A DNA stretch of 47,183 bases from an uncultured Ignavibacteria bacterium (GTDB taxonomy: Bacteria > Bacteroidota > Ignavibacteria > SZUA-365), in NCBI GenBank assembly GCA_913061095.1, contig CAJXVM010000029.1, positions 1-47,183 on the forward strand. Reading direction: 5' to 3'. Under the pieces are notes generated by a model, which saw nothing but the letters and a program-made list of their open reading frames with translations, was not told where the DNA came from and ran no database searches. Position 1 is the stretch's first letter, and each line of letters opens with the position of its first letter. A program made the position numbers and the translations under genes. This document shows positions 1-47,183 of the stretch, piece after piece.

Positions 1-52
1 GACACCGCTGTGCGTTCAGGCGATACTTCTTCCTTTCGTTAAAAACTCCCGT

Positions 53-304
53 TTACACAAAATCCTGGACACTACCAGTCTCCGTGATCCTTTCCGGGAA
101 TCGCGACACGTAGAACACCATCAGATTCAGTGCCAGGAATCCCCCGACTCCAAACCCCGGGTCAGCCTGCGGGAACACCGTATCACTGACAATGACCGCA
201 ATCAGCGTCACGACGATGAGAGCGATCGAAATGGCAACCCGCGTCCACTCCATCCGGGACTTCTCATCGAGAACCGGGTCAAAGCGAGGTTCGGCTGGTC
301 TCAT
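53..304 (-). CDS. Small hypothetical membrane protein
   Basis: This 83-residue protein has a charged N-terminus, a hydrophobic segment at about residues 22-40 and a second one at about 52-66, so it is probably an inner-membrane protein with two short helices. I do not recognise a family. The ATG lies in an ATGA overlap with the stop of the upstream gene (ending at 301), and a good Shine-Dalgarno (GGGAGG) sits inside the end of that gene, so translation is probably coupled. It is the last gene of a likely operon running from the lipoprotein at 1874. The segment downstream (1-52) shows no recognisable gene. Confidence 0.6.
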   Translation of the reverse strand: MRPAEPRFDPVLDEKSRMEWTRVAISIALIVVTLIAVIVSDTVFPQADPGFGVGGFLALNLMVFYVSRFPERITETGSVQDFV

Positions 305-915
305 TTGTCACCTCCCGAGTTGGGCTTCGTGAGATTCTCAGGGGTACTCTCTACCCCATCCATTATCGTTTCGGTCTTTTGTCTCATCCAGCTCGGGAGA
401 TTCCGATCGAACCGCTTCGCAGCCGAGAAGCGCTCTCTTCTCACGGTCTCCCCTGACTCCGTATTCGTATAGAGCATGATCCCTCGGAAACTCGTGGCAT
501 ACCGGTCGATGGCGCTGCTCGCATACGGTTCGATCCTTCCCTTGAATTCCCGCGCCACCTCCATCGTTGTATCCTTTCGAACGAGTATCTGAACGTTCGA
601 GTCTCCCGTCTCACTGCGATCCTGAACCGTCGTGAAGCCGGTCCGCCAGGTCAGCCGCTCGGAGAAAACTGTTCGAAGTTCCAGGATCCCATCTTCCGAG
701 ACCGTGCCGCAAATGGGCGTGAAGGAGCCGATGTAGCCGTAGAGGGAATCGCCACGATGAAGGATTTCAAGCCGCATCGTACCGCCGTCCTCGAATACAG
801 CTTCCCACACACCGGTCATGTCCGGTCCTTCGTCCGTGGACGCATCAGCGATGTCCTGCGCGAACATCGCTGGCGTCATGAAAACGGCAAAAACCACACA
901 GAATAGTCGATACAT
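301..915 (-). CDS. Secreted protein of unknown function
   Basis: The protein has 204 residues. The ATG at 915 is preferred because it places a classic signal peptide (MYRLFCVVFAVF...AMFAQ) at the N-terminus; the frame stays open to a GTG at 963 that overlaps the upstream stop. The mature part starts with a stretch of the type GVWEAVFEDGGTMRLEI, followed by alternating polar and hydrophobic segments that suggest a beta-rich fold. This resembles small secreted proteins with a GxW lipocalin-like opening, but that is only a fold guess. It lies between the lipoprotein (960-1874) and the small membrane protein (53-304), all on the minus strand and nearly contiguous, which suggests one transcript. 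The function is unknown. Confidence 0.6.
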   Translation of the reverse strand: MYRLFCVVFAVFMTPAMFAQDIADASTDEGPDMTGVWEAVFEDGGTMRLEILHRGDSLYGYIGSFTPICGTVSEDGILELRTVFSERLTWRTGFTTVQDRSETGDSNVQILVRKDTTMEVAREFKGRIEPYASSAIDRYATSFRGIMLYTNTESGETVRRERFSAAKRFDRNLPSWMRQKTETIMDGVESTPENLTKPNSGGDK

Positions 916-959
916 CGTTATAAACCTGTTGTTCCGAACGTAGTATCGGGCCCCGATGC

Positions 960-1874
960 TCACTCATTGAATTCAATTCGAATGTAGGCATCCTCTGCAT
1001 AGAGGAGGCCGCCGGCGGAATACCATCCTTTGGATGTGTTCCAAAATGCATCCGTCTTCCACCATTCACTACCATAATGATACGAATCGATATATTCACG
1101 TAAAACGGTTTCGCCGCGCAGCTCATAAACCCAGGAATCGTTTGCAGGTCTCCATGCGCCTTTGACGGATATTCTCAATGTATCCCATCTCTGATATGTC
1201 GCCAGCAAATTTTTTGGCATCCATCGACGATATTTGCTTTCGGAATACTTGAACTTTGTAATAACATCAGTTCCCCACTCGAAGTCAATTTCGAGGTATC
1301 CACGTATGGTACTGTCAGATTCAAAAGCCTTGGCGGAACCTTCAAACCGAGATCCGTGAAGACCCAGGCGGTCGTATTCATGGTCGGTGAGACTGTAATA
1401 ATAAAGAATTGATCGGCTAGTCATACGGTTTTCCATCAAAAAATCGATCCCATGTATGGTAAGATTACAGGATCGCGATTGATAGAGCGGGCGCAGCTCG
1501 TATAGGAGAAACGGCCACGTTTCTGACCATACGACAGTATCTTCTTCGACTCCACCGACTCTCCAATGCATGATGCCTTCAGGAAGATCAGCCTCCGGTG
1601 CATACCGCAGATTCTCTCCCACATCCGTATCGTACAGCAGATTCGTGAAGGATGTATCGTCGCTGATCTGCAGCCGGTAGGAACTGTAATCATGCCGTGA
1701 GGCCCAGTCGAATGTGTACGGCAGGTAGATGGAATCTCCCGCTGCCGGCTTCTGGAGAAACGGTTTTTCGTACTCTACCGGAGTCGGTTCCTCTGGTATT
1801 GTCGGACTGTCCTCATCACACGCGAGGACTCCCATTACCAGGATCGCAGCGACGATACTTGTGAATCGTCTCAT
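960..1874 (-). CDS. Lipoprotein, paralogue A of a duplicated pair
   Basis: This 304-residue lipoprotein has a lipobox ending GVLAC with Cys19, followed by an acidic Pro/Glu-rich linker typical of surface-anchored lipoproteins. Residues ~35-125 resemble a fibronectin/Ig-like domain (FLQKPAAGDSI... SSYRLQISDD... HWRVGG). Up to residue ~136 it is almost identical to the protein at 3543-4478, with only about four substitutions; the remaining C-terminal part is unrelated and its DNA is AT-richer (about 42% GC in one 60-base sample). The shared part extends upstream through the promoter. The ligand or role is unknown. The abrupt change from identity to no similarity suggests recombination rather than gradual divergence. 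No obvious Shine-Dalgarno precedes the ATG, which is not unusual in Bacteroidota. Confidence 0.75.
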   Translation of the reverse strand: MRRFTSIVAAILVMGVLACDEDSPTIPEEPTPVEYEKPFLQKPAAGDSIYLPYTFDWASRHDYSSYRLQISDDTSFTNLLYDTDVGENLRYAPEADLPEGIMHWRVGGVEEDTVVWSETWPFLLYELRPLYQSRSCNLTIHGIDFLMENRMTSRSILYYYSLTDHEYDRLGLHGSRFEGSAKAFESDSTIRGYLEIDFEWGTDVITKFKYSESKYRRWMPKNLLATYQRWDTLRISVKGAWRPANDSWVYELRGETVLREYIDSYHYGSEWWKTDAFWNTSKGWYSAGGLLYAEDAYIRIEFNE

Positions 1875-2024
1875 AGAGATATTTCTGTGATTTCGTGAGC
1901 AGGCTTGCTCTATTCACGACATTCTTATCGTAAATGTCAAGACCCTTTTCCCTCACCTGCCGACAGTCGTGCTGATGCCCACCGGGTGGATATGCCGAAG
2001 GAAGTTTCGCGTGACGCGAGTTGT
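1471..2024. repeat. Direct repeat, copy A (~554 bp)
   Basis: This segment matches 4075-4628 at a constant offset of 2604 bases, without net insertion or deletion and with only scattered substitutions. It covers the first ~135 codons of lipoprotein A, its start codon, the putative promoter and about 150 bases of upstream DNA. The match ends abruptly at both sides. In both copies the outer edge lies next to the palindrome-like GTGACGCGAG. Confidence 0.9.
1912..1940 (-). promoter_or_regulatory. Possible promoter of lipoprotein A
   Basis: On the minus strand there is a TTGACA box (1935-1940) and, 17 bases further, GTGAAT (1912-1917), about 37 bases before the ATG at 1874. The -35 box is perfect and the -10 is poor (3 of 6). 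The element is largely kept in the second copy. Confidence 0.3.
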
Positions 2025-2035
2025 GCCAGTGGATG

Positions 2036-2064
2036 TTGACATTGCCTTCGGTACTCCCTACCAT
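2036..2064 (+). promoter_or_regulatory. Possible sigma-70-like promoter
   Basis: TTGACA (2036-2041), a 17-base spacer and TACCAT (2059-2064) lie about 45 bases before the ATG of the lipoprotein at 2111. This is a good -35 and a fair -10, and the position suits that gene. Confidence 0.4.
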
Positions 2065-2110
2065 GAAGTGCATTGGATCTCACTCCTCCGTACATACGTA
2101 GAGGATAATC

Positions 2111-2575
2111 ATGATATTCAGCCGACATACACCGATGTTCTTGCTCGTCATCGTTGTATTCCTGCTGTCATGTTCCCATTTAAGGGACTCCTCTCAAATT
2201 GCAGATATGATTCCACATGATGACCTGCGGAGATCCACTATCCTTGATTCCTCACCTGTGGCAGGCGCATCAGTACTGCACGCTTCCGAACTTCGTTCTC
2301 GCACGCACTACTTCCTTCAGAAATGTGGCGAGACACAGATTGTATGGGAAGGTGATTCCGTGATGACCAACTACGTTCCCAAAGCCCTTGAAAACCCCGG
2401 CACTCCGAATTACCGATACAAAGCTGACTTCAGGACTGTCGCGGATTCCTTTTACGTGAAAATTCGATGCATTCAACTGGGGAAATTCGCCTTTGACGGA
2501 GCTTACAACGCTCGTGTCGCCGCCAGGTACATCGAAACCGGTGACGATCGATACCTTGAGCTCATGAAACCATGA
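2111..2575 (+). CDS. Small lipoprotein of unknown function
   Basis: The 154-residue product has a lipoprotein signal peptide with a lipobox ending FLLSC (Cys at about residue 21). The ATG at 2111 is supported by AGAGGA seven bases upstream; a second in-frame Met at residue 9 would also leave a signal peptide. The mature part has two further cysteines and no motif I recognise. It is the only plus-strand gene between the two paralogous lipoproteins and is convergent with the gene at 2631-3500. Because direct repeats flank the pair of genes (2.1-3.5 kb), this segment could have been acquired or could be lost by recombination between them. Confidence 0.65.
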   Translation: MIFSRHTPMFLLVIVVFLLSCSHLRDSSQIADMIPHDDLRRSTILDSSPVAGASVLHASELRSRTHYFLQKCGETQIVWEGDSVMTNYVPKALENPGTPNYRYKADFRTVADSFYVKIRCIQLGKFAFDGAYNARVAARYIETGDDRYLELMKP

Positions 2576-2630
2576 TGAATCCCAATTAGCGTCACCCCTG
2601 ATCATTACCCGTGGTTGCATGCTGTATGGT

Positions 2631-3500
2631 TTACAGCACGACGCCGAGTCCCAGCCAGGGGACCGTCGCGTAATCTCCCCGGCTCGGAAGCTGCACCACG
2701 CCAAGTTCGAACATCGCCCTGCCGGCCTGCATCCGCACGCCGATGCCTCGGCTGAGATTCGAGAGTTCCATCATCGCACGAATCCGTGATGAGACCGGTA
2801 TGTCAAATCCCAGGTACGGTGCCGGTATTGATTCATCATCATCCTCGAAATGACCGTAGCCGATCGTGAGACTGCCATGCCCGATCATGAAGGATCCGCA
2901 GAAATAGTACACCCGGAATCCCTCGGTTCCCCGATCGTATCCTTTAACGGCGTACAGACCGCCTGCCAGTGCCGCCGACTCCGTCACAAGCGGACTGAGT
3001 TTCATTCCGAAGCCGGCCACATTGTCCTCTCCAAGAATGAACGTGCTCATCCCCAAAAACGTGACGAGATTCTTCAGGCTGACGGCAGCGCTGAGGAGCA
3101 TGAACTCGTACAGGGCGATTTCCACGCGGCCATCGGATTTCGGCCATGCCGATGAATGCAGGATGAATCCCGATGCAGGACGCCGTGCGAACTCGGCCAG
3201 AATTTCGGCGGTTGCGGCATCCTGTGTTTCGTTTTCTTCGAATGTGTTTCGTTCCATGACCCTCCTGATATCCCCACGACGAATACGAAGGACCGTCGTA
3301 TCCTGCGCACGCAGGACAAGCGTATCCCCGCTCCAGCGTACGAACGCGCCGCGGAGTGTATCCCCGGCGGTCGAAATCACGGTATAGGGTGTCTCCTTCG
3401 TCTCACTCCCCTCCTCGTTCCCTTCCACTTGCGCTCTGAGAGGTCGGAACCCAGCTATCCCAATCAGGATTACTCCGAAGAACAATAGCCGGACGGACAT
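2631..3500 (-). CDS. Secreted, probably outer-membrane-associated protein
   Basis: This protein of 289 residues has a signal peptide ending near GFRPLRAQ (residue ~24). Residues ~38-85 form a small domain of the type TVISTAGDTLRGAFVRWSGDTLVLRAQD, a pattern seen in secreted Bacteroidota/Ignavibacteria proteins where alternating residues suggest a short beta-barrel or SH3-like fold. The second half is rich in Gly and aromatic residues in alternating strands, compatible with a small outer-membrane beta-barrel. AGAGGG upstream of the ATG serves as ribosome-binding site. It follows lipoprotein B by 42 bases on the same strand, so the two are probably co-transcribed. A 7-bp hairpin (2620-2638) overlaps its stop codon but has no U-tract. 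Function unknown. Confidence 0.65.
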   Translation of the reverse strand: MSVRLLFFGVILIGIAGFRPLRAQVEGNEEGSETKETPYTVISTAGDTLRGAFVRWSGDTLVLRAQDTTVLRIRRGDIRRVMERNTFEENETQDAATAEILAEFARRPASGFILHSSAWPKSDGRVEIALYEFMLLSAAVSLKNLVTFLGMSTFILGEDNVAGFGMKLSPLVTESAALAGGLYAVKGYDRGTEGFRVYYFCGSFMIGHGSLTIGYGHFEDDDESIPAPYLGFDIPVSSRIRAMMELSNLSRGIGVRMQAGRAMFELGVVQLPSRGDYATVPWLGLGVVL

Positions 3501-3542
3501 CCATGACCCTCTGTTACAGTACTGACTGGCGTTTAAAAGGTA

Positions 3543-4478
3543 TTACTTCGTAAACTCAAGCCTGATGAAGGCGTCCTCATTGACGATCAAGCTGTCGGCG
3601 ACATAATCAGATGCTTTCGTAAAGTATCCTGGATTGTACCAATACCACGTGCTTCCACTGAAATGGTACGATGTCACGAATCGCCTGATTCTCTCTGCAC
3701 CTCGCATCTCGAAATGTCCATCATTTCCAGATGCTTCCCATGTACCGATCCCTGCCAATATCAATGTATCACGGGTCTCACCTCTGTACCCCCCTGAAGG
3801 CATCCAAAACAATGCGCGTGTAGCCTGCTCCTTGAATTCCATGGATCGTACCATATCACTTCCCAGATCAAAAAGTATATGAATATTCCACTCGATCTTA
3901 CTATACCTCGGTGTTATTGAACCAAAACCTGCATACATCATTCCTGGCGCGTTTGTTCGCTCCAGTTCTACCGATTGCAGCGTGAAGTTGTACTTGTGGG
4001 TTTCGTATCGAATGGAATCAGTCCATGTTTTACTCCTCACTAAAAAACTGATACCCTCTGTCGTAAGAATGCACGATCGCGATTGATAGAGCGGGCGCAG
4101 CTCGTACAAGAGAAAAGGCCACGAATCAGACCATACGACAGTATCCTCTTCGACTCCACCGACTCTCCAATGCATGATGCCTTCAGGAAGATCAGCCTCC
4201 GGTGCATACCGCAGATTCTCTCCCACATCCGTATCGTACAGCAGATTCGTGAAGGATGTATCGTCGCTGATCTGCAGCCGGTAGGAACTGTAATCATGCC
4301 GTGAGGCCCAGTCGAATGTGTACGGCAGGTAGATGGAATCTCCCGCTGCCGGCTTCTGGAGAAACGGTTTTTCGTACTCTACCGGAGTTGGTTCCTCTGG
4401 TATTGTCGGACTGTCCTCATCACACGCGAGGACTCCGATGACCACGATTGCAGCGACGATACTTGTGAATCGTCTCAT
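3543..4478 (-). CDS. Lipoprotein, paralogue B of a duplicated pair
   Basis: This is a lipoprotein of 311 residues with lipobox GVLAC (Cys19). Residues 1 to ~136 are almost identical to those of the protein at 960-1874, including the Pro/Glu linker and the Ig/Fn3-like domain. The C-terminal ~175 residues are different, beginning after the shared PLYQSRSC. Both C-terminal halves end in a similar acidic short tail (EDAFIRLEF here, EDAYIRIEF in copy A) and share a Tyr/Trp-rich stretch before it, so they may be distant versions of one domain. The gene overlaps the open tail of the recombinase relic by 59 bases. It is probably co-transcribed with the secreted protein at 2631-3500. Confidence 0.75.
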   Translation of the reverse strand: MRRFTSIVAAIVVIGVLACDEDSPTIPEEPTPVEYEKPFLQKPAAGDSIYLPYTFDWASRHDYSSYRLQISDDTSFTNLLYDTDVGENLRYAPEADLPEGIMHWRVGGVEEDTVVWSDSWPFLLYELRPLYQSRSCILTTEGISFLVRSKTWTDSIRYETHKYNFTLQSVELERTNAPGMMYAGFGSITPRYSKIEWNIHILFDLGSDMVRSMEFKEQATRALFWMPSGGYRGETRDTLILAGIGTWEASGNDGHFEMRGAERIRRFVTSYHFSGSTWYWYNPGYFTKASDYVADSLIVNEDAFIRLEFTK

Positions 4479-4628
4479 AGAGAGATTTTAGTGATTTCGT
4501 GAGCAGGCTTATTCTATTCACGACATTCTTATCGTAATAGTCAAGACCCTTTTCCCTCACCAACCGACAGTCGTCCTGATGCCCACCGGGTGGATATGCC
4601 GAAGGCAGTTTCACGTGACGCGAGTCAC
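4075..4628. repeat. Direct repeat, copy B (~554 bp)
   Basis: This is the second copy of the repeat at 1471-2024. Its right edge coincides with an inverted repeat CGTGAC-GCGA-GTCACG (4614-4628) and with the point where the tyrosine recombinase relic loses recognisable sequence. Confidence 0.9.
4516..4544 (-). promoter_or_regulatory. Possible promoter of lipoprotein B
   Basis: This is the counterpart of the element before lipoprotein A: TTGACT (4539-4544), 17 bases, GTGAAT (4516-4521), 37 bases before the ATG at 4478. It carries one change in the -35 box relative to copy A. Confidence 0.25.
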
Positions 4629-5451
4629 GCCCGTGGCCGCTACCGCGGTCGCGGAAGCGGATTTCCTCGCCCAGTCCCGCCTTCCGCACATGTCGTTTGA
4701 ACGCATGGGTAAGCGAGTCCTGCAGGATTCTCCTTCCATTGTACGTGAACACAATTTCATCGGGATGTATTTCGTCGTTCCGTCTTCCCTGCAGCACTCC
4801 GGTGGCAAGAGCGTTCAGGGGAACGGACCTTCTCCGACCTGTCTTCGTTCGAAATGTAGTCGAGTTCTCGATGTGGACAATGCGTGACTTCAGGTCAATC
4901 CTTCTCCATCGAAGCGAGAGGATTTCGCCCTGTCTCATCCCCGTCGCGACGGCGAAGAGCACGACATCCCGGAGCCAGTCGTCAAGGATGCAAGAGAGCA
5001 AGCGGGCAAGGTCTTCCGGGGTCAGAAACTCTGCCGTGCGTTCTGAGACACGAAGCATCTTCACCCCGGCGAAAGGATTCTCCGGTATGTGCCCCCAGCG
5101 TAGAGCGGTATTCATTGCAGCACGAAGCGTGGAGAGTTCCTTGTTCACCGTGATGGCTTGAATTCGCATCCTGCGCTCGGTCTTGAATCGGTCCACATCC
5201 CTCGCCGTGATGGCTGCGAGTGGGACATCACCCAATACCTCCTTCAGACGGCCGAGCGCGTCGCTGTAGAGGCGAACGGTCTTTGGGGCATAGGTCTGAC
5301 CTGCGTGTGTGAGAAACTCTCCTGTGAAGGCTGAGAGGCGAATGTCGCCTGAGGGTGCCTACATCTTCTCAAGCTCCCTGACTTTCCTGAGGGCATCGCA
5401 TTTCCGGGTACAACCGGTGGATTTCCAGCGCCGTCGGATCGAAGACGGCAG
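4629..5451 (-). pseudogene. Degenerate tyrosine recombinase (phage-type integrase)
   Basis: The translated frame shows an integrase N-terminal core-binding (SAM-like) domain (TYAPKTVRLYSDALGRLKEV, then AAITARDVDRFK) and the first catalytic box ATGMRQGEILSLRW with the catalytic Arg, followed by a KTGRRRSVPL hairpin with the catalytic Lys. Upstream, residues like RRWKSTGCTRKCDALRKVRELEK belong to the arm-binding N-terminus but are cut off by an in-frame TAG at 5359-5361, and no start codon follows it that would restore the full domain. Downstream, where HxLRH and the catalytic Tyr should be, the frame runs into the duplicated repeat and stays open meaninglessly to 4420. Both the amber stop and the lost C-terminus mean the enzyme is dead. 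It is probably a relic of an integrated element. Confidence 0.8.
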
Positions 5452-5452
5452 C

Positions 5453-6262
5453 TTATTCCCAATCGAGAAACAGGTGTTCTTCCGCCCGCGACGTAATGAT
5501 CGAAGACGTACCGCCCATGCTGCCGACGCCGAGAATGGACTTCCTCGCATGAAGCTCGACGAGATGCGCCGTCGCGATTTCGACGCGCATGTCGATCGTA
5601 TAGTGTATGCTCATCCGCGGGACGACACCGGACGTTTTTGGCCCGAACGACTCCGTGTATTCCAGCCGCACAGGTACGACGCCACCGTCGCCGGGAGCTT
5701 CCCAGTTCAATGATATGTCTGAGTATTCCAGCAGGCTGTCCGCTTCGAATATGCGGTACATCCGCTGCGCAGCCTCCCGTCGTCCGTCCTCATCGATACA
5801 GATGCCCTTGAATACACGCAGAAGCAGTTCAGGATAGCGCACACGACCGAATCCCCACCGCAGGAGTCCCTCGGCAGGACGTTGAAACGCAGAACCGTCA
5901 CAATATGTGAACGTCGTATCAACTCCCGGATGACGCAGAAGCCGGTAACACTTGTTCGGGACGGGTGCCGCACGAAGCGAATCGGGCGTGAATACATCCT
6001 CGTCGTGCTCGTAGCGGGACCAGCGTACCGTCATATCGCGTACGCATGCCTCTCCGACTTCCTCCCAGGTCTCAGTGCGCACTTCGACTTCATGCGTCGT
6101 TTTCGCCGCGACAGTGCGTGTCAGCTCCGCCGGCGGCACATGCAGGCTCGAATCGTACATGTGCAGCACGGCGCCCGCACGAAGTCCGCCGCCACCGAAG
6201 CAAGCGGTCTGCCCCGCAGCGGTCGACAGGAACAAAAGGGACAGTAGGACTATGCTCAGCAT
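5453..6262 (-). CDS. Secreted hypothetical protein
   Basis: The ATG at 6262 gives 269 residues and a signal peptide (MLSIVLLSLLFLSTAAGQ), with GGCAGGCGGA directly upstream as ribosome-binding site; the frame is open further upstream but without a plausible start. The mature protein has several Cys residues (for example ACFGGGG near the N-terminus, NKCYRLL, TYCDGS and GICIDE), suggesting disulfides in the periplasm or outside the cell. The C-terminal part has alternating residues typical of beta-strands. I do not recognise the family. Its stop codon abuts the remnant of the recombinase, and its start lies 115 bases downstream of the tRNA-Arg gene, so it may belong to DNA brought in by that element. 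Confidence 0.6.
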   Translation of the reverse strand: MLSIVLLSLLFLSTAAGQTACFGGGGLRAGAVLHMYDSSLHVPPAELTRTVAAKTTHEVEVRTETWEEVGEACVRDMTVRWSRYEHDEDVFTPDSLRAAPVPNKCYRLLRHPGVDTTFTYCDGSAFQRPAEGLLRWGFGRVRYPELLLRVFKGICIDEDGRREAAQRMYRIFEADSLLEYSDISLNWEAPGDGGVVPVRLEYTESFGPKTSGVVPRMSIHYTIDMRVEIATAHLVELHARKSILGVGSMGGTSSIITSRAEEHLFLDWE

Positions 6263-6377
6263 TCCGCCTGCCAGGTATGCAGCAGATGACGCGACATCGC
6301 AGGAGAATCCCCAATTTCTTGCATCCCCAGTTGAGCACACAGCGGCACCTGCCGTAATAATGACTCTGCGTGTGTGA

Positions 6378-6454
6378 TGGTACCCCCGGGGTGACTCGAA
6401 CACCCGACCTGCGGTTTAGGAAACCGACGCTCTATCCACCTGAGCTACGGGGGC
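6378..6454 (-). tRNA. tRNA-Arg (anticodon CCU)
   Basis: A full cloverleaf can be drawn on the minus strand. The acceptor stem GCCCCCG pairs with CGGGGGT, the D-arm is GCTC/GAGC, and the anticodon loop TTCCTAA gives anticodon CCT. The T-arm is GGGTG-TTCGAGT-CACCC, A73 is the discriminator, and CCA is encoded. The first anticodon-stem pair (T·C) is mismatched. It reads AGG codons. Confidence 0.95.
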
Positions 6455-6653
6455 AAAATATCATGTGTGCCGACGGCCTGCGGAACACAGCGCCGCGACA
6501 GTTCCGTCGCTGCGTCACGGACAGCAACACCCTGTCAAATATACGCATTCGGGATGTCGTAATAAACATGCCCCGGCCTCCTCCTTCCTGCGGTACCATG
6601 TGCGCAACAGTATCCCGACCGCTGCCGGCACCTGCCTCCACTGGTGATCAATG

Positions 6654-7154
6654 TTATTCGTCCTTCCCATCCTGCATCCGGAGCAGATAATCGGCGAAGT
6701 CCGTCTGCGGCGTGCTGATGGTGTGGTTGCAGAGGGACGTCTGCTCCCTGGCATTGACGGCACAGTAACAACCGATGATTTCCCCTTCCCCGGAACGGCG
6801 GAAACCGCAGGCGCCGCAATGGGACGCCGTGCACGAATGCGTGATGCCATCCGGGTTGATGATATAGCTGTCCCCTCGCCGGGTGCACTCGTAGGCGATC
6901 ACGAAGAAATCCGCTTCCCCGACCAGGTAGGTTATGGGTCCTTCATCTATTCTGACACGGGTCAACCGCTGCCAGGTATCGGTCAGGCGCTGCCCGGACT
7001 CAAGCTCCCTGTTCATGGCGCGCAGGAGATCCGCCTCCGGCATGGTAAGTTCGATGATACCATCTTCCCCGATCACGGCAACAGGGACATTCTGTGCAAA
7101 CGTGGATGAAACTATCGCCGCGGTCAGGCATACGGCGAATATGCATATGCGCAT
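6654..7154 (-). CDS. Secreted Cys-rich protein
   Basis: The start at 7154 gives 166 residues and a signal peptide (MRICIFAVCLTAAIVSSTFAQ), with a strong AGGAGG four bases upstream. The N-terminal half of the mature protein looks helical (PEADLLRAMNRELESGQRL). The C-terminal half holds eight to nine Cys and several His in about 70 residues, including HSCTASHCGACGF, CYC and SLCNH. That spacing suggests a metal-binding or disulfide-stabilised knob, but I know no matching family. It is divergent from the MaoC-like gene at 7296, with about 140 bases between them for promoters. No T9SS sorting domain is present, so the periplasm is the likely location. Confidence 0.65.
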   Translation of the reverse strand: MRICIFAVCLTAAIVSSTFAQNVPVAVIGEDGIIELTMPEADLLRAMNRELESGQRLTDTWQRLTRVRIDEGPITYLVGEADFFVIAYECTRRGDSYIINPDGITHSCTASHCGACGFRRSGEGEIIGCYCAVNAREQTSLCNHTISTPQTDFADYLLRMQDGKDE

Positions 7155-7295
7155 GACTCCTCCTTGCAGACATATACCGATGATAATTCCCATAATAGAA
7201 TGTGGATACCTCGATTGCAAGAAAAACACCGCTATCCAGCCCTCATCCGTTCGATCATGCTGGGTTTTTCCGCGCGCGAGAGATAGATTGCGGGC

Positions 7296-7742
7296 ATGTA
7301 CTTCGAAGATTTTCATCCCGGACTCAGTATCGTCACACCCGAGCGCACCGTGAACGCCGAGGAACTCGACCGCTTCATCGATGTCACCGGACTGCATCTC
7401 CCCATGTTTCTCGACGATGAAAGCGCGCAGGAACTCGGACACCCGCGGCGGCTGGTGACGGGTCCGATGGTGCTCGCGGTGGCGATGGGACTCGTGCGCG
7501 TCAGCGGCTGGTTCGACCAGGTCGTGGCCGTGCTCGAATTCACCGACATGCGCTTCCGCCGTGCCGTGCATCCCGGCGATACGCTCAGAGCAGGCATCGA
7601 GGTGATGGAAATGCGTCCCACGAGCCGATCCGACCGCGGACTTGTTGTGCTCTCCTACACCATCACCAACCAGGATAGCGTCACCGTGCTCGACATGAAG
7701 GGCACGTACCTTTTCCGCCGGGCGCCGGAGAGCGGACAGTGA
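7296..7742 (+). CDS. MaoC-like hot-dog-fold dehydratase
   Basis: The 148-residue protein has the single hot-dog fold of MaoC-like (R)-hydratases. It opens FHPGLSIVTPERTV, has the hot-dog helix region with HPRRLVTGPMVLAVAMGL, then FTDMRFRRAVHPGDTLRAGIEV and a final strand VTVLDMKGTYLFRR. Family members hydrate enoyl-CoA or bind acyl thioesters. The usual catalytic pair (Asp and His five residues apart) is not clear: the position contains LPMFLDDESAQELG, so catalysis is uncertain. It overlaps the patatin gene by GTGA, and the operon continues to a membrane regulator, suggesting a lipid- or acyl-related theme. Confidence 0.75.
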   Translation: MYFEDFHPGLSIVTPERTVNAEELDRFIDVTGLHLPMFLDDESAQELGHPRRLVTGPMVLAVAMGLVRVSGWFDQVVAVLEFTDMRFRRAVHPGDTLRAGIEVMEMRPTSRSDRGLVVLSYTITNQDSVTVLDMKGTYLFRRAPESGQ

Positions 7743-8686
7743 AAACGGTCTCCCTCGTGCTGGGCACCGGCGGTGCGCGCGGACTGGCGCATATCGGCGT
7801 CATCCGCTGGCTGGAGGAACACGACTACCGCATCCGCCACATCGCCGGGGCGTCGATCGGCGCCGTGATCGGCGGTATTCACGCCGCGGGCAAACTGAAT
7901 GCCTACGAGCAGTGGGTGCGCGCCATCACGCGCATGGACATCCTCACCTACCTCGACGTGGCATGGGGAAAGGGCGGCTTCGTGAAAGGCGACCGCATCA
8001 TGAACGCGCTGATCGATCTCGTCGGCGACATCGCCATCGAAGACCTCCCCATGCGCTTCACCGCCGTCGCAACCGATCTCGAAGAACACAAGGAGGTGTG
8101 GTTCACCAGCGGCCGGCTCTTCGATGCCATCCGCGCGTCGATGTCCGTTCCGCTGCTGTTCACGCCCTTCCGCATCGGCGGCGTGGATTACGTGGACGGC
8201 GGAGTGCTGAATCCCGTTCCCGTCGCCCCCGTCATGGGGGATGACAGCGATCTCATCGTCGCCGTGCACTTCGGCGGCATGACCGGCACAGGACACCCGG
8301 AACGCGTGCCGCAGAAGAAAAGCGCGGGACGCGGAACGACGCAGCCGCCTGCGGACGCGGCGTCGTCGGAAGCCGGCATGCTCCCCGACCCCGCCTCCCT
8401 GCTTCCCACGGCGATCCAGCAGCGCATCCGGCAGTTCATGCAGAAACTGCATACACCGGAGGAGGAAACCAACGGTCGCGACTGGGGCACCTACGAGGTG
8501 GCGATACAGTCGTTCGAAGCCATGCAGAACAGCATCGCCCAGCAGAAGCTCGCCGCGTATCCGCCCGACGTGCTCGTCGAACTCCCCCGCAACGCCTGCC
8601 GCACGCTCGAGTATGATCGCGCCGCGGACATGATCCGCCTGGGATATGAAACCACCGCTGAGGTGATGGATGCATCCACAGCTTGA
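7739..8686 (+). CDS. Patatin-like phospholipase
   Basis: This 315-residue protein starts with GTG inside a GTGA overlap with the MaoC-like gene. It has all three elements of the bacterial patatin family: the oxyanion-hole Gly-rich loop GTGGARG (residues 9-15), the nucleophile Ser39 in GASIG, and the catalytic Asp153 in DGG. Such enzymes hydrolyse acyl esters of phospholipids or related lipids with a Ser-Asp dyad. No signal peptide is seen, so it is probably cytoplasmic or membrane-peripheral, like the RssA/YjjU-type proteins. After the catalytic domain comes a Pro/Ala-rich insertion (~residues 185-225) and a helical C-terminus. Its end overlaps the next gene by 17 bases. Confidence 0.9.
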   Translation: MKTVSLVLGTGGARGLAHIGVIRWLEEHDYRIRHIAGASIGAVIGGIHAAGKLNAYEQWVRAITRMDILTYLDVAWGKGGFVKGDRIMNALIDLVGDIAIEDLPMRFTAVATDLEEHKEVWFTSGRLFDAIRASMSVPLLFTPFRIGGVDYVDGGVLNPVPVAPVMGDDSDLIVAVHFGGMTGTGHPERVPQKKSAGRGTTQPPADAASSEAGMLPDPASLLPTAIQQRIRQFMQKLHTPEEETNGRDWGTYEVAIQSFEAMQNSIAQQKLAAYPPDVLVELPRNACRTLEYDRAADMIRLGYETTAEVMDASTA

Positions 8687-9623
8687 AATCGCGTATTTCA
8701 TTTTCGCTTTCGCCGTGGGACTCCTATCCCTCGGCATCGCGGTGTTTTTCCACATGTCGCGTCCGGGAGCGATGCTGCGTCCTTTCCTGCTGATGTACGG
8801 CGCCTTCACGCTGATGAACATTACGAATTTCATCACTTCCTACATGCGCGCCAACATTTCCGGTTACGAGCAGCCCCTGTACTACATCCTGCTGTACCTG
8901 GAAAACCCCGTGCTTCTGATTTCAATGATATTCCTCCTGCCGCATCTGGTGCATTCGCTCGTCGCACTCGACCATGCCGAGCGACGCAGCCGCCTGTTCG
9001 GACTCATCGCGGTCGCGACCTTCATCATCTACGCGGGCATCATGTTCATCAGTGTGCGGGTGCCTTTCGGCGAGGTCGGCAGTGCGGTCAAGAACGGCAT
9101 CCTCGGGATTGTCATGCTGTATTCATGGATCGTGCTGTTCCGCCATCCACCGAAGACCCGCTCGGTGCGTCCGGAGGCGTTCCGTCGGGGCCTGTGGGCG
9201 TCGCTGCTCGTCATTCCTCTCGTCCTCCATGACATGTTCCTTCTGGAAGCGACCGGCATCAAGTTCTTCCCGCTGGTGTACGCGCTGACCGGCGTGCTGC
9301 TCGTGCGATTCTACTATATCGAATACTTCCGTGACGGCTCCGCGGCGGGTACTGCAGTGCGTCCGCCCTCCGCCGCAGATCCGGTCGCGGATGATCCGTT
9401 TCCCGAAGCGGCGCTCACCTCGCGTGGACTATCATCACGCGAAATCGAGGTCGTGCGCCTCCTCGCCGAGGGCAAAAGCTACCGGCAGATCGGTGAAGAG
9501 CTGTTCATCTCGCTCAATACGGTAAAGGCGCACATCCGCAGCATCTATCCGAAGATGGGCGTCTCCAGCCGCCATGAAATCGTACGAGAACTGCGCGGTC
9601 TGGAACGCTCCCACCCGGATTGA
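8670..9623 (+). CDS. 7TM membrane protein with C-terminal LuxR-type HTH
   Basis: The 317 residues contain about seven hydrophobic helices (near residues 7-29, 37-58, 68-95, 108-128, 140-157, 172-190 and 196-218), followed by a linker and a LuxR/GerE helix-turn-helix at about 250-312. The HTH contains LSSREIEVVRLLAEGKSYRQIGEELFIS and the recognition-helix region NTVKAHIRSIYPKMGV. It is therefore a one-component, membrane-tethered transcription factor whose seven helices presumably sense a signal in or across the membrane. The ligand is unknown. It overlaps the patatin gene, so the two are translationally coupled; a lipid-derived signal is a possible but unproven link. Confidence 0.8.
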   Translation: MHPQLEIAYFIFAFAVGLLSLGIAVFFHMSRPGAMLRPFLLMYGAFTLMNITNFITSYMRANISGYEQPLYYILLYLENPVLLISMIFLLPHLVHSLVALDHAERRSRLFGLIAVATFIIYAGIMFISVRVPFGEVGSAVKNGILGIVMLYSWIVLFRHPPKTRSVRPEAFRRGLWASLLVIPLVLHDMFLLEATGIKFFPLVYALTGVLLVRFYYIEYFRDGSAAGTAVRPPSAADPVADDPFPEAALTSRGLSSREIEVVRLLAEGKSYRQIGEELFISLNTVKAHIRSIYPKMGVSSRHEIVRELRGLERSHPD

Positions 9624-9838
9624 CATCTTTCCTGTCATTCTGACAGAACTACAGTTGCCTTCCCCCTGACACCGCGATCACACTTTGGTGTTATTTCACT
9701 GAAACAGCCTGAATTCGCCCGTTTGTGCAATTGATGACGTGGCTGAACCGGTGTATGTTTGCCCGTGTCCGCAGCGCGAAACGCGCAGTGGACGCGACCG
9801 GATCCGCCAGTTTTCACAACGGAAGGAATACAGATTTC

Positions 9839-10582
9839 ATGCGGTACACATTAATTCTCCTTTTCCTCCTGCTGTTCGGGATCACACTCACGGCGCCAGC
9901 GCAGGCACAGCATGCCTTCGGCATTTCAGGCCGTTTCGCACAGATCCGCGAGGAGCTGAACAATGACATGGTGTTTGACGGGCCAGAGCTGCTGCTGCAG
10001 TACCGGTACAGGTCACAGGGCGACGGGATGCTGACGGAATACCGCGCCTCGCTCGGTGGCGGAACGGTGCTCAATCGCGGCATTCTCGGGATCTCCGCCC
10101 GTATCACGCCACTGGATTATCTGCGCGGCGTGCGTGTGCTGGAGTCCGGCGGCACGGTGCTGTACGCAGGACTGCGGGCGCTGGTGGGGTATCACCTGCA
10201 GATCTATCCCGATCTGCAGATCGGACACGATTTCTGGCTCAGCGAGGCGAGTCTCGCTCCGGCCGCCGAGCTGCAGCTGCGCAGCGGCGTGCGCATCCGC
10301 GGATCGGTGAGTCTTCTCGCCGCAGTTTCACGAACGCCCGCAGGGCGCGATCCGTACTGGTTTTCGCTCAACGCGCTGGACATCCTCTCGGACATGCATT
10401 CCGACATCGCGCTCGCGGGACCCGACAGTTTTCTGCACGCGGCGCTCGAGGCGGAGTATCCGCTGACATCATCGGGAAACTGGATGCTCGGATACGGCCT
10501 GGATTTTCTGACATACAGGGATCAGCCGGGCATCGACATGCTTCATCACGCCGTTTCGATCACTCACGCATTCGGAGAATAA
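9839..10582 (+). CDS. Secreted/outer-membrane protein of unknown function
   Basis: The ATG at 9839 gives 247 residues and a clear signal peptide (YTLILLFLLLFGITLTAPAQAQ); GGAAGGA lies upstream. The mature protein shows alternating hydrophobic residues and frequent aromatic residues at strand ends (LLLQYRYRSQGDGML, GYHLQIYPDLQIGHDFWLS), and it ends in a short Phe-containing strand. This is compatible with a small outer-membrane beta-barrel, as in many Bacteroidota proteins of this size. No family recognised. It ends four bases before the beta-lactamase-fold lipoprotein and is likely in the same transcript. Confidence 0.65.
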   Translation: MRYTLILLFLLLFGITLTAPAQAQHAFGISGRFAQIREELNNDMVFDGPELLLQYRYRSQGDGMLTEYRASLGGGTVLNRGILGISARITPLDYLRGVRVLESGGTVLYAGLRALVGYHLQIYPDLQIGHDFWLSEASLAPAAELQLRSGVRIRGSVSLLAAVSRTPAGRDPYWFSLNALDILSDMHSDIALAGPDSFLHAALEAEYPLTSSGNWMLGYGLDFLTYRDQPGIDMLHHAVSITHAFGE

Positions 10583-10586
10583 CACA

Positions 10587-11672
10587 ATGAAATATCTCAT
10601 CATGACCGCAGTTCTGTGCCTGTTCATCCTGCAGGGATGCATCAACGAGCCGCCGCTGAAGCAGCCGTTCCGGGATTTCGAGCCGGTCGCGCTCCAGGAC
10701 GGCTGGGAGATCGCCACTCCCGCGGAGGCGGGCATCGACAGTGCCGGACTGCGGCAGGTATTCGCTGATTTTCATGCAGATGAGAAGGCCTGGCAGGTGC
10801 GTAGCCTGAGCGTGTTCCGCCACGGAAAGATCGTGGCCGAAAGCTACACAAAGGATGCATCGGATCGTGTAACTCCCCGCGCCATATGGTCTTGCACGAA
10901 GCAGTTCACGGGCGTCCTCGCGGGAATCGCGCTGGAACGCGGACTGATTTCCTCCCTTGACGATCCCATCGGTGTTTACCTCCCCGATGCCGTCGCGCGG
11001 TATCCGGACAAAGACGGGATCACGATCAGGGATCTGCTCACGATGCGCTCGGGTATCGACTATCGCAACTACGGGATCGGCGGCGACGACAGCCAGATCA
11101 TGCAGCAGATCCCGGACAATTATCTCGCATTCGTGCTTGCGAAACCGCTGGTGGTCGAGCCGGGCACGGAATTCGATTACAAGGACGGCGATCCGCAAAT
11201 CCTCTCCTCCGTCATCCAGGCGGCTGCCGGCGAACCGATGGATGCCTGGGCGCAGAAAGTGCTGCTCGCTCCCCTGGGCATCGAGCGCTTCGAGTGGCGG
11301 CGCTACAGGGACGGCGCGACGCTCGGATCATTCGGCATCCTGACAACACCGCGGGAAATGGCAAAGCTTGCACAGCTGACGCTCGACGGCGGCATGGCCG
11401 GCGGCACCGCAGTTGTGAGCGCAGACTGGATCACCGAGATGACCTCTCCCCTCGTCGAAGCGGGCGACAAACATTTCGGATACCAGTGGTGGAGCTACCC
11501 GGAGCACGGGACGTATTTCATGTCGGGAAACGGACGACAGCTCGTGTTTGTCTTCCCCGAGAAGGAGCTGATCGTGGTCATCACCTCGGAGCCAAACCTG
11601 CAGGGGAAATTCAACCTGCCGACGCCGACCGGACGCGAATATGCACAGCGCGTGGAAGCTCTCTGTGACTGA
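10587..11672 (+). CDS. Serine hydrolase lipoprotein, beta-lactamase/DD-peptidase fold
   Basis: This protein (361 residues) starts with a lipoprotein signal peptide whose lipobox ends LQGC (Cys18). The class C beta-lactamase-like fold is shown by the nucleophile motif S102-C-T-K105 (SxxK), the Y198-K-D200 element (YxN-like) and the late HFGYQWWSY region near the third motif. Family members include esterases, DD-carboxypeptidases and D-aminopeptidases, and only a minority degrade antibiotics, so resistance should not be assumed. The protein is expected to be anchored in the periplasm or outer membrane. GGAGAATAACACA before the ATG provides the ribosome-binding site. Confidence 0.85.
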   Translation: MKYLIMTAVLCLFILQGCINEPPLKQPFRDFEPVALQDGWEIATPAEAGIDSAGLRQVFADFHADEKAWQVRSLSVFRHGKIVAESYTKDASDRVTPRAIWSCTKQFTGVLAGIALERGLISSLDDPIGVYLPDAVARYPDKDGITIRDLLTMRSGIDYRNYGIGGDDSQIMQQIPDNYLAFVLAKPLVVEPGTEFDYKDGDPQILSSVIQAAAGEPMDAWAQKVLLAPLGIERFEWRRYRDGATLGSFGILTTPREMAKLAQLTLDGGMAGGTAVVSADWITEMTSPLVEAGDKHFGYQWWSYPEHGTYFMSGNGRQLVFVFPEKELIVVITSEPNLQGKFNLPTPTGREYAQRVEALCD

Positions 11673-11741
11673 CGGTCAGGCTGAGCAGGTCGGATCGAGA
11701 CCGGATTTGCGCCGGCGAAGCGCGTCCGCTATGTTGAACGC

Positions 11742-12164
11742 ATGCTTCGCGTAACGCGAAATATTCAGATCCCCGAACAGGAACTCGATGAGCGTTTCGT
11801 GCGGGCGTCGGGTCCGGGCGGACAGAACGTGAACAAGGTGTCCACGGCGGTGCAGCTGCGCTTCGACGCGAAGCAGTCGCCGTTTCTGCCGGAGGATGTG
11901 CGCGAGCGGCTTCTCACGCTTGCGAAGTCGCGGCTGGTGGATGACGGGGTGATCCTGATCGAGGCGAAACGCTACCGCACACAGGAGCGCAACCGGCGCG
12001 ATGCACGGGAGCGGCTGCTCAAGCTGATCCGGCGCGCGGTAACGGCGCCGAAGAAGCGCAAACGGACGCGTCCATCGCAGGCATCCAATCTCAAGCGTCT
12101 CGAGGACAAACGCCGGCGGTCCGAGAAAAAGCAGACCCGCGGGCGGCTCGGCTGGGGGCGGTAA
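11742..12164 (+). CDS. arfB: Alternative ribosome-rescue factor ArfB (peptidyl-tRNA hydrolase)
   Basis: The 140-residue protein is of normal length for ArfB/YaeJ. It has the release-factor-like catalytic loop with GGQ at residues 26-28 (ASGPGGQNVNKVSTAV), which hydrolyses peptidyl-tRNA in the ribosomal P site. The C-terminus is very basic (APKKRKRTRP...EDKRRRSEKKQTRG), as needed for inserting into the empty mRNA channel of a stalled ribosome. It lacks codon-recognition domains, so it acts without a stop codon. The gene stands alone, convergent with purK, with about 80 bases between them and no clear terminator. Confidence 0.93.
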   Translation: MLRVTRNIQIPEQELDERFVRASGPGGQNVNKVSTAVQLRFDAKQSPFLPEDVRERLLTLAKSRLVDDGVILIEAKRYRTQERNRRDARERLLKLIRRAVTAPKKRKRTRPSQASNLKRLEDKRRRSEKKQTRGRLGWGR

Positions 12165-12244
12165 GGGAAAGTGAATTCTGTGGCCATGACGCATAGGGAA
12201 TTCGACGTCGTGGGAACGCAGCGATCACACCCGCAGGTAATTGG

Positions 12245-13348
12245 TCATCCCAGTTTCGGCATTCCGCAACGGCGGCGGATTTCATCGGCGGTGTTCAGTG
12301 CCGTTTCGGCATCCGGCGCAATGCTCGTGATATGCCCGAGCTTCCGTCCTGGAAGCGGCGTCTTCCCGTAGAGATGCACGCGGGCGCGGGGGATGGCGAG
12401 CGCCGAGCGGACGTCGGGGATCGTACCGATGATATTGTCCATGACGGAATACGACCGCGGCGCGGTGTCGCCGAGCGGCAGGTTGGCGATGGCGCGCAGA
12501 TGGTTTTCGAACTGGCTGGTCAGCGCGCCATCGATGCTCCAGTGCCCTGAGTTGTGCACACGCGGCGCCATTTCGTTCGCGATGAGGCTTCCGTCCGCGG
12601 CAAAGAATTCAATGGCGAGCACGCCGACGTAATCGAGCTCCCACATCGCCCGGTGGATGGACTCTCGGGCGGATGCGCCGAGTGCGTCGTTGGCATGCGG
12701 CGACGGACAGATGGTGCGGTTGAGAATCCCGTGCCGGTGCATATTCTCAGCCAGCGGATACGAGACAAATGCGCCCGACGGGCTGCGCGCGGCGATGACG
12801 GAAAATTCCCGATCGAAGGAGATGAATTCCTCGAGGATCAGGGGATTGCCGCCCAGCTGTTTCCACGCGGCAGTGATATCCTCCTCGCCGGAGAGCAGCG
12901 CCTGTCCCTTGCCGTCATATCCGAAACGCCGGGTTTTCAACACGGCGGGATATCCCAGTTCCTTCACTGCGCGGCGAAGATCCTCCTCCGAATCCACCGC
13001 GCGGAAATCCGCGGTGGGGATGTCGATGGAGCGGAAGAAACGCTTCTCCTCCAGGCGGTCCTGCGCCACCTCGAGCGCGCGCGATCCCGGCCGCACCGGC
13101 TTGCGCTCCTCGAGAAGCCGCACGGCTTCGACCGGGACGTTTTCGAACTCGAAGGTCACGACGTCCACACCGGACGCGAAACGCAGGAGGTCGTCCTCGT
13201 TGCTGAAATCGGAGTGATGGAAATCAGACAGATGCGACGTGACCGCCTCCGGCGAGGTGTCCATGGCGCGGAAATTCATGCCGAGCGGATAGCCGGCGAG
13301 GGCGAGCATGCGTCCGAGCTGACCGCCGCCGAGGATGCCGATGGTCAT
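12245..13348 (-). CDS. purK: 5-(carboxyamino)imidazole ribonucleotide synthase
   Basis: This 367-residue ATP-grasp enzyme carries out the ATP- and bicarbonate-dependent carboxylation of aminoimidazole ribonucleotide in purine synthesis. It starts with the diagnostic [15 protein letters not shown]. It also has TFEFENVP, a Lys-containing ATP-binding strand ([16 protein letters not shown]), [15 protein letters not shown] and the late [18 protein letters not shown], all typical of PurK. Its ATG overlaps the purE stop (ATGA), so the two are coupled. PurK makes N5-CAIR, which PurE rearranges to CAIR. Presence of both favours the bacterial two-step route. Confidence 0.95.
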
Positions 13349-13881
13349 GCATCCTCCCGCGGGTCGGGATGCGCCAGGACCTGCTCTTCCCGTTCCGCTC
13401 TGAAGGACTCCACCGCCTCGCGGTATTTCCGGTCACGTACGCCGAGGATGGATGCCGCCAGGAGTGCGGCGTTGGTGGCCCCGGCGCTGCCGATCGCCAG
13501 CGTCCCGACCGGGATGCCCGAGGGCATCTGCACGATGGACAGCAGGGAGTCCATTCCCTTCAGCGCGCGGGATTCAACCGGAACACCGAGCACGGGCAGC
13601 GGAGTTTTGGCCGCGGCCATGCCCGGGAGATGTGCCGCGCCGCCCGCGCCGGCGATGAGGACTTCCAGCCCTCTCTCTGCCGCGGTCGACGCGTACTCGA
13701 AGAGCAGATCGGGTGTGCGATGCGCGGAAACGATGCGCACTTCATACGGCACGGCGAGGCGGTCGAGCATGTCCGCTGCGGCGCGCATGGTGTCCCAGTC
13801 CGACTGGGACCCCATGATGATGCCGACAAGCGGCTGCGTGGTATTGCCGGTTGATGCTGTGCTGGCGCCGGACATCGTCAT
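13345..13881 (-). CDS. purE: N5-carboxyaminoimidazole ribonucleotide mutase
   Basis: The product has 178 residues, slightly longer than usual because of a short Ser/Thr-rich N-terminal extension; an alternative ATG two codons further would shorten it little. The phosphate- and substrate-binding motifs are clear: [13 protein letters not shown], the catalytic-His segment IVSAHRTPD, and [12 protein letters not shown] with the conserved GGAAHLPG loop. It converts N5-CAIR to CAIR as an octamer. It sits between icd and purK with 4-base overlaps at both ends. Coupling purine genes with isocitrate dehydrogenase is unusual and may only reflect genome compaction. Confidence 0.95.
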
Positions 13882-15320
13882 TCCCCCTGCCCGAGTGAAT
13901 ATCCCGCGACGCCGTCGAAGGTGTAGAGGTGCTCGGTCTTGATGACATCGAGTCCGGCACCGTCAATTCGCAGCAGCAGTTCGAACACCGCAGCCGGTGC
14001 AACGCTGTCACCGGTGGCCACGAAGCGGCAGCGCCAGTGATCGGTACAGAACGTCTCGGGCAATCCTTCCGGATACACCTTCACGCCGCGGTTGGTGATC
14101 ATTTTCAGTCTCAGGTGTTCACCGCCGAGCTCGACGAGCTTTGCGCCGAGCACGTCGGGATCGCGTCCGTCTTCATTCCAGTCCAGGAACACATCGACGC
14201 CGGTAAGCTGCTTCTCCGGGCGTGGCTGCTCGGTGATATCGAAGTGAATGCCGCCTTTATTGTAATGCACCGCTTCGAGCTTCTTCGGCTCGCGGCCGAG
14301 GCGTTCGATCACGGCGTCTGTGAAGGACTTCGTCCCGACCTCCGTGCGGCTGAGACCCTCACGATAGATGTCCGGCGTATGCAGTCCGTCCTCGATCGCG
14401 CACAGCCATGCATTCTTGATGCTCTGCGCGGCTTCCGGCTCTCCGAGATGCACGAGCATCTGCGAGGCGGCGAGGATGAGTCCGGAGGGATTTGCGACGT
14501 CCTTTCCGGCGATGTCGGGAGCGGACCCGTGTACGGCCTCGAACATCGCCATTTCGGTGCCTACGTTTGCCGAACCGGCGAGTCCGACCGAGCCGGCGAT
14601 CTGTGCCGCGATATCGGAGAGAATGTCACCGTAGAGGTTCAGCGTCACAATCACATCGAAGCGCTCGGGCTGCGCGGCAAGCCGGGCCGCACCGATGTCG
14701 ATGATCATGTGCTCGGCCTGGATGTCGGGATACTCCTCGGCTACCTCCTGGAATATCTTATGGAAGAGACCGTCGGTATGCTTCATGATGTTGTCTTTCG
14801 TCATGCAGGTGACGGTGTCCCTTCCGTAGGAACGGGCGTATTCGAAGGCGTAGCGGATGATGCGCTCGGTTCCCGGACGCGTGATCAGCTTCAGCACCTG
14901 CGTGACTTCCGGCGTCTGCTGATGCTCGATGCCCGCGTACAGATCCTCCTCGTTTTCCCGGATGATGACGAGATTCATGCCGGGATGCGGTGAGGAAACA
15001 AACGGTGCATAGGACTTTGACTGCCGCACGTTCGCGTACAGGTTCAGTGTTTTCCGAATCGTGACGTTCAGGCTCTTGTACCCTCCCCCCTGCGGGGTCG
15101 TAATCGGGGCCTTGAGGAGAATCCTGTTGCGCCGGATGACATCCCACGCCTCGCTCGGTATACCGGAAAGGACGCCACTCAGATAAGCGGATTCTCCGAT
15201 TTCGATGAAATCGAAATCCAGCGGGGCGTTGGCCGCCTCGAGAATTCGCAGAGTGGAATCCATGATTTCCGGTCCGATCCCGTCTCCGCGGGCGATGGTG
15301 ATGCGGTGCCTCTGTGACAT
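13878..15320 (-). CDS. icd: Isocitrate dehydrogenase (Thermus/Rickettsia-like, with C-terminal extension)
   Basis: This enzyme of 480 residues oxidatively decarboxylates isocitrate to 2-oxoglutarate. The beta-decarboxylating dehydrogenase core has the substrate residues in S83-x-N-x-x-x-R89 ([19 protein letters not shown]), R99, R121 and Y128, Lys175, and metal-binding Asp232/Asp236. Residues ~340-480 form the extra C-terminal domain found in the Thermus/Rickettsia subgroup. In the adenosine-binding loop [11 protein letters not shown], Asp269-Ile270 occupy the positions that are Lys-Tyr in NADP enzymes of E. coli type; Asp at this site is known to select NAD+. NAD+ use is therefore predicted. 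GAGGAG precedes the ATG, and the gene heads the icd-purE-purK run. Confidence 0.93.
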
Positions 15321-15329
15321 GCTGCTCCT

Positions 15330-15449
15330 CTATGACATGATGAATAGTTCTCTACAACTACAAAAAAACGCAGCAGACGGGGTACGAAGTTCCGTCCCGC
15401 GGCGGCATTCAGCGCAGGCGTACTGCTTCATGCGCGGCAGATGCATCAT
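15330..15449 (-). CDS. Possible short ORF upstream of icd
   Basis: A 39-codon frame begins with two ATGs (15449 and 15446) after GGGAG and ends with TAG nine bases before the icd start. The peptide would contain CAEC and, later, CSC, a spacing that could bind a metal, but it may be chance. A run of seven T (minus strand) lies within it. It could be a leader peptide or a non-coding leader. Confidence 0.2.
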   Translation of the reverse strand: MMHLPRMKQYACAECRRGTELRTPSAAFFCSCRELFIMS

Positions 15450-15487
15450 CGTCTCCCTTGAACGGAATAAATACGGAAAGTGGGAAA

Positions 15488-16021
15488 TCAGACCAGCAGA
15501 GCCCCCTCGAGCCGCAGCAGTTTCTTCTTACGATCGATTCCGCCGGCATATCCGACGAGCGAACCATCCTCCCCTATGACACGGTGGCAGGGGATGATGA
15601 TGGAGATGGGATTACGTCCGACCGCCTGTCCCACGGCACGGGTGGCGTCGGGGTTGCCGATGCTCTCTCCCACCGAACTGTAGGTCGTGGTAAGACCGTA
15701 CGGGATCGCGCGCAGGGCTGTCCAGACCTGGAGCTGGAATTCCGTTCCGAAGAGATGCGTCTTCACGCGGAATTTCTTCAGCCTGCCGCCAAAATATTTT
15801 TCCAGCTGTCCGTGAATGGAAGCATGCTCACCCTTCTCCGTTTTCACCTCGAAGTGCGGGAGATACCTGCCGAGATAGGCATACAGGTCTTCGCGGTACC
15901 CTTTTCGCTCGAATCCCAGATAGCATACCGCACCGTCGCAGCTGGCGATGTGCAGGTTGCCGAGCGGCGATGGTACATGAGAGAGAATGACGGCGGCGGG
16001 TTTGCGGGCGGAAGCTGCCAT
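15488..16021 (-). CDS. ogt: Methylated-DNA-[protein]-cysteine S-methyltransferase
   Basis: This 177-residue DNA repair protein transfers alkyl groups from O6-alkylguanine (and O4-alkylthymine) to its own cysteine. The active-site motif is IIIPCHRVIG with Cys145. The preceding helix-turn-helix segment FQLQVWTALRAIPYGLTTTYSSVGESIGNPDATRAV contains the Arg finger, and the conserved Asn/Gly turn is present (AVGRNPI). It lacks the Ada sensor domain, so it is an Ogt-type stand-alone enzyme. The ATG at 16021 is chosen because upstream sequence is antisense to the protease gene and carries no conserved domain. A strong terminator separates it from the upstream protease, so it needs its own promoter. 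Confidence 0.93.
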   Translation of the reverse strand: MAASARKPAAVILSHVPSPLGNLHIASCDGAVCYLGFERKGYREDLYAYLGRYLPHFEVKTEKGEHASIHGQLEKYFGGRLKKFRVKTHLFGTEFQLQVWTALRAIPYGLTTTYSSVGESIGNPDATRAVGQAVGRNPISIIIPCHRVIGEDGSLVGYAGGIDRKKKLLRLEGALLV

Positions 16022-16075
16022 GGCCCATCTCGCATGTTCGTGGTCAGGATGTGGAGGAAATGTACGACCTCGCAC

Positions 16076-16114
16076 ATAAAGAAGAAAGCGCCCTCCGATT
16101 CGAAGGACGCTTTC
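16076..16114 (-). terminator. Rho-independent terminator of the M16 protease gene
   Basis: On the minus strand GAAAGCG...CGCTTTC forms a ~14-bp stem (two G·T pairs, loop AAT; 16084-16114), followed by TTCTTT. It lies 44 bases after the protease stop. Confidence 0.85.
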
Positions 16115-16157
16115 GTTACAGTTGCTGCCGCCTTTGATTACGGCGTCAGGGAGGCTG

Positions 16158-19016
16158 CTATTCCCCGGAATCCTTCGCGGCTGCAGTAGTTTCTTCGGGA
16201 TACAGCACGACCTCGATGTAATTGTCCATGTTGATGTATTTCTTCGCGGCATCCAGCAGCATGTCGGCATCGAGCGCATCGACCAGTGCGTCATAGCGCA
16301 TCCACTCATCGAGCGGGGCGTCGTTAAGCACGGCGCCGCGCAGGCGGCCCAGCCACCAGCCGTTCTCCTTCATGTTCGTTTCGCGCTCGCGGCGCTGGAT
16401 TTCCTTGATCTTGTTGATGTTCTCCTCGGAAGCGGGATTGGTGCGGACATCCTCGAGCACGTCCATCAGCGTCCCGGTCAGCTCCTCGACACGTTCCGGA
16501 TTGGTGCCGAAATAGACGCTCAGGGTGTAATCTTGCTCGGGATACTTGTCCACGCCCGCGTTCACACCGACACCGTAGGTTCCACCCTTCTCCTCGCGGA
16601 TTTCCTCACGGAGACGGATGGTAAGCAGCTCCTCGAGTGCGGAAATGGCATAGCGGTTCTCATAGGTCCATTCGAACGGACCGGTGAAGACCACGGCGAC
16701 CATCGACTTGTCGTCAATGCCCTTGTAGACTTCTTTCTTGATCACACCCTTCGGGGGACGCACGCCAGTATCCTTCCAGGTCTCCTCGCGATTCGTCACG
16801 GGAAGCGCACCGAGATACTGGTTGACCAGCGGACGCATTTCCTCGAGAGTGAAATTGCCGACAAAGAAGAACGTGAAGTCACTGGCATCCCTGAAGCGGT
16901 TGCGGTAGAAATCATAGGCCACTTCGAGATCGATGTTTTCGAGCCATTCCCTGCTGATCGGACGCGAACGGGGATGATAATTGGCGAGCGTCGTCGAAAG
17001 CGTGTCGGAGAACACGCGCTCGGGCATGTTGCTGAAGTTTTCCAGCATGCCGATCATGCGGGTTTTGAAGGATTCGAATGCCGTAGTGTCCTTGCGCGGA
17101 GCGGCAAAGTACAGGTATACAAGCTGCAGCATGGTTTCGATGTCCTCCGGGGCCGCGTTCCCACTGAAGCCTTCGTATTCACCGCCGATGACGGGATTGA
17201 CGTCGGCCACCTTGCCGGTCAGCGCCTTCCGCAGCTGAATGGCGTCGAACTCACCGAGGCCGCTGAGTCCGATGATGTTCGTCGCCATGGTCCCGCTCGC
17301 GATATTTTCATCGGAGATATGTCCCATACCACCGGGACTGACTGCGCCGAAGAGGATCTGATCATCCTTGAAGTCGGTGGGTTTGAGCAGGACGCGGATG
17401 CCGTTGGACAGATCCCACTCGGTCACGTCAATATTGTCATACACCTTTTCATCGGTGATGCCGGCGGTCGGCTCGGGCATTTCCACGAGCGGCTTGTTGG
17501 CGACTTCGTCGACATAGGGTTCGACTTCGGTCTGTTCGACCCGGTCGAAAATCGCGCGCAGCTGCTCTTCGGTGGGAATGGCCAGCCCGTCCTTCTTCGG
17601 CATGCTCACGGTCACGACGCGGTTGTTCTCGGGCATGATCTCATCGATCAGGCGGTTGACCTCGCGCACCGTGATCGTGGGAAGATATTTTTCATAGAGT
17701 GCGTACTCGATCTCGATGCCGGGGATGGGCTCATCGGTGAGATAATTCCGCGAAAACTCCGACGCGTGACGGGAAGACGGTGTCTTCTCACGCTCGTTGT
17801 AGGCCTGTTCCATCCGGCGAAGCAGATTGGTCTTCGCCCGCTCGAGTTCCGTCGCGGTGAAGCCGTGATCACGCACGCGTTTGGCCTCCTTGAGGAGGGC
17901 CTCGAACCCAGGCTCAATGCCGCCGTCCTGCACCTGGCAGCTGAGCACGTACACGTCTTTCGTGCGCACGAATCCCCCCATGCCCGACGATGCGAAGATG
18001 AATGGCGGATTCTCCTTCTGCAGCAGCTCGCTGTAGCGGTCATTGAGCATCCGGCTGTAGAGCTGCTCGATCATGGATTTCCGGTAGTCGATCACCTTGC
18101 GGTCGACACGCGGATCGAACTTGTGATACAGTGCCACCGATGTGGAAGTCGCCTCTTCGTCGGATGCGATCGCAAAGAGCAGTTCCTCGTGATCGGGAAC
18201 TTCAAAACTCTGACGCTCGGGCGGATTCTGATGCACGGGGATGGTGGAAAACTTCTCTTTGATTTTGGCTTCCATCTTGCTGACATCGAAATCACCCACA
18301 GCAACGATGGCCATCAGTTCGGGACGATACCAGTCGTGGTAGAACTTCTTGATCGTCTCGTATTCGAAATTCTCGATGATCTCCGGGAGTCCGATCGGAA
18401 GGCGGTTTGCGTACTTCGAATCCTTGAGCAGGATGGGAAACTGCTTGTCACGCATGCGCGAGGATGCACCCTTGCGGCTGCGCCATTCCTCCATGATCAC
18501 CCCGCGCTCCTTGTCGATTTCCTCGTTTTCAAAGGACAGATTGTTTGCCCAGTCGACGAGCACCTGCATGCCCTTGTCGACGACGTCTTCGTCGTCCATG
18601 GGCAGCTCGAGCATGTAGACGGTTTCATCAAATGAGGTGTAGGCATTCAGATCGGCGCCGAAGCGCATGCCGATGGATTCAAGGAATTCGACGAGCTCGT
18701 TTTTCTCGAAGTTCTCGGATCCATTGAAGGCCATGTGCTCACAGAAGTGCGCGAGCCCCTGCTGATCATCTGTCTCCAGAACGGAACCGGCGTTGACAAC
18801 AAGCCGCATTTCGGCTCTGTTCTCCGGTTTCTGGTTCTGCATGATATAGTATTTCATCCCGTTGTCGAGCGTCCCGATGGTCACCTTGGGATTGACCGGC
18901 AGTTCGCTTCCGAGTCCGAGGGACGATGCGTCAATTTCCTTCTCCTGCCCCAGCAGAAGCATTGGCAGTGCAGCAACAATCAGCAGCATGCTTCCGAATC
19001 GTACGATCGCTTTCAT
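16158..19016 (-). CDS. M16 family zinc metallopeptidase (pitrilysin-like, exported)
   Basis: The product has 952 residues, the normal size for full-length M16 proteases with two homologous halves that close like a clamshell. The start at 19016 gives a signal peptide (IVRFGSMLLIVAALPMLLLG), so it acts in the periplasm or is membrane-attached. The inverted zinc motif HFCEH is at residues 90-94, with the third ligand Glu in the downstream helix (ENEEIDKERGVIMEEW). The second half lacks the zinc site, as usual, and has the conserved R-Y-type substrate region (GGTYGVGVNAG). It should degrade short peptides. A terminator follows. The long ORF antisense to it is a codon-bias shadow. Confidence 0.92.
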   Translation of the reverse strand: MKAIVRFGSMLLIVAALPMLLLGQEKEIDASSLGLGSELPVNPKVTIGTLDNGMKYYIMQNQKPENRAEMRLVVNAGSVLETDDQQGLAHFCEHMAFNGSENFEKNELVEFLESIGMRFGADLNAYTSFDETVYMLELPMDDEDVVDKGMQVLVDWANNLSFENEEIDKERGVIMEEWRSRKGASSRMRDKQFPILLKDSKYANRLPIGLPEIIENFEYETIKKFYHDWYRPELMAIVAVGDFDVSKMEAKIKEKFSTIPVHQNPPERQSFEVPDHEELLFAIASDEEATSTSVALYHKFDPRVDRKVIDYRKSMIEQLYSRMLNDRYSELLQKENPPFIFASSGMGGFVRTKDVYVLSCQVQDGGIEPGFEALLKEAKRVRDHGFTATELERAKTNLLRRMEQAYNEREKTPSSRHASEFSRNYLTDEPIPGIEIEYALYEKYLPTITVREVNRLIDEIMPENNRVVTVSMPKKDGLAIPTEEQLRAIFDRVEQTEVEPYVDEVANKPLVEMPEPTAGITDEKVYDNIDVTEWDLSNGIRVLLKPTDFKDDQILFGAVSPGGMGHISDENIASGTMATNIIGLSGLGEFDAIQLRKALTGKVADVNPVIGGEYEGFSGNAAPEDIETMLQLVYLYFAAPRKDTTAFESFKTRMIGMLENFSNMPERVFSDTLSTTLANYHPRSRPISREWLENIDLEVAYDFYRNRFRDASDFTFFFVGNFTLEEMRPLVNQYLGALPVTNREETWKDTGVRPPKGVIKKEVYKGIDDKSMVAVVFTGPFEWTYENRYAISALEELLTIRLREEIREEKGGTYGVGVNAGVDKYPEQDYTLSVYFGTNPERVEELTGTLMDVLEDVRTNPASEENINKIKEIQRRERETNMKENGWWLGRLRGAVLNDAPLDEWMRYDALVDALDADMLLDAAKKYINMDNYIEVVLYPEETTAAAKDSGE

Positions 19017-19157
19017 CAACAGCTCCGCTTTTTGATATAAAACATCATCATCTGTTGTACGTAACAACATCCAAAAAGATACGATAAAATCACGTAAAAT
19101 GCCCTTTTCCCCGCTAGCCAGTGAAAGGCACATGGCTGAAACACAAGCGATTATGAA

Positions 19158-19230
19158 GTACAAAGCACAAAGCGCAAAGTGCAAATGTCCGATCGAGCGG
19201 ATTTTGCACTTTGCACTTTGAACTTTGCAG
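19158..19230. repeat. Inverted array of heptamers (4 + 4)
   Basis: Four tandem heptamers of the type GYRCAAA (GTACAAA, GCACAAA, GCGCAAA, GTGCAAA; 19158-19185) face four of the type TTTGCAC (19203-19230) across a 17-base spacer that itself contains TCCG/CGGA. The arms pair with few mismatches near the loop and more outward. The element lies between the cytochrome stop (19264) and the M16 start (19016). Confidence 0.85.
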
Positions 19231-19263
19231 CTGTTCCCTCCGCAGAGCGGGTCTCAATACCGA

Positions 19264-21180
19264 CTATTCCAGCGGGTTCATCGAGTACATCTCGGCTTCC
19301 TCATCATCATAGCCGAGTTCTTTCCAGTCGAGCACACCGCTTTCCGAATGGCAGCTCTGGCAGCTGAGCGCTCCGTCGCGGCGGACGGCATGGCTGATCT
19401 CCATCGATGCATTCGCGGGAATCCAGCGCGCCTCGACCTTGCCTTCCTTCATCTGACGAACGTCCTCATACGGACCAGTATTCCATCCCTTGATCTGCGT
19501 GCCGGATCCGTCGTCCATGAAACGCATGAACTTGTCCATCATGTAGTACTTGAACATGGTGCCGTACATCATCGGCATCATGCTCTTCTCCATTTCCTTC
19601 GCAGCCGCCTTTGAGGGATTGCCGGTACGATAGTATGTCGGCAGGTTGTACGGGACGAACATGCCACCGAAGGGACCCATGTTCTGCAGGTCGATATGCT
19701 GCTTGCCGTTGAAGACTTTCATGGCGTACAACTTCGAGGGCTTCTTTTTCGCGATCGGACGCATGACGTTCTCATACCATCCCTCGTAATCGAAATCCCT
19801 GTACTCCGGCCAGGTGTGCTGGGGTTTGTAGAAGCGGTAGAGATCCCTGCCGTTGGGATTGTCGCCGATGGGATTGCCGAGGAAGGTCGCGTCGCCGTTC
19901 CACCAGACATACGTGATGCCGGATTTCGGCTGTGTTTCCTTCTCGATATCGGTGTACACATACACGCCCGGGTGCTCTTCGTAAAAGGGCGTGTCGAAGT
20001 CGCGCATGGTGGCGTTGTCATCCTGCAGCGAGGGGATGTGACAGGTAACGCAGGCGACGCGCTCGGTGTGCATGTTCAGGAAATCCGCGAGTTCCTCGTT
20101 TTCCGCGTGTGGTTCGTCGGAATGACAGCTCGCACAGGCGATCTCGACGCCGGGAAGGTCGTTTGTCATCATCGTAGTCGTATGCGTTCCCTTGGCGATG
20201 TAATGGCCTTCGGTCACGTGACAGTCGGTGCAGTTGAGTCCCGCCGCCGCGTGCACGTCCCAGCTGGGCGAGAACGGCGTGCCGCGTTTCGAGCCCGGAT
20301 GCAGCACCCGCGGACGCTCGCGTCCGGTGTTGAGAAGACTCTGAAAGTACGACGTGTCCGTCGAATCGACGTAGATATCACCTCCGAAGTTGTGCTGATG
20401 GCAGCGCAGGCAGGTCTGGGATGTCGTGGTCGTCACCGACATCGCCGCGCGCATGCTGCGGTCCATATCCCAGCGCTTGAGTCCGTTGTCATCCATCACC
20501 ACCTGCTTGCGATTCATGTCGTAGCCCTGCGAGTGGCAGATCAGGCAGTCGATGGCGTCCTTCTCCTCCTGCGTGGTGACGTACCCAGGCATCATCTCGC
20601 CAAGCGGCGCCTGGTACTGGCCGCCGATGTGACACTGCCCGCAGCCCTCCGAAAGGGTATCGCCGTGCTCGGTGACGACGAGTTCTGCCCACGCGGTCAT
20701 GGCGAAAGAGCCGGGCTTCGGACAGGGACGGTTGATCTTGCCCATGGGAAAGTTGTCGGCAAGCTCCCCGTTGAAGCCGTAGACGTTGGGATGTTCCTCG
20801 GTGAAAAAGCGGTAATGCGTCGAAGTGAGCAGATTCTCCATCAGGCTGACGGTTTTTTCGTCGCCGCTGTGGGCGTCTTCGACCACGATGTCCTCGTGAC
20901 AGGACAGGCAGGTCTGCGGTCCCTCGTATGCCGTGATTCCCGCTTCGCGGAAGATTTCCACATGCATGAAGTCCATGTCGAATTCGGATTCGAGATCCGC
21001 GGCGATGCGGTCGAATTCCTCCGCGCTGACGCGGTGGACGTCGAAGGTGATCTGTCCGGGACGACTGTCGGCGGGCATCATCATGTTGATGAGCGTTGAG
21101 CGGTTCGTCCAGCCGAGAACGGCGATGAGGGGAAGAATAACGATCAGGGAAAGAAGAAATGTGCGGGTCCGTTTTGACAT
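19264..21180 (-). CDS. Octaheme c-type cytochrome, tetrathionate-reductase (OTR)-like family
   Basis: The 638-residue protein has an N-terminal signal anchor (residues ~8-24) and eight CxxCH heme sites at residues 91, 180, 212, 257, 317, 349, 377 and 607. The spacing and the segments DCLICH, DVHAAAGLNCTDCH, CASCHSDEPH, LNMHTERVACVTCHIP and GITYVWWNGDA resemble the octaheme tetrathionate reductase family. Those periplasmic enzymes can reduce tetrathionate and, in vitro, nitrite or hydroxylamine. The real substrate here is unknown. The last heme site lies more than 200 residues after the seventh, so the C-terminal part is long. No quinol-oxidising partner or cytochrome maturation gene is adjacent. 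The ATG is preceded by GGAG. Confidence 0.85.
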   Translation of the reverse strand: MSKRTRTFLLSLIVILPLIAVLGWTNRSTLINMMMPADSRPGQITFDVHRVSAEEFDRIAADLESEFDMDFMHVEIFREAGITAYEGPQTCLSCHEDIVVEDAHSGDEKTVSLMENLLTSTHYRFFTEEHPNVYGFNGELADNFPMGKINRPCPKPGSFAMTAWAELVVTEHGDTLSEGCGQCHIGGQYQAPLGEMMPGYVTTQEEKDAIDCLICHSQGYDMNRKQVVMDDNGLKRWDMDRSMRAAMSVTTTTSQTCLRCHQHNFGGDIYVDSTDTSYFQSLLNTGRERPRVLHPGSKRGTPFSPSWDVHAAAGLNCTDCHVTEGHYIAKGTHTTTMMTNDLPGVEIACASCHSDEPHAENEELADFLNMHTERVACVTCHIPSLQDDNATMRDFDTPFYEEHPGVYVYTDIEKETQPKSGITYVWWNGDATFLGNPIGDNPNGRDLYRFYKPQHTWPEYRDFDYEGWYENVMRPIAKKKPSKLYAMKVFNGKQHIDLQNMGPFGGMFVPYNLPTYYRTGNPSKAAAKEMEKSMMPMMYGTMFKYYMMDKFMRFMDDGSGTQIKGWNTGPYEDVRQMKEGKVEARWIPANASMEISHAVRRDGALSCQSCHSESGVLDWKELGYDDEEAEMYSMNPLE

Positions 21181-21248
21181 GTCTGCTCCGGGCTTCCTGG
21201 TTGTTTCGGTTCAACGTCCGGCTGGGAATCAGAGTAGCCGGTCTTATG

Positions 21249-21262
21249 ATCTCACATGAGAT
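21249..21262. promoter_or_regulatory. Perfect palindrome upstream of the octaheme cytochrome gene
   Basis: ATCTCA-CA-TGAGAT lies about 70 bases before the start codon at 21180, a suitable place for an operator. The regulator is unknown; it does not match the FNR or CRP consensus. Confidence 0.3.
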
Positions 21263-21396
21263 GCCCGGATGGTGTGCCGGGATTCAGGATCGGGAAATAT
21301 TTTTTCATGCTTCCACGGAAGCAGCGCTCCCCTGGCGCATGGATAGGAAGACACCGCGAGCATGGCATGCGGAGTTCTTCGCGTCGAGGGTGTTGG

Positions 21397-22686
21397 TCAG
21401 GCGAGTCGGTATACATCGACGGGAGCGCTGGTTCCCTTCAGCTGCATTGGTCCGATCGATTCGGCGCTTTCACGGGGGATGCCGGCCTGCGCGAGTGTTG
21501 TCCCGGAACACAGAATGGCCGAATGAAAGCGTTTGTTGAGCTGCTCGATACGCGAAGCGAGAATGACGGTGGTTCCGGTAACCGAGTACTGGCGTCGATC
21601 CTCCGATCCGATGTTTCCGGTCAGAGCGGTACCGCTGTGAATCCCGATGCCGATCCGCGTCGGCGGGATTTTCCCCTCCCCCGCGAGTCGCTCGACAGCG
21701 CTGTGAATTTCCCGCGCACTTGCGACGGCATGCGCCGCGTGGTCCGCATCCTCCAGAGGCGCGCCGAATGTCGTCATGAATCCATCCCCCAGAAATTGGT
21801 TCACAATTCCATGATGCCGATCGACGATACGGATCGTCTCGCCGAATAGCGTATTCAGGAATGCGACCACCTGCTCCGGTGTGTGACGCTCTGCGAAGGG
21901 CGTGAACTCGCGGATGTCGAGAAACATGATCGTGACGGTGCGCATCGTGCCCGTGGCATGATCCGCATTCTGCATCAGTTCCCGGGCGACGGGTTCTGAT
22001 ACCTGCTGACCGAAAAGGTCAATCGCCTGGTTCCGCTGTTCCACTGAACGGACGCTGCTGACGATTTTCCTGCGGATGAGTCGTGCGATCAGCCCCGCCG
22101 CAGCACCGGCACCTACCAGCATCACCGAACGGGCAATGTAAATGGCGTTCGCCGCCAGCATCGGATCGGTTGTCCGTTCACCGTGATGTTCCAGGAAGAC
22201 CAGTGACAGGAGGATGTACTGCACCGCTGCCATCGCACCGGTGAAGAAGCTGAGCATGAAATCCAGACGGAGGATCGACAGAATCACGAATACGAAGTAC
22301 AGCGCCACGAACGGCGAGACAAGCGTCAGGACAGGAGGAAGTACTGCGGCGAGGATGATCATGCCGAGCGATGGTACAGTGATTTCCACCGTGGCATTCA
22401 CATAGCGGATCGGACCGGGAATACCTTTGCCGCGTCGCTCGAGAAAACCCAGCACTGCCTGCAGCAGCAGCTCGTACAGAGACACTCCCAGCAGAAGCAT
22501 GATCAGTTCATACCGGACACCACTTGTTCCGACGATACTCTCATATCGCGAGGGAAGCAGTCCTGTCAGCAGCAGAAACATCAGCGCGACCACCAGAAAA
22601 AGGCCCGAGAGAATGCGCGCACGAAGACGTTCGGTGCCGATGGTTTCGCTGCGAAGTCGCTGCTCAATGGGGATGCCGCCGTTCAT
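21397..22686 (-). CDS. Membrane-bound class III adenylate/guanylate cyclase-like protein
   Basis: This 429-residue protein has an N-terminal membrane domain with about six helices (residues ~28-215) and a C-terminal class III cyclase domain. The two metal-binding Asp are present (D257 in MFLDIREF and D301 in LGDGF), as is the transition-state Arg379. The substrate-specifying Asp is replaced by Thr372, as in many class IIIb cyclases. However, the catalytic Asn that normally follows (GDxVN) is Ile375, read directly from the codon ATT, so activity may be low or altered. The ATG overlaps the stop of the YgiQ-like gene (ATGA). If active it would make a cyclic nucleotide at the inner membrane. Confidence 0.88.
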   Translation of the reverse strand: MNGGIPIEQRLRSETIGTERLRARILSGLFLVVALMFLLLTGLLPSRYESIVGTSGVRYELIMLLLGVSLYELLLQAVLGFLERRGKGIPGPIRYVNATVEITVPSLGMIILAAVLPPVLTLVSPFVALYFVFVILSILRLDFMLSFFTGAMAAVQYILLSLVFLEHHGERTTDPMLAANAIYIARSVMLVGAGAAAGLIARLIRRKIVSSVRSVEQRNQAIDLFGQQVSEPVARELMQNADHATGTMRTVTIMFLDIREFTPFAERHTPEQVVAFLNTLFGETIRIVDRHHGIVNQFLGDGFMTTFGAPLEDADHAAHAVASAREIHSAVERLAGEGKIPPTRIGIGIHSGTALTGNIGSEDRRQYSVTGTTVILASRIEQLNKRFHSAILCSGTTLAQAGIPRESAESIGPMQLKGTSAPVDVYRLA

Positions 22687-24401
22687 CGCTTTCTCCTCCG
22701 GCGGGATATTTCTGCAAGGATGTTTTTCTGTCTCCTCTTCCCGCGCAGTCCGCGCTCGACGGTGAGGCGCGCGCCACTGACTGGATCGATGCCGGTGTGA
22801 TACATGACGCTGGCCCATGTCCCGGGAGTGGGAGTAAAGATCTGCACCTGTTCGGGACTGATGCTGAGCTCGTTCGCGGCGAAGCGTCGCAGCGCGTGCA
22901 TGTGCCGCTCCTCGCTCCCCGGATAGGCGGCGATGAAGTAATAGGTCAGGAATTGCTTTTTCCCCGCCTTCCGCGTGAGTTCGAAGAAGCGTTCGCGGAA
23001 ATCCAGCAGTTCCTCCGTCCCGCCCTTCCCCATCAGGCGAAGAATTTCCGGATCGCTGTGTTCAGGGGCGAGTTTGAGCTGACCGGAGACGTGGTGGCCG
23101 ACGAGTTCCTCCATGAACTGCATGCCGCACTGCGCGTCCTGCATGACGAGGTCGTGCCGGATGCCGCTCGCTACGAACACATGCCGGATCCCTGGAATGC
23201 GGCGTAGCTTCCGGAGCAGCTGCGTGTAGCGCCCGTGATCGACCGGAAGCTGGCGGCAGAGCTCGGGGAAGACACAGCGTTTGTCGCTGCACGCGCCGCG
23301 TTCGATTTTGCGCGCGCATTCGTACCCGTACATGTTGGCCGTCGGACCGCCCACGTCGGGGATCACTCCCCTGAATGCGGGATGGTCTCGCAGGCGCTCT
23401 GCTTCCCCGATCACCGAATGCTCGGAGCGCCAGCGCACGCGGCGTCCCTCATGCACCGCGATGGCGCAGAAATTGCACTCGCCGTAGCAGCCGCGATGTG
23501 TCTGCAGGGAAAATCGGATGGTGTCGAGTGCGCGGATCTTCCCCTGTTCGCGTGTCGTCGGATGCGCATCCCGCATGAACGGCAGCGCGTAGACGGCGTC
23601 GAGTTCTTCCTGCGTTTCGTATGGCCGGGGAGGATGCTGCACCAGCCAGCGGTCACCGTGCTGCTGCGCGAGCGTCCGCGCTGTCACCGGATCCGTGTTT
23701 GCATAAAACTGTCGGTACATGCGGAGAAACGCTTCGGGATCGGCGGCACAGTCTTCAAAGGACGGCAGGATCACGGCCTCATCGGGCGCCTCGCGCCGGA
23801 TCTCGCAGGTGCCGTGAATCCCTGCCGCTGCATTCCCCCGGGTGTACTGTTCGGCGATCTGCAGAACGGTGCTCTCGCCCATCCCGTATACCAGCAGATC
23901 CGCCTTTGCATCAAAGAGGATGGAACGTCGGATGCGGTCGCTCCAGTAATCGTAGTGCACCACGCGCCGGAGGCTCGCTTCAAGTCCACCCAGCACGATG
24001 GGAACGGTGTTCTTGAAATGCCGCCGGATGAGATTGCTGTACACGATGCTTGCCCGATCGGGACGGCGGTCGTTTCGTCCCCCGGGCGTGTAATCGTCCT
24101 GCCGCCGCGGTTTCTGCAGCGCGGTGTAATTGGCGACCATGGAATCCACGCTTCCCGCCGTCACGCCCCAGAACAGCCGCGGCTCCCCGAAACGCGTGAT
24201 ATCCTCCGCGGTCTCGAAATCCGGCTGGGCGATGATGCCGACGCGGTATCCGGCGCGCTCGAGCACGCGGCCGATCAGCGCGACGCCGATCTGCGGCGCA
24301 TCGATGTATGCGTCCCCGCTGACGAGAATGATATCGAGCGCATCCCATCCGCGCCGCAGCATCTCCTCACGGGTGGCCGGCAGAAAGTGCATGGACGTCA
24401 A
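22683..24401 (-). CDS. ygiQ: YgiQ family radical SAM protein
   Basis: The 572-residue protein belongs to the YgiQ (UPF0313) family. The [4Fe-4S]/SAM motif is C305-x3-C309-x2-C312 in GCYGECNFCAI. The N-terminal half has the family's cobalamin-binding-like Rossmann part with conserved DAYIDAP and VLGGLEASLRR segments. Later motifs include DVGGPTANMYG, the four-Cys region CSDKRCVFPELC, and KLAPEHSD. It is somewhat shorter than many members (600-700 residues), mostly because the C-terminal tail is reduced. The reaction is not known. It is coupled by ATGA overlaps to the aldolase upstream and the cyclase downstream. The gene symbol denotes the family only. Confidence 0.93.
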   Translation of the reverse strand: MTSMHFLPATREEMLRRGWDALDIILVSGDAYIDAPQIGVALIGRVLERAGYRVGIIAQPDFETAEDITRFGEPRLFWGVTAGSVDSMVANYTALQKPRRQDDYTPGGRNDRRPDRASIVYSNLIRRHFKNTVPIVLGGLEASLRRVVHYDYWSDRIRRSILFDAKADLLVYGMGESTVLQIAEQYTRGNAAAGIHGTCEIRREAPDEAVILPSFEDCAADPEAFLRMYRQFYANTDPVTARTLAQQHGDRWLVQHPPRPYETQEELDAVYALPFMRDAHPTTREQGKIRALDTIRFSLQTHRGCYGECNFCAIAVHEGRRVRWRSEHSVIGEAERLRDHPAFRGVIPDVGGPTANMYGYECARKIERGACSDKRCVFPELCRQLPVDHGRYTQLLRKLRRIPGIRHVFVASGIRHDLVMQDAQCGMQFMEELVGHHVSGQLKLAPEHSDPEILRLMGKGGTEELLDFRERFFELTRKAGKKQFLTYYFIAAYPGSEERHMHALRRFAANELSISPEQVQIFTPTPGTWASVMYHTGIDPVSGARLTVERGLRGKRRQKNILAEISRRRRKR

Positions 24402-25060
24402 TCCCCCTCACCGGACGGCTGAATGCCGTAACTGCGGAATTTCCGGATGACGCGCCGCATTTCCTCCTCGTCGAGGATGACCGGTGAGCCGATGGCTCTG
24501 GACTGAAAACAGATGCGCGCGACGAGCTCGATTTCCTCGGCAACGGCGTAGGCGCGTTCAAGCGAGGGACCGACGGCGAGGAGTCCGTGATTGGCGAGCA
24601 GCACGGCCTGAAAATTCGTGCCGAGCGTTTCCACGGCTCCGGCTGCGAGCTCCGGCGTCCCGTAGGTCGCATAGGGAGCCACGGGAACGTGTGTTCCCGC
24701 GAATCCGACGAGATAATGCACGGCGGGGATGGGTTCGCGCAGGCAGGCGAATGTGGCGGCATAGGGTGAATGCGTATGCACGATGGCGTTTACATCCGGA
24801 CGGGCAGCGTAGACGGCGAGATGCATCGGAAGCTCGCTCGAGGGATTGCGGTCACCGTCAATTACAGCACCATGGGTATCGACGACCGCGACGTCGGCCG
24901 TCCGCATGTTGTCGTACGGGATGCCCGTCGGGCTCATGCAGACATGACGGCTTTCCGGGATGCGGACGCTGATATTGCCGCCGGAACCGGTGGTGAGTCC
25001 CGCTTGCAGCATCGCGCTGCAGTGTCTGACGATGGAAGTACGCAGCTGTTCGTGCAGCAT
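24398..25060 (-). CDS. Class II aldolase/adducin family protein (fuculose-phosphate aldolase-like)
   Basis: With 220 residues the protein has the size and all key residues of the zinc-dependent FucA/RhaD/AraD family. GSGGNIS binds the substrate phosphate, Glu76 (in SSELPMH) is the catalytic acid/base, and zinc is bound by His95 and His97 (HTHSPYA) and His158 (ANHGL). It should cleave or form a 3,4-bond in a phosphorylated sugar, such as L-fuculose 1-phosphate, or act on a methylthioribulose-type substrate. Specificity cannot be read from the sequence, and no sugar kinase or isomerase is nearby. It starts 13 bases after the iminopeptidase gene. Confidence 0.9.
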   Translation of the reverse strand: MLHEQLRTSIVRHCSAMLQAGLTTGSGGNISVRIPESRHVCMSPTGIPYDNMRTADVAVVDTHGAVIDGDRNPSSELPMHLAVYAARPDVNAIVHTHSPYAATFACLREPIPAVHYLVGFAGTHVPVAPYATYGTPELAAGAVETLGTNFQAVLLANHGLLAVGPSLERAYAVAEEIELVARICFQSRAIGSPVILDEEEMRRVIRKFRSYGIQPSGEGD

Positions 25061-25073
25061 GGATTCGAACCTG

Positions 25074-26114
25074 CTATTTGAATTGTTTGAGCCACTCGAA
25101 ACCCGCGAGCTGCGCGCGTTCGTTTGCGGGCTCGCTCATGGAATGACCGGATGCGAAGGTGATATGCAGTCGTGAACTTTTTAGCCGCCGGTGGAGGCGC
25201 CATGCGGTGACGGGCGGACAGATCACGTCGAACCTGCCGTTGACGATCCAGGTCGGGATGTCCGCAATGCGATCGAGGTCGCGGAAAAGCTGTCCCTCCT
25301 CAAGGAAGCAGCCGTTTGCCATGTAGTAGTTCTCGAAGAGCGCGAATGAGCGTGGATTGTTGTTTGCCAGCCAGCGGTTCAATCCGCGGATGTGGCTGCT
25401 GTCGCGGTCCACCTTGCTTGCGGCCGCCTCGTATTTCGTCCATGCCCGCGCGTACTTCAGCTGGGCGAGCGAATCGGGCTGCTGGAGAAGCTCGAGCAGG
25501 TACTCCGGCAGCGGACGCCGCTCCGGATCCGGCAGCGCATCGAGCAATTCCTGGTAGAGTTCGGGAAAGATGCTGGCGAGTCCTCCATGATAGAAATGAT
25601 CGATTTCCTCCTGCGTGGCCATGAAAACGCCGCGCAGCAGCATGCCGCGCACATGTTCCGGATACGTCTCCGCGTAGGCGATCGCAAGGGTGGTACCCCA
25701 GGAACCGCCGAAGAGGATGATGCGATCGGCTCCGATGTGTCTGCGGAGACGCTCGATATCTTCAACGAGATCCCGGGTGGTGTTCTCACGGATTTCCGCA
25801 TAGGGTTCCGACCTGCCGGCGCCGCGCTGATCGTGGAGCACGATCTGATAATATGCGGGATCGGCGAAACGGCGATAATACGGGGATGTCCGTCCGCCGG
25901 GCCCCCCGTGCAGGACAAAGACCGGAACGCCGTCGGGATTGCCGCAGCGTTCGTACCAGATGCGGTGGATCTCGGAAACCCGGATGTATCCGGACTCAAA
26001 CGGCTCGATGTCCGGCCATAGGTCCGTGCGGGTTTGAGCGAATGTGTCATGCGCGTGACCCAGGACACAGATGAGCATTGAAACGAAGATTGCGGGAAAT
26101 CGACTCATTGTCAT
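25074..26114 (-). CDS. pip: Proline iminopeptidase (alpha/beta hydrolase, S33), exported
   Basis: This protein has 346 residues. The start at 26114 (or 26108) gives a signal peptide ending near HDTFAQ, so the enzyme is probably periplasmic, whereas many Pip enzymes are cytoplasmic. The oxyanion motif HGGPGG is at 69-74, followed by DQRGAGRS. The nucleophile is Ser138 in GGSWG, and the catalytic Asp and His lie in the C-terminal part (NGRFDVICPP and SGHSMSEP). These enzymes release N-terminal proline from peptides. It heads a minus-strand run with the class II aldolase, YgiQ and cyclase genes. No strong Shine-Dalgarno is visible. Confidence 0.9.
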   Translation of the reverse strand: MTMSRFPAIFVSMLICVLGHAHDTFAQTRTDLWPDIEPFESGYIRVSEIHRIWYERCGNPDGVPVFVLHGGPGGRTSPYYRRFADPAYYQIVLHDQRGAGRSEPYAEIRENTTRDLVEDIERLRRHIGADRIILFGGSWGTTLAIAYAETYPEHVRGMLLRGVFMATQEEIDHFYHGGLASIFPELYQELLDALPDPERRPLPEYLLELLQQPDSLAQLKYARAWTKYEAAASKVDRDSSHIRGLNRWLANNNPRSFALFENYYMANGCFLEEGQLFRDLDRIADIPTWIVNGRFDVICPPVTAWRLHRRLKSSRLHITFASGHSMSEPANERAQLAGFEWLKQFK

Positions 26115-26156
26115 GCCAGTGTTGTACCGATTCAAATGTACGAAAAAGCGCATACC

Positions 26157-26177
26157 GGCACATCTTGTGCCTTTTTG
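26157..26177 (+). terminator. Terminator-like hairpin in the leader region of the histone-like gene
   Basis: GGCACA-TCT-TGTGCC (26157-26171) is followed by TTTTTG on the plus strand. No plus-strand gene ends here, so it either blocks upstream or antisense transcription or acts as an attenuator before the promoter-like element at 26174. Confidence 0.6.
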
Positions 26178-26203
26178 CATTCATGGTCGAAGTCGTATAT
26201 TAG
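26174..26203 (+). promoter_or_regulatory. Bacteroidota-type promoter of the histone-like gene
   Basis: TTTG (26174-26177), 18 bases, and TATATTAG (26196-26203) match the TTTG-N19-TAnnTTTG consensus with one mismatch. The distance to the ATG at 26248 is about 45 bases. Confidence 0.45.
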
Positions 26204-26247
26204 ATTATTCGCACGATGAGTTGAGTTTTTACCAACAGGAGGTTTTC

Positions 26248-26430
26248 ATGAATCGCTATGATGAGCTTCTCGAGCTCGTAAAGTCCTACGAAGCCGACTT
26301 CCAGAAATTCTACGAGAAGAATAACAAATCTGCCGGAACACGCCTGCGCAAGCACATGAATGAACTGAAGAAGTTCGCCCAGGACGTGCGCATGGAAGTG
26401 CAGTCCATCAAGAAGAGCGAGGAAGGCTGA
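26248..26430 (+). CDS. Histone H1-like (Hc1-type) DNA-binding protein
   Basis: The protein has 60 residues with a perfect AGGAGG six bases before the ATG, indicating strong translation. The sequence MNRYDELLELVKSYEADFQK followed by NNKSAGTRLRKHMNELKKFAQDVRMEVQ matches the short histone H1-like proteins common in Bacteroidota and Chlorobiota, which lack the long Lys/Ala tail of chlamydial Hc1. It is helical with a basic central patch and probably binds DNA and helps compact or organise the nucleoid. The start at 26248 is fixed by the ribosome-binding site; sequence upstream is leader. The base-excision glycosylase gene begins 17 bases after its stop. Confidence 0.85.
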   Translation: MNRYDELLELVKSYEADFQKFYEKNNKSAGTRLRKHMNELKKFAQDVRMEVQSIKKSEEG

Positions 26431-26447
26431 CCGGCGGTACTGACAGC

Positions 26448-27356
26448 ATGACAACCGCAATCGAACTGTCTTTTCCCCCGCATTTTCATTTCGAGCACAC
26501 TGTCTTTTCCCATGGATGGTGTGCTCTTTTTCCATTCAGCGTGCGGCGCACTCCCCTGCGGCTCACGCGCTGGCTTTCGCTTCCGTCGGGTCATATCGCG
26601 GAATTGCGTCTCAATCCGGCTCCGCGTGGGCGCTGCCGAGCGACGGTACATACCTCCGGACGCCTCTCCACAGGAGACAGACGGTATATGCAGTCCGCAG
26701 CCGCTGAAATGCTCAATTTCGGACTCGACCTGCGCCCCTTCTACCGACGCATCCGCGATGACGACGCATTCGCATGGATTGCGCGGCACCGGGCGGGACG
26801 CATGCTGCGCGGCCTGACATTTTTCGAGGATGCCGTCAAAATGATCCTCACGACGAACTGCTCCTGGGCGCTCACCGAGCAGATGAACACGCGCCTCATC
26901 GAGGCCTTTTCTGCAGCGGATACACACGGGCGGCGCGACTTTCCTCCTCCTGAAGCGATCGCCGACAGCAGTGAGTCTTTTCTCCGCCGCGAGGTGAAGC
27001 TCGGATACCGCTCGCCCTTTGTCCTTGAACTTTCGCGCCGCGTCGCACGGGGAGATCTCGAGATTGAATCCTTTCGCACCTCGGATACGCCTGCGGAAGT
27101 GCTTCTGCGCGAACTGCGCGCCATCAAGGGTATCGGGACCTACGCGGCCGGCAATCTGCTCAAACTGCTGGGCCGCTTCGATTATCTCGGGCTCGATTCC
27201 TGGTGCCGGGCGAAATTCGCGCAGAAATACAACGGAGGAACCCCTGTCGACGATCGGAAGATCGAGGCGTTTTATGCGCCGTACGAGGAGTGGAAGGGAC
27301 TGGTCATGTGGATGGATGTGACACGGCACTGGTACGATGAAAAATTCCCGTTCTGA
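26448..27356 (+). CDS. HhH-GPD family DNA glycosylase (AlkA/OGG1-like)
   Basis: The 302-residue protein has an N-terminal mixed region and a helix-hairpin-helix-GPD domain with LRAIKGIGTYAAGNLLKLLGRFDYLGLD. The final Asp is the catalytic residue. The Lys that bifunctional OGG1/Nth enzymes carry in the hairpin (GxGxK) is replaced by Tyr (GIGTY), so it should be a monofunctional glycosylase of AlkA type that excises damaged bases without cutting the strand. No C-terminal Fe-S cluster cysteines are present. The damaged base it recognises is uncertain. It overlaps the dipeptidase gene by 20 bases. Confidence 0.8.
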   Translation: MTTAIELSFPPHFHFEHTVFSHGWCALFPFSVRRTPLRLTRWLSLPSGHIAELRLNPAPRGRCRATVHTSGRLSTGDRRYMQSAAAEMLNFGLDLRPFYRRIRDDDAFAWIARHRAGRMLRGLTFFEDAVKMILTTNCSWALTEQMNTRLIEAFSAADTHGRRDFPPPEAIADSSESFLRREVKLGYRSPFVLELSRRVARGDLEIESFRTSDTPAEVLLRELRAIKGIGTYAAGNLLKLLGRFDYLGLDSWCRAKFAQKYNGGTPVDDRKIEAFYAPYEEWKGLVMWMDVTRHWYDEKFPF

Positions 27357-28533
27357 CATCTTCTTCACCTGTATTCTCCTGCTGCTGCTGTACGCGCCGG
27401 CAGCCGCGCAGCAGGATTTCATGCAGCTTCATCGCGAGGCAGTCGTCGTCGACGGACACAACGACGTGCTCGGCCGTGTGATGCGCGGCGGTGACATGGA
27501 GTCATGGGGAACGCACGGACATTCCGATCTTCCGCGTTTTGCGCGCGGAGGACTCGACGTGCAGATCTTCAGCATCTGGGTGCCATCCCGCGAGCGCGGA
27601 GAAAACGCGTGGCGCTTCGCCCTTGCGGAAATCGATTCGCTCAAAGCGATTGCCGCGCGGAATCCCGATCGGCTGGGCCTGGTCACCGATGCCGGGCAAC
27701 TTCGGCGCGCCGTGGGCGACGGTCTGATCGCGGGCATCATCGGACTCGAGGGCGGCCGCTGCATCGACGGCCGGCGCGAGCGCATATTGACCCTCTACGA
27801 GCGCGGGATGCGCAGTTTCGGTCTGACCTGGAATTATTCCTCGGACTGGGCCACCTGCTCGAAAGATGAATCCACCGGGAAAGTCAAAGGCGGTCTTTCC
27901 GCAAAAGGCCGCGGTTTCGTGCGGCTGCTCGATTCCCTCGGTGTGCTGATCGACGTCTCGCATCTCGGCGAGCGTTCATTCTGGGATGTGCTTGAAACGT
28001 CGCAGCACCCGATTTTCGCGTCACACTCCGCCTGCCGCGCACTCCGCGATCACCACCGCAATCTGACCGACCGCCAGCTCCGCGCTCTCTCGGAGAACGG
28101 CGGCGTCGTCATGATCAACTTCTATCCCGGCTTTCTGGTCAACAACCTGAATCGATCCCGTCGCAATCTCGTCCAGCGCATGCACGATCGCCATGCCGAG
28201 CTGAAGCGGCAGCATCCGGAACGCGGCGCGGCCTATCTCTCGGCCGTGGATGACCTGCTGAAGCAAGCGCAGAAACGCGGACTGCCATCCCTCTATACCA
28301 TCGCCGATCACATTGATCACGCGGTGCAGGTCGCGGGCATCGATCATGTCGGACTCGGCTCCGATTTCGACGGCATTTCCATCACGCCGGTCGGCCTGCG
28401 GGATGTGACGGATCTGCCGCTCCTGACACGCGTTCTGCAGCAGCGTGGATACAGCGAGGCCGCCATCCGGAACATCCTCGGTGAAAATTTTCTGCGGATT
28501 TTCTCCGCGGTGACGGGAAGCGCAACCCGCTAG
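27337..28533 (+). CDS. Membrane dipeptidase, M19 family
   Basis: This exported zinc dipeptidase (398 residues; signal peptide with FFTCILLLLLYAPAAAQQ) matches the renal dipeptidase family. Zinc ligands are visible in VVDGHNDV (His-x-Asp), the bridging Glu in GLEGG, and His in DVSHLGE and SHSACRALRDHHRNLTD. The final GLGSDFDG provides the conserved Asp. It hydrolyses dipeptides, often including those with a D-residue, and would act in the periplasm with the M16 protease and iminopeptidase of this window. The gene starts within the glycosylase gene. About 145 bases without a visible gene or terminator separate it from sucC. Confidence 0.93.
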   Translation: MKNSRSDIFFTCILLLLLYAPAAAQQDFMQLHREAVVVDGHNDVLGRVMRGGDMESWGTHGHSDLPRFARGGLDVQIFSIWVPSRERGENAWRFALAEIDSLKAIAARNPDRLGLVTDAGQLRRAVGDGLIAGIIGLEGGRCIDGRRERILTLYERGMRSFGLTWNYSSDWATCSKDESTGKVKGGLSAKGRGFVRLLDSLGVLIDVSHLGERSFWDVLETSQHPIFASHSACRALRDHHRNLTDRQLRALSENGGVVMINFYPGFLVNNLNRSRRNLVQRMHDRHAELKRQHPERGAAYLSAVDDLLKQAQKRGLPSLYTIADHIDHAVQVAGIDHVGLGSDFDGISITPVGLRDVTDLPLLTRVLQQRGYSEAAIRNILGENFLRIFSAVTGSATR

Positions 28534-28678
28534 CCCATCACCTCACCCACACTCGTGCTGCTGTTCGTGCTCCTGCTCTTTTCTCTTTCCCGATCTTTTG
28601 CCATCTTTGTAAATCCATCTTTTCCGCGAAGACAGTTACTGTATACATAGAATTCAATACCAGGAGAAGGAACGGCGC

Positions 28679-29881
28679 ATGAAAATCCATGAGTATCAGG
28701 GAAAGCAGATCCTGAGAACGTTTGACGTGCCGACGCCGCAGGGCGGTGTGGCCACAACCGCGAAGCAGGCCGTGAAGGCCGCCGAGAAGCTCGGCGGCAA
28801 GGTCTGGGTTGTGAAATCTCAGATTCACGCCGGCGGACGCGGCAAGGGAAAGATTCTCGATCCGAAGACGCGCAAGCTCGTGCTCGACGGCGGCGTCAAG
28901 GTTGCCAAGTCGCTCAAGCAGGTCGAGCAGTATGCGGAAAAGATGCTCAAGAACCTGCTGGTCACGATACAGACCGGTGAGGAAGGCAAGATCGTCCGGC
29001 GCGTGCTCGTCGAACAGGGCGTCAACATCGAGAAGGAGTTTTATGCAGGCATGCTGCTCGATCGTGCCCGCTCGCGGAACATCATGATGGTGTCTACCGA
29101 AGGCGGCATGGAAATTGAGAAAGTCGCGGCGGAGACTCCCGAACTCATCCTCAAGGCCGAAATCGATCCGAACATCGGCTTCCAGGCGTATCAGGCGCGT
29201 GAACTCGCCTTCGGCCTCGGGCTCAAGGGCGCTGCGTTCAAGAACGGTGTGAAGTTTCTCATGGCGCTCGCGAATGCCTATGAACGGACGGACGCCAGCC
29301 TGTTCGAGATCAATCCCCTCGTGCTCACGAAGGAGGGCGACGTGCTGGCGCTCGACGCCAAGGTGAACCTGGATGACAATGCGCTGTTCCGTCATCCGGA
29401 TTTCCTGAAGCTGCGTGACAAGAGCGAAGAAGACCCGCTCGAGGTCGAAGCCTCGAAGTTCAATCTCAACTACATCAAGCTTGACGGAAACGTGGGCTGC
29501 ATGGTCAACGGTGCCGGACTCGCGATGGCGACGATGGACATCATCAAGCTCGCCGGCGGCGAACCCGCGAACTTCCTCGACGTCGGCGGCGGTGCCAGTG
29601 CCGAGACCACCGAACAGGGCTTCCGTATCATTCTCGGTGACCGGCATGTGCAGGCCATCCTGATCAATATTTTCGGCGGTATCGTCCGCTGCGACCGCAT
29701 CGCCAATGGCGTGGTTCAGGCCGCACGCAACATCGACATTAAGGTGCCGATCGTCGTACGCCTCGCCGGCACGAACGCGGAAGAAGCCGCGGACATACTC
29801 GAGAATTCCGGTATCGACTTTCTTGTTGCCCATTCATTCGAAGAGGCAGCGCAGAAAGTAACAAAGGCCATCGCGGCCTGA
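28679..29881 (+). CDS. sucC: Succinyl-CoA ligase (ADP-forming), beta subunit
   Basis: The 400 residues cover the full beta subunit (usual length ~388). The ATP-grasp domain begins [15 protein letters not shown], with the ATP-binding loop IHAGGRGKG, and [28 protein letters not shown] carries the metal-binding Asn and Asp. The C-terminal CoA-ligase part contains [18 protein letters not shown] and IFGGIVRCD. Together with an alpha subunit (SucD) it converts succinyl-CoA to succinate with ATP formation. sucD is not adjacent; a strong terminator follows at once, so the subunits are encoded apart. GGAGAAGGAA lies before the ATG, and a TATACA sequence ~25 bases before that may be a -10 box. Confidence 0.96.
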
Positions 29882-29908
29882 CCTCCTCCTCAACACCGTG
29901 AAACGGCA

Positions 29909-29942
29909 GGGGCTCCCGACAACCGGGAGTCCCTTTTTCTTT
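29909..29942 (+). terminator. Rho-independent terminator after sucC
   Basis: GGGGCTCCCG pairs with CGGGAGTCCC (10 bp, one G·T; loop ACAAC), followed by TTTTTCTTT. It lies 27 bases after the sucC stop. Confidence 0.93.
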
Positions 29943-30032
29943 CAAAGAATTAATCACCGGCATGTTGCTCGCAATATCGGTCGTCATGTAGATTGGATCA
30001 GTTCGTTTTGCCCAACGATTCCTGATGCTCCC

Positions 30033-31268
30033 ATGAAGTACACTTCCCTCCTCCTCGCATTCATTCTTTTTTCAACCGTCAGCAGCGCGCAGATCGGCTG
30101 GTTCGAACAGCATTCCGACGGAGATGATATCCTCTTCTCGATCGACCTGCTGGATACATCCACCATCACCGCGGTCGGTGAAAACGGGCTGATCCTGCAT
30201 TCGACCGACGGTGGAGACACATGGAAGGAAGTGCCCTCCGGCACGTCGCAGGTGCTGCGCCGCGTGCGCTGGCATTCTCCGTCGCTCGGAGTGATACTTG
30301 GCAACGGCGGTTTCGCATTGAAATCCACCGACGCAGGACAGAGCTGGACGACACTGAATACGGGCGTCACAAAGTCGCTGTATGACGTGCATTTTTTCGA
30401 TGCCGACAACTGGATGATCGTCGGTCAGGGCGCACAGGTTCTCAAAACCGATGACGGCGGCACCAGCTTCAGTGACGAAGGGACCGGTCTGAACAACTAC
30501 AACGAGATCGATATCAGGGGAGATTTCGGCATTATCGTCGGAAACAAGGGCACCGCACGCCGCACGCGCAACGGAGGTGAAGACTGGGGAAAATCAACAA
30601 CCGGCGTCTCTGCGGAGTTGACCAGTGTATCCATCCGCAATGACAGTACCGCTGTCGCTGTCGGCGCCAACGGAACGATCATCCGGACCACGGATGAAGG
30701 TGAGAGCTGGGAAGAGGTGTATGCTTCGATTCCGATATCCCAGTTTCGCCTCAGTGCCGTCCGTTTTCTGACCCATGATCATGCCGTCTTTGCCGGGTAC
30801 GGAGGACTCGTGTTCGAATCCTACGACGGAGGCATCACCTGGACTGCCCAGGAAAGCAATACGGACCTGAACATCGAGGGTCTTGCATTCATCGACAGCA
30901 AAACCGGGAACGCCGCCGGCTGGAATCGGAATATCATGCGCACCCGCACTGGCGGCTCACTTCCGGTGACAATGCGGCCGGATCCGCTTCCCATGCACAT
31001 CGGGCTGAGTGCCCCCTGGCCAAATCCCGTTTCACGCTCCGCGCACGCAGCCGGCAGAGTGAACCTGCAGATGCCGTCGGCCGGTCCCGTCGCAGTCGCA
31101 GTCTACGACCTGCTCGGACGCGAACGCAGCAGCCTGCTGTCGCGCGCGCTGCAGGCAGGGACGTATACGCTTGACTGGAATCCCGGCTCGCTCGAGAACG
31201 GAGTCTATCTCATCCGTCTTACCGCGCAGGGTACGACGCGCGTCCGCAAGTTCACTGTCATCGACTGA
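30033..31268 (+). CDS. T9SS-exported protein with YCF48/BNR-like repeats
   Basis: The start at 30033 gives 411 residues and a signal peptide (YTSLLLAFILFSTVSSAQ). The central part has about six repeats of ~45 residues with the pattern G-x-x-G-x-[IL]-x-x-[ST]-x-[DN]-x-G-x-[ST]-W (for example GLILHSTDGGDTW, GGFALKSTDAGQSW, GLVFESYDGGITW), the signature of YCF48-like/BNR beta-propellers. The last ~85 residues form a T9SS type A sorting domain (APWPNPVSRSAHAAG, VYDLLGRE, GTYTLDWNPGSLENGVYLIRL), so it should be secreted or attached to the surface. The partner is unknown. A 12-base tandem duplication spans its stop codon. Confidence 0.9.
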   Translation: MKYTSLLLAFILFSTVSSAQIGWFEQHSDGDDILFSIDLLDTSTITAVGENGLILHSTDGGDTWKEVPSGTSQVLRRVRWHSPSLGVILGNGGFALKSTDAGQSWTTLNTGVTKSLYDVHFFDADNWMIVGQGAQVLKTDDGGTSFSDEGTGLNNYNEIDIRGDFGIIVGNKGTARRTRNGGEDWGKSTTGVSAELTSVSIRNDSTAVAVGANGTIIRTTDEGESWEEVYASIPISQFRLSAVRFLTHDHAVFAGYGGLVFESYDGGITWTAQESNTDLNIEGLAFIDSKTGNAAGWNRNIMRTRTGGSLPVTMRPDPLPMHIGLSAPWPNPVSRSAHAAGRVNLQMPSAGPVAVAVYDLLGRERSSLLSRALQAGTYTLDWNPGSLENGVYLIRLTAQGTTRVRKFTVID

Positions 31269-31390
31269 GCGTCATCGACTGATCGAAGACACACGTGCTC
31301 GCAGCGGTTACAATTCATAGAAAAATCTCATCGGACGCTCATATCTCCTGAACACGCATCCCTGAATTTTGTGGAAAAGGAGGTAGGCAC

Positions 31391-31507
31391 ATGGACGCCC
31401 TCAACGACATCACATTGCTTCTGTTCTTCGCCGCGACGCAGCTGACTGCGGTCGGAATGATTCTGCTGGGGTATGCGGGAATGCGAAAATCCGGATCCGC
31501 GGGCTGA
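31391..31507 (+). CDS. Small single-span membrane protein (38 aa)
   Basis: An ATG at 31391 is preceded by a strong AGGAGG seven bases upstream and starts a 38-codon frame ending in TGA. The peptide has a negatively charged N-terminus (MDALND), one hydrophobic helix at about residues 7-30 and a basic C-terminus (MRKSG), the usual orientation for an inner-membrane microprotein with the C-terminus inside. I know no family. It stands alone between the T9SS protein gene and the convergent hydrolase. The good ribosome-binding site and the membrane-compatible charge distribution support it, but the length leaves doubt. Confidence 0.55.
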   Translation: MDALNDITLLLFFAATQLTAVGMILLGYAGMRKSGSAG

Positions 31508-31559
31508 CCGCCCGGTACCGCCCCATATGGCTTCCGCCCCTCTGAGACGGGGGACTGAC

Positions 31560-32393
31560 TCACACCTGTTTGTGTATCCACGAGGCCGTTTTGTCGAGTA
31601 CGAGACGAAACGGCTTTGTCGGTCCTTCGAAGGGATGCTTCACACCGAAGGTATGATCAGTGTTCGGGACGGTGTACAGCGTACTCAGTTCATCCGGTGC
31701 GGCTGCCGCGTTCGTCTTCCCCTCTTCGATCGGCACGGAGACATCCTGCTCTCCATGAACGACCAGCATCGGCACCTGCAAGCGTGATGCCGCCGCCGGA
31801 ATATCAAATCTGTCGGCATTCTCCTCCAGATCATTCAGCATCAGAACATCCATCGGCATCATCTGGCCCGTACGCGCATTCTGGATTTCCATCCGGCCGT
31901 TTTTCCTCCAGAGCTGACGCGTTTTCTTCCCCCAGCGCATGAAATCCGCCACACCGGCCCAGGAGACGACGCCGCGAATGCGATCATCCTCCGCCGCCTT
32001 CACAATGGCCACACCGCCGCCGAGTGAATGGCCGATCACGGCAATGCGGCTTCGATCCACCTTCGCGTCGATGATGCTGCCTTCCTGCACCGCATTGATC
32101 ACATCGCCGAGATCGTCAAGCTCGCGGCTGATCGTATTGCGCGCGAAACGATCGAGGGCTGTGAAGTTCATGAAATCCTCCTCCACCCCGTTGAGCGAGA
32201 AGTTGATGCGCAGCGTGGCGATGCCCTTGAGCGCGAAATGCTCTGCGGCGTAGGGAAAACCGCCCCAGTCCTTGAATCCCTTGAATCCGTGACAGATGAT
32301 GGCGACCGGCGCTCCGGCGGGATCTTCCGGCAGGTGGATGTCTCCGTGAATCAGGTCGCGATGGCGGTTGACGATGCGAAACGGGATGCTCAT
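31560..32393 (-). CDS. Alpha/beta hydrolase (esterase/dienelactone hydrolase-like)
   Basis: This 277-residue protein has no signal peptide and shows the alpha/beta-hydrolase layout: the oxyanion strand IICHGFKGFKDWGGF, the nucleophile elbow GHSLGGG with Ser123, the acid strand HGEQDVSVPIEEG with Asp, and the catalytic His in NTDHTFGVKHPF. HGFKGFKDWG is typical of the cytosolic acyl-esterase group related to dienelactone hydrolases. The substrate is unknown. It is divergent from the glycosyltransferase gene at 32469, with 75 bases between them, and its stop lies 52 bases from that of the convergent 38-aa peptide gene. Confidence 0.88.
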   Translation of the reverse strand: MSIPFRIVNRHRDLIHGDIHLPEDPAGAPVAIICHGFKGFKDWGGFPYAAEHFALKGIATLRINFSLNGVEEDFMNFTALDRFARNTISRELDDLGDVINAVQEGSIIDAKVDRSRIAVIGHSLGGGVAIVKAAEDDRIRGVVSWAGVADFMRWGKKTRQLWRKNGRMEIQNARTGQMMPMDVLMLNDLEENADRFDIPAAASRLQVPMLVVHGEQDVSVPIEEGKTNAAAAPDELSTLYTVPNTDHTFGVKHPFEGPTKPFRLVLDKTASWIHKQV

Positions 32394-32468
32394 GGTATTA
32401 CGCTTTCCGGTGTGTCTTTTCTATCTTGCCTCTTCCACAAGGTATTGCCAAACAACGGTATCGCACAA

Positions 32469-33590
32469 ATGTCCCTCGATCTTCCCGTCCGCGCCGCCCT
32501 CGTTCACGACTGGCTCACCGGCATGCGCGGCGGGGAGAAATGCCTGGAGGTACTCTGCGAGCTGCTGCCGGATGCGCCGATTCACACCCTCGTCGCGTTT
32601 CCGGATCAGGTCAGCGCCACAATCCGCCGGCACGAGATCCGCACGAGTTTCCTGCAGAGATTCCCCGGCGCGGAGACGCGCTACAGGCACTACCTCCCCT
32701 TCTTTCCACGCGCGATCGAATCCTTCGACATGCGGGAGTTTGATCTGATCGTTTCGTCGTCGCATGCCGTGGCCAAGGGAATACGTCCCGCCCCCGGAGC
32801 ACTGCACATCAGTTACGTGCACACGCCGATGCGGTACGTGTGGGACATGTTCGACCAGTATTTCAGTCGCGCGACGGTGGGCAACCTGCAGCTGGCATTC
32901 ATCCGTCTCGTCGCCGCGCGCCTGCGCGCCTGGGATGTGCGCACCGTCCCGCGCGTTCACCATTTCATCGCAAATTCGGCCTATGTGGCCGAGCGCATCG
33001 CGAGGATTTACGGCCGGGACGCCGAGGTCATATATCCTCCGGTGGATACCGGACGGTTCCGCGTATCTGCCGAGCATGACGGTCGTTTTCTGGTCCTCTC
33101 CGCGCTGGTTCCCTACAAGCGGGTCGATCTTGCGATTGAAGCCGCGAATCGGCTGTCTCTGCCGCTGCGCGTGATCGGTGACGGACCTGAACGTTCGCGG
33201 CTCGAGTCCATGGCGGGATCAACGGTGACGTTCGAGGGATGGGTGGATGACCGGGAAATCGAACGCGCGTACGCGTCATGCCGGGCCCTGCTCTTCCCCG
33301 GTGAGGAGGATTTCGGCATCGTGCCGGTGGAAGCCATGGCTTCGGGAAAGCCGGTGATCGCATACGGCCGCGGCGGTGCGACGGAGACGGTGCGCGAGGG
33401 ACTCAGCGGGACGTTTTTCGCCGAGCAGAACGCGGCTTCGCTCGCCGATGCCATCGAGCACTTCGAACGAACATCATTCGATGCGCAGAGTATCCGCGCT
33501 CATGCCGAGCAATTCGACAGGAGCATGTATGCGTCACGGATGCAGGAATTCATCCTCGAGAAATGGGATATGCACCGGCGAGCGGGTTGA
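32469..33590 (+). CDS. GT4 family glycosyltransferase
   Basis: The start at 32469 yields 373 residues. The GT-B fold is shown by the N-terminal LVHDWLTGMRGGEKCLEVL (GGxE-like acceptor loop), the linker FIANSAYVAERIARIYGRDAEVIYPPVD, and the donor-binding C-terminal half with RFLVLSALVPYKRVDLAIEA, VIGDGPERSRLE and the E-x7-E motif region EEDFGIVPVEAMASGKPVIAYGRGGATETV. It uses a nucleotide sugar with retention of configuration. A close pattern (HDWLTGMRGGE...YVHTPMRYVWD) occurs in glycosyltransferases of polysaccharide or capsule synthesis. No other glycan gene is nearby, so its product cannot be named. The ribosome-binding site is weak. Confidence 0.92.
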   Translation: MSLDLPVRAALVHDWLTGMRGGEKCLEVLCELLPDAPIHTLVAFPDQVSATIRRHEIRTSFLQRFPGAETRYRHYLPFFPRAIESFDMREFDLIVSSSHAVAKGIRPAPGALHISYVHTPMRYVWDMFDQYFSRATVGNLQLAFIRLVAARLRAWDVRTVPRVHHFIANSAYVAERIARIYGRDAEVIYPPVDTGRFRVSAEHDGRFLVLSALVPYKRVDLAIEAANRLSLPLRVIGDGPERSRLESMAGSTVTFEGWVDDREIERAYASCRALLFPGEEDFGIVPVEAMASGKPVIAYGRGGATETVREGLSGTFFAEQNAASLADAIEHFERTSFDAQSIRAHAEQFDRSMYASRMQEFILEKWDMHRRAG

Positions 33591-33868
33591 TGCCGTTCCC
33601 CTCGCAGCGTTGTGGACCAGACAGTCGGGCCGGGTTCCTGCCATCCCAATGCGTACGCCTGGGGCTACCGTCTCCTGCTCGTGCTCGCCTAATCCATGAT
33701 CTTCCGTTCTGTTGATATTGCTGCACTTACAGAAAATCGTGTAACAAATGTGCAACAAAACTTTCTTTCCGATGATGGTATTTCGTCACCGATTCTCGCC
33801 TGGTGGCAAGCAGGGCTAGCCGGAAAGCTTGCCCTGCACGAATCCAAATGATCAGCCTCCCCACCCGT
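33591..33868. other. Intergenic region between convergent genes, with hairpin
   Basis: No gene is supported in these 278 bases. At 33811-33838 there is a hairpin GCAGGGC-T-AGC...GCT-T-GCCCTGC with loop CGGAAA and one T·T mismatch. It has no U-tract on either side, so it is at best a weak bidirectional terminator. Confidence 0.6.
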
Positions 33869-36800
33869 CTACCGCATCAACACCATCTTCCGCACGAGCA
33901 CGACGTCCGGTGTTTCCAGTCGATAGAAATACACCCCCGAAGGCAACCCGCTCGCATCGAACCGGACAGAGTGCGTGCCAACGGCCAACTGCTCACGGCC
34001 AACAGCCCTATTCACCTCACGTCCCAGCGCATCGGTGATGACGAGCGACACCTCCGTCTCACGCGGTAACGTAAAGCGGATCGTCGTTATGGGATTGAAC
34101 GGATTCGGGTAGTTCTTGTGCAGAATGCAGGACGCCGGCAGCTGCCCGGATGCTCTGACGGTTGTCGTGGTATCTCGGAGTGGAACCGCGATTGTCCGTC
34201 GATCGATGAAGCTGCGACCGCCAGTCTCGAGAACGGCACTCAATGTCACGTGTGTGACGCTTCCCGCAATGTCTACGTCCATGCTGTCGCGCATTGAAGC
34301 ACTCGGCTGCAGCGAACCGAGAGAGAATTCGTTCTCACCCACTATTGTGACTCCACTGCTCAGGAAATCGAGTGTCGTCCGGGCATCGCTCGCTTCCCCA
34401 CCACCGACATTCTGCACGGTAAAGTGGATTCGGTGTCGCTCGGGACCCGCCGCTTCGTCGCGTATGATGCCGGCGTTCGTCAGCGAGAGTGCGGGCAGTG
34501 AGATAATACTCCGCGCGCCGCTGATCATATCTTCGATCACATTCTGCGCATTACTGAACGGACCAATGATCGAATCGATTTCTGCCACCAGGGCAGTCTG
34601 CTTCTGTGTGGTGGGCGCCAGCATGTAGTCGGCCAATGCAACCGAAAGCACGGTACGCCGCGTTTTCAGCAGTTGCATGCGGGCGAGCGAGTAATAGTAG
34701 TCACTGAGCAGCACTTCATCCCCGTAAAGGTGCACGCGATTCACGCCGAGCAGCGGACGCAGCAGGCGGTCCACCTCCGACACCATCGCTTTCCCGCTCG
34801 TGCGCAGTTCAGTGAACGCGTCACTGATGTACCCGGTATTTCCCTGCTCAACCTCTGTACGGAGACTCTGCAGCCTCGCGAAGTCCGCGTCGATCACAGG
34901 ATTGTCCGCGGGAACAGCTGCCTTCCGGAAAACCGACAGTGGATCTTTCCGCTGCACAATACCGCCAAGCTGCGGATCGAAAATCTTTTCTGCGGTGACG
35001 TCGAGCGCGGAGGGAACAGATCCAAGATCCTTTACCGCATCCAGTGAGGTGAGATAGAGAAAGCGTTCGGTGGGAATCACGGCATTGGCGAGTGCCATGT
35101 ACATGTTGTCGGTCAGACGCGGACGCAGGCCCTTCACTCGCAGCAGGAAGATGTCGGCATCAACGCCCGGCGTCTGTCCGATGGTATATGCCGCATCCAG
35201 GCTCGTGGAAATCCGATAGTAGTCACTGAAGGCCGCGCCGAGTGCATCGATATCCATTCGCAGATTTGTGAGATATGCATCACGTGTACCTTCAGCAACG
35301 GCTTTTGTACCGTCGTAGTCCAGCTGCTCGGTGCGATCCGCATACTCGGCGATCAGCGGCTGCGTAGCGGGCAGATAATACCGTCCGAGCATCAGCTCCT
35401 TCCAGTAGTCGAGTAGCGACAGCATGAGCCCGGCATCGAGATCCTCCACCTCGCCCCTGCCGCGAATGATATCGTCTGTCAGCGTACTCAGCTCACTGCC
35501 GCGATCGGCTCCCATGAGCATAAGGAGCTGCCGCGTATTGTCGCTCAGGGCGAGGACCATGTCTTCCATGGCAGCGTCGACATGTTCATTGTCCCCGGTG
35601 AGATAGGCGCGTTCACTCTTCCAGGCGAGTGCGAGTGCCGTGAGATCCTTCGTCGCAATGGCCGGGATGCGGCCGCACTGCATGGCAAGGTCCTGCACGC
35701 CCGGTATGGGTGGCATGGACTCGTCGTCGCCCCAGCTTTCCCGCAGCGCCTCTTCGACCAGTAAGTAGCGTTCCATGGCTTCGGCGGCCTTTGCCGGATC
35801 GGATGCGCCCGTTGTGCTCCATTCCGTAATAAGGTCCGTTGCGGCGGACTCGTCATATCCGCGAACATAATCGCCGATCAGGTTGCGCAGCGTCTGCATC
35901 TCTGTGCTGCCGTTTGGTATTAGCGTCTTCACCTGGCTGATCACCTGCCGCTTGCCATCCATCGCCGCGCGGAGTTCCGGCGTGACGATGACTTTCTGAG
36001 TCGTGGCGTTCACGACGGGTGTCCATGATGAACTACCGTGCATATTGTACGCAAGAATGCGGTAATAATACGTGGTGTTGACCGTGAGCCCACTGTCGAT
36101 GTAGCTGCGATCACCCTGCCCGGGAGCGGGTGAAAGCTCCGTAAAGTCACCTGTGTCCCCGGTCAGCGAGCGCACAAGCGTGAAGCCGTCTTCGTTCGAC
36201 TGCGCGGGCATCTCCCAGTCCAGCTGAATCTGTGATTCGGAAAGGGCCGCGGCCGTGAAATTGCGAGGCGTGGATGGATAGTCAGCCCGCGACGTCCGCG
36301 CACTCGCGGTATTCGAGTACGGGGACGGTCCCGACCGGTTCACCGCACGAATGCGGAAGAAGTACTCCGTGTCGGGCTGCAATTGATCGACCACGATCGT
36401 CCGCGCATCTGCCTCTGCATCGGGCGAAACGCGGGAGAAACTGCCCGGATCACCCGTCACCGACAGCTCGATCTCGAATGATTCTGCAGTCGACGGGGAA
36501 GGCATGATCCAGGAGAGCTGTATCGAAGCCGGTCCTGTCGCTTTCGCCTGCAAACCGAAGGGGCCGTCCGGCACGGGGATATCCATCGTGGTCGCGCTGT
36601 CCACGTTCGACCACTGTGAATATCCCTGATCGTTCCCGGCGCGGACACGGTACCAGTAGGTTGTGGTGATCGAGAGATTTTCATCAAGAATATCGCCGTC
36701 ACCGGGACCTGCGGTCGTGAGCTGTGCCCAGTCACCGCCAATCTCCCTGCGCTCGACTTCGAATCTGTCCTCATTTTCCGATCCTCGCTGCCAGGTAATG

Positions 36801-39800
36801 CGGATTGAACGGTGATCCACGGCCATGGCTTGCAGGTTCAGCGGCTTCGACGGCATCATCCGTGTTTCGATGGCGATGACATTCGAATACCCGGATGCCG
36901 ATCCGTCGCCAATCGCACGAACACGGAAACGATTCATTGTTCGGGGAGTGAGTCCCTGCACGTCATACACCGTCGCATTGGCAGCTGCCGTATGGATCCT
37001 CTGCCAGTCACCGTCGTCCTCACGATGCTCGATCTCATACCCGGTTTCCCCGTGCGTGTTGTCCTCCCAGTTGAGAACGATGTTCGTCTCCGACATCAGC
37101 ACGCCGGAGAGATTGGTTGGAGCGCCGAGGAATTTCAGCGTTGTGGCCTGGGCGATGTTCGAGTAGGGAGACTCAACCCGCGATGTAAAGGCGTGAATTC
37201 GAAATTCGTAGGATGTGGACGGTTGAAGACCGCCAATAATATGCTCCGTGGTATTTTCCGATGCGGTATCCACAATCGACCACGATTCTCCCACCTTGCG
37301 AAGTTGAATGATAAAACCATTTTCGCCGTTCGTCTTATCTCGCCAGATCAGATTGATCTCTTCCGATGAGTGGGGGGTTGCTGTAAGATCGCTCGGCGGT
37401 GAGAACGGCAATGTTGTCAACGCTATGGTGTTTGAGTACGGAGACGAGACTGTGCCTTCAACCGCTTTGACCCTAAAAGAGCTTTCCGTTTGTGGTGACA
37501 ATCCAGAGATTCGAGTAACCGTCATATTCTTCATTGTTGTATCGACTGGTATCCAACTGCTTCCACCCTCAGATTTCTCGACAACAAACCGATCCTCACT
37601 GGATGAATTGTCCCGCCAACTGAGCACCACATAGCTGAAGGCAAGGCTGTCACCAGCGAGATCGCTCGGCGCGTTGAAGTTCGGGGTCGTCACTGAAGCG
37701 GTGTTTGTGTACGCTGATTCATACTGCGCATTCACCGCCCGGACTCTGAACATGTGTTCCGTATCGTATCCGAGGTTGGACAGGATACGTGTATGCGAAT
37801 CTGCTGAGGCGTTTTCGATGTTTGTCCATGTGGTGCTGCCGGTTTTGTGTTCTATCTCAAACTGATCTTCGTTATCGGAATTGTCGGTCCAATCAAGTTG
37901 CACCGTGGTGGGAGATAGAGCTTGTGCGGTCAGATTTGTCGGAGCAGCTGGGGGTAGCACGACAGATCCACTCAGTGAGAGGTGAAGAATAAATCCATCG
38001 AAAGAGCCTCCGAGTGTGGCTTGGTGCGCATTCACAACGGGGAAGTCCGTGCTTTCTGTATTCCCGACAACAAAAAGATTTCCGTTTGGATCAATAACTT
38101 CAGAAAGCCCACCGTCAACTTTGCTGCCTCCATAATACGTTGATGATGCAACTACTCCGTTTGAGGTCAATTTGACGATGCAGATATCAGCATCTCCTTT
38201 CAGTGACGATTGTATCGGATTGAGAAGGGGAAAATCAGGACTAAACGTCTCACCAGAAACAATGATATCTCCACCCGACGTAACATCAATACAGCCTTTG
38301 TTCACATAGTCCCCTTCACTACCTCCCCAGTAGGTTGCCAGTTCAAGGGAACGTCCGTTTGCAGGATTTGCTGTTGCACCATACTTGCAGAGATAGATAT
38401 CGACACTTCCTGCCAGGGTTGATTGAACGGGATTTAATAGTGGCATATTTGAGCTGGAACACCTCAAACCAACATATAATGCCCCCTGTTGATCAGACGT
38501 GACAACCATGCCTGTCTCGGCAGCGTTCCCAGCGATATATGAGGACCAGTGTAAAACGCCGGATGTATCGTACTCTGTGATGAAGGCATCGATCGCATTG
38601 CCCTGGAAAGTACTCTGCAAAGCGTGCTGCAGGGGGAAATCAGGACTTGCGGTGTTGCCACAAACTGCAACCGTATGCTGAGGAGTTACAACGCACGACT
38701 GGATGCCTTCGTTGCCGCTCCCACCCAAATATGTTGCCCAGCATAACGATCCGCTGCCTGTAAACTTTGCCAGGAATGCATCCCGCGCGCCGCCTGGAGC
38801 CGACTGCTGTGCATGCTTCACTTGAAGGTCCGTGCTCTGTGTAGTATGACAGATGTATGCATTGCCAGATGCATCTACCGAGAGTCCTCCTCCCCCGCCA
38901 GTTCTGTACCCATCATTGCCGTCCTCACCACTGCCGCCGAAAAACGTAGCCCAGCTTGGTACGCCACTGGAACTGAACTTGATCAGGAATGTGTCTGCCG
39001 CACCAGAAAGTGAACCCTGAAGCGCGTTGTGAACGGGGAAATTGCTGCTTTCTGTTTTACCGGTCAGAAAAACATTGCCCAACACATCGATTCTGACACT
39101 TCCCGCTCCATCATCGCCAGATCCTCCATAGTAAGTTGCCCAGATCAATTGTCCGCTGTTGCTATACTTGACTACAATGGCATCGTCATTTCCACCAGAT
39201 GACAGCTGGGTTCCTGACTGCACAGGGAAATCGGCACTTTCGGTCCATCCTGCTGCATATACATTTCCCATGGCGTCACAGCCAACGCTATTGAAATGTT
39301 CATATTCTGTCCCTCCATGATAGGTCGCCCATGGATCAATGATAAGTGTTTCCGTTCGATCATAGTCTGCAACGTCGAACGATGCGGTTTGTCCATGGAC
39401 GAGATACCTCGTTGGAATACGTTTGCCACCTCCTATCCAGCTGACTGGTTCGCTTTCTTCCAAACGCCCCAGAGGCGTATCAACATGCATCTCCCCCTTC
39501 GAAAGAACTCGACACCGAGACGCTCCTTCATATTTCATCCGAATATGATTTGGGTCACCTCCAGGACGAACCATGAATTCAGATTTCACCCGTCCACCAA
39601 CAGTACTCAATCTCATATCGATCTGAGGATAAATATCTTTGAGGATCAATCCTTCGTAGCTGCGAACATTTCGGATGCCTTCAGGACAATGTGCGAGGTA
39701 GAAATGCATTACCCCTTCAAGCACTTTTGTTGGTGAGACTCTGGCAAATGGATTTCCCCCTTCGAACGTGAGATCCACCCGATACACCTCACGCGAATGC

Positions 39801-40177
39801 CCGGACTCGATACCGTTGACCTGTACCTCACTTACATCGAGGGCAGCTCCCTGCTCGGGATCAGGGATATGTGAGAACACGTAACTGATACCTGTTGAAC
39901 GCACATAGATTTTAACACCTGCTGCATCGGCAGCGTAGAGAATATCCGGACATAGATTGCCGTCGGTGTCAACGATCTGCCCACTGTTTTCGGTAAACCG
40001 GATTGGCAGCCTCTGAATGTCATTCTCAGGCGAAGCACTTGTGGTGCTCCCAATGAGGCTCCCGTGGCTCGATGCATGAATCATCAAGTTGGGCAGCCCA
40101 AAAAGAAACAAAACAGTTAGGATTGCGAACCGCAGGTTTAAGTCCAGTGTAACTTGAGTACTGTTGATCTGGTTCAT
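33869..40177 (-). CDS. Giant T9SS surface protein: SBBP repeats, seven Fn3 domains, sorting domain
   Basis: The ATG at 40177 (AGGAG six bases upstream) gives 2102 residues with a signal segment at ~15-36. Residues ~55-280 are the N-terminal domain that often precedes SBBP repeats (FTENSGQIV...). About seven SBBP beta-propeller repeats follow (~283-740; TYYGGSGDD, NVYAAGWTESADFPV). Seven fibronectin type III domains span ~742-1397 (APTNLTA, APSDLAG, SPPSDLTA, and so on). A ~600-residue mostly helical part and a T9SS type A domain with NYPNPFNPITTIRF follow, ending GVYFYRLETPDVVLVRKMVL. It is presumably an adhesin or surface-layer-like protein. DNA of the SBBP part is near 48% GC in samples, against 57-63% in the 3' part, so the gene looks mosaic. 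It begins 16 bases after the response regulator gene. Confidence 0.93.
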   Translation of the reverse strand: MNQINSTQVTLDLNLRFAILTVLFLFGLPNLMIHASSHGSLIGSTTSASPENDIQRLPIRFTENSGQIVDTDGNLCPDILYAADAAGVKIYVRSTGISYVFSHIPDPEQGAALDVSEVQVNGIESGHSREVYRVDLTFEGGNPFARVSPTKVLEGVMHFYLAHCPEGIRNVRSYEGLILKDIYPQIDMRLSTVGGRVKSEFMVRPGGDPNHIRMKYEGASRCRVLSKGEMHVDTPLGRLEESEPVSWIGGGKRIPTRYLVHGQTASFDVADYDRTETLIIDPWATYHGGTEYEHFNSVGCDAMGNVYAAGWTESADFPVQSGTQLSSGGNDDAIVVKYSNSGQLIWATYYGGSGDDGAGSVRIDVLGNVFLTGKTESSNFPVHNALQGSLSGAADTFLIKFSSSGVPSWATFFGGSGEDGNDGYRTGGGGGLSVDASGNAYICHTTQSTDLQVKHAQQSAPGGARDAFLAKFTGSGSLCWATYLGGSGNEGIQSCVVTPQHTVAVCGNTASPDFPLQHALQSTFQGNAIDAFITEYDTSGVLHWSSYIAGNAAETGMVVTSDQQGALYVGLRCSSSNMPLLNPVQSTLAGSVDIYLCKYGATANPANGRSLELATYWGGSEGDYVNKGCIDVTSGGDIIVSGETFSPDFPLLNPIQSSLKGDADICIVKLTSNGVVASSTYYGGSKVDGGLSEVIDPNGNLFVVGNTESTDFPVVNAHQATLGGSFDGFILHLSLSGSVVLPPAAPTNLTAQALSPTTVQLDWTDNSDNEDQFEIEHKTGSTTWTNIENASADSHTRILSNLGYDTEHMFRVRAVNAQYESAYTNTASVTTPNFNAPSDLAGDSLAFSYVVLSWRDNSSSEDRFVVEKSEGGSSWIPVDTTMKNMTVTRISGLSPQTESSFRVKAVEGTVSSPYSNTIALTTLPFSPPSDLTATPHSSEEINLIWRDKTNGENGFIIQLRKVGESWSIVDTASENTTEHIIGGLQPSTSYEFRIHAFTSRVESPYSNIAQATTLKFLGAPTNLSGVLMSETNIVLNWEDNTHGETGYEIEHREDDGDWQRIHTAAANATVYDVQGLTPRTMNRFRVRAIGDGSASGYSNVIAIETRMMPSKPLNLQAMAVDHRSIRITWQRGSENEDRFEVERREIGGDWAQLTTAGPGDGDILDENLSITTTYWYRVRAGNDQGYSQWSNVDSATTMDIPVPDGPFGLQAKATGPASIQLSWIMPSPSTAESFEIELSVTGDPGSFSRVSPDAEADARTIVVDQLQPDTEYFFRIRAVNRSGPSPYSNTASARTSRADYPSTPRNFTAAALSESQIQLDWEMPAQSNEDGFTLVRSLTGDTGDFTELSPAPGQGDRSYIDSGLTVNTTYYYRILAYNMHGSSSWTPVVNATTQKVIVTPELRAAMDGKRQVISQVKTLIPNGSTEMQTLRNLIGDYVRGYDESAATDLITEWSTTGASDPAKAAEAMERYLLVEEALRESWGDDESMPPIPGVQDLAMQCGRIPAIATKDLTALALAWKSERAYLTGDNEHVDAAMEDMVLALSDNTRQLLMLMGADRGSELSTLTDDIIRGRGEVEDLDAGLMLSLLDYWKELMLGRYYLPATQPLIAEYADRTEQLDYDGTKAVAEGTRDAYLTNLRMDIDALGAAFSDYYRISTSLDAAYTIGQTPGVDADIFLLRVKGLRPRLTDNMYMALANAVIPTERFLYLTSLDAVKDLGSVPSALDVTAEKIFDPQLGGIVQRKDPLSVFRKAAVPADNPVIDADFARLQSLRTEVEQGNTGYISDAFTELRTSGKAMVSEVDRLLRPLLGVNRVHLYGDEVLLSDYYYSLARMQLLKTRRTVLSVALADYMLAPTTQKQTALVAEIDSIIGPFSNAQNVIEDMISGARSIISLPALSLTNAGIIRDEAAGPERHRIHFTVQNVGGGEASDARTTLDFLSSGVTIVGENEFSLGSLQPSASMRDSMDVDIAGSVTHVTLSAVLETGGRSFIDRRTIAVPLRDTTTTVRASGQLPASCILHKNYPNPFNPITTIRFTLPRETEVSLVITDALGREVNRAVGREQLAVGTHSVRFDASGLPSGVYFYRLETPDVVLVRKMVLMR

Positions 40178-40193
40178 TTCTGACTCCTGAGTT

Positions 40194-40847
40194 TCAGATA
40201 TGCTCTTTGTGCTGCAGTGCAAATCGCTGAAGCGAGTAGTGGCCGGAGAGATCAAGTTTATGACTGATATTTGTGCGATGTTTTTCCACGGTTTTCATGG
40301 CAATAGAAAGCTGCTCAGCTATTTCATTCGTCGTCATATCTTTCGCGACAAGCCGGAGGACGCGCCGTTCCGAAGTGGTGAGCTTCAGGAGTCCCAGACG
40401 CTGCTGGATCTCGTTATTCAAGCCGGGCGGTTCTTTCGTGATACGGCTGTTCAGTCGTGGACTGACATAACACTCTCCGTCAGCAACCGTCTGTATCCCG
40501 TTCACAATATCGTCGATGGCCGTTTCCTTTATCAGATAGCCCATCGCACCGAGATCCATTGCACGGAGATATAATCGCTCGTCTTCATAGATCGTGAGGA
40601 TCAGGACCGAGGTCGGGAGATCGTCCTCGCATATCTTTTCTGTCACATCGAGACCGTTCATCTTCGGCATATCGAGATCGAGGACCGCGACTGTTGGCAT
40701 TTCCTTTCTGATGAGCCTCAAGGCAGCCTCGCCATCACCCGCTTCCGCCACAACACGCATGGTGGTCTCCATTTCGATGATATCGCGAAGTCCGTGTCGA
40801 AAGATGGGGTGATCGTCGGCTATAACGACGGTGATCAGGTCAGGCAT
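40194..40847 (-). CDS. NarL/FixJ-type response regulator
   Basis: The start at 40847, with GGGAGG just upstream, gives 217 residues. The receiver domain has the acidic pair DD (11-12), the phospho-accepting Asp57 (VLDLDMP), the Thr in LTIYED and the conserved Lys (GYLIKE). The C-terminal LuxR-type helix-turn-helix has LTTSERRVLRLVAKDMTTNEIAEQLSIAMKTVEKHRTNI. It is a complete, phosphorylatable transcription activator. Its start overlaps the histidine kinase stop by 8 bases, so the two form a cognate pair. The giant surface protein gene follows after 16 bases, which suggests that the pair and the surface protein share one transcript and perhaps that the pair controls it. Confidence 0.95.
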   Translation of the reverse strand: MPDLITVVIADDHPIFRHGLRDIIEMETTMRVVAEAGDGEAALRLIRKEMPTVAVLDLDMPKMNGLDVTEKICEDDLPTSVLILTIYEDERLYLRAMDLGAMGYLIKETAIDDIVNGIQTVADGECYVSPRLNSRITKEPPGLNNEIQQRLGLLKLTTSERRVLRLVAKDMTTNEIAEQLSIAMKTVEKHRTNISHKLDLSGHYSLQRFALQHKEHI

Positions 40848-43794
40848 GTGGCCTCCCGCTTTCCTCTTTTTCCAGAGGCTGCTGCTCACTCACACCCTCG
40901 GGGACTGCGATCGGGATAAAAATCTCAATGGCAGTTCCGTTCCCCGGTGCAGATCGGAGATTGAGATTTCCGCCGAGAATATCCACGCGTTCGTACATTC
41001 CCTGCAGGCCGAAGCCCTTTGGTGCTTCGCTCTGGGACGGTTTTTCTTCCATCGCAATTCCTTTCCCATTGTCGTGGATCTCGATACGGAGATGACCGTT
41101 GCGCCGTCCGACATGCACGGTGGCATGTGTCGCACCGGAATGCTTGAGGATGTTGTTCACCGCTTCCTGTACGACACGATAGATATTGATTTCCTGATCC
41201 TTCGTGAACCAACCCGCCATCTGTACAATGTCCCATATAAATGCCGTATCACTGACGTCGTTCACGCTGCTGAGCATGGCTTCAATCGCAGTCGACAGTC
41301 CGATGCGGTCGAGATACAGCGGTCGCAGCGCGCGCGAGATATCTTTCAATTCATGCAGTGAACCGGTAACTGCACTCGAAATCATGTTGAGTTCCTGTAC
41401 CGTTTTCCGGTCGACATCATCACGTCTTGCGGTGAGCCGCACACGGTTGTTGATGATAAGCAAGTCCTGCGCGATGCTGTCATGCAGATCAGCGGCAATC
41501 CGCTTGCGTTCCTGTTCCTGGGAAGCGATCAACTGTCGGGTGAAGGCTTTTCGTCTTTCATAATCCTCCTGCTTTTTCTCAACTGCCAGTCTCCGGTTCT
41601 CCTCCTCGGCTGCACGAGCCCGGGCATCGCTCGCACGCCGCCGGGCACGAAGTGCGGATATTGCAATAAAAGCGATCAGCAGGATGGCGATCGAACTGCC
41701 GACAAAGATGTTTCGCAGCATCGTCTCCCTTTCAAGGGAGGCCGTTCGCAGCTGTCGATCCTTTTTCAGCAGATCGATTTCTTGGGTTTTGCGCTCGGCT
41801 TCCATTTCCTTACCTCGCAGGGACGCAGCCGTCATGTCCAGCTCAAGCTGGCGGATTTCCGCATTACGCGCGAGTAGTTCGAGATCCTGTTGATGCTGCT
41901 GCGCTTCGAGCTGTTTGCGACGCAGCACCTCTGTCTGACGCTCAATCTCGAGGCGCTGACGCTCCTGTTCGGAAGACAGCAGCGCAATCTGGTGGTCTTT
42001 TCGTTCCGCGTCGAATTCCACGAGCAGGCTCTGATATCGTGCATTCCGCATGGCGGTGGTGACACTGTCTTTTAGCTGCCTGTAGTTGCGCCAGTGTGCG
42101 TTTGCAACAGCATGCTTGCCGGCTTCTTCCGCCAGTTCCGCCCGGAGCGCCACCGTACGCATCAGGATTTCATCTTTCCCGATGTTTTCAGCGAGATGCT
42201 CCGCCTCGGAAAGCAATGGTTCGATGCCATTCGTTTTTCCACGTGCGTGCCGGCATTCCGCAAGCCAGACGAGATCCGTCGCCAGCCGGCTGTGTACTTT
42301 CATGTTGCGGTGAGCTTCAGCCGCAGCGGCAAGGTTCTGCTCCGCTTCTTCCAGGCGATCTGTGTGAAATTGCACCCTCCCCAATTCCTGTCTGATATTC
42401 GCGGTAACTTCCGCAAGCTTTGCACCTTCGCTTATCGCGAGTGCTTCCTCCAACAAATGCTCCGTCGCTGTGACCGAATCCAGTTTCATCAGTACCGGTG
42501 CCAGACTGACCAATGCACGGCAGATTTCCGCCGGTTTACCGATATCGCGAAACATCCCCAGCGAACGCGAGAGAAAATGATGCGCCCGGTCAAGGCGCTC
42601 CAGTTCGAAATATGACCACCCGAGATCACGGAAAACCAGCGCCTGTCCTTCTCGATTTCCAAGATCGTCATAGATTGCTGACGCTTTCCGAAGATTATCA
42701 ATCGCCTCCATGTATCGACCGAGAGATCGTGCATTCGTACCGATCATGCGGTAGCAATGTGGCTTCAATGACGCAGTAATTTGATGATCCCGGGAAAATG
42801 TCGTTTCTGTGAGTACCAGTCCCTCGGCGTACAGGTTCATGCTCTCTTCATATTTTCCCTCAAGATTGAGCATCCCGGCAATATTCGTCAATGCCTGGGA
42901 GATGAGAATCGGATTTCCATTCGCTTTCGCGAGATCGTAAGCCTGGCGCAGGGCTTGTTCCGCTTCTTTGGTTCGCCCCATGTCATTGAGGACAGAAGAT
43001 AAATTATTGTACCCTCTCGACTGGTGTTCTGTATCCCCGAGTTCATCCGCGAGCTGGATACACTCCCGGAAGCACTGTGCGCTGGCCTCGAGCCGACCAT
43101 TTCTGGCGTGGAGAAAACCGATGTTGGTCAGTGCGCTCGATCTGATGTACAGATTCCTTGCACTGTCGGCAGCTGCAATGCTACGTCGATACAGGGAAAT
43201 AGCCTCACGATGTCTCCCCTGCAGCTGAACTGTAGCGGCAAGATAAAAAAGACAGGGAGCGAGATTTTGATATGAACGATGACGTTCGTACAGGTCCGCA
43301 CTCTTCCGGTACCGCTCCTCCGCAGCTGGGAAATCTTTCAGTACCTGCGGGAGAGGAGCCCGTTGGATTGCAAATCCCACATGAAAAAGGCTGGAGGCCA
43401 TACCGAGTTCATCGTTCAGCGATTCGAATCTCTCCAGCGCACGCTCAAACCAGGGCAGCGCCTGCACCGGCAGTTTATGAAGCTCATATACATAGCCGAT
43501 ATTCCAGTATGCCCGCGCCTCATGAAGGACATCATGAGTCTCCAGCGATGTCCGCAACACCGCGTGCATCTGCGAAAGTGCCGTCGCGGTATCATCGCAT
43601 GCAATGCGACTTGCCCTTGCGAGCAGCGTATCCGGGTTGGTTTCTTCCAGCTGTTTCATCTGTGCAGTAGCGGAAAACATCTCCATACCGCAGCAGCACA
43701 GTAGGAAACCAAGGGCCAGACGCGTCGTCGTCTCAATGAGTGCACACATACGCGGGCGTATGCAGCGCATGCCATCGTATATTCTGTCCATCAT
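40840..43794 (-). CDS. TPR-containing sensor histidine kinase (NarL family, HisKA_3)
   Basis: The start at 43794 follows GGAGG and gives 984 residues. A hydrophobic N-terminal segment (LALGFLLCCCGMEMFSATAQ) exports the sensor part. Residues ~45-540 are a series of about ten or more tetratricopeptide repeats (AYWNIGYVYELHKLPVQALP and similar). A coiled coil (~570-690) leads to one transmembrane helix (~695-715). The dimerisation domain has QERKRIAADLHDS with phospho-accepting His771, and the ATPase domain has VVQEAVNNILKHSGA, DNGKG and GFGLQGM. It resembles the Bacteroidota TPR-kinases in which the periplasmic repeats bind proteins or peptides. The partner response regulator is encoded downstream with an 8-base overlap. 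Confidence 0.95.
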   Translation of the reverse strand: MMDRIYDGMRCIRPRMCALIETTTRLALGFLLCCCGMEMFSATAQMKQLEETNPDTLLARASRIACDDTATALSQMHAVLRTSLETHDVLHEARAYWNIGYVYELHKLPVQALPWFERALERFESLNDELGMASSLFHVGFAIQRAPLPQVLKDFPAAEERYRKSADLYERHRSYQNLAPCLFYLAATVQLQGRHREAISLYRRSIAAADSARNLYIRSSALTNIGFLHARNGRLEASAQCFRECIQLADELGDTEHQSRGYNNLSSVLNDMGRTKEAEQALRQAYDLAKANGNPILISQALTNIAGMLNLEGKYEESMNLYAEGLVLTETTFSRDHQITASLKPHCYRMIGTNARSLGRYMEAIDNLRKASAIYDDLGNREGQALVFRDLGWSYFELERLDRAHHFLSRSLGMFRDIGKPAEICRALVSLAPVLMKLDSVTATEHLLEEALAISEGAKLAEVTANIRQELGRVQFHTDRLEEAEQNLAAAAEAHRNMKVHSRLATDLVWLAECRHARGKTNGIEPLLSEAEHLAENIGKDEILMRTVALRAELAEEAGKHAVANAHWRNYRQLKDSVTTAMRNARYQSLLVEFDAERKDHQIALLSSEQERQRLEIERQTEVLRRKQLEAQQHQQDLELLARNAEIRQLELDMTAASLRGKEMEAERKTQEIDLLKKDRQLRTASLERETMLRNIFVGSSIAILLIAFIAISALRARRRASDARARAAEEENRRLAVEKKQEDYERRKAFTRQLIASQEQERKRIAADLHDSIAQDLLIINNRVRLTARRDDVDRKTVQELNMISSAVTGSLHELKDISRALRPLYLDRIGLSTAIEAMLSSVNDVSDTAFIWDIVQMAGWFTKDQEINIYRVVQEAVNNILKHSGATHATVHVGRRNGHLRIEIHDNGKGIAMEEKPSQSEAPKGFGLQGMYERVDILGGNLNLRSAPGNGTAIEIFIPIAVPEGVSEQQPLEKEESGRPHA

Positions 43795-43803
43795 TGAACC
43801 TCC

Positions 43804-43825
43804 ACTCCGCACACTCAGGCGGAGT
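43804..43825 (-). promoter_or_regulatory. Hairpin in the kinase mRNA leader next to the ribosome-binding site
   Basis: ACTCCGC (43804-43810) and GCGGAGT (43819-43825) can pair with an 8-base loop directly before the GGAGG of the histidine kinase. It might influence translation initiation, but it could be accidental. Confidence 0.3.
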
Positions 43826-43889
43826 CATCGGGAGAATTAATTTGACTGGTAGTACTCGGAAACTACGCCATTTATCACATAAGAGTCAA

Positions 43890-43936
43890 AAAGACCTGAT
43901 ACCCGCAGACAGGGTTTAAAAAGACGCCTCAGCATC
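43890..43936 (-). terminator. Possible weak terminators after the ELWxTDGT protein gene
   Basis: On the minus strand GATGC-TGAG-GCGTC is followed by TTTTTAAA. Somewhat later CCTG...CAGG is followed by TCTTTTTG. Both stems are short, so some read-through into the kinase gene is likely. Confidence 0.35.
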
Positions 43937-43988
43937 CCTCTCTCATGCGGCGGAAATTTCGCCGTTGAACGGGCACAGATCCAAAGGA

Positions 43989-46307
43989 TCACTGGACGCA
44001 CACCATGTGATGTGCGACGGTCGTGCCGGTTTTCAACTCCAGCATATACATCCCTGCCGGGAGATCGCCTCGTGTAAACCGTACGAAATGCGTTCCCCTT
44101 TCGTACTTGCCTTCCCTGACCGAGATGATACCGCGACCCAGTACATCGAACAGGCGCAGCGACACCTGTTGCGCATTTCGAAGAGAGAAACGCACAACTG
44201 CAGAGGAGGTAACTGGATTCGGGGTAACGGAATTCAGGGCAGCGGACGATGGTCTGATTGGGTTCTGTTTGAGTGCGCCTTCGCACGCTGTCGTGACAAC
44301 GTTCATCGATGATTCGTATGTCCATCCCGCCGCCACGACATCGGTGACGGTAAAACACCAGGTCCCTACCGGGCTTCGCTCCTTTCCGGTGCACACGAGG
44401 ACCTCGCCGTTCTCATCCGTCGTGCCCGAAACCGTCCCGGAGGTGGGACCACTATACGTCGCGTGAACCAAGACACCACCGACAGGCGAATTGCTGTCGT
44501 CCCAGACACGAATCACATCCTCCGCCCGATATTTGTTCCCCGGCTGCAGGACTCGGGTCACCGTTTGATCGGCGACATAGACGTATCCACTCGAGGCCGG
44601 TGAAACTGTGATACTGACATCATCAGCAGCAGCGGTACTGTTGTTGTCGGTCACGGTAAGCTGGGCCGTGTATGTACCTGCCGTGCTATAGGTGTAGGTC
44701 GGATTCATCAGCGTTGAGAATCCACTTCCGTCACCAAAATCCCAGAAATATGCAGTGATGCTGCCATCGGGATCATAGGATCCGCTCCCATCGAAGGTCA
44801 CCGTTAGGGGTGCCGCCCCTGTCGACGGGGACGCTGCCGCCACCGCGACGGGCGGCTGATTCCCGCTCAGACACAGCGACCACCATTCGTTTCCATAGGA
44901 GGGGTGATAGGCGGTAAACAGCAGACTGCCGTTCAGCACTGTGAGATAATGCGGTGAGGATCCCTCGCCGGCCGTGGGATTGATGTCGGCCAGTTTGATT
45001 GTCCCCGCCGAAGTCCCGTCGCTCTCGAATAATTCATAGCCGTCGCCATCATCCGCAGCAAAGAACAGCTTGTTTCCCAGAATGGTAAACCGCCGCCAGT
45101 AATCCTGCGCATTCGTAACCTGCGGACGAAGAAGTAGGTCATAGTTTGGATTCGAGCTGTTGGATCCGGGAGCGATATCCGCCACCTGCACCGTTCCAGC
45201 ATTTGTCCCATCGGATCTCCACAACTCACGGCCCCCATCATCCGACCAGGCGGAGAAAAACAGTGTCCCGTCCACGGGTGTCAGCCAGATCGGTTCAGAA
45301 TCGGCCGAACCACCCGCGATATCCTTCACCATGGTCGCGGGGCCGCCTGTCAGCGGATACTTCCACAATTCCATCCCGTTTATGCCGTCATCGGCAGCGA
45401 AATACAGCACACCGCTCATCTCGACAAAGAAGTTCGGGAAGGATGATCCTGGGCCGGGATTGATGTCCGCCACCTGTCCGGTTCCTGCTGCAGTGCCATC
45501 GGTTCGCCACAGCTCCTCGCCCGTGATCCCGTCGGATCGTGCAAAATACCATACACCGTTTATTCCGACCGGGAAGATTTTCGATGCGTAGATGACCCGT
45601 TCGACCGTTGTCGGATAGTAATCGACCTCGCAGTTACCCACTGAACATATGTCGAGAATCAGATTTGTTCCCTGGCCTGTCCCGTCACTTATCCACGGCT
45701 CCTCTCCTGTCGAGCCGTCTCCCGCGAACAGGAGCAACCGGTTCCCTGCCGTGGTGATGTTTTCGACGACATCGAACCTTGCGCCGGTCGCTCCCGTGCC
45801 ACTCGCCGTGCCGTCGGTCTTCCAGAGCTGCGTCTCGACGCTCGAGTTCACAAGACGGGCGACAGTGTAGGTGAAGTATACGTCGGATGCCGTGGCGCAG
45901 AGATGCCATGCCGACTTGCTGCGGTTTTTTCCCACGGCCAGATCGTGGAGCTGTACGGTACCGGAAATCGTTCCGTCACTTACCCAGGGATCTGATCCCG
46001 GTTCAACTCCATTATTCGCTACGAAGTACAGCTTGTCGTGAAGCGTAACGATATGGTCCGGATCCACGTCTTTCACCATCCATGTACCGACAGCTGTCCC
46101 GTCCGTCCGCCAGAGCCTGTTTCCTGAACCGTCGTTCCCGTCAAAGTAGAGAACGCCGCTCAGTACATCGCGGCAGGTCAGAATCTGCACAGCGTCGTCA
46201 ATGCTCGGATTGATGTTTTTAACAAGTACTGGGGTCTGTGCCTGTATCGGAGATACTGTCAGCATCAGGACGGCAAGCAGTTCAATACACGTTGATTTTC
46301 TCATCAT
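43989..46307 (-). CDS. T9SS-exported protein with ELWxTDGT repeats and a PKD domain
   Basis: The ATG at 46307 (GGAG upstream) gives 772 residues with a signal peptide (STCIELLAVLMLTVSPIQAQ). Residues ~35-475 hold at least eight repeats of the [EGN]x[LP]W-[RKIV]-[ST]-DGT-x2-GT type (NRLWRTDGTAVGT, TQLWKTDGTASGT, EELWRTDGTAAGT, RELWRSDGTNAGT), alternating with LYFxADDG strands; such ELWxTDGT repeats form propeller-like domains in surface proteins. A PKD domain follows at ~478-566 (YDPDGSITAYFWDFGDGS), then an unassigned beta domain with CTGKE, and a T9SS type A sorting domain (SVTPNPVTSSAVVRFSL, LFDVLGRG). It should be exposed on the cell surface. It precedes the histidine kinase on the same strand by 194 bases. 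Confidence 0.92.
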   Translation of the reverse strand: MMRKSTCIELLAVLMLTVSPIQAQTPVLVKNINPSIDDAVQILTCRDVLSGVLYFDGNDGSGNRLWRTDGTAVGTWMVKDVDPDHIVTLHDKLYFVANNGVEPGSDPWVSDGTISGTVQLHDLAVGKNRSKSAWHLCATASDVYFTYTVARLVNSSVETQLWKTDGTASGTGATGARFDVVENITTAGNRLLLFAGDGSTGEEPWISDGTGQGTNLILDICSVGNCEVDYYPTTVERVIYASKIFPVGINGVWYFARSDGITGEELWRTDGTAAGTGQVADINPGPGSSFPNFFVEMSGVLYFAADDGINGMELWKYPLTGGPATMVKDIAGGSADSEPIWLTPVDGTLFFSAWSDDGGRELWRSDGTNAGTVQVADIAPGSNSSNPNYDLLLRPQVTNAQDYWRRFTILGNKLFFAADDGDGYELFESDGTSAGTIKLADINPTAGEGSSPHYLTVLNGSLLFTAYHPSYGNEWWSLCLSGNQPPVAVAAASPSTGAAPLTVTFDGSGSYDPDGSITAYFWDFGDGSGFSTLMNPTYTYSTAGTYTAQLTVTDNNSTAAADDVSITVSPASSGYVYVADQTVTRVLQPGNKYRAEDVIRVWDDSNSPVGGVLVHATYSGPTSGTVSGTTDENGEVLVCTGKERSPVGTWCFTVTDVVAAGWTYESSMNVVTTACEGALKQNPIRPSSAALNSVTPNPVTSSAVVRFSLRNAQQVSLRLFDVLGRGIISVREGKYERGTHFVRFTRGDLPAGMYMLELKTGTTVAHHMVCVQ

Positions 46308-46411
46308 CGCTTCTCCACTCACAATTGCATGATCACATGTATGAATTGACGTATTCCATTACATTATGAACCCGGATTCCTTCGTGTTCCTTGTCGCATT
46401 GCTCAGGTGGC

Positions 46412-46768
46412 TTATTCCGTCGCCGGCTGTCTCATGAGGTATTCCTGAACTTCGATCATATCCTCCTTCATGAAATACGCCTCCGCGCCGGCGTCGAACG
46501 CATCCGTGCGGATGGGTAGATCATCCTCCTCCGTTACGAAGATCCATCGAACAGCGGGATCAGAACGCAGGACGGATTTAAGCGTTTCGATGCCGTCCAG
46601 ACCGGGGAGGCTGATCTCCGAGAGAACCAGGTCCGGCTTCCGGTGAGTATAAAGCGTGATCGCCTCCTCACCACTGCCGCATTCGACGACGTCATCGCAG
46701 AGCCCGGAAAGCAGCTGACGGAGCGTTGTCCGCATGCCGCTGTTCTCATCCAGGATCATGATACGCAT
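46412..46768 (-). CDS. Receiver-only protein with Glu at the phosphorylation site
   Basis: The 118-residue protein is a single CheY-like receiver domain, with GGAGG before the ATG. The acidic pair is D7-E8, the Thr/Ser switch is in FVTEED and the conserved Lys is in YFMKED. The phospho-accepting Asp is replaced by Glu51: the codon is GAG in the strand LVLSEISLPG, where D-x-x-[ML]-P is expected. Such a change can mimic the phosphorylated state or abolish regulation by phosphorylation. No output domain is present, so it may act through protein contact, possibly with the kinase encoded two genes downstream; this link is inference. Confidence 0.9.
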   Translation of the reverse strand: MRIMILDENSGMRTTLRQLLSGLCDDVVECGSGEEAITLYTHRKPDLVLSEISLPGLDGIETLKSVLRSDPAVRWIFVTEEDDLPIRTDAFDAGAEAYFMKEDMIEVQEYLMRQPATE

Positions 46769-46843
46769 GTCATCGCCTCCAGACGGAGATCTGTGCTACG
46801 GGGTGACTCTGCGAAATAATTTGAGGGAATCGCTTTCAGGCGC

Positions 46844-46868
46844 AATAAGGGGTATCCCTTATTTTTCT
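46844..46868 (+). terminator. Hairpin followed by T-rich stretch
   Basis: AATAAGGG-GTAT-CCCTTATT is followed by TTTCT. It has the shape of a terminator on the plus strand, though no gene precedes it there. On the minus strand it lies about 75-95 bases before the receiver gene and could be an operator. Confidence 0.5.
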
Positions 46869-46996
46869 AAAACACTGCCGCTGAGCTCTTTGCTAACATT
46901 CTCTTAGAAGGCAGAGCAGGGCTTAATAGAGCTTCACTGAAACCCGAGTTGAGCTGAAACGAGCAGGGGCACACACCGATCGTGGTGTGTGCCCCT
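46864..46996 (+). ncRNA. Possible small RNA ending at a strong terminator
   Basis: About 130 bases between the hairpin at 46844 and the terminator at 46966-46995 have no ORF. They can fold in part (GCTCT...AGAGC), and CTGAAAC occurs twice, each followed closely by CGAG. A free-standing terminator of this quality usually ends a transcript, so a small RNA is plausible. No known RNA family is recognised. Confidence 0.3.
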
Positions 46997-47006
46997 GTAT
47001 TTTGTT
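46966..47006 (+). terminator. Strong Rho-independent terminator
   Basis: GGGGCACACACC (46966-46977), loop GATCGT, GGTGTGTGCCCC (46984-46995) form a perfect 12-bp stem followed by TGTATTTTGTT. The T-rich side shows that it works on the plus strand. Confidence 0.9.
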
Positions 47007-47047
47007 CTCAATCATAACGGCAACGGAATCAATCCGTCCTCCGTGCC

Positions 47048-47111
47048 AGTGGTCTACTGTCCCTCGATACGCCCGCCTTCGTCACGCCTCGCGTGACTTT
47101 GGCAGACCACT
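47048..47111. repeat. Nested inverted repeat
   Basis: The outer arms AGTGGTCT (47048-47055) and AGACCACT (47104-47111) enclose an inner perfect hairpin GTCACGC-CTC-GCGTGAC (47081-47097). This resembles interspersed intergenic repeats seen in many Bacteroidota-group genomes, but it is the only copy in the window. Confidence 0.6.
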
Positions 47112-47160
47112 ATCAATGACATCTGTGCGAATCCGGCTGAGAATGTGCTTTCGGCTGGAA

Positions 47161-47181
47161 CGCCGAGCCGATGGCTCGGCG
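47161..47181. repeat. Perfect 9-bp hairpin at the window edge
   Basis: CGCCGAGCC-GAT-GGCTCGGCG forms a perfect 9-bp stem with a 3-base loop. The window ends two bases later, so whether a U-tract follows cannot be seen. Confidence 0.6.
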
Positions 47182-47183
47182 CT

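Follow-up and report, generated by a model that had tools for sequence, protein, structure and literature searches.

What does a two-component pair do among genes for giant surface proteins? Bacteroidota-type bacteria send many surface proteins out through the T9SS, and to our knowledge the switching of individual T9SS cargo genes is largely unknown outside oral pathogens. The question is raised by a 47,183-nucleotide stretch of DNA from an uncultured Ignavibacteria bacterium, analysed as a whole and called here the window, in which five consecutive genes on the minus strand follow the order stand-alone receiver (REC), ELWxxDGT protein (ELW), sensor histidine kinase (HK), response regulator (RR) and a 2102-residue giant (Table 1). 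A first-pass annotation had described this arrangement, with an 8-nt kinase/regulator overlap and 16 nt between regulator and giant, and our analysis reproduced it: the HK stop codon lies at 40840 and the RR start at 40847, and the 16-nt spacer includes AGGAG. Its domain calls were likewise confirmed, with the refinement that the second gene encodes an ELWxxDGT protein and that the giant also holds a helical domain, termed HELC.

Table 1. Features of the cluster and of the region upstream of it (window coordinates)
Feature	Coordinates	Strand	Details
Stand-alone receiver (REC)	46412..46768	-	118 aa, Glu instead of Asp at residue 51
ELWxxDGT beta-rich protein + PKD + T9SS sorting domain (ELW)	43989..46322	-	777 aa; TIGR04534, 8e-102; GTG start 46322, alternative ATG 46307
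Sensor histidine kinase (HK)	40840..43812	-	990 aa; TPR array, TM, HisKA_3 + HATPase; GTG start 43812, alternative ATG 43794
NarL/LuxR-type response regulator (RR)	40194..40847	-	217 aa; receiver + GerE, ATG start
2102-aa giant	33869..40177	-	DUF7948, SBBP, 7 Fn3, HELC, T9SS sorting domain (CTD); ATG 40177
HELC helical domain of giant	34301..36007	-	~570 aa, no Pfam match
-10-like hexamer AATTAT	46816..46821	-	22 nt after palindrome; same in G004:C361
Candidate operator, perfect 8-4-8 palindrome	46844..46863	-	AATAAGGG-ATAC-CCCTTATT, 20 bp
Strong GC-rich hairpin	46963..46998	.	upstream of candidate operator

Both ELW and the giant end in a type A T9SS sorting domain (TIGR04183) scoring above the model cut-off, and they are predicted to be T9SS cargo with a surface location. 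ELW scores 333 bits with the ELWxxDGT model, whose cut-off is 65, and the matches to the structure model of ELW are mostly beta-propeller-containing, with low global agreement. Among 12 genomes of this bacterial family, 9 contain HELC, which is confined to the family save for one weak match elsewhere among 294 genomes of the class; the search matches are Ignavibacteria and Bacteroidetes MAGs. Foldseek gave no match for its fold at E <= 0.001, and a closer aligner paired HELC residues 362-501 with vinculin/FAT-type helical bundles at Z ~11, a value common for helical bundles. DUF7948 was tried as a marker of such clusters and rejected, DUF7948 proteins without Fn3-HELC being mostly distant from TPR kinases.

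The kinase begins with a signal-peptide-like N-terminus (an export signal judged by eye), and its TPR array sits between this signal and a TM segment near residue 706; the array is predicted to be periplasmic. Its H, N and G boxes are intact (LHD motif), and the regulator retains its phosphoacceptor Asp (LDLDMP). An automatic motif search had returned a kinase without its His, a candidate that was dropped when alignment revealed the kinases of all the cassettes described below to be intact. The HK and RR genes are adjacent, overlap and co-vary, and HK would pass its phosphoryl group to RR. No relatives of HK were found in genomes of named organisms.

The five genes are one of the paralogous copies of a recurring, family-specific surface-protein cassette. 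The cassette is present several times in this genome (further clusters at C11, C38, C18, C19, C8, C4 and C1) and in at least six relatives, all MAGs labelled Ignavibacteria or Bacteroidetes. For example, a second species carries an orthologous cassette, G004:C361, with exactly the order REC-ELW-HK-RR-giant; there the start of the giant lies ~115 nt past the regulator (vs 16 nt in the window). In three other cassettes (G000:C11, G003:C69 and G009:C128) REC-ELW-HK-RR and the giant are arranged divergently, rearranged forms occur in G007:C83, G011, G001 and G008, and ELW is absent from some cassettes (G011:C81, G004:C332). The relatives' cassettes were collected through DUF7948, ELW and HELC searches, so those counts carry a selection from which only the test within this genome is free. 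This genome, of 4.61 Mb, contains 15 GerE-domain loci, 17 kinase-core genes, 13 matches to DUF7948 and 11 to HELC, and no fewer than 150 sorting domains. In it, a TPR kinase is located no more than 5 kb away from 5 of 6 ELW proteins, vs 5 of the 138 remaining T9SS proteins (p = 3e-6); for HELC giants the count is 4 of 11 (p = 0.002), and 7 of 11 when the distance is widened to 15 kb (p = 4e-5). The first-pass annotation had proposed that its linkage would fall if kinase/regulator pairs regularly occurred without surface genes; mostly they do not, as T9SS surface genes are part of the cluster for 10 of the 11 pairs of TPR kinase and NarL-type regulator in this genome. In other families, none of 16 ELW regions had such a pair within the flanking stretch covered.

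The members of the cassette are not equally tied to one another. When cassettes are compared pairwise, HK distances correlate with those of RR (r = 0.80), ELW (r = 0.67) and REC (r = 0.60; p = 1e-4 for each), and weakly with those of the giant (r = 0.28, p = 0.012), whose position differs between cassettes. From this strong co-variation with RR, ELW and REC and weak co-variation with the giant, the core of the cassette is REC-ELW-HK-RR and the giant an exchangeable partner, its loosest member. The earlier view of kinase, regulator and giant as a single unit is thereby only partly retained: co-transcription across the RR-giant junction is plausible, because no terminator-like hairpin or dyad was found at 40.18-40.19 kb, but the giant varies in position and has a wider gap before it in the orthologue. 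The ELW-HK gap, at 176 nt, could hold a separate promoter, which counts against a model with a single one. At the other end, the GC-rich hairpin is likely to mark the upstream boundary of the transcript.

The stand-alone receiver had been read as a pseudo-receiver. Its phosphoacceptor Asp is indeed gone, but this exchange for Glu is the sole change and the remaining active-site residues are kept; a degenerate receiver, for which several losses would be expected, was therefore ruled out. Among receivers that clearly belong to cassettes, the exchange is common to the window REC and its G004:C361 orthologue only, and all other stand-alone ones keep the Asp. Conservation of the Glu between two species argues for a functional rather than a decayed REC, and Glu51 may perhaps mimic the phosphorylated state.

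A candidate control site, a perfect palindrome, stands 95 nt ahead of the REC start codon, and an identical copy lies at -96 in G004:C361, where 70 bp from the palindrome towards the gene align and nothing aligns upstream of it, placing it at the 5' edge of conservation. No second copy occurs in the 4.6 Mb genome at up to 3 mismatches. Other cassettes carry palindromes of the rough consensus AATRGGYA-N4-TRCCYATT, often paired, upstream of REC, ELW, HK or the giant. In the divergent cassettes G003:C69 and G009:C128 the giant is faced by a palindrome plus -10-like hexamer, and the REC operon by a second palindrome. A matrix was built from such palindromes without the window site, with a threshold of >13 bits and with training sites excluded from the counts. 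Cassette DNA (724 kb) yielded 34 sites, of which 32 are intergenic, whereas 611 kb from 30 further DUF7948 regions yielded 1 and reversed sequence none. TAnnnT follows exactly 21 bp past the palindrome in 16 of 51 cases, against a mean of 0.39 at other offsets (p ~7e-22). Because this -10-like hexamer mostly stands exactly 21 bp downstream, the palindrome appears to overlap the -35 region, the usual position for an activator. The window palindrome scores a weak 6.7 bits with the matrix from the other cassettes and is therefore a divergent member of the group, its membership resting on symmetry, position and conservation. The first-pass annotation had named promoters upstream of 46768, 46307 and 43794 as targets of the regulator; a candidate site was found upstream of 46768, and only there. 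The palindrome was also considered as the terminator of an upstream gene and rejected, since within the window no gene on the plus strand runs into it and conservation extends further downstream, as it would for a promoter.

Taken together, these data make it likely, in our judgement, that the cluster is a FimS/FimR-like two-component system that activates its own surface-protein operon through the palindrome. HK would sense a signal through its predicted periplasmic TPR array and phosphorylate the adjacent NarL-type regulator, which would bind the 20-bp palindrome overlapping the -35 region and activate the promoter heading REC-ELW-HK-RR-giant, putatively a single transcript. Activation would in turn raise the level of the regulator itself and of both T9SS-exported surface proteins. 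Since the cassette recurs many times in the family with a matching control site ahead of it, a dedicated sensor for each set of surface proteins is probable.

Could the arrangement instead be an accident of gene content? In a genome that encodes 150 or more proteins with sorting domains and has 17 kinase-core genes, some T9SS genes and TPR kinases might become neighbours by chance, but this is contradicted by the own-genome enrichment near kinases, on which we rejected it, by the co-variation of cassette members, by the concentration of palindromes in cassette DNA, and by the second species that keeps the five-gene order; we regard it as highly improbable. Indeed, recurrent order, co-variation and shared operators bear out the earlier proposal that the kinase/regulator pair and the surface genes belong together. 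It is also conceivable, though unlikely, that the palindromes are bound by another regulator and that the neighbouring RR has other targets. Similar palindromes precede a few non-cassette genes, and some strong sites lie at a distance from cassettes (C4:127503, C5:17806, C8:133400), which implies distant targets for one or more regulators of this type. Against another regulator stand the concentration of palindromes in cassettes and the way in which site type tracks the recognition helix of the local RR (r = 0.49, p = 1e-4, 20 cassettes), a correlation that with related cassettes collapsed is not significant (r = 0.28, p = 0.06). The window and G004:C361 both combine an unusual helix, AMKTVEKHRTN, with the unusual AATAAGGG half-site.

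As to the signal, the first-pass annotation had the TPR array sense export or assembly of the surface proteins and the regulator adjust their expression. Spelled out, ELW or giant precursors bound for the T9SS would be caught by the periplasmic array, HK would report export or assembly and RR would adjust supply. After RR, ELW is the partner that co-varies best with HK, the TPR region is similar in sequence to TPR arrays that bind peptides (LGN, kinesin light chain), and there is partial precedent in PorA, a T9SS sorting-domain protein that feeds PorXY-SigP signalling (PMC7712824). However, the HK-ELW co-variation would also be expected from co-inheritance, and some cassettes are without ELW; we hold both the sensing of precursors and the adjustment of supply to be doubtful. 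The TPR domain might instead detect an external peptide or nutrient, the surface proteins serving as output only, as adhesins or binding proteins. This possibility, which we see as evenly balanced, is compatible with the favoured FimS/FimR-like model and specifies its signal. The circuit is the same as FimS/FimR, whose TPR domain is proposed to sense an outside ligand and in which periplasmic TPR substitutions alter fimbria expression (PMC11053733). The existence of many paralogous kinases that differ in their TPR parts fits a variety of ligands, and between the window and G004:C361 the kinases are only 40% identical vs 80% for the regulators; this faster change fits changing ligands, for external and exported-protein signals alike. 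An external signal alone does not explain the ELW-HK co-variation. A bolder proposal, to which we give little credence, is that cassettes are insulated feedback units in which exported ELW is the HK ligand or export reporter, in which regulator and operator have co-diverged so that paralogues do not cross-talk, and in which the REC of the window lineage would be fixed in a phospho-like state by its Glu, re-tuning the loop.

These cassettes allow operators, regulators and targets to be read together in many paralogous copies, which makes specificity between parallel two-component systems directly testable. They also turn kinase sensing of T9SS cargo into a question that can be tested with few purified proteins, and offer an entry point to giant surface proteins that carry an undescribed domain of ~570 aa.

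The first-pass annotation knew of no described system of this composition, and this fits our literature search, which covered ELWxxDGT, DUF7948, SBBP with T9SS and TPR kinases with T9SS and turned up no description of it; the kind of circuit, however, is already known from FimS/FimR, and the papers covered held nothing closer. It is the T9SS cargo, the stand-alone receiver, the ELW gene, the multiplication and the paralogue-specific operators for which we found no description in those papers. In Porphyromonas gingivalis, FimS/FimR couples a sensor kinase with a periplasmic TPR domain to a regulator that activates surface appendage genes, and FimR binds the mfa1 promoter directly (PMC1974823, PMC11053733). 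Both circuits join a TPR kinase, a regulator and surface genes, but the output there is fimbriae, whereas here it is T9SS propeller and Fn3 giants, from a multi-copy cassette that also contains a stand-alone receiver, an ELW gene and palindromes specific to individual paralogues. With the FimS model the window kinase reaches 98 bits, below the cut-off of 600, and it would thus work like FimS without being classed as FimS. In PorX/PorY-SigP, the sorting-domain protein PorA feeds into a T9SS-linked signal (PMC7712824). Two-component control is tied to the T9SS in both cases, but PorXY acts via a sigma factor on the secretion machine, whereas the regulator here is NarL-type and would target cargo genes. 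The lux-box of LuxR is a 20-bp palindrome that overlaps the -35 region, lies ~42-44 bp before the start site and is recognised by a GerE-type helix-turn-helix. The cassettes likewise have a 20-bp palindrome that appears to overlap the -35 region and a GerE-type helix-turn-helix, with a spacing to the -10 element of 21 bp across cassettes and of 22 bp, with AATTAT, in the window, but their regulator is a receiver-domain protein, and its predicted site differs in sequence and its presumed targets in gene content.

Sites carrying a near-constant palindrome, AATRGGTAGTACTACCYATT, lie outside the cassettes of the window's own genome (G000), where they neighbour genes for small secreted proteins or a lipoprotein, and sites resembling it are also present in the related genomes G001-G004. 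It is as if these non-cassette palindromes marked a scattered regulon of one cassette-type regulator across the genus.

In the relative G007, the broken copy of HELC, the giant surface protein's helical domain, adjoins a cassette that is itself intact, together with a second, near-identical receiver gene. Together, the remnant and the second receiver suggest a recent duplication along with decay. The split giant of another relative (G003), which adjoins a response regulator resembling that of the window at a similarly short regulator-giant spacing, reflects either a frameshift or an assembly error.

Within the window, the cytochrome gene has an M16 peptidase gene on one side and a guanylate/adenylate cyclase gene on the other. 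The 317-aa protein is a predicted membrane-bound LuxR-type regulator, and its gene is followed downstream by one gene and then by a beta-lactamase-fold gene.

Coordinates of the features in the window, its own genome and related genomes
Feature	Location	Strand	Details
Non-cassette palindrome sites	G000:C4:127503, C5:17806, C8:133400
HELC remnant, broken	G007:C83:22259-23099		several in-frame TAG stops
Giant in two open frames	L101 2652-9059 (G003:C69)		about 660 + 1452 aa
317-aa protein	window 8670-9623	+	C-terminal GerE domain; at least 6 hydrophobic segments
Multihaem cytochrome	window 19264-21180	-	weak match to MtrC/MtrF-like domains
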